Positions 1-64,000 of a DNA stretch of 64,000 nucleotides are shown here, in pieces. The number at the start of each line of letters is the position of its first letter. The stretch's first letter is position 1. The stretch covers positions 186,001-250,000 of the forward strand of contig NTMA01000049.1 in assembly GCA_002917075.1 (NCBI GenBank). The letters are read 5' to 3'. The translations under genes and the position numbers were made by a program. This DNA is from Hawksworthiomyces lignivorus (taxonomy: Eukaryota > Ascomycota > Sordariomycetes > Ophiostomatales > Ophiostomataceae). The notes beneath the pieces were generated by a model. That model searched no databases, was not told where the DNA came from, and saw only the letters and a program-made list of their open reading frames with translations.

Positions 1-947
1 GATCCGTGAAGCTCACGGATACGTGAAGTTGAAGGTTATTAGATGTCTTGCTAAATTTGACTGTTGACTCAAATGTACGACGGACATTTTCAATATTCTC
101 TTCAGTGCCATCCCTCGTCGACAAGTGGTATCTATAGCTGGGTTTAAATGCACATATACAATCTTAAAAACGAACTTGCGTCGCCCTTTCATTAAATTGA
201 AACAATCTAACCAAAGTAGGTTGAAATACTATATAAACGCAGGTTTTCTTAATACAAAAAAGCCGTGTGTGTTACAGGAAGATGCACCCGTGACAGGCTC
301 CACGGAGAATGCAGATGACCATCTGATTATGTAGCCTATAGCTTCTCTCCCCTCCCATCCCCTCTGAGATAGGTTTCGTTATTGATTCTCTATTCCTTTC
401 TTTTTTGACGAGCAGTCATATATATTCGTATACAATTTGAGTTTTAGCGTATGTATAAATCCTTCGTCGTATTTCTTCTTAATCCTTTCGGCCTATATAA
501 CGTCGTGCCTGTCGTTTCCAGCCTCGAATGCAACTTTAACATATGCTTGTAGCCGTTTTTTTGTCGCTCGTAGATATTGAGGCTTGTATAACCTTATCTT
601 CCTTAAACGATGGTTATTCTCTTTTTTTATCTTTAGTGCAGCGTGAGTTATAATTTATAGTTTAAGTTGTCACGGCTTATGTTCTATTTCGAATTCCCAC
701 CCTTCCCAGATCTAGGAAGTAGACTATACCGAATCTTCACTAATTCATACTTTCAATACTGCGAGGACGAAAAGCGTACTCGTATGTACTTGTATCCTAG
801 CCTAAGTTCTTAGTGCTCCGGCCTAATAAAAGAAGATTGTATGGCAAACACCAGGAAGTTTCAGTTTTATCATTAGCACTATTGAATTACATTTATTCAC
901 TCTAGTAAATGAGTCTTCGCCGGGACTTTCATTGATATCTTCCGTGA
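1..947. other. Intergenic, no gene recognised
   Basis: No coding stretch with recognisable protein content was seen on either strand. The DNA is AT-rich with pyrimidine runs around 345-410 and probably holds the 3' flank of the minus-strand gene that ends at 948. Confidence 0.5.
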
Positions 948-1748
948 TTATGTGTTTAGTCTGTATGTCTTCTTGTCTCCCATCATACGATACCAGCCAA
1001 ATCTCCCCACATCTCGATGAATGCGTGGACACGCTGCATATTTGTTATATAATGTAGTTTCCATATTATTTAAATCTTTCCGCCACAATGTCCACATTTC
1101 ACAATGTGCTGCTTGGTGGGGATCAGCTACATAACCATCAATTATCTCACCCTGGACAGCGGCGCGTTGCAGTTTTCGCCGAGTGAAGGAGCAGTGTAGT
1201 AAAAGAAACTTAAAGGGCACAAAAACTTCGTCAAAATCGCCCACTTCGATGAGATCTACAAGCGAGACTGCAGCCCCTTCTATCAAACTCGTAGCACTGG
1301 CAGATTTGTTGCGAACTGCCAGGTAAAAATTCCACTCGCTATTGCCGTTTTTGCCATGTTTGCTTAAAAATTCTTTGGCGAGCTTGGCGTCGTAGCATCG
1401 CCAAGGCACCCAGCCAAAAATTATAGGATCAAAGACACACCCGCGAGAACGAGCCTCGTCAGGGGACTGACCACACTCGTCTTGACCCTGGTAGACGGGA
1501 AGATTATTTGTCCCGTGGTGGGAATCATGGTTATTGGCGTTAGTGATATCTGCTACTTGCGATGGTGTCTCTGTGGGCAATGAAAATAGAATGATGACAA
1601 TTGCTATCAAAGAAAAGATGGAGAGGCCAATGCCGACAGCTTTATAAGTGCTCAAAATATTCAACCAGGGAGTCGACATCTTTCGAAACCGAGTCTCCGA
1701 TATCTTCCCTGTTGCATTAGCTATAAAGGCTTCTTGTTCATCGGCCAT
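948..1748 (-). CDS. UstYa-related membrane protein of the RiPP cluster (short-motif subfamily)
   Basis: This reads as one exon of 266 residues from the ATG at 1748. A longer open frame upstream has no ATG before this codon, so MADEQEAF is the likely start. A single membrane segment lies at about residues 35-56 (GIGLSIFSLIAIVIILFSL), followed by a presumed lumenal domain. Visible motifs are DECGQSPDEARSRGCVFDP, then FGWVPWRCYDAKLAKEF, then LLHC and, about 30 residues on, DPHQAAHC. The last two recall the paired His/Cys motifs of UstYa oxidases, but the spacing and first motif differ from canonical UstYa. A protein with the same motif order is encoded at 7643, on the far side of the precursor gene. 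UstYa proteins oxidise and cyclise peptides in fungal RiPP pathways; activity here is inferred from motifs and context. The gene lies head-to-head with the canonical UstYa gene at 2307. Confidence 0.75.
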   Translation of the reverse strand: MADEQEAFIANATGKISETRFRKMSTPWLNILSTYKAVGIGLSIFSLIAIVIILFSLPTETPSQVADITNANNHDSHHGTNNLPVYQGQDECGQSPDEARSRGCVFDPIIFGWVPWRCYDAKLAKEFLSKHGKNGNSEWNFYLAVRNKSASATSLIEGAAVSLVDLIEVGDFDEVFVPFKFLLLHCSFTRRKLQRAAVQGEIIDGYVADPHQAAHCEMWTLWRKDLNNMETTLYNKYAACPRIHRDVGRFGWYRMMGDKKTYRLNT

Positions 1749-2306
1749 GTTGATGCGATTTGAAGTGAACGGGAGAATATAAGAATATGAGAGATTGACA
1801 ATGAGAGAAGGGAAATGGAAAAGCAAAAGCAGAAAAGTACAGCGGCAGATAGATTTAGTAAGAGAAGAAATTAGAAAATTCAAGACGAGAGCAGGACAGT
1901 TGGAAATGTATTTTACGATATGCAAGACAATTACGAGGACTCGTATGTCGTCCCACCACCATCATAATTCACCATAGCACACTAAATCCGTCTTATACGC
2001 AAGAAAGTTTCCTTTCGATCTCAGTTCCTGTTAAAGACGCTAATGCGCGGGGGTAACCGCTTTGGCGCGATACACCTTCTCCTTTTAGTTAGCGGGTAAG
2101 TGTTTTGCACTGTGCCATCGTATATACAAAGATAAGAACTTCTATAATGAGAAATCTGACGAAAGCTGAGACAAATTATTTTTCTGTTTCTTTTATTTTA
2201 TTAAAAAGAAAAAAATTTAAATAAATAGAAGAACAAGAGCAAAGCAGAATATAAGGAAAAGAAGCCAAAAAAGGGCTGGCAAATAGAAGAACAAAAAAAT
2301 ATCACT

Positions 2307-3411
2307 ATGAGTCTACGACAACTTTCACAAATGTTTCACTTCGGAGAAGCCAGCATTGTAGATTACAAAAGTCTTCCAACTGACTCAGAGAAGCAGCGTC
2401 TGAGTACCGATGAGGATGGTAGTGAGGCAACGCTCTCAACTAACGAGGTGGCTTCAGCAACAATGAGCAGACAACGGCTTTTACGCTGGCAAATGTCCAC
2501 AACAGTCTTATCGTCGCTCTTTGGCTTAGTCTTGTTATTGTGGATAACAAGAGAAGTTCAATTTCGGAATGCAAAATCGACGCTATATCCAGACGTACCA
2601 CAGATTGACGGTAAGATACAAGATAGACAGAGTGCGAGAGAAATTGACTTTTTAGAACTCACTGACAAACAGCAATGCATGGGGGGAAAATCGATTACAA
2701 CTTTGATGCACGCCCAGATGTCTATTCGCCAGCGGCAGCGGCCACGAAATGGAAACCAGTTGTATTCCATAATGGATTTCATGGCGACGTAACACCATGG
2801 CAAGGACCGCCATCAGATGACGTGGATCACAAGTGGAAAGAGATTTATACAGGTAAGAAGAAAACAAATGATCAAGGAAAACAAGAAAGTCCTAACAGTT
2901 CCAGGAATTGGTGTCATCAAAATTACTGGGCAAGAAGCTGCTCAACTTCCTAACCTCACACTACCAATTCCAGACGAAGATGATGGTTATATTATTGCTA
3001 TAGAAGTATACCATCAGTTGCATTGTTTGGATCTAATACGACAAGCTCTATACCCAGATCGCTATGGTGGTGACCGCTATATGACGGAAAAAGAAAAGAA
3101 GGACTATTGGATTCATTTAGGTAAGCTTTTATCTCCTTTTGCTCTACTTCTCTACTTCTTCTTCTTCAAAACTCTGACCTTTAGAACACTGTATCGATAA
3201 CCTACGCCAGACGATTGTCTGCTACTCAGACGTCAGCATTATTCCGTGGAAAATTAATGAACGGCAGCAGGCTGAATTTCCAGACGCTCATACGGTACAT
3301 ATGTGTCGAGATTTTGAAGCATTGACTGAGTGGATGCTGCATCCATCTCGACACTTTCCCCAAGAGAAGTATCAGCTACGAGTTGATGCGATGCATGCAG
3401 GTGGTCACTAG
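2307..3411 (+). CDS. UstYa-family (DUF3328) peptide oxidase of the RiPP cluster
   Basis: A four-exon model (2307-2610, 2673-2852, 2905-3120, 3185-3411) joins in frame to 308 residues, with introns GTAAGA, GTAAGA-type and GTAAGC donors. One membrane helix is at about residues 58-79 (TTVLSSLFGLVLLLWI), giving a type II topology with a lumenal catalytic region. Both diagnostic HxxHC motifs are present: HQLHC followed by LDLIRQALYP, and HLEHC followed by IDNLRQTIVC; the second is created only when the third intron is removed, which supports the splice. The C-terminal MCRDFEALTEWM is also typical of the family. UstYa proteins catalyse oxidative C-O or C-N macrocyclisation of ribosomal peptide cores in ustiloxin-type pathways; the substrate is inferred to be the repeat peptide at 6439-6726. 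It is convergent with the related gene ending at 3505. Confidence 0.9.
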
Positions 3412-3504
3412 CGGAGTTGAATATTTTAAAGAGACAATTGAAAGATAGTAATTGAAAGAAATTATTGAACAAAAAACTCTCCAAACATATCAAACGTTTA
3501 TAAC

Positions 3505-4485
3505 TTAGTTGAATACCGGCTGTACTGCTTTTGACCCTTCATACCGATCCACCATCCATTTCTGCAAGGCTTCAAAATTTCGACACGTATGCGGCACGTC
3601 CGACTCGACATAGTTGCGTCCCAGCCCTGGATAGTAACGCGTCGGAATAGGTGTCATATCGCCAGAACACATAACGTACTGGCGAATCTGCTCAATGCAG
3701 TGGTCTTGGTGGAGGGCGCTATTTCTGTTCTCATGGCCGCCATAGTGTTCAGGGTCAAGGGCTTTGCGCAATTGATTGACACAGTGAAGAGTGTGAAAAA
3801 GGTCCAGACTAGCGAAATTAGAAAAGAAAGAACAAGAAATAAAAGGATTGGATAGTTAAAAATGAAGAGGCAAGAGAACAGAGGCAGATGTGTTGCTCAC
3901 CCTGTCACATATCCTCCTCTCTGCTTGTCCCAGTACTGATCAATATTATCTCCCCACTGGGCGACGGCTTCTTCACGAGTGATCAAAAAGTAGCGACCCC
4001 ATGTCAGGTTGTCCCAATTCCAATCGATCTCTGGGTTTTCAATTGGGTTACCAACGTAGCGCACAGGCGCCGGATGAGGAATGTAAATGTGGCCATTATC
4101 GTCAAACGCTGGACCACCAGTGAAGGTGGTCTGAACAGCTTCAATGAGAGGTTTTACGGTGACTGAAGATTAGCTTTTCTCTGATTTCTTCTTGTCTTCC
4201 TTCTTTTCTCGTGTCCATACCGAAATCCGTGGCGAAGCCATGGGCAAATGTGCCCAGCTTTTGGTCAGCTGCACGATTGTCAAGCAAGATGCTGAGCATT
4301 AGTGTCGACATGGCAAAGATGCCGGCCAATGTCCAAGGAAGCGCGACGCCAGAGATACTGAAGACGTGAAGATTAACTCTAGAGAAACTGATTCCCCCGA
4401 TACTCCATCTTCTGCGTATCTGCTCATTATCGCTCTCTAGCGATGACTTTTCGCTTGTCGGCACTGCGAAGTATGTATTGGACAT
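3505..4485 (-). CDS. UstYa-family (DUF3328) peptide oxidase of the RiPP cluster
   Basis: A three-exon model (4485-4221, 4162-3901, 3808-3505) gives exactly 277 codons, 276 residues. A hydrophobic segment at about residues 47-68 (ALPWTLAGIFAMSTLMLSILL) is the membrane anchor. The middle exon carries the family's proline/tryptophan-rich stretch (YIPHPAPVRYVGNP, then WGRYFLITREEAV and QYWDKQRGGYVTG). The last exon has both HxxHC motifs, HTLHC-VNQLRKALDPEHYGG and HQDHC-IEQIRQYVMC, and ends with CRNFEALQKWM. It is a second canonical UstYa in the cluster, convergent with the gene at 2307 and only 94 bp from it. Pairs of UstYa proteins acting together are established for ustiloxin (UstYa/UstYb), so joint action on one precursor is a reasonable inference. 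Confidence 0.9.
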
Positions 4486-6438
4486 GTTTAGAAAAGACTC
4501 TCAACTTTTGACCTTGACTTAGTTTTTTGTGGTCGATTGTCTCTCCCAATTCTCTTTCTTAATTTTCTTTCTCAGTTCTCTACCTTGGTTTCTTTTCTCA
4601 ACTCTCCTCAGCTTTCCTTCTCGGTTCTCTGACAGTCGTTTCTTCACTAATACTAGCCACTTAATTCTCATGCTACAGCATGTCGTTGAGCCACTTGTAA
4701 TATCCTATTCCCAAGTCACTTCTAGACGCCGATCTGATAACGCTTCCCTTGAAGCGCTCATTGCTACCTGCACTTCTCCTTCCATGTTGGTTTTAGTACA
4801 CAGTGCGAGCCACCTTTCACGATCCATTTACCCCATGCTAAAGTAGAGCGACGAGATTGGCGACCGCATCAAACAGTCACCGAAAGTTAGACAGTCGAGT
4901 GGGGGTTGGTCGGCAATAGGCACCAAGACAGCAAAGCACAGATAGGCTAACGGCTACAGTCAGCAGGCAATCTTGAATCGGCCAAAGAGCACCGCCCCCA
5001 ACTAGTAGTCACTCTGCCATTGTGGCCAACACGGTTGCACTAGTTTAGGAATAATTAAGAGCTCGGAATTTATTCATATTTCTTGTTTGCTCTGTGGAAA
5101 TAAGGATATGTTTGGTTGTAACCCTATGGAGAGGAGCCAGTTATGTTTAGCCAAGACGACGGACAACTCACGACATACAAAGATGGGCACAGGCCTGCAC
5201 TGCCATGGTGTATTACTCTCCACTTTTCTAGACCTGTTCTCTTTCGTCCCCCATTGCTCCGTCGTTGCGATTACAACCCAGAGTTTTGTGACTACTGCGG
5301 CTCAGGTCTTTGCGGGACCCAAGGACAGAGTTCTTATGCCGACCAGTTGCACGGGTTTTGGTCCACTTCATTCCGTTTCAAGCTAAGTACGATAAGACGA
5401 CGTCTGTTTTTTCAATATATCATGTTCCTACCATGTGCCTCCCCCTCCCCCCTTTCCTCTCTCAATCCCCTTCCTCTCTCAATCGTTGATTCGGAGTATC
5501 ATATCTTATAGTTGTCTCTCTCAGCCCCCTTCTTCTTTGTGTTTAGCATTGGCGGATATCCCGGCATTTTTCTTCATCTCCTTCCTTATTAGGCATCAAT
5601 ACTCTGGTGCTATCTGAAAGTCTCTTGCGCATGCTGCAATGTAACTGTGAAACTATTAACATCGCTGGAGGCCTTGACGAGAAAGAAAGAAAATTACTAC
5701 ATTTGCATAATGTTTCCGAGCTTTGCGGTCTTTTGTTTTTCATTTTTACTTTTACTTCACCTGCAACTCATTATTCTACACTTCGTATTTCTATTTTAAT
5801 AAACTAGAAACATTGGTCAGAAATCCATCTTATCAGACACCAGTACACTTTGAAAGTATAGACAATACTACTGACCATATGTACAGCCATGGTATAACCA
5901 GCTTCCATTTTGCAATACGCGCTGTGGGCACGAATTGAATAGCCCTTGTAGCCGCCCCCCCCGAAATGCTAGACTATGACTGAATTCTACTACCGAAGCG
6001 CAGTGCAGAGCTCCCTATAGTCAAAGAGAAATTAAAATTCTATTTCGTCAACTCGCGCTCGTTGCAAAGTACTAGCTAGTCCGCTCCTTCAATTTAAAAA
6101 ATCAATGAGGAACCGAAGGCAATATAGAGGACTAGAAATTTTGTATATTCTCCCTGATATTTTACAAGATTACAAAACAATTGAGTAGCAAAGGTGATAG
6201 AAGCATACTTTATTGTGTTCTAGATTACATCAAACCGAGGTCTCTCGCATAGTTCTCGTGTAACAAAGCCTATTAGCAAAGACTGGTTGATTTTTATCTT
6301 TTGTTTTGATTTAAATATCGCCTTTTAGTTCTTGTTAGTCTAGTTGATAAGAATGGGATATAATAATTTACTTACAGCTCGGTTGCGCCGCATATCAACT
6401 GACTTGTGCGCCACGGTATTAGTTCAGTAGCGACTGTT
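4486..6438. other. Long intergenic tract inside the RiPP cluster
   Basis: No protein family was recognised in these 1.95 kb. The first part (4500-4640) and 5430-5600 are pyrimidine-rich. The former is the upstream region of the UstYa gene starting at 4485; the end near 6438 is the 3' side of the precursor gene. Open frames of 60-120 codons here have no conserved content. Confidence 0.5.
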
Positions 6439-6726
6439 TCATTTAGACACATCGGCCCAGCCAACGACTCCCTCAGTCGAGGCGTCCTCACGCTTAGAGA
6501 CATCAGCCCAACCGACAACTCCTTCCGTCGAAGCGTCCTCACGCTTGGAGACATCAGCCCAGCCAACGACTCCCTCCGTCGAAGCGTCCTTACGCTTGGA
6601 AACGTCAGCCCAGCCAACGACTCCTTCCGTTGAAGCGTCTTCACGGGCCTTAAGACTCTTGAAGGAAGTGGGAGCGGCCACGGCCGTGCCGTAAAAGATA
6701 GAAAGAAGAATAGTGGCGTACTTCAT
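6439..6726 (-). CDS. RiPP precursor peptide with four Kex2-flanked repeats
   Basis: A 95-residue protein, one exon. It starts with a signal peptide (MKYATILLSIFYGTAVAA, likely cut after Ala-18) and a short spacer ending in LKA. Residues 28-95 are four copies of the 17-residue unit REDASTEGVVGWADVSK; the second copy has K instead of E at position 2. Units join through Lys-Arg, the site of Kex2/KexB proteases, so secretory processing would free four near-identical peptides. The stop follows the last VSK. This is the architecture of UstA, PhomA and epichloecyclin-type precursors, and four UstYa or UstYa-like genes flank it. Unlike those cores, the unit has no Tyr or Phe; its one aromatic residue is Trp. 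The exact core is not known; VVGWADV is a guess. The function of the product cannot be told from the sequence. Confidence 0.9.
   Translation of the reverse strand: MKYATILLSIFYGTAVAAPTSFKSLKAREDASTEGVVGWADVSKRKDASTEGVVGWADVSKREDASTEGVVGWADVSKREDASTEGVVGWADVSK
6442..6645 (-). repeat. Four tandem 51-bp repeats coding the core peptide
   Basis: The four units differ from each other at 13 aligned positions that I counted. Twelve are third codon positions and silent; one is a first position changing Glu to Lys beside the cleavage site. The peptide core itself is invariant. Confidence 0.92.
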
Positions 6727-7642
6727 ATTGACAACGAGTGGTATTATAAATGTAAATTGTTTTTAAGAGTGAATAGCAGAGTAACTGAAGAAATAGATCT
6801 CGGAGTAATAAGAAAGTTAGATATATTTGCAAACAGAACCTTTATATCACTAAAATCAAGATGAGATATAGAGCTAATACGAAAGAAGGTGAAATAGTTC
6901 ATAATCATCCGAGGTCAACTTGAAATAAAAGGCCGTGCTACTTTGCTCCTTAGCTATTAGAGAGTACATCGAAGATTTAATTGCATAATCATGTAGAGAA
7001 AAATGATCAGTAGAAAACATGGAACATCGTTGCGTGAATTTTCAACTTTTGACTCCCTTCTCTGTAGTATCTCGATGAGTCTAGTTACGAGAAACCAAAA
7101 GAAGAAAGTCCTTGTATCTGCTTTTCTACCACCTTCCTCATTCTATTGGATTTTCTTCATTTGGTAGCCCGTATAACGTCGTGATTTTCTGCTCGGTCGT
7201 CGTTCATGGACTTGACAACGGTGAAAAGGAATTCAAAGTGTAATCATGAAGACCGGCACGGTCCATACCACATAGTGCCCGCACAGTATTAAGAGACCTA
7301 GTCAAAAATAACCTCATTTGCCCCATAGTTTTTTATGTCGATCTCCGATACAGTATGGAAAGTTAGCGTAAGCACGGCCCCTTTTTATCTATTATGGCGG
7401 TAGAATTGCCATGAAAGAAGGACAAGATATGGTATTTTTGGTAAGAGAACCTTCAAAAAGCTGTTCGGCTCAAAAGCATGCGAATAGTCCTTGATCACTG
7501 ATTGTCTCCTACTTGTACCAGTATTCCTACTCTTCAGCCTTTCGTTCTTTGATTTTATATTGTCTGATCTATGGATCTTGGCTGCCTCTTTTTCTCTCTG
7601 ATTTCAATTGTCCTTTGAACTTTTAGAATTCTCTCATCTCTC
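6727..7642. promoter_or_regulatory. Divergent promoter region of precursor and UstYa-like gene
   Basis: This 916-bp gap separates two genes transcribed away from each other, the precursor on minus and the UstYa-like gene on plus, so it must hold both promoters. Pyrimidine-rich DNA (7540-7640) precedes the plus-strand ATG. No specific operator could be assigned, and no cluster regulator is recognisable within the RiPP block. Confidence 0.45.
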
Positions 7643-8455
7643 ATGGCTGAAAAGGCAACGTATTCACCCGTTGAGGCCTTCAACGACGGTGGGCGCACCG
7701 GCAGTTATGAGAGCGAATCTACACTGATGCGAGACAGCGATGGCGGCCAGAGCTACTGGTCTAACAACCGGCTCGGCCGCGCTTCGTCCTCTCGTCGACG
7801 GTGCGGCAGTATCATCTTTCGGGCCGTAAAGCTTTTGCTTGCAGTCATCCTGGTAGCTTCTTGTATCGGTAGCTTAGCTTTGATCGCTCGTTCGCTACGA
7901 GGCATCTCAGCTAGCCTAGAAAAGACGGTCAGCGAGCCCATTAGCTATGGTGACTGCGGCTCCTCAAAGACTGTCGAGGAGGCCCGAGCTAAGGGATGCG
8001 TATTTGACCCTATGGGCTGGATATGGACACGTCTCGAGTGCTACGACGCCGACCTAGTAGCCGACTTTATGAACAGAACCGACTGGTCATGGCATATGGA
8101 GCCCAAATTGAAGGCCGAGAGTCGAGTCCCCCTTGACGAGATTTTTCGAGGCGATCATCCAACACTATTTACTTCTAAGAAATATCACTATGTCCACTGT
8201 GCTGTGAGTGCTCGACTCTTGACTTTCGAGAAGAATAGCTGAAATATTAACCACTTGCAGTATATGTGGAAAAAAATGCACAAGGCTCTTGTCAATCACA
8301 GCCCCATTGACAGTTACCTAACAGATTTTACACATACCAATCACTGCTCCATGGTGCTTCTTAACGATTTTTTGCACGAAGACGTACAGTGCACGCCGGA
8401 GATGGTCTGTCCGACATGGGTTCGTGCTACTTGGACGTCTTGTTCAGCGATATAA
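7643..8455 (+). CDS. UstYa-related membrane protein of the RiPP cluster (short-motif subfamily)
   Basis: Two exons (7643-8203 and 8261-8455, donor GTGAGT, acceptor TTGCAG) give 251 residues. A membrane helix spans about residues 64-87 (AVKLLLAVILVASCIGSLALIA). The lumenal part has CGSSKTVEEARAKGCVFDP, then WIWTRLECYDADLVADF, then YHYVHC-AYMWKKMHKAL, and SYLTDFTHTNHC. The HC and HxxHC elements come together only after splicing, which supports the intron. It shares motif order and about the same length with the protein ending at 948, so the cluster holds two pairs: two canonical UstYa and two of this shorter type. The role is inferred as oxidative tailoring of the precursor; the family is poorly characterised. 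Confidence 0.78.
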
Positions 8456-11345
8456 TACACAGAGACAAAACAATTCAATGTCAAAGAAGTTGTATTACAA
8501 TATTATTTTGAAGGCTTATGGAACTTCAAAATACGGCCAAGAATGAGACGTTCGCTGTGATAAGTAAATGCACGGCTAAAATAGCATATTTAATAGCTAG
8601 TTATGACTACTACTAATAGTTCTATTAAATAGAAATAAGACCTCAGAATTGAATATTAGTACTCCTTAATAATATTTACCGAAAAATCACAATCGATTTT
8701 AATAACTCATGATTGGCCAAGAAATCCAACTGGATCTCAAATAAAAATTTTTGAGACTTATTCAAAAATTGAAAGTTTTGATTCTTCAACATAATTTCAA
8801 TTTAAAGATGAAAAGCGGTTTTGCACGATTGCTCTCCTAAGTACATATTTCTTTAACTATCTCGTCGTTCACTGCATACTACCTGTGGGGTTAGAGTCAA
8901 TTTAAGAAGCATATTCTAAACACTTCTAGAGTAAAAATATTCGCAGGGCCGGTAGGGAAAAGAGTGATAGTTGCAAAAATTCTCAAGGTTTTATACATCG
9001 AGCAAGACTGAACGCTTTTCGTCAACATCGACTTATTATGAAATCTATTTGGCGGCTCTCTCGATCATGCTACAAACTTTTGACTTTTGAGAACAAATAT
9101 TAAATAATTTGTCAAGCTTAGACTTCGAGTTATCCCTCCGCCTGCCCTGAATAAGCGTCTTCCAGGCCTATTCCTGTTCCCTTTGATAACATTTTGATGT
9201 CGTTATAGCCCTTCCAGAACACTGCACAACAGTTGTGTGAAAGGATTGGATTGTAGCGCTGTAGAGCAAATCTCTTCAAACTTTCCGAGCACACCACCGC
9301 TATAGATTCAGGTCAGTTTTTTTTTTTTTTCATTCAAAAAGGATTCTATGCTAAACTATCTCTACGGACCTCTAATGGCTTATGAGTGCAAATAAACTGT
9401 TTTCTAGAAGCTTATTAAAGAGACATTATAGGTTATCCGCATAGTTCTCTGCTGTGTCAGAGAGGCGTTTTCGGCGCTACGGCCAACAAAGAGAAACGGG
9501 AATTCAATAGAGCTAAGCTATTAATAACGTTCTTCTGGCAATTCCAGACCGAAAATTCCGGAATCGTGTGCCCTCCGAGTCCATTCTATCGATGTATGGC
9601 CATGGAATTTACTGAAGTGTCACTGCCACGAGATTGAGAGCTCTCTGACACATGCATCAACTAAGGATGATTTTCATGGGCTCTATTCTAGTCTCTTATC
9701 TTAAAGATAGCTCCCTTTTTCAATAGGAGGGAGAGTATCTCACGCATCTATAGATAGTAACTTATGCCGTCATACGCCATACATTCTAGCTCTATCGTTC
9801 TAAAAAGGTTCTTTTAGAAAAAAGCCACCAAACTCTTCATATTTCTGGGCTGGAACATCATCCGAGGAAGTAGAAATTTGAGTGTATCGAGCTGGAGATA
9901 TTTCATAGGCTAGATTAGTCGCAGATAACTATCTGTATCGATGATGCTGGGATCCATACCATTTTACAGGAGCACGGCTGTCGCACAAAAGATAGTCGAT
10001 CCCTTCTCTAGAATTGCAATATCACGTAAAGAGGCTTCTGTAAATCATTCTGCACACTCGTGCCAGTACCAGCTTCACAATATCTCTAACGAGATCTGGT
10101 ATAATTTTCAGTTAATAAGTAACAAGCTCAACACGAGAGGTTATAGGCCCATGGTATTAAGGCAACATACGCGAGGAAAAGGCGTATTCCACTACTTCAT
10201 GGCTATGTGAGAGCTTCACAGTCCAGTGGCAGTCAATGCAACATCCATGAACGGTATATAACTGGCCTATTAGCTGCCTTGTGGGGATCATCACCTCGAT
10301 CGGTTCGGACGTTCGTCATGAATAAAATTACAGCCCTCTTCTTTTGTGCCATTTGTAAGGACCTGAGGTCTCGGTTTGCAAGTAGTACCAACGAGGATCG
10401 GCAACAGTTCACTTTAAGGCCCTTTATCTGGCGGTGCTATGACCTAGCCACGTTGAGTAGTTCCAACTACATTCTGTCTATTTAGATTCAAATTGTGGAC
10501 AGGCGTGCCTGTGTTAGATATTTCCATTAGTCCACATTTCTTGAAAACAGAAACTCTGAAATGTTCTACTGCCCTATTCAAACTATAACAAGAGATAAAT
10601 GATACTCCACTGATTTTGAGTCAATATACCGGCTCCCTTATTTTTCTCAACCAATACTTTCGGCAAATAGATAAGTGAGAAAGAAGATTCTATTTGTTAT
10701 TTTGCTCTTACATTGGCTTCAGCTTACACGCCCTCCGCCGTACACGAGTAGGTACCTACGTTAAGGTCGCAGTATCTGCTCGCTGACATACATATTTACT
10801 GCATCTCGCAGAAACTTTGTCTTGAAGCACACAATGACCTGTGATGGCCTAGGCTCCATAAAATGGTTAGTGCACTAAGGTCAGCCGCTTCGCCAAGTGT
10901 CAAAGCATACTTGTATACGTATTCCAGATGATTTGAATTGATCACGAGGGACTTACAAATCGCCTTTTCGCTACGAGCATAAGAGATCGAACCGATCACC
11001 AACTTCTTGAAGCTGTCTCTCATATTTCGGCAATCGTGAATCAATTTTCATACTAGAAAAATAATCTCTCACTATGTTTACGTTTGGGTGTTGCTACGGG
11101 CTTTTGCATCCCTTGGTGTTGCAGATCTCGTACCCGTAACCCCAATAGACTAACGCACAACTCAAAATATCGGTGGCCAAGCAATTTACTTCACTGCTGT
11201 AATAGAGCCTGTTACCATGGCACGATTATTTTTGAATCGAGCGGACTACACTAAGGTATCGGTAACCCATGAACCGATCCTACGACTTCTCCTAGTTGTA
11301 GTGTGAACAGAGTCTTCACATATCTCTGAGAGTCGATTACTGAGG

Positions 11346-12950
11346 TTGAAGTGTAAAATACGAACAGGATACACCAGCAGAACCTTTGGGTGTAATCTTG
11401 CTGTGATCATCTTCTACAATTCCATAGGTATGCCTCAAAATATGATGGCCCTGGAGATTTCTCAGCTACAGACTTATGTTGGATGTGATAGTGCTAATAG
11501 AGCGCTCTCTTATCATGCTAACGACGGCTATACGTATAGCTTCGGAACTGAGCCATCGTTCACGTCTTCCACAATATCCACATCTTCATTAGTATCTAGG
11601 TCTTCTACAATTGTCTACATCTTTGGTGCCGCCGCCTGCGCAGTGGCATCCCTTTTCAATATCTATTTCTTCAACAGCATCTATTTCTTTGACAGCGCGC
11701 ATGACCGCTCCTTGTGGAGTTACACAGACTCTAAGCTAACTAGACAGCAAAGATCGGCCCTGTCACCATTGGGGTAGGTGCACTACGCCCGGTTAAAGAC
11801 CTCACCGCCGCCCTCTGGCGGTTTGAGCAGTACCATTCATAGTGAAGCCCTTAGTCTCGAATAGGCGTCTTGGAGAACACATTTGGCTACTTTGCAGCCT
11901 TGACTGATTTAATCGTTTCGCTTGCCTTTGGTCCCCAAATAACCGGTGCAGCGACTATATTCAGTTCCGTATGAGCCAATGTGCGGCGCTGGCGTTGAAT
12001 TGGTATTTATTGTCAAGTCAGTTTGAGTAGAGCCATTGATTAGGAGAGGCCAAAAGAGATATCCTAGAGGGAGGCAGGGCGAGGAGCCCTCTCTATATAG
12101 TGCTATATACAGTGTATCACCACGGTATTCAAGTGATAGGCATACGGTATCAACCTACAGGCATGGTATTATATAAGCACTGCTCAACATTTATTCTCAC
12201 CACTGCCGGGGTTGTGGATGGCGACTATCTGGATAGCTACTATCACTGATCCGATGCATCGAACCCCTGCAGTTTTCTCCGAATCTCCCATAGAGAAGGC
12301 GGAAATATCTCATGGTCTTACTCTCAACGTTCGGCGGAATTTAACCCAAACCCTTTCCCTAGCGAATATGAAACTTTTGTGCAGGGACAAGACACTTACA
12401 TAAGAGTCTTAGCTGATGGTGCTAGTATTTTAGACGACACCGGCCTCGTGAATATGGCAGCCGGCTTGCAGAAATTTTGCAGCTTCGGAGACCATACAGG
12501 TCCTGTAACTTTCCAAGCACCGTCAAAGTATCCATTCCCTACTGCATGTTTACATCATGTAATACAACTATGAGTGGCGCAGCGCTCTCACAGCTTATGT
12601 GTTTTATCACTGCGACTGCTATCGCTGTAATTTATATAAATATTTCTAACGGAAATATTGAACATAATGTGGCAAAGGCCTCCTTACTGACACAATAACA
12701 TCTTTTGTTCCTGGCGGTACAATCATTTACCTCAAGATCATATATACCAAGGCTAGCGTCCACAAGGACTGTACTCTCACCAAAAGCACCTCCTGGGTAC
12801 GCTGCCTCGAGTATAAGTTCAATAACAATTATGGCAAATTCTGTTGCTACAATTCAACCCGCTATGGGCGTGAAAGCTGGACCAGCAACTTCAATATGTC
12901 TAATATTAAAAATGTCCTCTTAAACTACAGGTCCATTTTCTTAATGCAGT
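11346..12950 (+). pseudogene. Decayed coding tract of unknown family
   Basis: Several plus-strand frames have protein-like composition but are broken by stops and frame changes. Examples are FGAAACAVASLFNIYFF near 11610, ALTDLIVSLAFGPQITGAA near 11903 in another frame, and the 12379-12573 frame with DTYIRVLADGASILDDTGL and TGPVTFQAPSKYPFP. A further frame near 12750 reads TLTKSTSWVRCLEY. The pieces run in one direction and look like an extracellular protein, but I do not recognise the family and cannot show that they belong to a single gene. Confidence 0.3.
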
Positions 12951-15013
12951 TGGTTCTCGGGAAAGACTCTAAATCAAGACGACTATACGTTTAAACCTAG
13001 CCCTCATTCGCTAAACTTGACAAATATAGCCCTCAAGCAATCTAGAAAAATAATTCTATCGATCAGTCTTCTTTTAGGGCCCCTCTAACTTAATCTTTAA
13101 ATAAGCAATTTCACCTGTAGCAAGGCCGTATAACGGTATCTGCAACAGATAGTTCCGTTCAGTATAGGCGTACGTAATCGGGATTGGCTGATAAATATGA
13201 TTAAACCGAAAATAAGCAATTCTCTTATCATCAGCAACATGCGCTTTTCCTGCATAAAAAAATACTTGACCGCAAAAAATCGATCTTCCTATGAAACGAA
13301 AGACCAAAGGAATAAAAAAGATGACCAAAAAAGATGACCACTCAGCCATCAAGATTACAACTGCGATCACTACATATCAACTCAATACGACGTAATTTTA
13401 ACAATCCCACAGCATGGTAATCGCGGTCATAGAAGGTGGTACTGTACTGACAGGTGGGTCGCAGTTACATCCGCCCTCCCTTCGAGCCGTCCTTTCCTTT
13501 CGTCTTCTCCCAAAGCCATTCCCCGAGCTCCTTCCACATAATACAAACTATAACTTATGTTAGAGTCTAGTCGTAGATCAATAGGAATTGCTAGCTATGT
13601 CGTACAAAGTGTATCAATGACGGTAGCCACGCGTTCAGACAAACTTAAAGCGTTATGTGCAATATGCTCGATGGATGCGTTAGGTCGAGTAATTATGGAA
13701 AAATGGAGTGTGTTTTAGTGCACGATAAATACATTAAAAAGTCCCCAGGTTATGTGGGAAATATCTTGCTGTTACGCATACATAACACCATATTTTGATA
13801 AGATGTGATTTATTAGACTAAAAGGATACTTTGCTTCTTTCAATAGTGAGATCTGATAGGTAACAAGAGGTTAAATAGTCTTGCAGTTTTAGCTCTTGGC
13901 ACTGGTAAACAATTAGGGACTCTTCTCTGATCTATTGCCGCATTCCCGAGTGGGTGGGACGGGCACGAGCTCTTGAGCTAAGACAGACTTTGTAAAATAC
14001 GCCATCCTCATCGTTATGTGTTATCCATGCTATTTCATCACGGGGTCACACGTGGCCCGTGATGGATCTCCAGTAGTTTGACTCTGGAAGCTTTATAACT
14101 CAATCTTAGAATCGTCATTACCTACTTCTTACCGATTGTATGGTTCAAATATCGCTTCCGAAAGAAGCTGCAGTCCGTTAGCAGCTCGCAGTTTAGCAAG
14201 GCGAGGAAAAAGAATAAAATCACAAGACAGAATTCGATTGAATAAATTTCATTCGCTATCCGAAACTTCGCCGCAAGGGCTTCAGCAGTCTTCCAGGTTG
14301 CCAAAACCAATGCAACGTTTGATTCCCCACCCTTTTTGCTGTTGGCAAGACCTTAAAGAGTATATATACTATAGCTGCGATTACATGGGTACGGTAGGTC
14401 CGTAATTATTTCCGTGTGATTCTTATCACTGCTAGCGAATCATCTTCAAATACTAAGTGATTACAAAGCGACTAACTTCACTCATTGGTGTCACTCAGTA
14501 AAGCCATGATTTTAGCGATTGCAACGGACATGAGATAACAACCAATGTACCTTCCCAATCCTTCGTAAGTGGTAACTACAATCCGCCCCTTTACCATTTG
14601 ATGCATCTCACGGAACTTCTATCACTCCCTAGACACATCAACTTATACAAGGAGCAGAAAATAATAACACACCGGTGCGACGTAGTACCCTAACCTCGAA
14701 CAAGAAGGTGCACAACGTAAAGCTAGCAGAGAACCAGCTTTCTTTGATAAGGACCGGGGTAAGGTAAGGATCACACCATAGAGGGGGTATAGCATCCAAT
14801 AGCCGGGGCGACGACAGTGAACCGCAGGCGATAAGAGTTTGATCGGGGTCTTGTTTCCACCCTTCACTTTTGCGCCATGAGAGCTGGTTATGTGAGGAGA
14901 GAGAGCATATGTATTTCAGGGTGCGACAGTCCACGTATCGAGACGAGGAAAGGATACACATTTCTTAATTGAGTTCTTGTTGACTCTACTCTTAAGTCTT
15001 ACGTCCTGATTTA

Positions 15014-15015
<2 letters not shown>

Positions 15016-15044
<29 letters not shown>
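15016..15044. repeat. 29-nt T homopolymer upstream of PTR2
   Basis: An uninterrupted run of T about 70 bp before the PTR2 start codon. Poly(dT) tracts often exclude nucleosomes in fungal promoters; that role is an inference here. Confidence 0.7.
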
Positions 15045-15116
15045 GTATTTGTATTTGTTTTTCTTTTATATATTTCTCTTGACTCTAGAGCTATATCTAC
15101 AACCCCACAATCAGCT

Positions 15117-17328
15117 ATGAGCAGGCCCGCGAATGCTATCACCGACTTTGAGGCAGCCCCCGTTTCACCCGAGGGGCTGCCGACCGCCGAACTACAGAAT
15201 CATGAAGTCGCTACTGGATTGGACATCAGCGGTGATCACCTAGTCGATGACGGTGAGGAACCCACTGAAGAGGAGCTCGCGACACTGCGCCGCGTTCCGG
15301 CACCAATGCCGTAGGCAATCCCCCTTCCAAAATGAGTTTTCTTTTACCTTTATCTTCGCGTTCGGTCTTAATTTGCTCTTGTCTCGTGAATGATAGATGA
15401 TAGAGCTAACGTGTGACGGTGAAAAGCTGGGTCGCAATCCTCATGTGCTTCATTGAGTTCGCGGAGCGGGCCTCCTACTATGGTTCGTCGGGTCCGTTCA
15501 ACAACTTCATCAATAACCCGCTACCAAAAGGCGGGAGTGGGACTGGGGCAGTTGCGAAGGGAGATGCAGGGAAAAATGAATCTGCTGGGGCGCTTGGGCT
15601 AGGCTCAGTCGATGCCTCAGCGCTCACAAACATGTTCTCGTTCTTGGCATATGTGATTCCAATCTATGGCGGTAAGCTACCTGTTCTGTCCCTTGTGCTC
15701 AAGAAACAAGAGACAAAGTCCTGTTGTCCTAATTCGAGACTAATTTGTTGACTATACAGGCATTGTCGCAGATACGCGCTGGGGTAGGTTCAAGACCATC
15801 TGTGTCGGTACGGCGGTGGGTGCTATCGCGCACGTCTTGCTGGTGATCCCCGCAATTCCGTCTGTCATCGCGCATCCGAACGGCTCCTTGGCCGCATTCA
15901 TTATATCGATCATCATTCTGGCATTTGCGGCTGGCTTCATCAAGCCATCGTTGGGTCCGTTGCTCTGCGACCAGAGCCCCGTAAAGAACCCAACGGTGAA
16001 AGTTCTCAAGAGCGGAGAGCGCGTAATCGTGGATCCGGGCGTCACTATCGAGCGTTGGTTGCTTATATTTTACGGCTGCATCAACATTGGCGCTTTCTTT
16101 GCCCTCGCCACAGAATACGCCGAGCGCTTTGTCGGCTTCTGGCTTGCGTATCTGTTGCCTGGTATCATCTACATGCTCATGCCAATTGTGCTCGTGATAG
16201 GGTACAAGCGGCTGTACAAGGCACCACCACAGGGTTCCGTTGTTATGGAGACCATGAATGTTTTGAAGGTGCTGTTGGCCAACGGTGGCTGGAAGCGCAT
16301 GTGGAAAGGCGGCGACAATTTCTGGGAGAAAGCCAAGCCGTCCTACATTGAGGCCCGCGATGGCAAGGTGGATCTCGAAAAAGTTAACTGGGATGATAAA
16401 TTTGTCGATGAGATTAAGCAGTCGTTGCAGGCTTGTGAAGTATTTTTTCTCATTTTCATCTACGGTTTGGCAGACGGTGGCATCGGTAACCAGCTGAACG
16501 ATATGTCGGTAAGTTTCGTCGTGTATATGGTGTCTCACAATCGAAGAGGGTGCTGATCAATCACAGGTCGCCATGACACTCGACGGCGCACCAAACGACC
16601 TTATCACGAACTTCAACCCACTCGCCATCATCGTTTTCACGCCAATTCTCACATATGGCCTCTATCCTTTTATGACACGCATTGGCTATCCGCTGAAGCC
16701 AATGGTACGCATGTCGATAGGGTACCTCTTAGCATGTATAGGGTGCATCATTGCGGCTATCGTGCAGTGGCGGATCTACAAGACTTCACCATGCGGTTGG
16801 CAGGCGACAACGTGCGATACAGTCTCACCGGTATCACTTTGGTTGCAAATTCCTATTTATACGTTCCCGGCCATAGGTGAGCTGTTTGTGAACGTGACCT
16901 CGTACGAGCTGGCATACACGCGGTCGCCAGCCCGCATGAAGGGCCTTGTGTACGCGCTCGCATTGTTCAACTCCGCCATCACGTACGCCATATCGTTGGC
17001 ACTGGCAGACGTTATCCAAGAGTAAGATCTGTCTTTATTGTTCCTCTTTTTCTAAAGGATTTCCGTTCTTCAGAGGCCGAATGCTAATGTCAAGCACAGC
17101 CCGTATCTTGTCTGGCCGTGGGTCGCTCTAGCCGTTGCGACATTTATCTGCGCGTTCATCTTTCCGACTTATTTCCGGCATCTCAACGTTCCCTTGGCGG
17201 CATTTGCAGACCGCGATCGTCAGGCCGGATTGCAGCAGCCTAAAGTGCTTCTTGCCAAGGCACAGCAGGAGGCAGCAGTTGCTGAAGCGGTGGCGGAGAG
17301 CAGCAATGAGAAGCAAGAGAAAAACTAA
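15117..17328 (+). CDS. PTR2-type proton-coupled di/tripeptide transporter
   Basis: Five exons (15117-15310, 15427-15671, 15760-16508, 16567-17021, 17100-17328) sum to exactly 624 codons, 623 residues, a normal length for fungal PTR2/POT carriers. The N-terminus is hydrophilic and acidic. The first helix holds the POT signature FIEFAERASYYGSSGP, followed by a loop and PIYGGIVADTRWGRF. The centre has AAGFIKPSLGPLLCDQ, and FYGCINIGAFFAL matches the second POT motif. About twelve membrane segments follow, with the charged tail typical of the fungal family. The first intron ends at AAAAG after a GCTAAC branch site, joining PMP to WVAILM. It imports small peptides at the plasma membrane. Its placement beside a RiPP cluster is suggestive, but POT carriers are common and 6.6 kb of non-coding DNA separates them. 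Confidence 0.92.
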
Positions 17329-20169
17329 ACTTGCACCAATCGGACTTATATGGAAGTTTAGGACAAAAGATGAGAAGAATGCAAAGAGCGTAGATTTTCA
17401 GCATAGTTAGGAGAACAATTGAAAATTAGCAACGGAAAAAAAAAAATAGTAGAAACTGGAGCTACCTTCTGTACATAGCATTTTCTTGTTTCTGAAAAAT
17501 AAATCTGAACCTAAAATGTCTAAACTTGAGATATCTGAACCCTAGGAGCGTTTACGCCAAGTGCATCTCTAGAATATCTTTTTGTCAAATTGCCCTGTAG
17601 ACTTCAGTAGCCAGAGAGCCAGAATTTGTTACCTACTATGGACATTAACTTACATACTTTATGTACTGGTGTAGTTAATCCGTTCTGCATAACTCTGACT
17701 TTCCCTTGCAGCCAACCCACGCCACTAGTAGTCTATATCACAACACCTTCCTAAATAAGCAGCGATTTACGTATCTTATCTTACCGCGTTTGCTGTCCTC
17801 CATATGTATGTACATACATACATAGTTGGCGGACACTAATATGTAGTACGCTTTACTATCCGCATCATCCCGCTGACACCCCAAGTAACGCACGTGATAA
17901 ATTATTGCCTGTCGAGTTTTAAGGTACCTTGAGAAGTGTGCCTCTGCGGAAGGATTGATCCTTTTTGTATAAATGCCTACTTGTAGATCTTGTATTAAGG
18001 GAACAAGGGGGACAAAAATAGGGAGGCACAGGTATAACTAGCAAACCAATTCTAGCAAGATACGTCTATTTTGGGTATAACTAAGGCTTATTAATACACG
18101 GAGTATTGCAAGCAAGTTTGGCCAGAATGCAAACAACCGTGGAGTAATAAATGGACCTGCCGACACATCAGCGGAAAAATACATGCATTGCCTAGAAATT
18201 TGTTTGTATTTTAGCGTACTACTCCGTATGCGCAGAGCTTTTTTTTTTTTTAATGTATTTGTTTGAAGGTCTCCCTAGCCATTTCATAATGATTTACTCC
18301 TCAGAAAGGCTTCTGTTGAATCACTTTTTTCTAACATTTTTTGCCGACACCAACAAAATAACCACGAGGTAAATTGGGTCGCTATTCAACCAAAAATAAT
18401 CGCTGAAATACATGGGAGTCTATTTTTGGCGCGCTGCAGGACATTTCTGACGGCCTGAGCATACAAAAATCTGCTGTGCTACACAACATGCCGTGCATTA
18501 TATTGTACAGTCAGTTAAAAGGCGCCAAAACCTCTAAAGAAAGTGCTGAACACCTTTAATGAGTGTCTAGGCAGTAGGTGATTTGGTTAGTTGGATTGTT
18601 GGTCAAGCATCTCTTGGATATGCTCCTACATACTCAGAGGTCCGCGATACTGCACGGCGTTTATTGGTAGTAGAGGAAAGAGAAATAAAGCTCGGTAAAT
18701 AATGGGTTTCGTTCTTCTTAAAGCGAAATCCAAAAATTAATACTGTCAAGCGTATTAGACTTAATAATGTATGTCTCAATGGTGCTTCTGAACAGTTATT
18801 TGCAACTTCTTTTCTCGTTTACAGTATTCCTCTATCCTCAGTATTCTAGTTTGCCACAGATACAATATGGACGAGACCGGACTTATAAAAGGTATAGGAG
18901 TAAATAGTTTGGTAATTTAAAGAATAAACAACAATACTGAAATTGTGCGAAACTCAGACTTACGTACTTGAGTATCATTGAGCGTATTTTAGTTAACGGT
19001 AAAAGGTTTTTTTTTTTAATATTTTTCAAGCAAATTAGTTCAACAGCAATATTTTCCTGACTTTTTAGTTTTGATTATAGAATATCGAGATTGTATTTTT
19101 GACGCAACTGCCGTTTTCTGAATATACTAATGACGACTTAGGAGTGAAATGGTTAAAAAGAGTTTTTTTACGACAAAAAACAACCTCCGGATAATAATAC
19201 TTGACGATAACTTATAATAGATTATCACGGAAGTTGTAATGGGCCAAGGTCCACGGGCGGCCCAGGGCGAGCAGTCGGCCGGACAACCTCCCGGCCCACT
19301 TACCCCTGACGGGGATTGACGGGCCTCTATTTCAATTAAGAGCTTCGTTCCCCGTAGTCGAGGAAGAGTTCCCTTCTTTCGGTATCTTTAGTTTTTTGTT
19401 GATTTAGGCCTATAGTTTGCCTCAGGGCTCCTCTGTGTTCTCGACCAGTTGACCTTTTACAGAAGTCACGTAATTATTTAATTTATAATTATATATTTTG
19501 AAAATAAAGTTTAATTATTTATATTACTTTTATATTCTTTACACGTTTTACAACTACTTGATGTGATTTATTTTACGTCGCTTCAACGATAATATCGTTA
19601 TTATATCTTATCTCTCTTGTTTATTACAGACTCGGGACTAAAAGGAGGGCAAAACTTTTTGATTTACTATTAAGAGCAAAGCGGGCTGACCTCTCGACTC
19701 CACCTAACCACTAAGACCAAAACAACTCATTAGTATCACTCGGAGCAGCGTCCAAATGTCTGACTAGGAGGCTGATCGGTCTACGTGGTGAGTGATGGCA
19801 CGAAGTTACCTCCCTTACTGCGTAAGAGGCCAAGTTGTGTGGTGAGACTGCAGCAGTCTTGGGCCGGGTCGGCTTCTAGTCCTTTGTCAGAGGCCTCTTT
19901 TAGTTCTCAACCAATTTGCAACCAAATATCTTCGTTCTAGTTTTCACGAATAGCCTTTTTTCCGGCCGGGAATTACATGTGCTCAGAAAGTGCGTATTCA
20001 AGTGCCTGCTTATTCTATCTCGTAAAAAGAGTAAGGAGTCTAGTTCCTCTTTTGTATGGCCCCAAGACGGTGAGAGAGGACAGAATAGCTCCAGACAGCT
20101 AAATCCCCCACCTCTCTACAGCACTGTGCAGGGGGTCCTCGCACCTACGACTCAGTAGGTACAGTGGAG
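17329..20169. other. AT-rich intergenic region
   Basis: No gene was recognised. It contains poly-T tracts (18241-18253, 19008-19018), a small palindromic ATGTATGTACATACATACAT block near 17805-17824, and an abrupt GC-rich patch at 19230-19330 followed by a strongly AT-rich block (19460-19620). These compositional jumps resemble RIP-mutated repeat DNA and may be the 5' part of the LINE relic downstream. Confidence 0.5.
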
Positions 20170-22080
20170 GTATTTTAACTTGACTTCTGAGCCGGCTCAC
20201 TGATACCGCTGAGGATAACCACATTCTCCCAGAGGGCCAAATGGGTAACTGCCGACAACGGTCTACAGAGCTCGCCGCCCGCCTAGTCACAGACAACGTA
20301 CGTCGGGTTTGGGCGGCCGGTGGCACTGTCTCTCTGTTACAACTTGATATTCAAGGCGCATTCGACAACGTAGACCACCGCTAGCTCACATACACCTTAG
20401 CCTCCCTCGGCTTACTCGAATGGTTAGTTTGATGGTCCTAATATTATCTCTCTAACCGTACTCCGGAGCTGGCCTTCGACGACTAAACCGATTCGGCTAG
20501 GCTGGTAGAAGTCGGCGTCCCACAAGGCTCACCTTTATTCCCTCTCCTCTTTATGCTTTTCATTACTCCTTTATACCTCGCCCTTAACCCGGTACAAAAC
20601 ATTGTCACTGTAGGCTTCTCGGACGACACCAACTTTCTTGTCCACAGGCACTAATCAGAGATGGTGTTACTATCGTCTCCAAGAAGCCTGGAAAATAGCC
20701 CTTAACTGGGCCCGGCATAGAGGCGTCGTTTTCGCTTCTTCAAAGTACGAGCTGTTGAGTGATGCCACTAGGCCACTGTACCAGTACAAAAAGGATCAAT
20801 CCCCTCGTACACATGTAACACACGAGCTTATCCACTTCAGTAAAGTTAATACGACCTCAATTAATACCTTACAATTAAACGAAAACACCACTTTTTAACT
20901 ACTCGAGAAGGGTCGTTTCTTGGCTATTTGGCTGAACCGTAAGTTGAATTTCAATGCCCACATAATAACGGTGGCCAGGAAGCTCAAGACTCAGGGGCTT
21001 GTCCTCACTAAACTCACCGGTAAAACCTGGGGCTGTCTTCTACAATGGGCCCGTATAATTTTTACCGTGGTTATACAGGGCACAATAACGCACGGAGCCC
21101 CGGTCTACTACATCTTTACCCTCCCCCAAGGCCACCCAAGAGGTCCCGTCAAGCTTCTACGGTCTTTTTATCTCCCTCTTTTCGTAGGGCTCTCGGGGCC
21201 TACCGGATTACATTAAATTATTTTTTATATATAGAAATCGTATTATCTTTACTCGATCTTTACTTTAATTAACGATAAGTCATTTTCTTTAACCGGGAGA
21301 ACTATAGGGTTAAATTATATGTCTTTGGTTAACGAGTCTTTCGTAAAGTCAGAGAGGTCTTTCCCTTGGATCTCTATATTAAACACGATCTTATTTTAGG
21401 CTCTTGAGACGAAGTCTGTACTATAATTATTTGATAACGACGATGGTAAAGTTTCGACAAAGACTTACGTTAGTCTGTTTGTCTAAATCTACGTTGGATC
21501 ATTAAAGTGACTATATAAACTTATAATTACTTCACCAAAACCGAAAATAATATTTTTACACAATTACGTACTGATTACATTGACCTCGTAATCTTTCTAC
21601 ATTAACGACGATTTAAGGACTCCTTTACTTACACCTATGACAACGAAGACGAAATAATCGAATACGTACTTCTTCACTGCCCTCGAGGGATCAATAAACC
21701 CCCCAACTGGCCACAGACACCAGAGAGCCTATACAACAAACTACATATAAGAGGTGAGGCCGTTAGACCTATCCTCTGATGGTTTAAACGAAGTGGACAG
21801 ATACCGGACTACCGTCTAACCGTTAGGCTAAAGGAAAACAACATATAGGAAACACCAGAGAAGGCATTACTGAAGACCGCCGAAGAGGCTCCATAGACTG
21901 CCGAGGAGGCAGCAGAGACCGCAACGACAACAGAGGAGAAGACGACAGAAACAACGGAGGAGGAGGCCGCCAGGGCGGCGGCAGAGACAGGTCCGGAGGA
22001 GGCGGAGGTAACAGTAGTAAGAGAGGCCTCGACAAAGCTGTGAGGGGCCAGGTGGGCCAACAATACACCTATACACACTT
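20170..22080 (+). mobile_element. LINE (non-LTR) retrotransposon relic with reverse-transcriptase motifs
   Basis: Conceptual plus-strand translation shows reverse-transcriptase signatures in order. These are LPEGQMGNCRQRSTELAARL near 20220, the catalytic LLQLDIQGAFDNVDH near 20340, GVPQGSPLFPLLFMLF near 20514, and VGFSDDTNF near 20611, a variant of the FADD box. Further on, an EYVLLHCPRG motif near 21660 matches the C-terminal Cys/His region of fungal Tad- or I-like elements. In-frame stops interrupt the frame (for example just after the first catalytic motif), and AT-rich stretches at 21220-21650 suggest RIP. The end near 22080 follows a Glu/Ala/Thr-rich low-complexity tail. The upstream limit is uncertain and could reach about 19230. 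It is not functional. Confidence 0.82.
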
Positions 22081-22985
22081 TATACTGTAATCTATCTCCT
22101 TATTTATTTCTTATATCACTTAGTTAGTACTATAACGGTTTTTGCCCCAGGAGGGTTCCGTTAGCTTAGGCGTCACATAGCCAGGATTGGCTCAATATAA
22201 AGACGATGAAACCTAACTTGGCTTCTGACTACTTGCACCGTCTCAGAAAAGAGTGCAAGAAGCGTGAGATGCTCTTAATTCTTGACGAGTCTCAAACTGG
22301 AACTGGCCGCACCGATCCAATGTGGGCTTGGAGCACGTTGTTGTGTCTGACATTTTTGCCTCGTTAAAAACGCTCGGCTATGGTCTACCGCAGGTATTAG
22401 TGAGCATGACGGCGGAGATCGAGCATGGATACTGATTTCTGCTGGATTGTCAGTACATATCAGAAGCGGCTGTGAAAAACTTTTTTTTCCCAGTAACTAC
22501 CCTTTATGTTATGGTATATTCCAAGGCGTCAAATCAACCACCGAATACCACCGGCGACAAGGCACCAGGCATAAAGATGGCTTATGAAGATTAACATGAA
22601 GCTCCCTCCATGTCATAGCATCAAATTTTTCGATTTATGCGACCGTAAAGCGTTTTAGAGGAAAACTTAGTAAACTAAAGAGTAGATAATCGTCTTAAAC
22701 CTTGAAAATATTAATTTTCACAACCTCGAAGTTTTTTTTTTTTTTCATGTTTAGAAAGACACTTCGGCTTCTTCGATATTGACCTACTTTTCTTAAGAAA
22801 CCCTTCTAGGTTTACCAAAGCCGCTGCTCGCTCCTATCATCAATGTATACACTTCATACAGAAAAGACGGAGACATTTAGTTGCCACCGAAAGCTTGTGT
22901 CTCAGCTCTGCGGTCATGATGCCGATAACTATTCTGTAAGATGTCTAAAATTAGATGAGAGAGAAGTACGAAGTGAAACGATAAA
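22081..22985. other. Intergenic region between LINE relic and microsatellite
   Basis: No gene is recognised. A poly-T tract at about 22733-22745 and mixed sequence are all that is visible; it could include the untranslated 3' tail of the LINE relic. Confidence 0.45.
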
Positions 22986-23014
22986 ATGAAAAAAGATCAA
23001 GGAAATGAAAATGA

Positions 23015-23056
23015 AAAAGAAAAGAAAAGAAAAGAAAAGAAAAGAAAAGGAAAGGA

Positions 23057-23100
<44 letters not shown>

Positions 23101-23101
23101 G

Positions 23102-23148
<47 letters not shown>

Positions 23149-23158
23149 AAAAAAGAAA
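23015..23158. repeat. Purine microsatellite, (AAAAG)n then (GAAA)n
   Basis: An AAAAG pentamer run passes into a GAAA tetramer run with few interruptions. It generates meaningless Lys/Glu-Arg and Phe/Leu-Ser frames on the two strands. It lies about 200 bp upstream of the GMC oxidoreductase start. Confidence 0.95.
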
Positions 23159-23363
23159 CGAATCCGAGTGAGAGTCAAATGCGTTACAAAGGAAAAAGGA
23201 AAAGAATTGTTGTAAAACGCTCCACCTTGATTAACTACATCCGCTGCATTTCTTCTACCAAGAATCCATTCCCGGCATGCGTTAATTCCAACACTCTCAA
23301 GAATATCATTTCCGCCACTTCATATTTCTGAACAAATATCGCCCAGTTATCTGTGATTCATTC

Positions 23364-25253
23364 ATGATGGACTCCAGGGACAACGTGTTCGATTACATCA
23401 TTGCCGGCGGCGGCACGGCAGGTGCCGTTGTAGCCGCCCGTCTTAGTGAGGACTCTAGCACACATGTGTTGCTTATTGAGGCTGGCGCCGACCGAAGCAA
23501 GGATCCACTCGTACTGACACCAGGACCTATGCTGCCTATGTATAACAACCCTGACTACGACTGGAGCTTCGTCTCACCGCCGCAGTCTGGCCTCGACGGG
23601 CGTTCTATCGGCCAGGCCCGCGGCCGTATGCTAGGCGGTACCTCGGGTCTTAACCTGCTTTTAGCTGTGTGGCCTAGCCGTGCCATCCTTGACGCCTGGG
23701 GGGCTCTTGGTAACGACGGCTGGTCGTGGACTGCCCTAGTGCCATATTTGCGGCGTTTCGCAACGACGTCGCCGCCGCCAGCCGCCGCCGCTCACACCTG
23801 CCGCATGGCCGACTACTATGACCCTGCCATCACAGCGTCTGAGATGGGCCCGTTGCAAATCTCGTATGGTGAGGGGTACGGACCCAACAACGCGGCCTGG
23901 ATGGACGCCTTCGCTCGGCTGGGTCTGCGCATGACGGGCGACCCACGGAACGGTGTCGCTATGGGTGCCTTTCAAAGCGGTGCTACTATTGACCCGAAGA
24001 CAAAGACGCGCAGCTATTCCGCGACAGCATATCTTTCCGATGCCGTTCGGGAAGCGCGACCAAACTTGGTTGTATTAACGGAGACGCTGGTGACAAAGAT
24101 CCTTCTAGAAACTGCTTCTGGTGGTCAAGGTAATCTTGTGGCTAAAGGTGTACGCGTTCAAGCCTTTCACCCAAGCAACAAGAACAAAGATCCGGCAACA
24201 TCGCGGCCTTCAACGCGGGAATACTACGCACGTACTGAAGTTGTGCTGGCGGCTGGTGCACTTCAAAGCCCGCAACTATTAGAGCTGTCGGGTATCGGTG
24301 GCGCGGCGCGGCTGCAACAACTGGGCATTCCCGTGGTCCTCGACAATCCCAATGTTGGTGAGCACATGCAGGACCACCCGTTTGTATGCCAGAGTTTTGA
24401 GGTGGCGCCTGGCATGATGTCGGGCGACATCTTGCGCGACCCCGCCCTGCTACAACACGTCCTAGCACAGTACCAGGAGGCAGGTAAGGGCCCACTAGGC
24501 CAGAGCGTGCTCAGCTGTGCGCACGCGCCTCTCATAGACGTAGGCGGACCAATTACCCAGGAGGAACGGCAGAAACTCTTTACGGAGTACGACAAGACGA
24601 CGGTGGACCCAGAAACGACAGCCTCGCCAAAAGAACGAAGCCTCTTGGAAGACATTCTCGTCCAATCCGCTGAGCCCGCGATCCAGTTTGTTCTCTTCCC
24701 GACACAGCTCCACACCGAAGCGACAGAAATGGCCCAAATCATTACCCCGAGTCGCCCGGAGAACTTTGTCAGCATCGCGACCACGCTCAACCACCCTTTG
24801 TCGCGCGGCTCTTGTCACATCGTCTCGCCTGATGCCACCGTACTGCCCGTCTGGGATCCACACTACAACGCAGATCCGCTAGACCTCGAGATCATCTCTA
24901 GGGCACTGTGCTTTGTTGAGACGCTTGTGAAAACGCCACCTTTCGCAGACATCCTCAAGCCCAACGGCGCCCGCCTGCCCGATATCAGCGCTGACTCGCT
25001 CGATGCCGCCCGCAAGATCGCACGCTCACGCCAGATCTCCGTTTTCCACGTAAGTGGCAGCTGCTCCATGCGGCCTCGTAACCAAGGCGGCGTGGTAGAC
25101 GAGCGGATGCGAGTGCACGGCGTAGCTCAGCTGCGCGTGGTCGACGCCAGCATCTTTCCGCTGCAGCCGCTGGGAAACATCCAGACGACGGTGTACGCAG
25201 TGGCCGAGCGGGCGGCTGATCTGATCAAGGAGGACAAGGAGAATGCAAAGTAG
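23364..25253 (+). CDS. GMC-family FAD oxidoreductase
   Basis: One intronless frame of 629 residues. The N-terminus has the Rossmann FAD-binding motif IIAGGGTAGAVVAARLSE, then LLIEAG, and GGTSGLNLLL, which matches the GMC signature 1 region. VVLAAGALQSPQLLELSGIG is GMC signature 2, and NVGEHMQDHP follows. The C-terminal active site shows HVSGSCSM with the catalytic His and a distal NIQTT with the second position. No signal peptide is visible, so a cytosolic or peroxisomal enzyme is likely. The family includes alcohol, aryl-alcohol, glucose and choline oxidases or dehydrogenases, and many act in secondary metabolism; the substrate cannot be set from sequence. It is GC-richer than its surroundings. 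A membrane protein and a terpene synthase follow, suggesting a metabolite cluster. Confidence 0.93.
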   Translation: MMDSRDNVFDYIIAGGGTAGAVVAARLSEDSSTHVLLIEAGADRSKDPLVLTPGPMLPMYNNPDYDWSFVSPPQSGLDGRSIGQARGRMLGGTSGLNLLLAVWPSRAILDAWGALGNDGWSWTALVPYLRRFATTSPPPAAAAHTCRMADYYDPAITASEMGPLQISYGEGYGPNNAAWMDAFARLGLRMTGDPRNGVAMGAFQSGATIDPKTKTRSYSATAYLSDAVREARPNLVVLTETLVTKILLETASGGQGNLVAKGVRVQAFHPSNKNKDPATSRPSTREYYARTEVVLAAGALQSPQLLELSGIGGAARLQQLGIPVVLDNPNVGEHMQDHPFVCQSFEVAPGMMSGDILRDPALLQHVLAQYQEAGKGPLGQSVLSCAHAPLIDVGGPITQEERQKLFTEYDKTTVDPETTASPKERSLLEDILVQSAEPAIQFVLFPTQLHTEATEMAQIITPSRPENFVSIATTLNHPLSRGSCHIVSPDATVLPVWDPHYNADPLDLEIISRALCFVETLVKTPPFADILKPNGARLPDISADSLDAARKIARSRQISVFHVSGSCSMRPRNQGGVVDERMRVHGVAQLRVVDASIFPLQPLGNIQTTVYAVAERAADLIKEDKENAK

Positions 25254-25901
25254 GCTACTAGTCTAAGGAAATTTAATCTGGCTTCGTAAAACAGAACGCC
25301 ATAGTTTATTAGTGTGCTTTGAAGGTAAAATAAAAAAATTATTAATAGATTTAAGACCATGTCTCAATTTGAGAGGGTCGTAAATAATACCACTTTGAGC
25401 TGATATAGAATTAGGAATAGAGAACAAGCAGTATTATTGCACCGTTGACGCAGCTGACAAAAAAAAGAAAGAAGAAACAAAGATGAGAGGAAAAGCAAAG
25501 GAAAGAAGGGGAAAAAAAAAAAGAAGCAGAAAATTAAAAGATGGCGAGCTTCACAAGCACAGACACGCGTCGCAGTAAAGGAATAAAGCGTATGAGCCAA
25601 TCAGACGACGAGATATATACTGCAACCTGTTTACTGGTGTCCTTTGTCTCAAACTAATCAATACATAATAACACTATTTATAGTAATAATAAGTCTTATA
25701 ACTATGGCTGTGCTATTTACTTATCTATACGCTACGGCAGCTTCTGAAGAATATAAAGTAATCCGCCACAACAATTGATCATCTTTGTATGAGTTCTAAA
25801 TATCCCGTTTAGGACAATTTGTTGAGATTCATGCCAGGTTGCCTTTCCTAGGAGTACTTTCTGTATTTTGTTGAAAAGCTCGCTTTTGAACCCTTGCCCC
25901 T
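25254..25901. other. Intergenic, no gene recognised
   Basis: A purine-rich tract at 25460-25540 and AT-rich DNA lie here, between the 3' ends of convergent genes. Nothing coding is recognised. Confidence 0.5.
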
Positions 25902-26784
25902 TCATACACAAGATTTTCTCAATTCAATCGCATCTGGCGTCCGTCGCTTTGGCCAACAACACCATTTGACATCCGCAAAGAACAACATTATTGCAGGCAC
26001 CGCTACTGCAATACTTATCATGGCTGTTGCGAAGACAAGAGCCCATGCGTATGCGAACCAGGCTGGGTTGGCATCTTTATATAGAATTGCTGCGAAGATT
26101 GGTCCAATACTCATTGTCGTGAATCCTGCATACCATGTAAGCTGAATACAGTACGGAAAGCCAATAAACGTCGAGGATATATTCACCATGCAGTACAAAC
26201 CCAATACCTGCCATCCCCTCGGCGCGTTGAACAGACATTTCCAAGAGATCTAATTCTAGTTCCCTTGGGGTCTCCCCTATCCACCAAGTCCAAATCAAAC
26301 GAACCCCCGAAATTGCAAGTAAAAAGTCCGATATGAAGGCCATCCATGCGATAATGTCAGCCCCATGGTGATGGAAGTCGTTGAGACTGACAACAATAGT
26401 AACAAAAGATAATCCTAGCCATAAAGACAGTAGCGTTGGCCCTGGACTGGTGTGTATTTTATGGGGCAGCCAGACCAAGACGGCTAGAAGGCACTCCACC
26501 GCTTCATGTTCAAGGAAGAAAAATAACTTGGGAGCATCGATATTGGTATCCACGATGAATACAATTGGCGCAGCCACAAGGCTAGTGGCCAAGACAAAAA
26601 TCTGGTAATGAAGATTTGCTACTTTGGCAGGTGAAAACCCTCGAAACAGAAACACCAAACCAAAAATTAGTCCATGCTGGGCAAGTCCAGAGCAGATGAA
26701 AATTAACGTTGGATTGTACAAGGCAGCATTGCCGGCTGGCGATGTCAACCAGGGATTCGTTGTTGGGGGGAGCATGTCAGCCAT
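25902..26784 (-). CDS. Multi-pass membrane protein, family not recognised
   Basis: The ATG at 26784 opens a frame with several hydrophobic helices: LIFICSGLAQHGLIFGLVFLF, YQIFVLATSLVAAPIVFIV, AVECLLAVLVWLP, LLSLWLGLSFVTIVVSL and IIAWMAFISDFLLAISG. A second frame with further helices (FIGFPYCIQLTWYAGF, MSIGPIFAAILY, FATAMISIAVAVPAIMLFF) overlaps its end. A 55-nt GT-AG intron (26250-26304) would join the two in frame as 275 residues; the splice is inferred, and a genuine frameshift is the alternative. The size and about seven or eight helices are compatible with small integral-membrane terpene cyclases or EXPERA-like proteins, but I could not confirm any catalytic motif. It lies between a GMC oxidoreductase and a terpene synthase. 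Confidence 0.6.
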
Positions 26785-27661
26785 AGCTAGCGATAAATAA
26801 TTTCGAAGAATCGAAGCTTAAAGGAAATTAACCATCAGACTACATCACTTTTACGGTGACGCTGCTCTTTTTAACTTATTTCACCAGTCAGACAACTGGT
26901 GATCATTACCAGTTTGAACTGAGGCACTTCCAACAGGACCTCAGACCGACATTCTAGTAGTTCGCCTACATATCTCTAGACATGAACTCGAGCCATCACG
27001 TTAACATCGTGCGTATTGAATGCCAAATTATAAGTTGTGGATAGCCCGAACTGCGAGTAACATGACCGCGGCAGCTGTCTCGGTCTGATCTGCTAGTCGA
27101 AACTGCGCCGTATTCCTACGATTGTATTCTGCATCATTTCACATCATTCCTCATATGTACAGATATGAAATCCTTTGGACTTATTAGACTACTCAGAGCT
27201 GATAAATTTTAGGGCACTTCGGTTTATTCTGCATGAGACATACAGCATGTACTGTACTTTAGCAGAGCCAGACAAATAAAAGGCACAGTTGTCTTTCAGC
27301 TGATCGAGATAAATAAAAACAATAATGATCACTGTTTGTTTGGCCGAGTGAAACTCGTTCCGTCTCACCGACTGTTGTCTTAGGGCAATGTCTTATTGCT
27401 CCATTGAGATAGCTGGAAATTCAAAGGTGGTCAAATCGCTGCGCATCGGCAGAAGAATATGCAAGCCTTGTGGAGATTGCTGTGTTGGGATCGGCAATAT
27501 ATAACCATATAGAACTGGCGTAACTTTCAGTATCAGGAAACGCCATCTAATTTTATTTTCTAGAAAAAAAATCATTATTTTTCGATCTTTATACATACCT
27601 TCTCTCGGTCTTATACTACAAGCAGTTCAGCTTACAATGTGGCTGTAGTTGTTGTCCCAAG
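26785..27661. promoter_or_regulatory. Divergent intergenic region, membrane protein / terpene synthase
   Basis: The flanking genes point away from each other, so both promoters should be here. No gene and no distinct regulatory site were recognised. Confidence 0.4.
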
Positions 27662-28886
27662 ATGCAAGCCAGAGATGGTACGTCACACACCTTTCAGCTA
27701 GCTTTGCATCAGTATAGTTATCCTAATATCAGAACTCCAATAGCCTTCACAATCTACGCCGAGGTCTTTTCATCCATCTTGGAGTGAAAATGCAATTATA
27801 GTATGCAGACAATGCTTTTCAGCTTAAAAAAAAATATTTTGACTAATATTTCATAGCTTCAAGTACCAGTCATCTACAGCAAAAGCAATACGACTGACCG
27901 GGAAGAGCTTCTAGCGTATGCTTCTGAATTACATCTCACATTTCGAATGACAGCTACACTATGGAAGACTTCGCACGGCGCAGATATAATAGAAACCTCT
28001 GCCAAAGAGGTACAAACAGTTCATTCTGCTTTTCCCGACGTGACAGATGGCAAGATGCTCGTTTCTCTAGCTGCTTGGTTTTTCGTTCTCTGCACTGTTG
28101 ACGATATAGTCGAGCAGCTGGATACAGCGATCAGCGTGGCCACTCTAGGTGACTGCGTCGAGATGCTACGTAAACAGGACAAAAATTCCTTGCCTTCAAA
28201 AATATGTATGTGTTCGAGAGAAGCTAACAGGCTAATGTTGTTTTCATATCTAACAATATCTACAAGATCTTGAATCCAAATCCAGCTTACCTGGCGAAAG
28301 AATTAAGAGAATAATAAGGTCATTTATACATCATATAAGATCTCAACATAACGCTGACGGAACAACCAAAATTCTTGCTTCAGTAGCTGAAGCACTCAGA
28401 GGGCAAATAGATGAAGTAATTTGTCGAGCCGACCAACCTTTCAGTGTTGAAAGATACTTGTTAGTCCGTGAGCTATCAGTGGGCATCATGCCATTTTTTG
28501 ACATCCTCAAAAGTTCCACAAATAGGTGGGAGCATGCATCATCGCTGGTCCAAAATCTTGAGCAGAAGATCATCTTAACGATCATATATCAGAACGATCT
28601 TATAGGACTTGAAAGAGACGTGACGAATAACGAAACAATGAATGCTCTACTAATCTGGAATCGCACCTCTCATACTTTGCTAGAACCAACAGAAGATGAT
28701 AGATTTGATTTATCCGCTAAAGAAGTTGCAAAGCGCCATAACCTGCTTGTCGACGAAAGCTTGGCGATTTACAATGACATACAAGACTTTCAGGACCCAA
28801 AACTAATGGATTTCTGTGATACTGTTTTATTATTTTGCCATAGACACCTGCTTTGGGCTTTGAGTGCGAAACGATACCAAGCTTGA
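27662..28886 (+). CDS. Class I terpene synthase-like protein
   Basis: Two well-supported exons (27857-28205 and 28267-28886, intron GTATGT to CAAG) are preceded by a possible first exon from ATG 27662 whose splice I could not fix. The aspartate motif WFFVLCTVDDIVEQLD matches the DDxx(D/E) metal site of class I terpene cyclases. FSVERYLLVRELSVGIMPFF fits the helix before the second site. NDLIGLERDV fills the NSE/DTE place, but with Gly for Ser/Thr and Asp for Glu. The end, MDFCDTVLLFCHRHLLWALS, resembles the C-terminus of trichodiene-synthase-type enzymes. The reaction would be ionisation and cyclisation of a prenyl diphosphate in the cytosol. Product unknown; the altered NSE triad leaves activity open. 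Confidence 0.7.
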
Positions 28887-29149
28887 GATTGTGCAAGAAC
28901 CAGCATATATAGAACTAATTTATTATATACTCCACGGGACAAATTACTTCACACTTCCTATTTAAACTACTGAATTATTATGATAACTATAGGGAAAATA
29001 TATTTATTGGAGATATATAATTTATAGACGAGGTTGCGTCTGCACCCGAGACTCTTTCAAAATGAGTTGAGCGGCTGCGAAGGACGCTGCAGCCAACTGG
29101 GATGTACCTAATGAATGGGTGGACGTTTTTTGGGATTTTTTTTTTTTGG

Positions 29150-29587
29150 TAAATCGGGGACGGCGATACAATAGCCTCACCTCTTAGATTATAATTATCC
29201 TCGACAAGCTGGTGGTAGGTGTTGATGAGGAGGCGGTATGCGTCTTGCTCAAGCCAGGTACCATTCCAAGGTGCGTGAAGGGCTTGCTGATGGGCTGGTT
29301 GAGGCCCTTGGGCGGCGAGAGCATCATGCCGGCCATCGGTTCGTTGGCATCCGGCCACTGGCGGAGCCCCTGGCGATACGGACCTCCTTTCCGCATATCT
29401 TCTTATGGGGCCTTCCCGTCAGCTTTCTGGAATCGAGCAATGAAGCATGACCGAGCACTTCGCCGCACCATGCTTCAGAGTCACCTCGGAGGCGTACTTT
29501 GGTAACCGGTAGAGCGCTAGGCCATCTTTGAAGACGCATAAGTGATATGTAGGCAAAAACAGTTGCTGGACGACAGGTAAACATCAA
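29150..29587 (-). pseudogene. Frameshifted relic of a MYND zinc-finger protein
   Basis: Read on the minus strand, three frames carry successive parts of one fungal protein type. The first has a MYND-finger remnant, with FQKADRE in one frame and HKKICGK in the next. Then come PPKGLNQPISKPFTHL and finally NGTWLEQDAYRLLINTYHQLVEDNYNL, split over frames. At least two frame changes and a stop are needed to follow it, and no intron of sensible size explains them. MYND fingers are protein-interaction zinc modules. The gene is dead or badly broken. Confidence 0.72.
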
Positions 29588-30670
29588 ATTGTGTTCCCTC
29601 GTGCGGTTTTAACCTAGTACCCTCTCCGTTTGTTGGCCTCAGATAACCTTTCACAATCAGCAATATCTACGTCCACTACAACAAATGTTTTCAACGCATA
29701 AAACAGTATACTGGCGTTCTGAAACAATCACACAATTAGCAAAGGTACACCGACCAGAAAGATGGGTTGTAAAGATTCTATTCTACAAGCATTGCAGACT
29801 ACATTTTGAAATGACAAAACCCCTCAATGCAAAGGCCGCCAAAAGTACCGCCCTCGAACAACGAAACACAATGGCCAAAATAGCGCTTTCTGCCTCCATT
29901 GCTTGAAGATTTGCATAATTTCAAAAGAAACAAACGCACTGGTATCCAGAGTTGGTTCGTCATGTTGAGATTGTCATCGGTTTCTAATCAGTGCCCAGGC
30001 CAGAATTTCGCTGCGTCTTGGTCCCAAAATAGACAGATCGTAATGTCTAACAAATGCGTTACCTAACTACATATTCTATAAGTGGCTGTTTGCTTAGGCT
30101 ACTTTTCATTGCGATTATTTTACAGGTATCTGACGATTTATATCTGCTAGGAAGAATCTTTCTGTGATGCTTGTCCAAGGAGATTAATCCTAATTGTTGA
30201 TGCTTCGAAAGAGATATGACTGAGGGTGTGGAAGCTCACATTGGTTGAATTTGCTGATATTTACCAAACTAATTAAATCCCAGTTATAGATAACTACTGT
30301 AATATTTTACCAAAAATAAATAATCCCACGAAGTTCTTTTCACCTGTCTACTCGAAGAGTATATCTAATTTTACTGACAAGGGATTATAATTGGTCTTAG
30401 AATCATAAAGCGGGAAAGTTTCCCAAACAATATTAGCATCAGCTTAAAACCGAAGGAGCAGCGGCCAAGAAAATCTAATCTAAAAAGAAACATAACAGGC
30501 TCCAAGGTAAAGGTATGATATATGAAGATCGGTCCTAATAAAATATTTAGGACACTGCGGTCAACATCCTAAATTGAGTGAGCTCGCTGTTGAGACTAAT
30601 CGGTATCCGAACCTCCACCGGCCTCCACAAGGTGAATCTATTTCTTATTTGAGACGTCTGAGACAGATAG
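29588..30670. other. Intergenic, no gene recognised
   Basis: AT-rich DNA of about 1.1 kb without recognisable coding content; the right end is the 3' flank of OLA1. Confidence 0.5.
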
Positions 30671-32331
30671 TTAGCGCTCTCCTATAAAAAATAAAAGTAA
30701 ATGAGTTGTATCGATGATGATTTCTTAACGTACTAAATTGAAAGTGGATGATATCTCCGTCTTGGACAACCTGAGAGAAAATAAAATCAGCTCCTGAAGC
30801 ACCAAAAGGAGGAGTCTTTTGAGCACCTACGTAAGATTTTCCTTCTTGTCGGTATTTTCCAGCAGCCTTGATTGGGCCCATGGATTTGCCGCCTTCACAA
30901 AGGTCGTGGAAGTCTTGGTAGGCGACCACTTCAGCCTTGATGAATCCCCTTTCAAAATCGCTATGGATAGCTCCAGCTGCTTGCGGTGCTAGACATCCCC
31001 TAGGAATAGTCCAGCATCTGACTTCTTTCTCACCAGCTACGTACAAGTTAGCGCAGTACTTACTTGAGGGTTGGAAAAGGTGAACAGACCAGTGAAATAG
31101 TATTGCAAGCCAAGCTTGGTGAATCCTTCAGTAATGATTTTGTCTAGTCTCGACTTGACCTTGCTCTCTTTGAGGAACTCTGCTTGTGCAGTTGGGTCAT
31201 CCTTCATGCTATAGAGCTTCTCTTCGAACTCGATAGAGAATGGGATAATATCTTGGGGAATGCCTCCGTGTTCGGTAACCCATTTAGCTATGGACGGCAA
31301 ATACTTGCTCTTTTGTCTGAGGTAGTCCTTCATCGTCAAATTGACAAGGTAGATAGTTGGCTTGGTGGTGATTAGCTGTATCTTCTCGTTGATAAGTGCA
31401 ATTTCTGCTGGTGTCCAGCTTCCGTCTCTGACTGGCTGATCTTTCTCTAGCATCTACCTCACGAGTGTGAGCATATCTGACATGGTTACAACGTAAGAGA
31501 CTGGAAATTCTGGGCTCACGGCTCGGATCTTTGTCGTTGCCTCCGTGAATAGAGGTAGCATTTTGTATTTGCCACCTGCTTTTTTGACAAGTGCTTCTTC
31601 GGCGATGATTGTCTTCTGTAGAATGTCTAGAACGAGGTGGGGGAGTTAGCTGGCGCCAAAGCTAATTTATAGGGCAATACATACCGAGATCCTTCTTGCA
31701 AAGCTCGCTTTGGATGGTATCTATACGTTGCACCGATTAGCTCCGCCAGCTTGCGGGTTATGGATAAACTGCTGACCTAAGTCTCGGACGGGATCAATCG
31801 AGTCATCGACATGCAAAACTTGATCGTTATCGAATGCTCTGTCATAGAGTCAGAGTCAGTGTAAAGATGCAACAATTTAGCCATGAATGCTGTACCTAAC
31901 AATGTGGAACATGCCGTCAACGGCCTGGATATGAGACAGGAAGGCGTTTCCAAGTCCTGCTCCCTGAGAAGCACCCTTGATCAAACCTGCAATGTCGGTG
32001 ACTTGCAGATACGGTGGGTACATGGACGGCGGCTTCCAAAGGTCACAGAGAAAGTCCTACATGTATTGCCTACTTCAGCCATCCATCGAGCGCCAGTCTG
32101 TAGAGAATCTTAACTTACGTATCGGGCATCCGGAACAACACATCTCGCCTCGTTGGGTTCAATCGTACAAAAGGGATAGTTCTCTGCAGCGGCACTCTGC
32201 TCGGTCAAGAGATTGAACAAGCTCGACTTTCCTACGTTAGGCAGACCAACGCATCCCATCTTTAGGTTCTTGCGAACCCTTCCGAAAGCAATGACATTGT
32301 CCTTGACAGCTTCGACTTTCTTGGGGGGCAT
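30671..32331 (-). CDS. OLA1: Obg-like ATPase 1 (YchF/OLA1 family)
   Basis: Nine exons (32331-32119, 32056-31896, 31838-31777, 31720-31685, 31626-31520, 31453-31090, 31036-30831, 30770-30734, 30681-30671) sum to exactly 399 codons, 398 residues, the usual OLA1 length. The start MPPKK is followed by the P-loop [14 protein letters not shown], the [19 protein letters not shown] switch I region and [20 protein letters not shown] (switch II). [10 protein letters not shown] occupies the base-recognition site, where YchF proteins have N-x-x-E in place of the GTPase NKxD. The TGS domain ([49 protein letters not shown]) closes the protein. It is a cytosolic ATPase linked to translation and stress responses. 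One intron (30771-30830) is 60 nt and has no stop, so it is easily mistaken for coding. Intact and presumably essential housekeeping DNA. Confidence 0.95.
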
Positions 32332-33877
32332 GGTGACTGTATCGGACAAGTATAAATAAGTCTTTATTGGAAGGTTTAATCTTTGAAGATTGAACGAGGA
32401 AAAAAAAATCCTCTAACAAACTTTTCAGAAAATGGCAATTTAACACCCACTTAAGGACATGGGGCATCTCTTTGGGAGCGTTAATGTGCAAGTGGATACG
32501 CCCGAGAAATTTTGATCCAATAAAAGAACGACGAATCCCGAGTACACACAATTATACAAAAATTAGCAGGTGACAAAAGTCCCAAAAAGCGACCCGTTCT
32601 ATATGGAGGTACATCGCAAACTATTGGAATTGTTATGGCGGGGTTGTCAAGGAGAGCTGCAATAAGAAGGTTTTGGGGTTGTAGCTATCAAGGTTCAAAT
32701 GAAAGACATTTCTAGAGTTTTTGGCTTTTATTGCAATAGCTGTCATCATTACAATTATAAGCAAGCGCAACGTAGGAAGGGATGAGAGCGAAGGAAAGGG
32801 TTTGTGTAATTCTCGAGGTTTATTGTAGGTCGCAAGCTTTGTTGGCGGGGGTTCATGCGGCACTGGGGTTTCTCCCCGCTAATCCTCTAGTAACTTTTCA
32901 AGGGCCGCCTGCAAGGTACAAGTACATGGGTGTCACACTAACAATTTTAACGACTATTTATATCTTATTTTATTCTTGTATATGGAGCACTTGTACGGAG
33001 TATTTACATGTACATTGATGAAAAAAAAAAATCTGATTTTGTGTATTGTTTCTTCTATCCCTTTTCCCATCTCCTGTTGTCTTTGCTTGTCTCGCTTACT
33101 CTCTTGTTCGTCTGTTTGTTTTCTCAGTCAATTGATCTTCGATTATTTTGTTATTTCATTCTTCTGTTTTCTCCGTTTCGTCTTCTTCTAATGTGTTTGT
33201 TTGTTTGTATAAATTTGACTTTTCTGAAATAGACTCGCAATCAAGGCTTGGGTCAAGCACTGCGCAGTGGTCCCCATGGCTACGACTCAATAGATTAATT
33301 AATTTTCTTTTTAAACACCTTTTATTTTTACGTTAAGTTAAAAGTTATTGAGCTATAACACCTCGCCGTACTAATTCATTGATTTCCAGAGTTTTGACTG
33401 TTGGGCCCTGGTACGTAATTCAAATCCATGGTGCGTGTGAATCTACCTGAAAAGGGGGAAACGCGACGCCTTTCTCCAATGTGCTTTTGTCTGTAGAACA
33501 CACATTTGGCCTTTTGTTTAAAAGTGTTATTTCTTATTTCTTTATATAGGAATGTATAAAGGGCAGAAGCTACGAGGTAATTAAAGAGATATGCTAGCCA
33601 AACCAAATAAAACGCTGTTGGCAGGTTGTGTTGTATTACCTCGCCCTTGTGACGGATGCAGCTTAGCTTCGGCATTAACCACCAAACTAACCAGCAAGCA
33701 TCGCTACGACCTGCCCCTGGTGCTCTGAAACTATTTCGACTTTCCGATTTTTGGGTGACTGTCTGAAGGTCCTCTCAAAGTCTCTGCGTGTATAAGTGTA
33801 CGCATTTATTTTCTCCTTTCACTATTGAATATTACGTAAAGCGTTCCTTTCTTGTAGGCACAGCCAGATTTCTCATT
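32332..33877. promoter_or_regulatory. Divergent intergenic region, OLA1 / PLP enzyme
   Basis: No gene is recognised. Pyrimidine-rich DNA at about 33040-33210 (TTTCTTCT, GTTTGTTTG runs) precedes the plus-strand gene. Small frames here lack conserved content. Confidence 0.45.
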
Positions 33878-35065
33878 ATGGCTGACGTCTTGGCGTGTCC
33901 TCCTTTAAGCCGCGAGTCGGTCATCGAGGCATCAAAGCGGATTGCTAGTCGAATTCACCGTACACCAGTTCTGTCTAGCAGCTATATCAACAACCTAGCA
34001 AGTACCCCACAGACAGTCGAATCCTTGTGTGGTACAGAGTGGGAGGGTCAAGAACCAGCACATCCTCAGTTACGAATTTTACTAAAATGTGAAAATTTTC
34101 AAAGAGTAGGTGCATTCAAACCTCGAGGGGCATTCAACGCCATATTGCGGTATCTCGAAGTCAGCCCCCGAGGCGATAAGAACAGCGAAAGCTCCAAACC
34201 AATTCGAATGGTGACGCACTCCTCTGGCAACCATGCACAGGCTGTCGCGCTTGCATCCAAAATTGCCAACCTCCCAGCTGCTATAGTTATGCCAGAGATT
34301 TCCTCGCCAAACAAAATCGCAGCAACAAAAGCATATGGCGCAGAAATATACTTTAGTGGACCGCTGGCATCAGATCGCCTGACAGTTGTAGACGCGCTTT
34401 TATCAGACATGTCTTACCGCAACGTCTTCGTCCCACCTTACGACCATCCTGATGTAATTCTTGGCCAAGGAACGGCGGGACTGGAGCTCCAAGAGCAGGC
34501 TATTCAACGGCTTGCTGCTGAACAGTGCGAGACAACAATAGATGAGGATCGGCAGGCTTTGCCATCTTCCGCATTAGATGCCATTATCGTACCGTGCGGC
34601 GGAGGTGGCTTGCTCAGCGGTACGGCCTTAGCAAGCGAAGGAATGGGGATCAAAGTCTTTGGATCTGAGCCATCTTTCGAAGGCGCAGACGATTGCCGCC
34701 GCGGACTTGCCAGCACTGACAAGAAGCGTATCGAATTTGTCAAAAGCACAACTATTGCAGATGGGCTGCGGACACCTGTCGGAGAAATTCCTTGGTCCAT
34801 TATCAGCAATCCACTTTATGTCGCAGGTGTCTTTTCCGTGGGGGAAGAACAGATTTGCAAGGCAACTAAGTTAGTCTTTGATCGAATGAAAATTGTCATC
34901 GAGCCAAGTTCTGCAGTTCCTCTGGCTGTTGCACTCTACAACGAGAATTTCAGGACGCTGGTGGAACGTGAAGGCGGGGAGAAGGGCTGGACAATCGGCC
35001 TGATTATTACCGGCGGAAATGTAACGTTTGATACACTGGAAAAGGTGATGACTATGGCAATTTGA
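33878..35065 (+). CDS. PLP-dependent serine/threonine ammonia-lyase or serine racemase-like enzyme
   Basis: Intronless, 395 residues from ATG 33878 (MADVLACPPLSRESV); the open frame upstream has no better ATG. Fold-type II PLP features are in order. LLKCENFQRVGAFKPRGAFNAI carries the Schiff-base Lys in the SxKxRGA-like context, here GAFKPRGA. HSSGNHAQAVALAS is the substrate loop, CGGGGLLSG the phosphate-binding glycine loop, and IIEPSSAVPLAV-type and ITGGN the C-terminal PLP ring contact. The pattern matches serine racemase, threo-3-hydroxyaspartate dehydratase (Sry1) and catabolic threonine dehydratase. No ACT regulatory domain is present, so it is not the biosynthetic isoleucine-pathway enzyme. 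It would deaminate or racemise hydroxyamino acids in the cytosol. Confidence 0.9.
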   Translation: MADVLACPPLSRESVIEASKRIASRIHRTPVLSSSYINNLASTPQTVESLCGTEWEGQEPAHPQLRILLKCENFQRVGAFKPRGAFNAILRYLEVSPRGDKNSESSKPIRMVTHSSGNHAQAVALASKIANLPAAIVMPEISSPNKIAATKAYGAEIYFSGPLASDRLTVVDALLSDMSYRNVFVPPYDHPDVILGQGTAGLELQEQAIQRLAAEQCETTIDEDRQALPSSALDAIIVPCGGGGLLSGTALASEGMGIKVFGSEPSFEGADDCRRGLASTDKKRIEFVKSTTIADGLRTPVGEIPWSIISNPLYVAGVFSVGEEQICKATKLVFDRMKIVIEPSSAVPLAVALYNENFRTLVEREGGEKGWTIGLIITGGNVTFDTLEKVMTMAI

Positions 35066-35452
35066 AATACATAAAGAATGTCTCAAAATCACATCCGTTT
35101 GCGGTAAACATCATGTTAAGCATAACCTGCACTCTCCCAACATGAACATGGCCCGTTCCTAAGAGAACTGCGCTGCTTTTGAAGACGCAATAGCCGCTTG
35201 CTTCCTTTTGGCATTTTGGTGACGATTCCAGAATCTCGTTTCCTCTATCTCTTGAGAGAGGACCTCATCATCCTGGCGTGTTGCTACCGTTTTCCAGGTT
35301 CGGAAGGGCCCTTGCCAAGAAGAAGCAGTACGGGGATTTTCGTCAGTCGTCAAGTCCTGCTGTCGCCATACTATCTCAATAACTTTTCTGGCTGGCGGTA
35401 TACTCTGCGAAGTTGTGTTAATTACACATGCGTATACATTATTCAATATCTG
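35066..35452. other. Short convergent intergenic region
   Basis: The DNA lies between the 3' ends of the PLP enzyme and the Zn2Cys6 regulator. Nothing recognised. Confidence 0.5.
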
Positions 35453-37569
35453 CTACAGCACAGAACATACTCGGAACGTGGTTGTTTCTAAGAGGGTAAA
35501 TATGCTTAAGATGCGATACCGCTGCTGGTCGTCACATGCCATACATCCTGCGATGAACACAGCCCATATGGGAAATGCGGCAGTGATATAGTCGGAGTCT
35601 ATCAACAGAGCAAGTTCTATGATTTGCTCAATAAGCCGAGGACGGAAGGCTCGCGACTCTCGAATAACTTCAGGCCAGTAGCGAGCGCATGTTTCGTCCA
35701 AGAATAGCAGGGCTGCAAGTCGATGTGCCTCTGCTGTGATTTCTACGATGCGTATTATTTTTAATTCTTGAGTTGATATGGTCATCTCATCGCTGAAAAT
35801 ATCCAAGAGCACATCATCGTCTGTTCCGAGTCCATATAATTTAGGCGGCAGCTGACGAAGAGATGTCAGCTCTTTCTCAATGCGGTCCACCAAAGCTGTC
35901 ACATGGGCAACCATGGTATTGTAGTCCTGTGTAGTAGGAATGGGAGGGGAGTGCGGCAGATTACGTAGTTCGCATATTTCATCAATTAAGAGCAACAGTG
36001 CGTTGCTGAAAACTTGATGGGCGTCGACATACGCACTTTTTCGAGGGTCTAACCGGATCTTTGGATGTGGATAGTCTATGATCATGGCCCTGGCTGTGGT
36101 TGTCTTTTCTGTAGGCTCATCTGAGTGTACAATCTTTGAACTTAGACACTTGTTCTGTATTTCTGAGCCTTGAATTGAGTAGTGTTCCAATTTTTCTCTC
36201 ATGTTTAGTTCGTATTTCGCTGACAATGGGGTGGACACTGGGACGAATGTTTGGATGCGGAACATTGTCTTAGCTATGACAAGATGATACGCAAAATATT
36301 GATGTGCGAATCCAATGATGTCAAGGGCAGAATCTGGCATGGTTGGGTGGTTCTCACAAGCATCGAGAAGCACTGAAATTGCAGCTAGGTGGTCGGTCCA
36401 GCTTGGTTGACAATAATCAGCTATCTCGAAGCAGAAAACAGTTGTTAGTGTGCTATTCGAAACATTTACGAGAAAGGAGACCCAATGGATCATGTTTCTT
36501 ACCTCGAACCAGCAGAGAGAAATCACAGAAGCAAGTGCATCCACAAGATCTTGTGGCTCGGTGTTAATAGTTGAGAGAAACTTCCGTAGACCTGCGAGTG
36601 CGTATTGTCGGTATGTTAAAGCCAAGGCCTGGGAATATTTTCCGATTGCAGCAAGCTTCGCAGCAGCTACAGCAAGCAGCCCGTGATACACTCTTGTCGA
36701 GGCCATTGCAAGCGGAAGCAAGATGTATCTGAATGGGTTATGGGCTCTCTCATCGACGATTGTGGCTTTGCTACAGACAATAGTCGTGTAGAAGTAGAGG
36801 AGGTAAGACTCTGTCCAAGATATGTTCCCAAATAATGGCGTCCATCTACCATTGAAAAGGTGACACAATGGAGCAGTAATGTCAAAAGGCCGTGACTTTT
36901 CTGAAAGATGATCCATGCTTCCATCGATCGCAGCCTCATCTCCTATAATGTCTATGGTTTCTTCCGTACAAACGCTTTTATTCGCTCACAGATATTTTTG
37001 AGTGTAGTTCGATTTATAAGTCAGGGATATCTTGAAATCGTCATAATAACCTCCGCACGGCGCTGACTGAAGATAAAGAGAGATATCGTTGTATGATGTG
37101 TTGACAAAAAACCATCTACCACGTTTCGGTAGTGCTATCGGAGTCTGCCTCTTTAACTTCTTTGAAACATATGACGAAACAATGCGATTTGAAGATGACG
37201 CGCGACAACTCAACTTTGACTGTGTCTTGGTCTTGATCTTTCGGACGACGCCCTCACGACCATGGCACGTGCCGCGGGCTAGTGAATCTTCTATCCATGT
37301 CAATCGCATGCCATAAGAGCAGTGGAGATTTGCCTTTTGGCATTTGAGGCAAACTGGTCGCTGTTCTATTGAAACAAGGTATGCCGATTTTAGTAATAGG
37401 CCCAAACATTACTCGTGCAGCAGAGGCATGACATGGCTGATGTTGACACGAGGGCGCGAATCGACAGCATACCAAAACAATCGGGCATCGTTTCGTACAT
37501 ACCTCCACACTTGACACTCCGGTCTCTGCAAGTCCAGCACCCAGTACGTGTGCGTTGCCGTCCAGTCAT
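35453..37569 (-). CDS. Zn2Cys6 transcription factor with fungal-specific TF domain 2
   Basis: Exon 1 (37569-37503) starts MTGRQRTRTGCWTCRDRSVKCG; a GTATGT intron joins it to EQRPVCLKCQKANLHC (from 37365), completing the six-Cys DNA-binding cluster. The next part, YGMRLTW and FFVNTSYNDISLYLQSAP, is characteristic of the Fungal_trans_2 family (PF11951). The long C-terminal exons (to 35453) hold helical regulatory sequence, including CWFE-IADYCQPSWTDHLAA, which is joined across an in-frame intron near 36430-36500. The splice between about 37040 and 36990 was not resolved. It is a nuclear regulator. Flanked by the PLP enzyme and the FAD-dependent amine oxidase, it may control both; that is inference. 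Confidence 0.82.
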
Positions 37570-38433
37570 AGCTTGTCCAATGGAATATATGCTTGAGATT
37601 TCTGTCTCTACCTTCAACAGAGTGGTACCGAGTCTTTCAGTGCCTTCTCAATTGTAAAAGTCGGTCTCTTTACCTCTTCCGCGGATCCGATTTTCACGCG
37701 CCGAATGAAACATCTAATGTGAACAAATGTCAATCATCAGCAAAATAGTGTTGGATTTTTGAGGGGTTGCAGTTGCTGAATTCTTTTACTCTGAGCAAGA
37801 CCACGCTGACGTAGAAATCCGAAGCGAGATAGACAAAGTTAGCCCGGTATTATTTAGCATCACGCTACAATGATCCTATCCTTTTCGTCCTTATCATCCA
37901 ATAAAATATTGAAGACATTCCTTAGTTCTTCTATGCGGGGAAGAAGACTGAAAGAAACAAGATTGCTACTTTCTCCCTTCTTCCCAGAGCACGCACCAAC
38001 ATTTATTTCAAGATTATTCCGGTTTCTGCCTCACTGGCAGTAGTATGAGGGTAGATACAGTTTGCCATTCGGGTCACACCTGGTCCTTGCCTCTCTATAT
38101 GCCTAGATTTTGCTTTGTGAGGATGACGCCATACAAAGAGGTTTTCAAATATATGTTAATCTGGCAGCACTGGGCTATTCAAGTGAAATTAAAGCAAGTC
38201 GACGGCGAATTGAAGCTTGAGAGAAAACACTGATTGTAGCCCGAAAGATGCTAAATCGTCCTCTATCTGCCAGTTCGCCTGGTGGATTATTTATTTAGAT
38301 AATATTTTTGTTTTGTTCTGTCGCTGCAGACTTCTGTTCGTTACAGTTTTGCAATTGGCACTGATGAGAGGTCTACCGTTTCGGAAGCCCGCCAAGCTAT
38401 TTGCTTTGGCCTATCTCTGTCTTCCGCTTCTTT
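37570..38433. other. Intergenic, no gene recognised
   Basis: It holds the upstream region of the Zn2Cys6 gene and the 3' flank of the oxidase. No coding content was recognised. Confidence 0.5.
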
Positions 38434-39777
38434 TCATTTCCATCTTCTAGTTTCTTGAACCCCGGCAGTAAGCAGTTGCCCAACTAACTCACCGAAAACA
38501 GGTAGCATCTTGAAACCATGCCCCGAATCGCCAGATAACACTACCAGAGAATTCCCGGCACCGGGAACAAAATCAATGATGAAGTCTGAGCTGCTGGTGT
38601 CGGCAATCCAGCACAAGTGGTTGTCAATGAGAGGCCGCTCAGCAATGTGCGGCAAAACTTGCCGAAGTAGTCTTCGAGTTTCTCGAGCATCTTCTGCAGT
38701 TATATATTTCGATTCTTTCAGCGTGGGATACGGCAGTGATATACGTCTTTGCTGGGATGTTGAACAAAAATTGGTATACCCACCGCCCATATGGCAAATC
38801 TTGAATTTGCGCGTTGCCGGATCTGGTTCAAAGAAAAAGCCAATGTCCCGAACACTAGTAACCGGCATCCCACGAAGCTTCTCCGACTCTTCGGGCGTCA
38901 GCTGTATGTGTGACACTCCCCAACAAGCCGCTGACACCTGGCTCGATATCTCGGGCAATAGCGCAGCCACGTTTCCTCCAATTGCTACTATTGTTGTAGT
39001 TGCTTTGTAGACTGCTCCATTTTGCCCCCGGGCACCGGTGCACATCCGTGAGGGTGGTTCATAGAGTAATTCAACAACATCTCCTTCGACGCCAAGCTTG
39101 AACCTGACTCCGAGTTTTTGGCAGGCTTCGTAAACGGCTTGTATAGCATTGGAGGAATGAGCATACCCTGCGAGGCGATTGAGGTAGCCGCTCCATCCGG
39201 GCAGATAACCGGTGAACTGAGATGCCACTGACCTTATCGAATCTGCATCCGGACAAGGTATAATGTATTCGTCAAAGGCGGAATTGCTGGCTACTGATTT
39301 GTGATATTTGCGAAGTGTATTTTGAGCAATAGACGAAGCTTCTCCAGTGACGACGTTAAGAAAATCGACTTGTCGAAAATGTGGCTGGTAAAGAGGATTC
39401 GTTTGCCATTGTCGAATACCTTTCTGTTGTTTATTAAGAGGTTAGTAATGGCGAGTGTTAACGAGAGAACACTTTGGCTAATAAACCATGGGAAAGGACA
39501 AAGAAACATGGTTGCAACTGAGAGAGATATATAGGTATCAAATAAGAAATCAAACACCAACCAGAGCCAGATCTGTATAGAACGGATCAATATATTCAGA
39601 ACGAATAACTTTGTTCAGATCAAAACTGCCCGAGAAACGACTAGGGATACGGTCGTCTTTTTCCATTACTTTAATGTTCTTGTATCCGGATGTGGCCAAA
39701 GTGTGTGCAGTTGCGATGCCGAATGCACCTGCGCCGATAATCAGCACTGCATCGTCTTTAGATATGTTTCTAGTCAT
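38434..39777 (-). CDS. FAD-dependent fructosyl amino acid oxidase-like (DAO/FAOX family) enzyme
   Basis: Two exons (39777-39558, 39419-38434) with a 138-nt intron give 401 residues; the splice phase fits. The N-terminus has the dinucleotide motif LIIGAGAFGIATAHTLATSG and VMEKDDRIPSRFSGSFDLNKVIRSEY, whose flavin-attachment region resembles fructosyl amine oxidases and saccharopine oxidase. The C-terminus has DNHLCWIADTSSSDFIIDFV and VVLSGDSGHGFKMLPVFGELV, the conserved FAD and active-site end of this family (compare GHGFK in FAOX). It would oxidise an N-substituted amino acid with release of hydrogen peroxide. The exact substrate is unknown. No clear peroxisomal signal is visible, since the chain ends in RRWK. 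Confidence 0.85.
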
Positions 39778-40499
39778 TTTGATAAAATAGGAATCGCTGT
39801 GGGAGGATTTGGGATCAAGTCGAACTAGAGGCCTATGTCTAATGATTGCTCTAGAGATTTACATTTCCAGTACTCTGATACTACAGATACAAATAAACAG
39901 AAACGATTTAAACAAGTTAAATAAACAGAGACAACGACGATATGAACGCTCAATCTTCATCGCTGTGGTGTCAACAGTTCGATGCTTATAACGGATAAAC
40001 TAAAAAATTGGCTGTGTAAACGTCCTATAAAGTGGAGATAAGTAGGTAACAGCTCAATAGAGTAAAGACTGTTTACATGGTGGAGCAAAAAACGCATGTT
40101 TCTGTTATCATATATGTTAAGAACGGTGTTCAAAAACTGCTTCGTCTGCAAGTCTAAGCGATCAACATGAGACCTATGAAATCAGGGGTCGCATTAATCT
40201 AGGTCGATAACCCTTGTATTATCATTTTCTTATGGCGGCTTGAGAGGAAGCTCCAGGCGATGGAAGCCCCCTCAGCATATTTTTGGTAAGTTGCATTTGC
40301 TATAAAAGCGTTATTTTAAATCAATGCACTAGTTATTTCCTACAGTAGTAGTCCAAAAATATCGCACATGAACCCAACCCCCTCATTTTGCCGGACTCTT
40401 GACAAAAGTCTACACAAACTTTAACAAAGAATAACACAACAACTAATAGATTATACATTAAAAAATTAAAACTAGATAGAGATTAAGTATTGAAAATTA
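39778..40499. other. Intergenic, AT-rich
   Basis: No gene was recognised. The right part (about 40330-40500) may belong to the terminal region of the adjacent Tc1/mariner relic, but no matching inverted repeat could be found on the other side. Confidence 0.45.
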
Positions 40500-41135
40500 A
40501 TATTTTGTATACCAGCCGCGTGCACGACGTACAGCGGCCAACCTTCTGGGCAGCGTATTAATCAATCTGTCAATGAAATCTTGTAGTACCTCCCACCAAC
40601 ACTCCCGAATAGCCTTCTCGAAAAAGTCCACATTCTCGGCGTTTTTCTTCAATTCCTATATATCAGGGTATTTTTCAGTTAAAATACGTTTCAAACGAGT
40701 TCAAACATGTTTAATTGGGTTTAAATCCGGTGAGTGGGCGGGCCAAAAAGGAAGTAATTCAACTCTCTCTTCAAGCAATCATTCCATCGATGTAGGGCAC
40801 ACATGAATCGGCGCATTATCTCGTTGGAAATGCCGTGTACCATCGTAATATGGCAAAAGACCTCTTCTTAATGTTTCTTGATAACTTCGAGCAGTATATC
40901 CTCTTTGTCCAGTTGATTCTTCTAAGTCGACGTCTCTTTTCATAAGGATCAACTCAGTTCGGCCTTCTTTCCAAATCCCTCCTTAAAACATTAACGAGAT
41001 CGTAGGCTTCCTGTGTGATTTTGGGTTCACGAAATCCGGTTTCCATTTCTGTGTCGGCATACGGAAAAGCATATAGATTCCATTATTTATGACGTTTTGG
41101 TAGGAGCTTTCATCTGAGAAGAGAGTCTAGTTGAT
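40500..41135 (-). mobile_element. Tc1/mariner transposase relic, C-terminal part
   Basis: Minus-strand translation gives, in order, TLFSDESSYQN (first catalytic Asp region), a GIWKEGRTELILM block, then LLPYYDGTRHFQRDNAPIH with the second catalytic Asp, and PFWPAHSPDLNPIKHVW, the DLNPIE-type region. The usual Glu of NPIE is Lys here. The final LPRRLAAVRRARG is also family-typical. At least one in-frame stop (in the stretch between DNAP and HSPDLN) and a frame change break it. The N-terminal helix-turn-helix part is missing, cut off where 5-oxoprolinase sequence begins near 41190. It is non-functional. Confidence 0.85.
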
Positions 41136-41189
41136 TAGTATAAAATCACCACGAAAACGAATCAAACCATACATTCATCAACTCATCCT

Positions 41190-43980
41190 CTTCCTAAGAT
41201 CTTTGGAAAAAGCGAGAATGAGACACTCGATGTCGACATTGTCCGCGCCAAGTTTGTAGAGTTGACCGAGCTGGTCAACAAAGAAACAGGCCAGAAGAAG
41301 ACTCCAGCTGAAGTTGCCATGGGCTTCATTAATGTTGCTAATGAGACAATGGCAAAGCCTATCCGAGCCTTAACCGAAGCCAAGGGATATGACACCTCGA
41401 AACATAATCTAGCAAGTTTTGGTGGGGCTGGTGGTCAGCATTCTTGCGCCGTCGCTACATCTCTCTCTATTCGCAGAGTTATAATTCATCGATATTCATC
41501 GATTCTATCAGCTTATGGCATGGCTCTGGCTGATGTTGTACACGAGACTCAGCGGCCGGCATCCAGGGTATTTACAACAGCTGACGTACTTCAGGACACC
41601 ATTGCAGAACTCCAGAGCGAGGTCGATGCTCAACTAGTCAGAGATGGTGTCGAAATAGAGCATATTGAGCATGAGATCTACTTGAATCTAAAGTATAGGG
41701 CACTGATAACACGCTTATGATTCGGAAACCTGAAGATGGTGATTTTTTGGCTGCATTTGAGCGAGATCACCAACGAGAAAACTCGTTCACCTTCCCAGGA
41801 AAAGATGTCCTTCTAGAAGACATCCGGGTTCGAGGAGTCGGAAAGTCTGCAACAGTGGAGAATATCGCGCCTCAAAGGGAGCTAAGGAACATAAAGACTT
41901 TTGCTGTGGAGTCATCAACCTGCGACAGCAGAAGCCAAGTCTATTTTGACCAGCACGGCTGGTTATCCTCTCCCGTGTACTTGTTAGAAGCTCTTCCAGC
42001 TGGCGGTCTTGTTCAGGGACCGGCTGTAATCATCGATGATACGCAAACCATTCTTGTTGAACCAAATGTACAGGCCACAATCCTCCGACGCCACATCATT
42101 TTAGACCTTCAAGCGAAAAGCACGCAGGTACTAGAAGCCGAAGAAACTGACCCTGTGACTTTGTCCATCTTCGGCCACCGCTTCATGTCCGTCGCCGAAC
42201 AAATGGGTCGAGCATTCCAGAAGACGTCCGTATCTACTAACATTAAGGAACGTCTCGATTTCTCCTGTGCGGTCTTTTCTCCCGAAGGCCGTCTGGTTGC
42301 AAATGCTCCACACGTTCCCGTCCATCTCGGTGCTATGGAATACGTGGTGCGATATCAGAATGATCTGTATCGGTCAACGCTTCAACCAGGCGACGCCCTG
42401 ATCAGCAATCATCCTTTGGCTGGGGGCGTGCATCTACCCGATATCACCATTATAACGCCAGTTTGGAACGGACAAGGCATAGAGATTATCTTTTGGGTTG
42501 CATCCAGAGGCCATCATCCGGATGTGGGAGGGATCACTCCTGGTTCAATGCCATCGAATAGTAGATTTTTTTATGAAGAAGGCGCTATGATCATGAGTTA
42601 CAAGATTGTCTCTGCTAGTATCTTCAATGAAGAACAAACGCGGAAGAGTCTATTCATCGAGCCAAGTCAATATCCAAACTGCAGCGGCGCACGGAATTAC
42701 GAGGACAACCTGTCGGACTTGAGGGCGGCCATTGTAGCCAACCAAAAAGAAGCGCTACTCATCATGGCACTGATTGATGAGTACTCTTTGCCAGTTGTTC
42801 ATTCATATATGCAGGCAATATCTGATAATGCCGAGAGTGCTGTGCGCGCTTTCCTTAAAAAGACAGCTAAGGAGCGGAATGGTACACCGCTTGCATTTGA
42901 AGATTTTATGGACGAAGGCGCTCGGATTGCTCTCACCATCCGTATCAATAAAGAAACCGGTGAGGCAGATTTCGATTTTACTGGGACGTCTGAAGAGCAG
43001 TTCAGTTGCACGAACACCCCAAAGGCCATTAGTTATTCTTGCATCATCTACTCGTTACGGTGCCTCATCAACGTCGACATTCCCCTCAATTAGGGCTTCC
43101 TTGCACCTCTTCGGGTTGTCATCCCCGATGGGACCCTCCTAAATCCATCAAAATATGCAGCCGTGTGTGCAGGGAACAGTATCACATCACAAATAATTAC
43201 AGATGTAATCCTTAATGCTTTCGGCGTGTGTGCTGCGTCTCAGGGTTGTGTCAATGTTATATCTTTTGGTCTCGGTGGCAATGATGATAAAGGGAATAGT
43301 GTTCCAGGCTTTGGCTATGTCGAAACCATTGGCGGTGGAGGTGGTGCTGGTCCTACTTGGCATGGAGCCTCTGGTATTCATTCTCATATGTCGAACACAC
43401 GTTGCGCTGACCCTGAGGTCTATGAATTACGATATCCAATTGTTTTAAACAGTTGGACGCTACGGAAAGGCTCTGGCGGTCGTGGCCAGTTCAATGGCGG
43501 GGATGGCTGTATCCGAGAATTAGAGTTTCGAATGCCACTGCATATGTCCATCTTGACAGAAAGGCGTGTTCATCGGCCCTACGGAATGATGGGTGGTGAG
43601 CCTGGTCACTGTGGGAAAAATTTATATATTCGAAAAGAAGCTGGCGGCACTGAGCGCATAATAAATGTTGGCGATAAAATGGAGCTAGATGTGAACATTG
43701 GCGACCGAGTTGTCATTCAGACGTAAGTTTCCCTTGTGTTGTTCATTTCCTCACTCGCTTCCCTTTTCCTAGCGACACTCTACATGTGGTTTCTTTCTCT
43801 GCATTTTTGATTCAAATAAAAACTCTTGAGATTGACTCAAAGGTTAGACCCGGAGGCGGAGCTTGGGGCAAGGTTACCGATGGGCCTCCTATTCATGAAC
43901 CCAGTGTTCCTCTTCCAGCTACGTTTGAGCCACATGGAAGTGTGTACGAATGGACGTTAACGGCCCAGTCCGCTGTTTAA
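41190..43980 (+). pseudogene. Broken 5-oxoprolinase / hydantoinase gene
   Basis: The sequence picks up in mid-protein at LPKIFGKSENETLDVD and follows OPLAH/Oxp1 proteins: FGGAGGQHSCAVATSL, MIRKPEDGDFLAAFERDH, then the HyuB half with AEQMGRAFQKTSVSTNIKERLDFSC. Next come AFGVCAASQGCVN and GGGGGAGPTWHGASG, and a last exon after a GTAAGT intron, PGGGAWGKV. The N-terminal hydantoinase half is absent. One base is missing near 41699, so YRALITRL runs to a stop while the next frame resumes with MIRKPEDG. At 43091 an in-frame TAG replaces the expected Gln codon after DIPLN. 5-oxoprolinase hydrolyses 5-oxoproline with ATP in the glutathione cycle. This copy cannot make the enzyme. Confidence 0.9.
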
Positions 43981-44528
43981 ATTATTAAACAGGCACATCA
44001 CCTTATAGGTCTGATAGATATGACAGACGTTTGACAGATTTCTCAAGAATAAATAGATGGAACTAAGAAGGGTAAGGTGGCTAAGGAACAAAAGCTTCTG
44101 ATACCATTATGTAACCCACAACATCCCTTGTCTTCAATAGACAATTTGTATACTCTCTTGATAGATAAGCCACTACTTGTCCCAATCTATGTCGATGCCA
44201 TTGCAACCATGCGTCCTGCAATAAACTCATTGATCTTTCGGTAATTTTTTAGTATGCAACAGCGAACAAACATCGATATTGTCATTAGAACAGTTACTGG
44301 GTGAATGACATAGACTTCTTCCATCATAGCTTGTCTGTTCTTGGTTTTGGGTTTCTATTTCACTTTCCGCAGTTATCTTTCGTTCAATCAGGCTCATACT
44401 ACTCCTCAGGACTTCTGTTCATTATTAGCAGAACCCTCACATTTTTCAATTGTATGGCGTTTCTACTATGTCTAAACGTATTTGAGGATAGAAGAACAAT
44501 TTGGTGTCAGTTTTTGTTGTTACTCTTG
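43981..44528. other. Convergent intergenic region
   Basis: AT-rich DNA between the 3' end of the 5-oxoprolinase relic and the 3' end of the next regulator; no gene recognised. Confidence 0.5.
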
Positions 44529-46394
44529 TCATACGATAGCAAATTGAGCTTTAAATAATTCCACAGCCACAGACCGTACATCAACGCGGTTATTACAACG
44601 CCGCTGGCGTGTCTGTACTTCGTGAAGCAAGTCCGCAACGTTGTTCGCATTTGTTGCAATATTCCCGAGACTGCGAATTATATCCACTATCCACTGACAA
44701 TCCTGAGGGTCGTCCTCTTCGCAACCCCAGAGAAAGAGCGGCCAGAGTGCATTCACCGGCAAAGTTTCACAACTTCGGACAAGCGAGTGCATGAGCTGTT
44801 TTATGGCACCAAGGGACCACTGCACTTCTTGTGGCCTTGGAAGGTGTCGATGAGCAATCCGATGGATATGGACATAGCATCCATGAAAGCTGGCGAGATA
44901 GGTCTGGTATGAGCAGAGAATGGCCTTGGCAAGATCTGGGGAGAGAAGGTTTTTGCCTATATTTCCGACAGAGGTGTGGTCCATCAGAGCTGGACGATGG
45001 TCATACAAGTTTGCGAGGTCTCGCTGGATTTCTGCAGCGATTGCCATCACCTCAGTCTCATCGGATACTGTGCCTCGGCTGCGATGGTAGTGATCGATCT
45101 TTGTTATTCGACCGGTAATTGACTGGACCTCTTGGAAAAATAGGTCGCCTGGTCGAGAGAGCATGTCGTACAGAACTTCTTCAATGTTTGTCGTGCCTGT
45201 GCCTGTCAGATCTGATAAGCTTTTAGTGCAGTTCACTTGGCCGTCGCCGGTTAGGTATACGCCGGATTTATCGTTGACAAAGCATCCCTCTCCGCCTGCG
45301 GAGGCCGCGCGTGCGTCCAGGATGCGAATCCACGAAATTACGCGCTGTTCTATGGTACGTATGAGCGACGGCAATATTCTAGATGTATTTTGAGGCTCTT
45401 AATACGAACCCACCGGGCCTAAAACGGCTCTTTCTGACCATGGCACAACTTTGTAAGCTAACTTCAGACGAGAATATGCGAGATCGGTGGCGTCGGTGAG
45501 CAGCTGCGTGGTTCAGTACTCTGAAATGGGCTAAGGGAGCTGTGCAGAAATAAAAGTACTGACGTCTATGTAAGAGAGTAGGAAGATGGCTGTCAAGACG
45601 TATTTCAAGTCGTCTCCTAGCGCAGGGGTTTTCTCCCCTGGCCCAGTCGTCCTCCTAGACAGGTCCTTCGCTGCCCTATTGTAATACATGCGGTGGTCTA
45701 AAGTCGGTGATTTCGACTTCTGCAGCTGCAGCGCGACGAAAGCCATGGCCGAGTCGCGCACCATGAGCGACGCTGCGGCCATAGTTTCGAGGATCGCCCT
45801 GGCTGACAGCCACTTAGGCCCGTTCTCCACCATCTCCAGAATCGGGGGCGGCGTTTTCATCTCCAGGCTCTCTCGGGCATTCGGCCCGCTTGGCAATGCA
45901 GGGGTTCCGTACGAGTCGCTCGACATGACTTGATTTGCTAGGGCAGTGTGCTCAGCCCCTTCCAACCCTGACGACAAGAAGGTTTGTGGATCTAGCTGGG
46001 TGGCGTCTCTGAACGAAAAAAGGTCATTCACCGGGTCTACAAAAGAACCTCCAAAATCAAACAGCTCATTGAGAGGGGAGCTCGCGTCGAACTGTATCTC
46101 GCATTGGAATGGTTGAGGCGGATCTGCGGGAGCGGATGTCTCTCGTGACTCCTGTCTGCGATTGTCGTTTTCCAAAGGGCGCTGAGAATAGGCATATTGA
46201 TATCCAGTTGTGGGTTCGTTCCAGTCGCATCTCAGGTTCAGGCGATCACAGTGGCCGCATCGCGGTTTTTTCTCATTGCATCTAACCTTGCGCCTCTTGC
46301 AGGTCAGGCAGCCATTATGCGATCGTGGATGACGGAGGCGAAAGCCGTGTCGGCGAGGAAGAGTTCCGCGTTTCTGAGGCTGATCGACTTCCAT
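44529..46394 (-). CDS. Zn2Cys6 transcription factor
   Basis: The ATG at 46394 (MEVDQPQKRGTLP) leads into HNGCLTCKRRKVRCNEKKPRCGHCDRLNLRC, a complete six-Cys binuclear zinc cluster. About 180 residues later KYVLTAIFLLSYIDV marks the start of a fungal-specific helical domain, which continues in the frame 45374-44529 (IEQRVISWIRILDARAAS, ILCSYQTYLASFHGCYVHIHR, NALWPLFLWGCEEDD), ending at TGA 44529-44531. One or two introns between about 45540 and 45390 must join the parts; I could not choose between splice options, so a disruption there is not excluded. It is a nuclear regulator. Its neighbours, a DapA-type aldolase and an MFS carrier, are candidate targets. Confidence 0.8.
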
Positions 46395-46999
46395 GGCTCC
46401 TCACTCGCATGTGATATATGGTGCTGCTTCTTGCTTCAGGCACTGGTCAAATCTCTTTGCATGTTGGATTAGAAGCAGATGATTCGCGGCTGGACGGCAA
46501 AATGTGACGGGCGGCCACGTATTTGGCGGACAAGTGTCTGTGCGGAGAAACTACGTCGTAAGCATAGAGAGATGCCTCAGTTTGATGGCGCTAGGACTTA
46601 AATGGAAGGCAGGGGATATCGTTTACAAATTTATTCGTGTTTTAGTTTGAAGCATTGAGTAACGCCTCTGGCCAGGCTAGACCAACCTTAGATTGCCACT
46701 GTTTTACTGTACTACCTCGCTGTGATCTGTGCAATTACCATACGGCAAGACGCCGCAATTATTGCAGCAGTAAAGTCAATTTCGGCCTTTTGTCTTACGT
46801 CGTTGATGCCACTTTGGTACATACGGTATGACATATTGAATCTTAGTTGGTAGACGAGCTGGGTCTTACCAAAGAATGAATTTTCACAAGTGTATGTATT
46901 CAGGTTGTATTTACTGCCGATTCGTCCCACAAATCTCATGGTCATTTCTCACGAGGTCGGATCATATACCCAGTTCCACCATACTATGTAAACTTATAT
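46395..46999. other. Intergenic, no gene recognised
   Basis: Upstream DNA of the Zn2Cys6 gene and 3' flank of the aldolase gene. Nothing coding recognised. Confidence 0.5.
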
Positions 47000-48174
47000 T
47001 CAAGTAGATTCTCTCATCTCCAGTTTTCTCTCCACAAGTATCAACTCCGACACCAACTCCACGATCTCCTCTATCTTTTCTGGGTCGGTGAATTGAGGAA
47101 TCGGTCGGCGGCAGTGCACACTGTCTTCAGGGTACTGTCGCATCTTTACCGTGATCAACTTTGATCCATTCAGCCCGGCTTTGGCGAATCCTACCTCCAT
47201 CTGGCTTACCTTCCTCTGCAGTTCTGCTGCAGTGGACATCTTCCCGTCCTGGTATAGCTGTTGAATTTCCATTAAAGTCTAACAATATATGTGTTAGTCA
47301 TTGTTCCTAACTCAAGCAGGCGCTATGAAACTGGGGAAGGGAAGACAAGGAGATCCTAACACGGGGAAACAAGTTTACTGCTGCCGCCACGCAACCACTT
47401 CCTCCTACGGAAAGCGCAGGGAGCAGCCAGCCTGCTTGGCCAGACAATGCTGCGAACGACGTGGGGGAGCTGTGGGCTGCCGATGTTGCCACCTTGGCGA
47501 TGCCGCCGCACGTTAATTTGACGGCGCATATGTTCTCATGGCGGCTCAGAACCGCCAAAGTATCTGGGCTAAGGTCGAGTCCATTCACTACGCTAGGAAA
47601 GTTGTAGATAATGACTGGTATCGGCGAGTTGTCGGCAACCTCGTTGAAGTAGTCAATGATAGCCTGCTGATCCATAGCAAATGCAAAAGGCGCCGGCGAC
47701 AGTATCAATGCAAAATCTGCACCACTCTTGTGCAGATCTTGGGAACGTCTGATTACATCCCTCGTACAATTGCCAATGCAGCCTGCTGTAATACATAGTC
47801 GGTCTCTTCTATGTTCAGACGCAAGCTCTCGAGCTCGCCGGACAAGTTGAGTCGTCTCGTCAAGTGTCAAGGCAGCAGCTTCCCCGCAAGTGCCCGCAAC
47901 AACAACTGTAGCATGCCATTTAGTAATCTCTTTCTTTTTATATCAGGCGGCGTGATAAGTGGGACCACTAAATTGTTCCTAGTATGTAGCAAAACCATCT
48001 TAGAGGTTCAGCGAGAGGAGATGAATACTTACTGCCCTGTAAGCCAGATTTAATCAAATAGGATACATGTTCATCTTGGGTGTGCCAGTCGATGTCTTGT
48101 ATCGCATCTGCCATGAAGAAAGTAAACGACGGTGCGTGGATTCCAGGAGGAAACGTTCTCTTATGAATGGCCAT
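47000..48174 (-). CDS. DapA-type (dihydrodipicolinate synthase/HOG aldolase family) lyase
   Basis: Three exons (48174-48033, 47905-47361, 47278-47000) sum to 322 codons, 321 residues, the family's normal length. Class I aldolase TIM-barrel features are visible: VVAGTCGEAAALTLDE (the GTTGE-type loop), then SPAPFAFAMDQQAIIDYFNEVA, VIIYNFPSVVNGLDL with the proton-relay Tyr, and ICAVKLTCGGIAKV with the Schiff-base Lys. In fungi such enzymes are not lysine-pathway DapA; they cleave 4-hydroxy-2-oxoglutarate or 2-keto-3-deoxy sugar acids. The precise substrate is unknown. It sits between a Zn2Cys6 regulator and, in divergent orientation, an anion-symporter MFS gene, which suggests uptake and breakdown of an organic acid. 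Confidence 0.88.
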
Positions 48175-48827
48175 GGTGACTGCAGGGAAAACTTTCTGGG
48201 GCTCTTAAGGGTCGTAAGATGTGCTGAGCTACTCTGCAAGAACTCAAAGGTTTCCTTCTCGATTGCCAGATCTGGTAGAAGTAGGTTTTATTCGCAGCAA
48301 GTGTAAGAGCGAGTTGGTACAATCATCAAAGAATTCTCAGTCTTCGGCTCGCACTAATGCTATCAAGCAGAGAAGGGGCTCGGCTCGGGACAATGCAAAT
48401 AGCTCGTAATGTCCAGATCGATGTTGGAACATGCCAACATGTCTGTCTTTAACAAAATGTTCTGTGTCGATGATTAGAACTAGTGGATATGACAAATGAA
48501 TCCATAATGAAGTTACAATCGACAATAGACTACCTTGAAGCTAACTTGGCTCTGCTACTGGATGTTACTATGATCAGCAATTGGCTGAGACATAAGCAGT
48601 CTGGGTAATCAACTAGTTAGTCAGCGCTAAGCTACTATTGCTCAGTAGTTCCGACCCGATCGGGTCGCAAGAGGGGGCGATGGATAGTGCACAAATATGC
48701 TATGCAGACCACCGACGCATGTTCTGGGATATAATCTCCGATATGCTGCAATATCCTTACCAACACCTCTTTGTGAAACCACAGATACTCCAAACCTAAA
48801 TAACACATCTAGTTCTGACATTGTGCT
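48175..48827. promoter_or_regulatory. Divergent promoter region, aldolase / MFS carrier
   Basis: The aldolase and carrier genes are transcribed apart from this 653-bp gap. A GATCGGGTCG patch at 48658-48667 is a short CGG-type palindrome-like site that a Zn2Cys6 protein might bind; this is only a guess. Confidence 0.35.
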
Positions 48828-50491
48828 ATGGAGAAACCAGAAGCAGTCCAGCGAGAGTCGCAGGAGCGACATGTCGAAAATCCAACGTATGGCGAAGGAA
48901 GGGTGTATCTAACAGAGGAGGAAGTGAGCTTCAAAACACTGTCTCTGAGTCCACTAAGATGTCATAGCTGACTCAGGCTTATAGAGCAAAAAAATCCGAA
49001 GGAAGACAGACGTCAATGTATTGCCAATACTTATATGGGTCTACTTCCTGCAAATCTTTGACAAGGCCGTCTTTGGAAACGCCGCAGTTTTCAATATGCA
49101 AAAGGAGACAGGCCTTACTGGATCACAATTCTCCTTGACAGCATCCATCTCATCCATCGCACAACTGGCCTGGCAGCCATTTTCAAGTTGGTTGATTGTC
49201 AAAATTCCGCCACGAATCTTGATGCCAGTTCTGGTGCTCGGCTGGGGAATAGCAGAGGCGTCAATAGCAGCGGGCCACAGTTTTGGGAGTCTCCTTGCCT
49301 CACGGTTCTTTCTAGGTCTCTTTGAAGCGGGCTGCATTCCTCTCTTCAGTGTCCTCACCGCACAATGGTATCGGCGCGCAGAGCAGCCCGCGAGGGTGGC
49401 TGCTTGGTACTGCAACAACGGCATTGCAACTATCGTAGCAGGTGTGCTCTCTTATGGCTTAGGTCATATTCCATCAGATATACTTAGACCCTGGCAAATG
49501 TACGGGTTATCACTACTATGCTGTTGACTGAGCGTAAGCTAACAAGACGTACAGCATCTTTCTTTTTGCCGGCCTCATCACCATTGCTACGGCACCCATG
49601 GTATACTGGAGATTAGACAACAGTGTTGCATCAGCGCGCTTTCTCACGCCGTACGAGAGGCAACAAGCCATAGAACGTCTCCGCGCGAACCAGATAGGTA
49701 TCGGTTCAACTGTATTCACGTGGGCGCACATATTTGAGCTGGTTCTGGAACCCAAATCGTATCTATGGATCGCATTGGCGTTGCTTCTCAACATTGGTGC
49801 GTCCGTGACCGGCACGTTTGGCCCTCTGATTATCTCTAGCTTTGGTTTTGACTCGTTTCGGTCGTCGCTCCTAAACATGCCATTCGGTGCCGTGCAACTC
49901 ATCGTCATACTATCAAGTTCTTTCATAGTGCAAAAGTTTCGGCTGCGCTCTGTCATTCTTCTTCTCTTCATGATCCCAGTTGTTGTTGGCTCGGCCATGC
50001 TCTATGCAATACATCGAGGGTCGTCTACACTTGCCACATTACTTGCCGCGTACTACATGCTCGGGTTTCTCTTCGCAGGGAACACACTCCTCCTCTCCTG
50101 GATGGCGAACAACACGGCCGGTGCGACTAAATCCGCGGCTACCATGGCCTTGTACCAGATAGGATCGTCTGCTGGAAACATTATAGGTCCTCTGTTATTC
50201 AACTCAGACGATGCACCACTATACCACCCAGGTCTGAGAGCTGTTCTTGGAGTCTTCATAGCTTTTATGGCGTGTGTATGTGTTCAGGTCGGCATTTTAT
50301 ACATATTAAACAAGCTTCAAGCGAAGAAGCGTGTCCTAAATGGGAAACCAGCTGCGCTTCGTGACCTTTCGATGACTCGAACATTCGAGACTTTTGATGG
50401 GAGAAATGAGAATAGTGCAGTGAGACTCGGCGACCAAGCTTTCAAGGATCTCTCAGATCGACAAAATGACGAGTTTGTGTATATTTACTGA
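48828..50491 (+). CDS. MFS transporter, anion:cation symporter (Dal5/allantoate permease-like) family
   Basis: Three exons (48828-48923, 48985-49499, 49555-50491) sum to 516 codons, 515 residues. The N-terminal EEE-SKKIRRKTDVNVLPILIWVYFLQIFDKAVFG has the family's Arg/Lys-Asp start of helix 1. GITGSQ-like TGLTGSQFSLTAS, FFLGLFEAGCIPLFS and QWYRRAEQPARVAAWYCNNG are ACS signatures of the first half. The second intron has a phase-2 splice restoring PWQIIFLFAGLIT. The second half has LLNMPFGAVQLIVIL and WMANNTAGATKSA, again characteristic. About twelve helices; plasma-membrane uptake of an organic anion or nicotinate/allantoate-like compound. The gene is intact and probably works with the divergent aldolase. 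Confidence 0.92.
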
Positions 50492-50999
50492 TGGTGCTAC
50501 GAGTCAATCATACAAGTAGACTGATAGTACTCTCTATTAAACATGGGAGTTTTGCTTTGATCAATTTTTTTTTTTTGAATAACTTTGGAGTATGATACGA
50601 CTATATATATTTCGGCATCTACTTGATTATTATATATTGTTACATAACTCGAGTAATTGCAATTCCTTTCAAACATTCTATTACAGTAATACTTGGTTTG
50701 TGTTAGTTGAAAGTTGTTTATTTTCGTATTCCAAGTTCAAATGATATTGCCTCGGAGAGTTTTTATTTTGTTTTAATTTTTTTATAAAGTTTAATACCAA
50801 GAATGTAACAGAATCCTTTTTTCATTGTTCGTTACTGACACAACAATGGCGCGTAACGAGGGCGGTGTCCTCTCCGACGCAATAACAGCAGACAATCTAA
50901 GATGCGTGTCAGTGCATGCGTCCGTGCAAGTGTTGAAAGGTTGTCAATCTCACGGGTCTATCTGTGATTAGTATTGTAACCGACTGACTACTCGACGGG
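50492..50999. other. Intergenic, AT-rich
   Basis: AT-rich 3' flank of the MFS gene; no gene recognised. Confidence 0.5.
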
Positions 51000-51573
51000 T
51001 TATACCTTGTAATACATACAGACAGCTCCGTTACTTATGCCGGCAAAACACCTCCAGGCAGTGAACAAGGGTAAAAATGATATGTTCCCTAGAGCGGTGC
51101 CACTCCGAATAGTGTAGAGAGTTGACACTATTACTAGGCCGAGTGATAATCGGTATGCTATTATTCGCCCTAGAACGTCCCCAAGCATACCGAATATGAG
51201 CTGTCCAACGAGTGCCCCAAGCAAGCCAAAAGCAATAATCAATGTGCGAGACGTATCCCCATGAGGGAGATATATAAAGGTGATTGCAGGTAAAACAACG
51301 TCTATAACTGAGAGGTTGTAGGAGCTGACCATAATACCGGTTGCAGCGAGCGGTCAGGCACGCCAATCCCAAGTGTTTGACTCGACCTGAAATCCAGACT
51401 TTTTCCGATCCTGTTGTCATTAGCGATTTGATAGACCTACTGTAGCGCTGTGTTGTCCACGGTAGAAGGGCTAAGATAATGATGTAATGTGAAAAGAGAA
51501 TTCGGGCACGTTTTACCTCAGACATTCGCTCTGGTTGCTTGTTGGCTCCAACCGTGATCTGTTTCTGGTTCAT
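51000..51573 (-). pseudogene. Relic of a phosphate:H+ symporter-type MFS gene, N-terminal part
   Basis: The frame 51332-51000 reads MVSSYNLSVIDVVLPAITFIYL, then DTSRTLIIAFGLLGALVGQLIFGMLGDVLGR, then LVIVSTL and WRCFAGISNG, closely following helices 1-4 of Pho84-like carriers. Upstream, WDWRA is followed by an in-frame TGA before PLAATGIM. Downstream the homology ends at a stop after CMYYKV, so the remaining eight helices are absent. A leader beginning MNQKQITVG in another frame at 51573 could be the first exon. It is truncated and very likely dead. Confidence 0.7.
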
Positions 51574-54017
51574 CGTTTACCAAAAAGAATCTTAATTTGA
51601 GTAGGGCTATTAGGATAAGTGACTCCTAGGTAAATTGAAAAATAGTCTAGATATAAAATTGTGTAGTGTAATGGTTTTTAACAAAGGTTTTATGGAAGGC
51701 TACGAAAAGGTGTCGTTAACTTTTAACATTTATGAAGGGGTCCACTGAAGCTATATGTAAAACCTCAACTTACCCTTAGGCATGAACAAAATTGCTAGAA
51801 CCCAAGTTCAGTAGGTTCAAGACAGGGGTTAATATTCCTCCTGTTCGCTGGCGTCGGCGTAGTTGGAATGATATGTTCCTGGGCTTATCTGCCGGATGTA
51901 TAACGACGAACGGATGAAGGAAAATTGGGCAATAAGGAACTTGAAGAGTTGGGTGGGGGGCTTAGGAGAGCCGAATCAGAAGGTCAAGTTTTCACTTTGC
52001 GGACCAAGTTGTGGGAACTGCGCCAGAGGTGGAAGTCAAGGCCAGGGCAGAGTTAATCTATGGCTGTCATCAACCTTAAGAATGGCGAGAAATAGTGCGC
52101 ATCGACGAATCTAGGCAGAGGATTGGAACTGGTTGATAATGCTATGGCATAATTCTTGTTACAGCCACAGGCCGATTAGCTTGTAATTGTTGGCTTTCAG
52201 GGTGGGCAAGAAGACGCATGTTTTCGTTCATGTAACGGCCTATCAGAATAAAGCACATAAAAGCGAGTGTGCTATGTCTCTTCGAGCAGTCGATATCTTT
52301 CTTTTGAGGCATTGAATTCTTGCGTATTAATAAAGTCCAAGATTCCTATAGTACAATTTCAAGAACTGACGATGGTTGATAAAGGGGATTACTATAATGT
52401 CTGTAGCTTTTGGTTGACAAACAATGAGACCTGGCGAAACTTATGGCCAATCGCCATGTCCGAGTGACAGATTCTCTACAGCTTGTACATGGCACCTAAC
52501 TGAGATTTTCCCGAAGCTGGTATGAATATACCCAGCATGATTGAATGAACTTTATTTAAATCTTTGTATTGATCGTTGGCGGAGAAAGGTGCTTAACTAC
52601 CCATACTTAATTAGAAAATATACCCAATTTGGCTCGAGAATTTCAAATGGAAATTTGATTCTTAAGATAATCTCCAAAGAAGAATCCCGACCGTAATTGT
52701 CCTAGGCTCCAGAGGCTTCTTTATTTCAGTCATTGGCATCATAACACACCATTCACATGGTGTACATCAGTGTTTCATCTTCTCTGTGACTGTGAGCGAG
52801 TCAAACTACCGTAGGTAAAATGTATTTCACACACTATGATTACAGATACATATGAGCAATAGCTCCTATGAGTAAACTGCGGTTCTTGTTTCGGTGATTG
52901 TAAAAGACAATAAAAAATTCGAAGGGCTTTTTATTCGCACCTATTCTTCTTCACGAAAGAGACTGTGTATCTAAGAACCAGAGACTATCTAAGCCATGCT
53001 TCATAGAAGTACCGAGATAACAAACCAAAGCGCATGATATAAATTTGAAACAAAATTATGGGCGTTTATACCAGAGTAGGGATGCGAATCCAAAGGTCAG
53101 TTTGTGCTATTACAAACATGTTTTGTTTAAGATACTCGAGTTTGATGATCAGAGCGACGACGAGCTATCTAGAGACCGAGTGGCATATTTGCATGATCTC
53201 ATTGCCACTCAATTCTTCATATATGGCTATACATATGTATCTCAAGCAGATAGTACGCCAGTCTAATTCAAGATTACTATGTCAATATTCATATCTCATA
53301 ACTCATAGACTCTATTCTCAAGACTACTTATTCAACAATGCGCCACGACATCCTAGAGCTTTTAATGCCATTTCTTGGAATTCCTGATGTGTAAACAAAT
53401 ATTACGGAAACTAGCAACTATATTAATTCCACTGACACGGGCAGCCTCATTCGTCATGTCAACTATAATAACTTATTGCCAACTTTTAATCTTTGCCCTT
53501 ATTAATAGGGATAATTGGGTTACGCTTAATTTTTCATATAGAATGACACCTCGACTTAAAATAGGCAACAAAATCAAAAGGGGCACATAACTTGAACCCT
53601 GTTCAGACATTAGGCCTGTAGGCGCATTAGGTAGGCCCTGCAGTTGGGCGGGCAAATCTAGGGCCATTAATCTTTAGACGAGGCCGAAATTATTGTCCTT
53701 TGCGGTAGGATCCCTCCTCATTCGAAGACGGATGATAGCCCTTCGGGAGTCTGTCATTGATTAGCGCTGATTGGTCAGTGTTTCTGGTATATCTGTGCTA
53801 TCTCGTCTAAAATAAAACGCACCTAAACTATAAAGAGCCGTACTCCGTACATGTAGCGTTGTCCTGCAACAACCTCTTTGTAATTTTATATCCTTATGTT
53901 CATTCATAATTATGCTGATCAGCGTCTGCACCACAAAAATCATTTCACATAATCTTCAGAGCTAGGGTAAATTCTATCTGCTAAAGAGAACAAGTACGCT
54001 GCTGGAAATCTACTAGA
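51574..54017. other. Gene-poor region of 2.4 kb
   Basis: No intact gene is recognised. A plus-strand frame around 51845-52114 reads FAGVGVVGMICSWAYLPDVY followed by a charged tail, which resembles the last helix and tail of an MFS carrier; it may be a second, inverted relic piece of the neighbouring transporter. The remainder is AT-rich. Confidence 0.4.
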
Positions 54018-55640
54018 ATGTCGCCTGAACAAGTTGAGGTCCAGCTCAGATTTGTTCTCCATCGACAGACCGACGACCGGTTAAACTTGCTTCGAAATGA
54101 TGCGGTATACGGCCATCTGACCATTTACTTCTGGGAGGCTATTAACATTAGCACAACCAAAATCTACTTTGAAGGTGGGATGCGTATAATATTATTTACA
54201 CCTTGCTTGCCCTATTTCCTATTCCCACTGAAGACTGTCAACCTACAGTATTGCGTTCTTTTACCACTCTTGTATTAAACTTCTTCTAGGAATATCAAGG
54301 GTATGGGTCGCTAGCCCAGTTGCAGGTGCAGTGACCGCGGAATTTCGGGTAAGTTTAGGGAGTCACCTATAGCTGTATTAAAAATGCGTCGCCTAACGTC
54401 ATCCTCGACAGTTTCTCAGCCAAGTTCAAGAGATTCCTTTGTCGACATCATGTGGCCTAGAGCGCCTGCCGAGTGGACATAGAATTTCCGTTCCTTTTCA
54501 CTTTGTTATTCCCCAAGAGCTAGCAAAGATCCAAGAGAGCACACCTGATCATTGTCTTCAATTGCCGCCATCTTTAGAACTTGGCGATGTCCATATCGAC
54601 CCTGTAACAAAGAAGCGATATGCGCAACCGAGTATATCATACTACTTGCGCGCATTAGTTGAGTATACTGCTAGCGTGGGCAATTCGTCCTACTTTGCAA
54701 AAACATGGATTCCCGTCTCTGTCGTGCCGGTAACGAAGTCGTTCCCTCCTACATACACAGCAGATTTTCCATCTGAATTTCAAGAGCGAATATCGAGACA
54801 ATTGCGAAAGAGCTTTATCGGCAGTGTCATAGGGGATTTAACTATCTCTATATCAGAACCTCTCCCAATGACTTACAGACACTCGACAGAGGGGGGCAAT
54901 ACGCAAGCACGTCTAATGCTCGAGTTTACCCCTGTCGCATTCCACTCTGCTAAAAAGCCACCACCTCTATTAACATTGACAATACTTACAATTGTTAGAA
55001 CAAAAACATTTTATGCCACAGAACCATTTGCAAGAATACCAAGTCAGAATCAACTAGGTCGCTCTGTCGGGCTAAATATGCATGATGAGTTTCTCTACTT
55101 GGGAGAGCAGTTCCAAAATGGACTCTCTTGGAAGTATATATGTCTGGAGTCGTCTGTCACACAAAGCAACACCACTCTGTCTTTAAACACGGTTGATATG
55201 GACTCCAGCAGCGTATCATCACGACAGAATAATGCATGTACTAACAACGAAACACTACAAGGAAAGTGGGTGGCAGATGTTAAGCTGCCAATCGAAACGC
55301 ACAAGACCATGATACCCACATTCTGCAGTGGAATCGTTGCAAACGTTCACACTCTTCTTGTTAGAATACGTGTCTCGGGTGCTCGATGCAGTTCGTTCGA
55401 CCTAGAAGTCCCTTTGCAGGTTGTCAGCAGACCTGATGATTTCCCAGCCTCTGGATCACCAGTGACATTATTAATGGATTCAATGAATCACAGCACAACT
55501 GCGGAGGAGCTAAGAAATTCACAAACGGCACAGCTGAACAGGGCTTTATCTGTGAGCTTATATTATTGTTTGAAGCTTATTGTTTTAACTTCTAACGCGG
55601 CTAGGACTTTGACGACATTCTTCCCGAGTATTATGAGTAA
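54018..55640 (+). CDS. Arrestin-like (alpha-arrestin) domain protein
   Basis: Four exons (54018-54174, 54290-54348, 54412-55551, 55605-55640) sum to 464 codons, 463 residues. The N-terminus, VYGHLTIYFWEAINISTTKIYFEG-ISRVWVAS, matches the beta-sandwich start of fungal arrestin-N domains. PSGHRISVPFHFVIP and ISYYLRALVEYTA follow the arrestin fold pattern. The C-terminal half has TFCSGIVANVHTLLVRIRVSG and DLEVPLQVVS, as in arrestin-C-like domains. The last exon was found from splice signals (GTGAGC donor, TCTAAC branch, GCTAG acceptor) and ends DFDDILPEYYE, a PY-like tail. Such proteins recruit Rsp5-type ubiquitin ligases to plasma-membrane transporters. No full PPxY is visible, so ligase binding is uncertain. 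Confidence 0.82.
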
Positions 55641-56170
55641 ATGTTTTTTTTTTTTGTCAAAAGGTCGCTGTGGCCCGCAAACAGTAATCAGATGTCAGAC
55701 AAAACACCAGAAATCTCGCTTAATTACGTTTCATTAATGGGATAGGGCTTTCAATCAGGAATCTTTAATTATACCTTAGTTCTTTAAAACCTAGACACCC
55801 ACGCCTTCTTACAGTTCACTTATTGTGCGAAAATGTGACCGGCACCTCTTTTCCCGTCACTTTTATGCAATCAAATGATTATTCACTTAATAAATCAATT
55901 AATAGTAGGTAATAGATAAAAGGAATCCAATAAATTAAAAGAGAAAAAAAAGACTGCTACGATATCTTTGCTCCGTCTCTGGTAGCAACTGTAACCTGCC
56001 TGCTAAGTAATAGTAGGATATACGACTACTTCGTTTCATTCTCCACAACATAGGTCTGGTCGTCGGCCCTTTATATTAAAATAACAAAAGAGACTGATCT
56101 ATTAATACAGGAAAAAAAATCTGTATTTTCTGTTATCTAAAGCTTTATTTATTCTTTTCTCTAGGATCTT
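55641..56170. other. Intergenic, AT-rich
   Basis: AT-rich DNA between the arrestin-like gene and the Mutator-like element. Nothing recognised. Confidence 0.5.
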
Positions 56171-56307
56171 GATAGATGAGCGCCCCCTTTTTACCAAATG
56201 AGAGCCCCCCCCTGTACATACTTAACTTCTGATTGGCTGAAATTCACGTATTATTTTGATTACTTAATTAGGCAAGAAACGCGGTATATTTCAACTATCG
56301 TGAGATT
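56171..56307 (+). repeat. Left terminal inverted repeat of the MULE
   Basis: The first 70 bases match the reverse complement of the right end nearly perfectly, through GATTGGCTGAAA. A further conserved TTAATTAGGC and AACTATCGTGAGATT show that the repeat extends to about 137 bp with divergence. Confidence 0.9.
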
Positions 56308-56366
56308 ACAAAAAATTGATGTAAACAACACCGAATTGTATACTGAAATACGCACCGAATTACACC

Positions 56367-56948
56367 ATGGCCACTTCATCGCCTGAGCCCCCCCCTGTCG
56401 ACTTAGACCCTCCTCTTCAATTTGATTACTATTCCCGTGATAGTTTATTCCAAGTAATCAATGAGTGGGCGAAACCCCGAGGATATGCGTTTACAACTGG
56501 TAAATCAACTTTACACTACGGACGGCGGGTTATTACTTATACCTGGTACGGTACTCCTAGGTCTAAAACAAATTACCGACGTCGTCTTACTAGAACTCGT
56601 AAGTGTTACTGTCGTTTTTCTATCTTGGGCAAAGAAATACACGATGGAACGTGGGTAGTACGATATCGAGAGGATTCTGTTACTTTATATCATAATCACC
56701 CGCCAAGTGACCATTATTTTGTTTATTTTGTTCATCGAGATTTTACAAAAGAACAAAATGAGGATATATCAAATTGGCAAAATACTGATATTAAATCTCG
56801 TATTATAAGAATATTAAATAAATTAAAATCTATTTATATTCGATTCAATATAGACTTTTCATTTATCATTATTATAGATTGTTCTTTTATATATATAAAC
56901 GTTATTATATTAGTTTTTTCATCGTTAATCTTTTTTTTATATCTTTAA
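56367..56948 (+). CDS. FAR1-like DNA-binding fragment of MULE transposase
   Basis: A frame from ATG 56367 (MATSSPEPPPVDLDPPL) reads FDYYSRDSLFQVINEWAKPRGYAFTTGKS, a conserved pair of basic segments with Cys (TRKCYCRFSI) and ESV-type RYREDSVTLYHNHPPS with the HNH-like end. This is the FAR1/WRKY-GCM1 zinc domain that MULE transposases use to bind their ends. After about residue 150 the sequence becomes AT-rich and hydrophobic nonsense, so the remaining transposase domain is lost. It is a fragment and probably not translated to a useful protein. Confidence 0.7.
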   Translation: MATSSPEPPPVDLDPPLQFDYYSRDSLFQVINEWAKPRGYAFTTGKSTLHYGRRVITYTWYGTPRSKTNYRRRLTRTRKCYCRFSILGKEIHDGTWVVRYREDSVTLYHNHPPSDHYFVYFVHRDFTKEQNEDISNWQNTDIKSRIIRILNKLKSIYIRFNIDFSFIIIIDCSFIYINVIILVFSSLIFFLYL

Positions 56949-57589
56949 TATATAAATAAACCTATAATACAACATTATAAAACGGTTTTTTAAATAAAAA
57001 AAGTATAAGATAAATTCATTAAAGATTAACATTTAATTCTTAAGTTTTCAAATAAGACAATATATAAAAAACGTCTATACGATTTTACGATATAATATTT
57101 AACACAATATTATAATTAAATTGAATATTTAAAACAAATATAATTAATAATTTTTTAAAAAAAAAATATAGTCAAAACTTGGACTAATCAATATCGTCAC
57201 TACAATATTATAGTTACCTCACGAGTTGAAGTTATTTATACTTATTTAAAAAAACATCTCGAGACTTTATAAAATAATTTTTATAAAGTTGAAAAAGATA
57301 TTACCAACGTTATATAAAGCCAAATCATTAAAGTAATCTATATATATAAAAACGAAAAAATAAAACACTAAATTAAAATTCACAATAGTCTCTTTAATTT
57401 TGTCTTTAATGTTATATTTTATAAAACAATGATATTAGTCAACAAATAAAAAGAAAAATTTAAAAACAAAGTCTCTTCTAAATTATACTAGTGTATTTAT
57501 ACGTATAATAGAGTTGTTTTATATATACGTTCTTCAGACTAAACATTAAAAAATTAAACAACGATACATTTATCAAAACCTTACACTAC

Positions 57590-57925
57590 ATAAATTTGAT
57601 ATACGGTGACATCTTCTTGAAAAAATAACTCCTTCTCGAATTTTATTAGAACCAAAGGTTCGAATTGATAACGTTATACACAATCCAAAACTTCCAGTAA
57701 ATAGTACACAACGTGAGCCCAGCGGATTTGAAATAGTTGAGAGATCTGGTCGCAAATGTGGGCTCTATCGGGTTGAAGAACACAATAAAAGAACGTGCCC
57801 AACTCTTATAAGCGTCTCTCCGCCTTCTGAACCAACTGAGGTCGTAAATTTGGTGGATAAGTCACCTTTTTTACGGCTTGGGACGGTCGTTTCGGAACAG
57901 AGTGAAGAAACAACGGTAGAATAGC
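57590..57925 (+). pseudogene. C-terminal remnant of MULE transposase with zinc knuckle
   Basis: The plus-strand frame reads ILLEPKVRIDNVIHNPKLP, then REPSGFEIVERSGRKCGLYRV and EEHNKRTCP. C-x-x-Y replaces the usual CxxC of the zinc knuckle, a likely TGT/TGC to TAT change. The frame ends at a TAG after EETTVE. Confidence 0.65.
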
Positions 57926-58085
57926 TTAATTTAGATGTCAGGGTGGAGGACACATAGTGGCTGACTAAGTATGAGGCACAGTGGTTCGTTAATTTGTTTT
58001 GGATTTTTTTGGATTTTTTTGAATTTTTTTAGTATTTGTTTTAATTGATTTTGTTGTTTTTCATCGTATTTACTACTCTATTCAG

Positions 58086-58212
58086 AATCTCACGATAGTT
58101 TTGTAAGGCCTCATACTAGGCCTAATTAAGTGTTGGAAAGTTTCAGCCAATCAGAAGTTGAGTATGTACAAAGGGGGGCGCTCATTTGGTAAAAAGGGGG
58201 CGCTCATCTATC
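58086..58212 (-). repeat. Right terminal inverted repeat of the MULE
   Basis: Reverse complement begins GATAGATGAGCGCCCCC and matches the left end through AACTATCGTGAGATT, with a few substitutions and a small length difference in the inner half. Confidence 0.9.
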
Positions 58213-59309
58213 AGGAGCCTTTTCTCTAGTTCCAAACTGCATTGTCAAACTCGTCCATCCATTTTAAATATTCATCGCCGGAGTTCACCCATCCTTAAAT
58301 TCCTTCTAGAAGGACTAGACTCTCCATCTCACCGTCATTCTTTTCTCCAATATAGCGCAGTGAACTAACCGTAGTGCCAAGCTCTAAGCCGGAAGGTTGA
58401 TAGATCCACGAATTGTCCCACCATAAGAAATTATATCAATTTAAGTTTTCTTGTTGATGATAATTAACCGGCGCGTGCCTCGTGGTCATTCCGACTCAGA
58501 TCAACGAGAAGAAAGTATTTTCCTGGGAAATTCTGCAGGCTGTTGAACATGTTTTAAGACGTCTTCACGGGTACTGGTCCTGGCTTTTGTTTTCGGTGTT
58601 GGGTTAGCCATATGCCACGGAGAGGCTGGGGCCTGACCAGTTTCTGCGGTTGACGTCATTGTTACTTAAAACCTGAGCCTTTCGAAATAGTTGAGTGAGA
58701 GAGAATTTTTGAACCCATAAATTAAAGACGATTGATTGTTAAAATTGTTATTCGATATAAATACCCTTTTTGCCTAACTGTATGATTCCAGTAAAGCACT
58801 CGCGATAAATTTCACACCAAAAGCGCAATTACCTAGTCATATATCGTTAGGCGTCGTTAGGGCGTTACGCTATTAGTCCTTCTCATAGGGGAGTCTGTCA
58901 TTCCCTGGCCCTTGTTGGCTAACATTCCGAGTTCTAGTGTGAGTTCAGAACATGTTCCATAGCTGTCCTTAGATTTGACTTCTCATAGGTAGTTGCTATA
59001 AACTTTATCCCCTTCCATTCGGCACAATTTATCTAGATCATTCTTTTATTTTGACTAAGCCGTTCGCTACAATACATAAATCACTCTTTCGCCCCCGATT
59101 TCAATCGCTTTTACTATTGCAACTATCGTTCTTAAATTATAGGAAACAATATTCTTACCGACTTCATCTTATGGATATGACGATATCACCCAAACAGCTA
59201 GCAGAAGTCGCCAGTGGTCATGCTAGTAACGGGTATCTCGCTAAATGATTACTTCCATACGACTAACTTAGAAAACTCTAAGAGCTCGAGCCGTTGAAGA
59301 GAGAGGGTA
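58213..59309. other. Intergenic, no gene recognised
   Basis: No recognisable coding content. The right end may once have held the start of the acr3 gene, whose first helix is found at 59310. Confidence 0.45.
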
Positions 59310-59477
59310 AAACATCCAAAGAAGGTCTCAGTATTCAAGTCTCTCGGCTGGTTAGACCGATTTCTTGCCATCTGGATCCTGCTCGCTATGGTTGTCGGTG
59401 TATTATTAGGCAACTTCGTTCCCAAGATGGGCCCCGCATCGGAAACAAATGGAACTGGAAAATTGAACTGTCGATAG
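59310..59477 (+). pseudogene. acr3: Fragment of ACR3-type arsenite efflux permease
   Basis: The frame reads KKVSVFKSLGWLDRFLAIW, then ILLAMVVGVLLGNFVPKMGPA, the unmistakable start and first membrane helix of ACR3 arsenite transporters. It ends in a TAG at 59475. The remaining helices, including the catalytic Cys region, are not found downstream, where the bZIP gene begins on the other strand. ACR3 exports arsenite with the proton gradient. This copy is a short relic, but it identifies the neighbourhood as a former arsenic-resistance locus. Confidence 0.8.
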
Positions 59478-59643
59478 CAGGCAGAAAAGGTGAGGGAAGA
59501 TATTATATTTCTACTGGCACCGGCCCCTGTACCGACGATGACTTAAGCGGTTAAGCTTGGCTACAAGATAGCAACTTCGTCTTGATAGCATAGCACTTCC
59601 TTAAACCACCTATGTAATAGATCTATCTTCACAGAAGCTGACG

Positions 59644-60496
59644 TCATATGTTCTTGTCTATCAAGTCAAGTATTGTGATATTCTTTACTAAACATTTCCT
59701 CGTTACAGAGCATCCTAAAGCGGGATATACTAGGCATTGGTCACCATGACCTTGTACGTCGGCGACAATGGATGCTGCAATTTCGCATGGCATTTCCATG
59801 CTAGACGCTGTTGTGGAAAACCCATTGGTTGCAATAAACACTTCTGCTCGAAGAGGTGACATTGGCTCGTCATCATACATGATTGCAGCGCCGTTATTTT
59901 CATCACAGAAAGACAGGTCTTGCTTATCACGGTCGATTTTGCTGCATTCATCTTGGCCGATAGGACTGACACTGCTGTCACACTTCATGTCTGCCAGGAT
60001 TGGAATTGGATGTATTGTTGCAGTAGATGCGATATCTACTTGTGATGGCGAGCGTGATGATTCTGGACAACCTTGCGCATCAGTAGAATGGAATGAATGC
60101 TGTCGCTCCTTGCTTGTCCAGGAGATGAGGCGAAACCCTCTATCTTTGGCTTCGCTGTGATGACTGTCGTGGTCCACTTCTACACTGTTGGAGCGTAGGT
60201 ATTGTTCGATCTTATCATTCGATACTCCATGACGAGCAAGCATAGTACGTAGATGCTTGTTCTCTGTTGCTACTGCGCGAGCAGCGTTCTGTATGTAAAG
60301 ACTCGCTTGGACGCCACGCCGTTCATAGTCGTGCAATCTCCGCTGCAAATCCTCAAGCAGCTCTTTCCGTCGAGCCCGTGATCGCCGTTGGTTGTCACGG
60401 ACAAGAATTTTGACTTCAGGGGATATATTCTGCAAGACGCGTTATTAAATATCGCAATAAGGATATTCAGTTAACATGGCCCACCTTCCTGGGCAT
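59644..60496 (-). CDS. bZIP transcription factor, arsenic-locus neighbour
   Basis: Exon 1 is only 12 nt (60496-60485, MPRK). A 55-nt intron (60430-60484, acceptor TTGCAG) joins it to NISPEVKILVRDNQRRSRARRKELLEDL, giving 265 residues. The basic region N-Q-R-R-S-R-A-R-R-K-E and the following heptad segment (LQRRLHDYERRG, LYIQNAARAVATENKHLRTML) mark a bZIP of the type common in fungal secondary-metabolism and metal loci. The C-terminal half is low in recognisable domains but has Cys residues (CLVYPALGC, RKCLV) that might sense metalloids as in Yap8/Arr1; that is speculation. It lies between the acr3 fragment and arsH. The gene looks intact. Confidence 0.82.
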
Positions 60497-61246
60497 ACTC
60501 GTACGAAGTCAGAGGCTGATGAATTGCCTGAGACCAGAGGATTGTGAGATGGAAGAGATGCCTTCTCTGCCAATTCCAAGGCTGTCAATGTCAATTAGAG
60601 TTACTACAAGGTACTTGTAAGTGACGGTAGATCCGAGAAGAAGGAAAAGCTAAAGGAGAAGAAAAGGTAAAAAGAGAAACCTAAAATAAACGGGACAGTT
60701 TAGTTAGGTGTGGATGAGAAAGCTTGTAAGGATCTGCTCTAGAGTTCAAGAGTGGCAAAATAGAAAAGACGGACCAGTATTTAAATATGCTATAAAAGCC
60801 CCGAGGCCCACTATGCGCAGAGTTTGATATGTTTTCCCTTTTTTGCTGACAAAGTGATCACCGAAAAACCCAGTGGTATAATTTAATATCAGCGTATGTT
60901 GTACAGCGGAAATATGAGGATGTGTCTCAGACTCGACCAATGATACGAAGGGAGTGACAAGCACCCTAACACCTGGAACTAGCACCACACCAGAGGCAAA
61001 ATAGTAACAGCAATATTTTGAAATATTTATCAGGCTATATAAATAAGACCGAAATGTTAATCTATTTATTCGATTAATCATTTCCTCGTATCTTTTTGAT
61101 TCTAGAGGTTTCATAACCTACTAACATATATGTACCTTGCTACTTATATTACGCTAGTAGCTAGGTGAGCTGTCATTTTCCTCCCATCGCACGAGCGTCG
61201 ACTTATCGAGAAGCTCAACAACGCCAAAAGAAGGTGCTACGACTAT
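60497..61246. promoter_or_regulatory. Divergent promoter region, bZIP / arsH
   Basis: The two genes point apart; promoters are expected in this 750-bp gap. No specific site recognised. Confidence 0.4.
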
Positions 61247-62377
61247 ATGAACATTCTTCGAGCTCCATTAACGTTCTCGTTCCTCCGCAGATATCAACTG
61301 CCGTTTCCATTTCCCCAATCTCGTTCTTACGGGAACTTCTTGTTCTCTATATATGATAAGGTTATGCAACGTCCGCATTCGTCTGCCGCCGTGGTTAGAC
61401 ACAGTGACTTCAACAACACTTATGCTTCCAGAGCCACGACAAAGCATATGCCTGACCCGACCTATGCCTTTCGTTCCTTCGCTATTGGCGTTGATGAAGA
61501 CGATGTTGTTGTCCGTAATCGCTATCGGCCCTTCCTTCTTACAGAGTCTCTTACCGCAGATGATTGGGTGGCCCACTTGGAGCTAGACACAGTTATGAAG
61601 CTAGTAGAATCGGAGATCCTTGAAAAAAAAACATCCCAGGTTGCGCATCCTTGTCCTACATGGAAGCTTAAGAAGCCGGCAAGTGCCATTGACCCATTTT
61701 ATATAAGAGGTCAAGAAACCTTTTCTCATGCTATAGACAGGTCCTTCTCTCGCCTCCTCGCATATGAGGCCGCACGTATTCTTTTTCGCCTTGGCTGCGA
61801 TGTCCGGTTATACGACCCGGCCGGTCTCCCACAGAAAGATGACATCCATCATTCTCACCCGAAGGTGCAGGAGCTGCGCGAGCTTAGCAAGTGGAGTGAT
61901 GGCCATGTCTGGATCAGCCCGGAGCAGCATGGAAACTTGGTGCGTCAGATCTTTATGTTATATCCGACCTTCTGCTAACGGTACCTACAGACTGGCATTT
62001 TCAAGCAACAAATAGACTGGATTCCATTATTGTCTGGGGCGGTTCGACCAACACAGGGAAAAACTCTGGCTGTTGCTCAAGTTTGCGGTGGATCCCAGTC
62101 CTTCAATACTGTGAATTCTCTTCGAATTCTAGGCAGGTGGATGCGTATGTTCACTATCCCCAACCAGAGTTCTGTGCCGAAGGCGTATACGCAATTTACC
62201 TCCGAATCAGAAGGCAGCCGTATGATACCTAGCTCGAATCGAGACCGCGTTGTTGACTGCATGGAAGAGCTCGTTAAATATACAATCTTTATGCGGGATC
62301 ACTTAGACCTGCTTGGGGACCGCTTTAGTGAACGTGAGGAATATAGACGAAATTTGGAAAGCTTAAAGGAAAAGTAG
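61247..62377 (+). CDS. arsH: ArsH-type NADPH-dependent FMN reductase / organoarsenical oxidase, with a +1 frameshift
   Basis: Family landmarks are clear: [49 protein letters not shown], then [70 protein letters not shown] and [15 protein letters not shown]. Exons are 61247-61678, 61741-61939 and 61991-62377. The first intron has a GC donor (CG|GCAAGT). The FMN-binding segment [14 protein letters not shown] is present but in the +1 frame after a run of nine A at 61623-61631; eight A would restore it. The exons sum to 1018 nt, one more than a multiple of three, confirming the frameshift. ATG 61364 may be the true start. ArsH oxidises trivalent organoarsenicals. Either this is a pseudogene or the extra A is a sequencing error. 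Confidence 0.88.
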
Positions 62378-62431
62378 TATAAATAGTTGCTTATTATTAT
62401 AAAAAGCAAAGATAGATATGAAATCTTATGC

Positions 62432-62922
62432 CTACCACCATCTCTTCACACCATCCTGCTTAAGAGCCTCTTGGAACGTGGTATAAACGTCAAACATCCC
62501 AGTCTCTTGAAAATATGTGTTCCAATGGTCCATCATCTCTTCCATCTTAGCCGACTCGCTGTCGGCCAGATCGTGAACTTCACCCGGATCATTTGCTATA
62601 TTTTACAACTCCCAGCGGCCTGGTCCACGTGGAGGAGGCAGAAACAAAACCTTCCAATCACCAACCCGGACAGCTGCGATACCCAACTGTTCCCAACCTA
62701 CAACGTCGGCCGCCGAATCGTATAAAACCAGGTTCAGATCTGTTGGGTCGCACAGTAACGGCACCCAGGACTTCCCGCGTATATACACGACATTACGGCT
62801 ATGGAAGTTCGGTACAGGGTGCTTGATTCCCGCGAGGTCGAGTACTATCGACAAGATGTCCATTACGGTGGTAAAGTTCGGTATAATAACACCCCAATAC
62901 ACACGGACTAGGGAGGGTGGGA
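62432..62922 (-). pseudogene. C-terminal fragment of an arylsulfatase
   Basis: Minus-strand translation reads TTVMDILSIVLDLAGIKHPVPNF, RGKSWVPLL, IAAVRVGDWKVLFLPPPRGPGRWEL, a TAA stop at 62603, and then in the same frame NIANDPGEVHDLADSES and MMDHWNTYFQETGMFD, ending at 62432. This is the end of a fungal type I arylsulfatase. The TAA sits where a Tyr codon is expected. The catalytic CxPxR N-terminal half is absent; homology stops near 62920. Arylsulfatase and arsH genes facing each other is a known arrangement in fungal arsenic clusters by my recollection, not verified here. The fragment is dead. Confidence 0.85.
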
Positions 62923-63812
62923 AACAAAATATATAGATAATAGATACCTCCCTCAGTGGTATAAGATTTAAGTCTGTGGCTCGGCGCCGTGGCTACGGAG
63001 GCCCACTGACCTGTTATTCTTTTACGGACGAGACGGGCCCCACAGGGCGAATTGGTGGAAAATTTCTGGGTGATCCGAATTACTAGGCGATTTTGGGCTT
63101 AGCGGTCCTGACTGATCCCATTTGAAGTCTTCGTCCTGATCCGATTTAACGGACGTGGACCGGTTTGACGGGCTTCCGGTGGTCGTACGAAGATACAGAC
63201 AAGGGGAAAATGATATAGGAATTACGACGATTCTGGAACCGTTTTCGGATTTTGAATTTGATTTATAGCACGACGATAAATTAAATCCCTAATAGAAAAC
63301 GACTGAAAACAAAGACTTTGGTCGGAGGTTTTAACAAAAGGCTTAGTTATAATTAATCCTCATTATTTAAAACAAATTATAAATTTCTTGAATTGCTGTC
63401 TTTTTTTATACAATGAGTAATTTTTCATACAAGTTAGCGCCATTCTAGGATCACAGGAACTTGCCCGTTGGTGACATATACCGAATTTGGTAATTAGTTC
63501 TAGCAATCCACTTTTCGTCGCCGAGCCCTGACAGGTTCGGCCCCGAGCCTTCTGTGGGGTGAAGATAAGCATTGTTTGGATTACCAGTCAGTTGTGCCAT
63601 AGTTAGCAATTGGAAAACTAATGGAATCTGCAGATCGAAGATGCGGCCCAGGCGCTCTCTGGCGCCGGAGACCAGTTATTGTTTCTCCAATTTCACACCT
63701 ATTTCAAGCTCACGTTCGCGACCTGCCAATTCTCTAGAGCTATCTTTACCGAAAACCATACTACCTGCCTAGCATTTGCTAGTACACAACGGCCAGCGAC
63801 CTCTGCTGCATC
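62923..63812. other. Intergenic, compositional jumps
   Basis: A GC-rich patch (about 62970-63200) changes abruptly to AT-rich DNA (63200-63420). This mosaic looks like part of a RIP-affected repeat, but no element family was recognised. Confidence 0.4.
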
Positions 63813-64000
63813 ATGAGCCAGGTGCGGGTTTGTCGCAGGCGCGCCGCCAAGGCGTGTCTCCCGTGTCGCGACAGGAAAGTCCGCTGCGACGTGACCTTAA
63901 AGGGCCAGCCGTGCACAAATTGTCATCTTGACGATAAGAAATGCACGATTACTGAGAGGGCTTCAAGGCGGTAAGCTGAGCTTGGCAGGAAAGGGCTTCG
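63813..64000 (+). CDS. Zn2Cys6 transcription factor, 5' end only
   Basis: From ATG 63813 the frame reads MSQVRVCRRRAAKACLPCRDR, KVRCDVTLKGQPCTNCHLDDKKC, a complete Zn2Cys6 cluster with C-x2-C-x6-C spacing in the first half. A GTAAGC donor at 63971 follows ASRR, and the gene runs off the window. A basic N-terminus before the cluster is typical of fungal pathway regulators. It is probably a regulator of genes outside this window. Confidence 0.85.

Follow-up and report, generated by a model that had tools for sequence, protein, structure and literature searches.

A repeat precursor among UstYa-type genes

The window analysed here is a stretch of 64,000 nucleotides of Hawksworthiomyces lignivorus (contig NTMA01000049.1), and its first part carries a repeat precursor gene together with two canonical UstYa and two UstYa-related genes, in the order g1, g2, g3, precursor, g4 (Table 1). 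The initial annotation described the same set of genes but put the precursor between the two pairs, while it actually lies between g3 and g4. Each canonical protein has a hydrophobic helix and two HxxHC motifs, and g2 and g3 lie about 3 kb and 2 kb from the precursor, which thus has UstYa genes adjacent to it. MFS and M3-peptidase genes lie upstream. PDB sequence searches with g3 and A1 as queries gave nothing at E<=1. No tyrosinase (PF00264) was found near the cluster in a six-frame, exon-wise search of contig C136, where the sole match (146861-147586) lies some 40 kb away from g1.

Table 1. Features of the cluster, with positions in the window
Feature	Position	Strand	Description
g1, UstYa-related, 266 aa, single exon	948..1748	-	one hydrophobic helix; LLLHC, QAAHC
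g2, canonical UstYa/DUF3328, 308 aa	2307..3411	+	PF11807 E=1.3e-49; HQLHC, HLEHC
g2 exons	2307-2610, 2673-2852, 2905-3120, 3185-3411	+	
g3, canonical UstYa/DUF3328, 276 aa	3505..4485	-	PF11807 E=8.3e-34; HTLHC, HQDHC
g3 exons	4485-4221, 4162-3901, 3808-3505	-	
Kex2-type repeat precursor	6439..6726	-	95 aa, single exon, four units (R)(E/K)DASTEGVVGWADVSK
Putative signal peptide MKYATILLSIFYGTAVAA	6673..6726	-	sequence reading and hydropathy
Precursor unit 1, REDASTEGVVGWADVSK	6595..6645	-	coordinates by arithmetic
Precursor unit 2, RKDASTEGVVGWADVSK	6544..6594	-	coordinates by arithmetic
Precursor unit 3, REDASTEGVVGWADVSK	6493..6543	-	coordinates by arithmetic
Precursor unit 4, REDASTEGVVGWADVSK, then stop	6442..6492	-	coordinates by arithmetic
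g4, UstYa-related, 251 aa	7643..8455	+	HYVHC, HTNHC intact
g4 exons	7643-8203, 8261-8455	+	

By sequence reading and hydropathy only, the precursor has a hydrophobic N-terminus that peaks at residues 6-17 and ends in AVAA|P. It is followed by a tandem repeat with a 51-bp unit (TRF: 6443-6645, 4.0 copies, 86% match). A secreted-looking precursor with four repeats amid UstYa-type genes had been proposed earlier, and the 95-aa ORF, the TRF result and the PF11807 matches confirm it. Two details need correction. Lys-Arg is found at residues 44, 61 and 78, which are the three junctions between the four 17-residue units, but it does not flank every unit on both sides: unit 1 is preceded by K-A-R, which counts against a dikaritin-type reading, and unit 4 ends in K-stop. 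The 17-residue unit is indeed present four times, but one of the four copies starts with RKD instead of RED. The core was rightly called Trp-only, as a single Trp is found in every unit and Tyr, Phe and His are absent.

When 15 aligned codons are compared over the four copies, at least 13 changes are seen, and all of these are synonymous (P about 1.6e-8 if one quarter of random changes were synonymous). The precursor peptide is thus under purifying selection. A protein search with the precursor over 3244 candidates gave no homolog at E<=1; with the query extended in length, 7998 candidates were scored and none reached E<=10. The lack of a homolog with which to compare the Trp counts against the pathway reading given below. 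An Enolase_like_N match of 20.1 bits, against a cut-off of 25, was taken as chance. Thus the description of the cluster as undescribed holds within the scope searched, in which the repeat has no relative in the protein searches and no Trp-linked UstYa product was seen in the open-licence literature covered.

The UstYa-related genes and their family

What are g1 and g4? The Pfam search gave no family over cut-off for either of them. PF11807 is over cut-off in none of the eight members of their family in this genome, and it is precomputed in 2 of the 110 database relatives. These 110 sequences were aligned with the eight from this genome, and of the 118 members 114, 111, 106 and 102 have H at the four motif positions in turn, where a gap counts as non-H. 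A trimmed profile of the family (115 of the 118 rows, with 3 gap-rich rows dropped) was compared with a profile built from five full or partial canonical UstYa sequences. The match spans 101 columns and aligns both motifs, with a score of 42.4 and a probability of 84.7, while the scores of the controls reached at most 16.5 over 20 column shuffles and 12.9 for the reversed profile. A hhalign comparison of the eight related sequences with g2 and g3 was weak (probability 7.8). An untrimmed deeper profile gave a probability of 99.6, but it was discarded as an artefact because the reversed profile (99.2) and eight shuffles (99.1-99.2) scored nearly as high. Judged from these alignments, the g1/g4 family is remotely similar to UstYa, and the paired HxxHC motif, a putative copper site, is conserved in it. 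Searches with PF11807 only will therefore miss part of such clusters, since a conserved UstYa-like family sits outside the Pfam model.

The two genes differ in the state of the motif. The g4 protein has HxxHC(x)nHxxHC together with a hydrophobic stretch at residues 64-82, and it falls in a clade of 27 sequences with support 0.998. Among its relatives are Cladophialophora carrionii G647_02748 and Penicillium vulpinum N7479_005962, and others come from Rhypophila decipiens and Podospora didyma. A structure model of a g4 relative predicts one membrane helix and two more helices, each with HxxHC; Foldseek against the PDB gave 4 matches for this model, none of them significant (best E 2.8). In g1 the first His is gone from both HxxHC motifs at aligned places, and there is no HxxHC anywhere in the sequence. 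One explanation is that the cluster is decaying, with a precursor that persists in an inactive pathway, as replacement of conserved His and Cys residues abolished the activity of the cyclochlorotine hydroxylase CctR (PMC12435403). However, g1 still has an open frame of 266 codons and keeps family positions including C92, G93, C104 and C118, g2, g3 and g4 are open after splicing with intact motifs, and the repeat is under strong purifying selection, so we find decay very improbable. Lacking two of the four motif histidines, g1 would more likely be a non-catalytic partner (in dimer formation, copper binding or substrate binding) than an oxidase.

Related loci in the same genome

Genes of the related family are found at five loci of this genome, and at four of the five there are also UstYa genes (P about 8e-9). 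All four of these loci have repeat precursors, two of the Trp type and two of the Tyr type, the Tyr-type precursor on C142 being tentative. The anatomy of the cluster supports the dikaritin-type assignment made initially, and so does the recurrence of this set of genes at three further loci, one of them with the tentative precursor. The second Trp-type locus (L023, on C1) resembles the present cluster in its repeat unit with Trp and without Tyr, and it has one UstYa and one UstYa-related gene. It differs in the unit type, GQDDEAWTFHISTDEAGKTPSKR (Trp, Phe, His) in ten copies, and its precursor apparently has one intron near the signal peptide, while the precursor here has a single exon.

Repeat precursors were scanned in single frames, a procedure blind to repeats split by introns, in sixteen stretches beyond the cluster's own, which cover the surroundings of UstYa or related genes, DNA upstream of the window and the remaining window. 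Where UstYa genes have no related gene beside them, ten stretches of 8 kb were scanned and no row was judged to be a precursor; the rows scored at the scan's floor, were of low complexity, or came from a tandem repeat on C166. The latter was rejected as a repeat precursor, being WD40-like repeats in another frame. The remaining window gave low-complexity tracts, for example AAAG at 23016-23158. As for tyrosinase, its exons lie 1.5 kb from the precursor at the Tyr locus on C151, and the contig of the tentative Tyr locus on C142 has none. A pairing of Tyr cores with tyrosinase and of Trp cores without it was set aside (one of two Tyr loci against none of two Trp loci).

Is it possible that the precursor simply releases an unmodified Kex2 peptide, pheromone- or signal-like, while the oxidases nearby act on another substrate? 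Kex2 repeat proteins are described as sources of unmodified peptides in the part of an article considered here (PMC7099791). In the sections used of the 2020 survey, which counted 7878 Kex2 repeat proteins, DUF3328 genes lie within 15 genes of 22% of them and 78% have none nearby; at the same time, no annotated yeast alpha-factor has DUF3328 nearby, and of the putative fungal pheromones just three do (PMC7329392). There is a weak MF_alpha_N match at the N-terminus of the precursor (E=0.048), but with 14 bits it stays under the 22-bit cut-off and the precursor does not qualify as MF_alpha. Note that oxidase genes stand on both sides of the precursor and that further loci in this genome show the combination as well. 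The repeat also has neither the Cys nor the Pro that the usual ascomycete pheromone repeat contains. The genome was also searched for a pheromone-like DNA pattern, with no match; the pattern is strict, so this result is uninformative. We regard an unmodified peptide as unlikely.

Proposed pathway and comparison with known systems

The reading that we consider probable is a dikaritin-type RiPP pathway, with copper-dependent UstYa-type oxidation of Kex2-released peptides. The precursor would enter the secretory pathway, where a Kex2-type cut after Lys-Arg and removal of the basic tail would release (E/K)DASTEGVVGWADVS peptides. The products of g2, g3 and g4 may be membrane-anchored binuclear-copper oxidases working in the Golgi or endosome lumen, and their O2-dependent oxidation, most likely at or beside Trp, would give a cross-linked or otherwise oxidised peptide. 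The calculated [M+H]+ values are 1521.670 (linear) and 1519.655 (-2H) for EDASTEGVVGWADVS, 1520.723 and 1518.707 for KDASTEGVVGWADVS, and 889.441 and 887.426 for GVVGWADVS.

Then what would the oxidation produce? As the sole aromatic residue, Trp is the likeliest target by inference, and the Trp-linked macrocycle proposed initially is a plausible candidate. UstYa-type copper cross-linking of Trp, helped by the g4-type branch and the degenerate g1 and with a second Trp pathway at C1, is put forward tentatively. The known linkages of dikaritins run via an aromatic side chain, Tyr or, in victorin, Phe, according to the part of the article considered (PMC9233826). A modification other than a Trp macrocycle, which leaves Trp as it is and oxidises C-H bonds of Val, Asp, Ala or Ser (by hydroxylation, desaturation or otherwise), would be a branch of the same dikaritin-type pathway and not its opposite. 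CctR is a hydroxylase, and DUF3328 enzymes are also implicated in halogenation and macrocyclisation (PMC12435403); in phomopsin biosynthesis three UstYa homologs are needed for desaturation and cyclisation, by the portion of the 2022 review used (PMC10512285). A macrocycle is therefore not the sole possible outcome. Four oxidase-type genes for a single aromatic residue suggest several steps, but the linkages of known dikaritins through aromatic residues, of which Trp is the only one here, speak for a role of Trp. We take such other modification to be possible, with considerable doubt.

Published surveys bear on the choice of Trp. In the sections of the 2020 survey used, W is found in 20.5% of repeats with DUF3328 neighbours and 24.5% of those without, and Tyr in 65.6% against 38.2%; about one third of the repeats in DUF3328-linked precursors, of which 1758 were counted, are without Tyr (PMC7329392). 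Since Trp is about equally frequent with and without DUF3328, these association statistics fail to single out Trp as substrate. The figure of 20.5% also means that a Trp repeat beside DUF3328 is not new as a sequence type. In the part of the 2019 survey considered, the conserved Tyr is essential to ustiloxin and phomopsin cyclisation (PMC6339444), which counts against the Trp reading. The cluster thus adds one Trp-only case to a known type, with an exact repeat that has no database match. Characterised dikaritins are few, five being named in the portion of the 2022 review used (PMC10512285), and a compact Trp-only system with intact g2-g4 would offer a direct test of whether copper-dependent UstYa enzymes accept Trp.

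How does the cluster compare with known systems? Plant BURP-domain peptide cyclases of the lyciumin type combine four conserved His, copper, a ribosomal substrate and Trp-indole cross-links, as described in the part of the source considered (PMC12186524); they belong to another protein family and another kingdom, and the likeness is an analogy only. CctR, a binuclear-copper DUF3328 enzyme, has a membrane helix and HxxHC helices like those predicted for the g4 relative, but its substrate is a non-ribosomal cyclic peptide (PMC12435403), and the g1/g4 family is unmatched by PF11807 in all eight own-genome members. Trp repeats like those here are found in KEP type P-3 (#165), with DUF3328 nearby in four of seven, and in further Kex2 repeat proteins of the 2020 survey that contain W and are linked to DUF3328; in P-3 the W is accompanied by P, while the unit here has no Pro, and the survey sections covered name no product for it (PMC7329392). 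There is also a likeness to the dikaritins ustiloxin, phomopsin, asperipin-2a and victorin and to their sister class, the epichloecyclins, which in the parts of the sources used share the Kex2-type repeats and adjacent UstYa/DUF3328 genes and have a signal peptide, putative in the precursor here (PMC7329392, PMC10512285). Ustiloxin and phomopsin need a tyrosinase, by the same survey sections (PMC7329392), and the cluster here, with none nearby, falls outside that subtype. It may further differ in the two UstYa-related genes without Pfam match, and it differs in its Trp-only unit in place of the Tyr or Phe core of characterised dikaritins. As defined in the portion of the 2022 review used, however, dikaritins derive from Kex2 repeat proteins through cyclisation by UstYa homologs, and this definition demands neither Tyr nor Phe (PMC10512285).

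Layout of the cluster and its repeat peptide

Five genes lie within positions 948-8455 of the window: two canonical UstYa (DUF3328) genes, g2 and g3, two UstYa-related genes, g1 and g4, and a repeat precursor. Introns were placed at GT..AG sites joining frames and are predicted from sequence alone. The UstYa model PF11807 is matched over most of its length by g2 (1.3e-49) and g3 (8.3e-34), each of which has two HxxHC motifs, the paired copper motif of UstYa type, and one hydrophobic stretch. The UstYa genes and matches to fungal transcription-factor domains mark the DNA as fungal. The layout proposed in the initial annotation was confirmed with small corrections, and the anatomy supports its assignment of the cluster to the dikaritin kind. 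Two genes that lie upstream of the window, one for an MFS transporter and one for an M3 peptidase, could serve in transport and trimming; no tie of either to the cluster was found. Elsewhere in the window are a POT-family (PTR2) peptide transporter gene (15744-17025, about 7 kb past g4), a separate possible biosynthetic gene with a terpene synthase C-terminal domain (PF19086, 28254-28886), and an AAAG microsatellite of about 34 copies (23016-23158).

Features of the cluster and of the other repeat precursors (positions in the window, which is bases 186001-250000 of contig C136, unless a contig C or an extracted stretch L of the same genome is named)
Feature	Position	Strand	Remarks
g1, UstYa-related	948-1748	minus	
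g2, UstYa	2307-3411	plus	four exons
g3, UstYa	3505-4485	minus	three exons
Repeat precursor	6439-6726	minus	
g4, UstYa-related	7643-8455	plus	two exons
MFS gene	C136:183477-185041		upstream of window
M3 peptidase gene	from C136:180768		upstream of window
C1 repeat precursor	L023 2319-3211 = C1:840319-841211	minus	ten units of type GQDDEAWTFHISTDEAGKTPSKR; Trp, no Tyr
C151 repeat precursor	L021 5749-6399 = C151:31749-32399	minus	nine units of type DVGYQYTTVKTEPDEKR
C142 repeat precursor, tentative	L020 ~1500-2022	minus	35-residue unit twice across apparent intron

The precursor has 95 residues: a hydrophobic start ending in AVAA, a short spacer, and four 17-residue units, three of REDASTEGVVGWADVSK and one of RKDASTEGVVGWADVSK. 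Three junctions are Lys-Arg (KR), K-A-R precedes the first unit, and the last unit ends in K-stop. Is the repeat sequence under constraint? Across the Asp-to-Lys stretch of 15 codons the protein is identical in the four copies, and any two of them show 4-9 differences in 45 bases of DNA. The copies are separated by at least 13 codon changes, all of them synonymous against about one in four expected (P ~1.6e-8 under a simple model ignoring transition bias and conversion between copies). This indicates that the repeat peptide sequence has been maintained. In the genome searched (43.7 Mb, 191 contigs) the peptide is encoded nowhere else, the only other match (E 0.585) being to the reverse strand of this same locus. 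The view that the repeat is undescribed is supported as far as searched: no relative of the precursor was found among 5.8 billion proteins, a collection that includes fungal proteins, and searches of an open-licence library, which lacks many subscription papers, showed no described compound from the repeat.

Recurrence of the gene combination

PF11807 matches occur on 14 contigs of the genome. The related family, fungal proteins grouped with g1 and g4, occurs at five loci, four of which (C136, C151, C142 and C1) also carry UstYa genes; the chance of such co-location is about 8e-9 in a model that allows 10 kb on each flank of 14 sites. Repeat precursors were found at all four shared loci. The C142 case, whose unit contains DYYKR, was spliced by eye and is the weakest of the four. 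The fifth locus, C159, has a related gene; it lacks a UstYa match, and a repeat precursor was not found in the 10 kb examined. Ten UstYa loci without a related gene gave no precursor (8 kb each) by the same scan, which detects single-frame repeats only and has the rest of the window as its sole random-region control.

Some features of individual loci should be noted. The C1 precursor, a second one of Kex2 type with Trp in its unit and apparently with one intron near the signal peptide, adjoins one UstYa and one UstYa-related gene. The C151 precursor is Tyr-rich, with nine YQYTTV units and tyrosinase exons 1.5 kb away; the locus also has three UstYa-related genes and UstYa-type sequence at two places. 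The C142 protein is secreted-looking and lies amid UstYa genes, its 35-residue unit containing LIDAISDLDYYKRD. At C130:69601-71996 a UstYa match adjoins a tyrosinase match, with no single-frame repeat precursor in 8 kb (L033), and on C166 near-identical 41-42-residue WD40-like repeats lie near a UstYa match (L036 367-1866).

Proposed pathway and the possible role of Trp

By analogy with dikaritins, the precursor would be secreted and then cleaved by Kex2, and the released peptides would be trimmed and then oxidised by lumenal copper enzymes. Then which residue would be oxidised? We infer Trp, because it is the only aromatic residue in the unit; the initial annotation had raised a Trp-linked macrocycle. 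That a copper enzyme with four histidines can cross-link Trp is known from the BURP cyclases of plants (PMC12186524). Ustiloxin, phomopsin and asperipin are reported as linked via Tyr and victorin via Phe (PMC7329392, PMC9233826). Two points call for caution about Trp: a 2019 survey holds that ustiloxin and phomopsin cannot be cyclised without a conserved Tyr (PMC6339444), and Trp is not enriched in DUF3328-linked repeats, at 20.5% with versus 24.5% without (PMC7329392). Searches of the open-licence library showed no UstYa product linked through Trp.

The family of g1 and g4

More surprising than Trp are the linked oxidase-like family, which is conserved and which Pfam's model does not cover, and its member g1, whose copper site is degenerate. 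No Pfam family exceeded the cut-off for g1, g4 or six relatives in the same genome (0/8). Searching with a profile built from these eight brought up 110 proteins, and every one that carries an organism name is fungal. In the alignment of 118, the H, H and C of the first motif are present in 114, 111 and 114 sequences and those of the second in 106, 102 and 106, with gaps among the rest; an N-terminal Cys/Gly/Trp pattern is almost invariant. At least two HxxHC motifs occur in 97/118 and at least one in 113/118, some others being truncated models.

Identity to g4 reaches at least 45% over the aligned part in 26 of the 110 database relatives. The g4 clade has 27 sequences (support 0.998), with named members from Cladophialophora, Copromyces, Rhypophila, Pyrenula, Penicillium vulpinum, Podospora, Echria, Xylaria and Diaporthe (50-64%). 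The g1 protein has no well-supported close relative (grouping support 0.44), and carries L and Q at the aligned positions of the first histidines of both HxxHC motifs. Degenerate motifs are also seen in two g4-type Xylaria proteins (P0090 and P0106), therefore motif loss may have occurred more than once. The g4 intron (8203-8261) begins one residue past the first HC, and four database relatives (P0080, P0093, P0103 and P0104) diverge or stop directly after it; this suggests that the intron is conserved and that these four models are mis-annotated.

Is this family akin to UstYa? A trimmed family profile aligned with the UstYa profile over 101 columns, both motifs included (score 42.4, probability 84.7), and among the controls none of 20 column shuffles scored above 16.5 and the reversed profile scored 12.9. 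A remote kinship is thus supported. Two other profile comparisons were set aside, one being weaker and one artefactual. One of the 110 relatives, a 469-residue Aspergillus niger model, is flagged with PF11807 and reads as a UstYa-like sequence followed by a family member. Sequence and structure searches of the PDB gave no match to solved structures. For P0024, a close g4 relative, the predicted structure (mean pLDDT 76.9) starts with a stretch of low confidence and also has a single long helix and a part in which two helices each carry an HxxHC; in the g1 model, which is less confident (63.8), the elements are similarly ordered. In the cyclochlorotine hydroxylase CctR, a DUF3328 enzyme, two coppers are reported to be bound by four histidines, and His and Cys mutants to be inactive; the layout described for CctR is matched by the predicted P0024 structure (PMC12435403).
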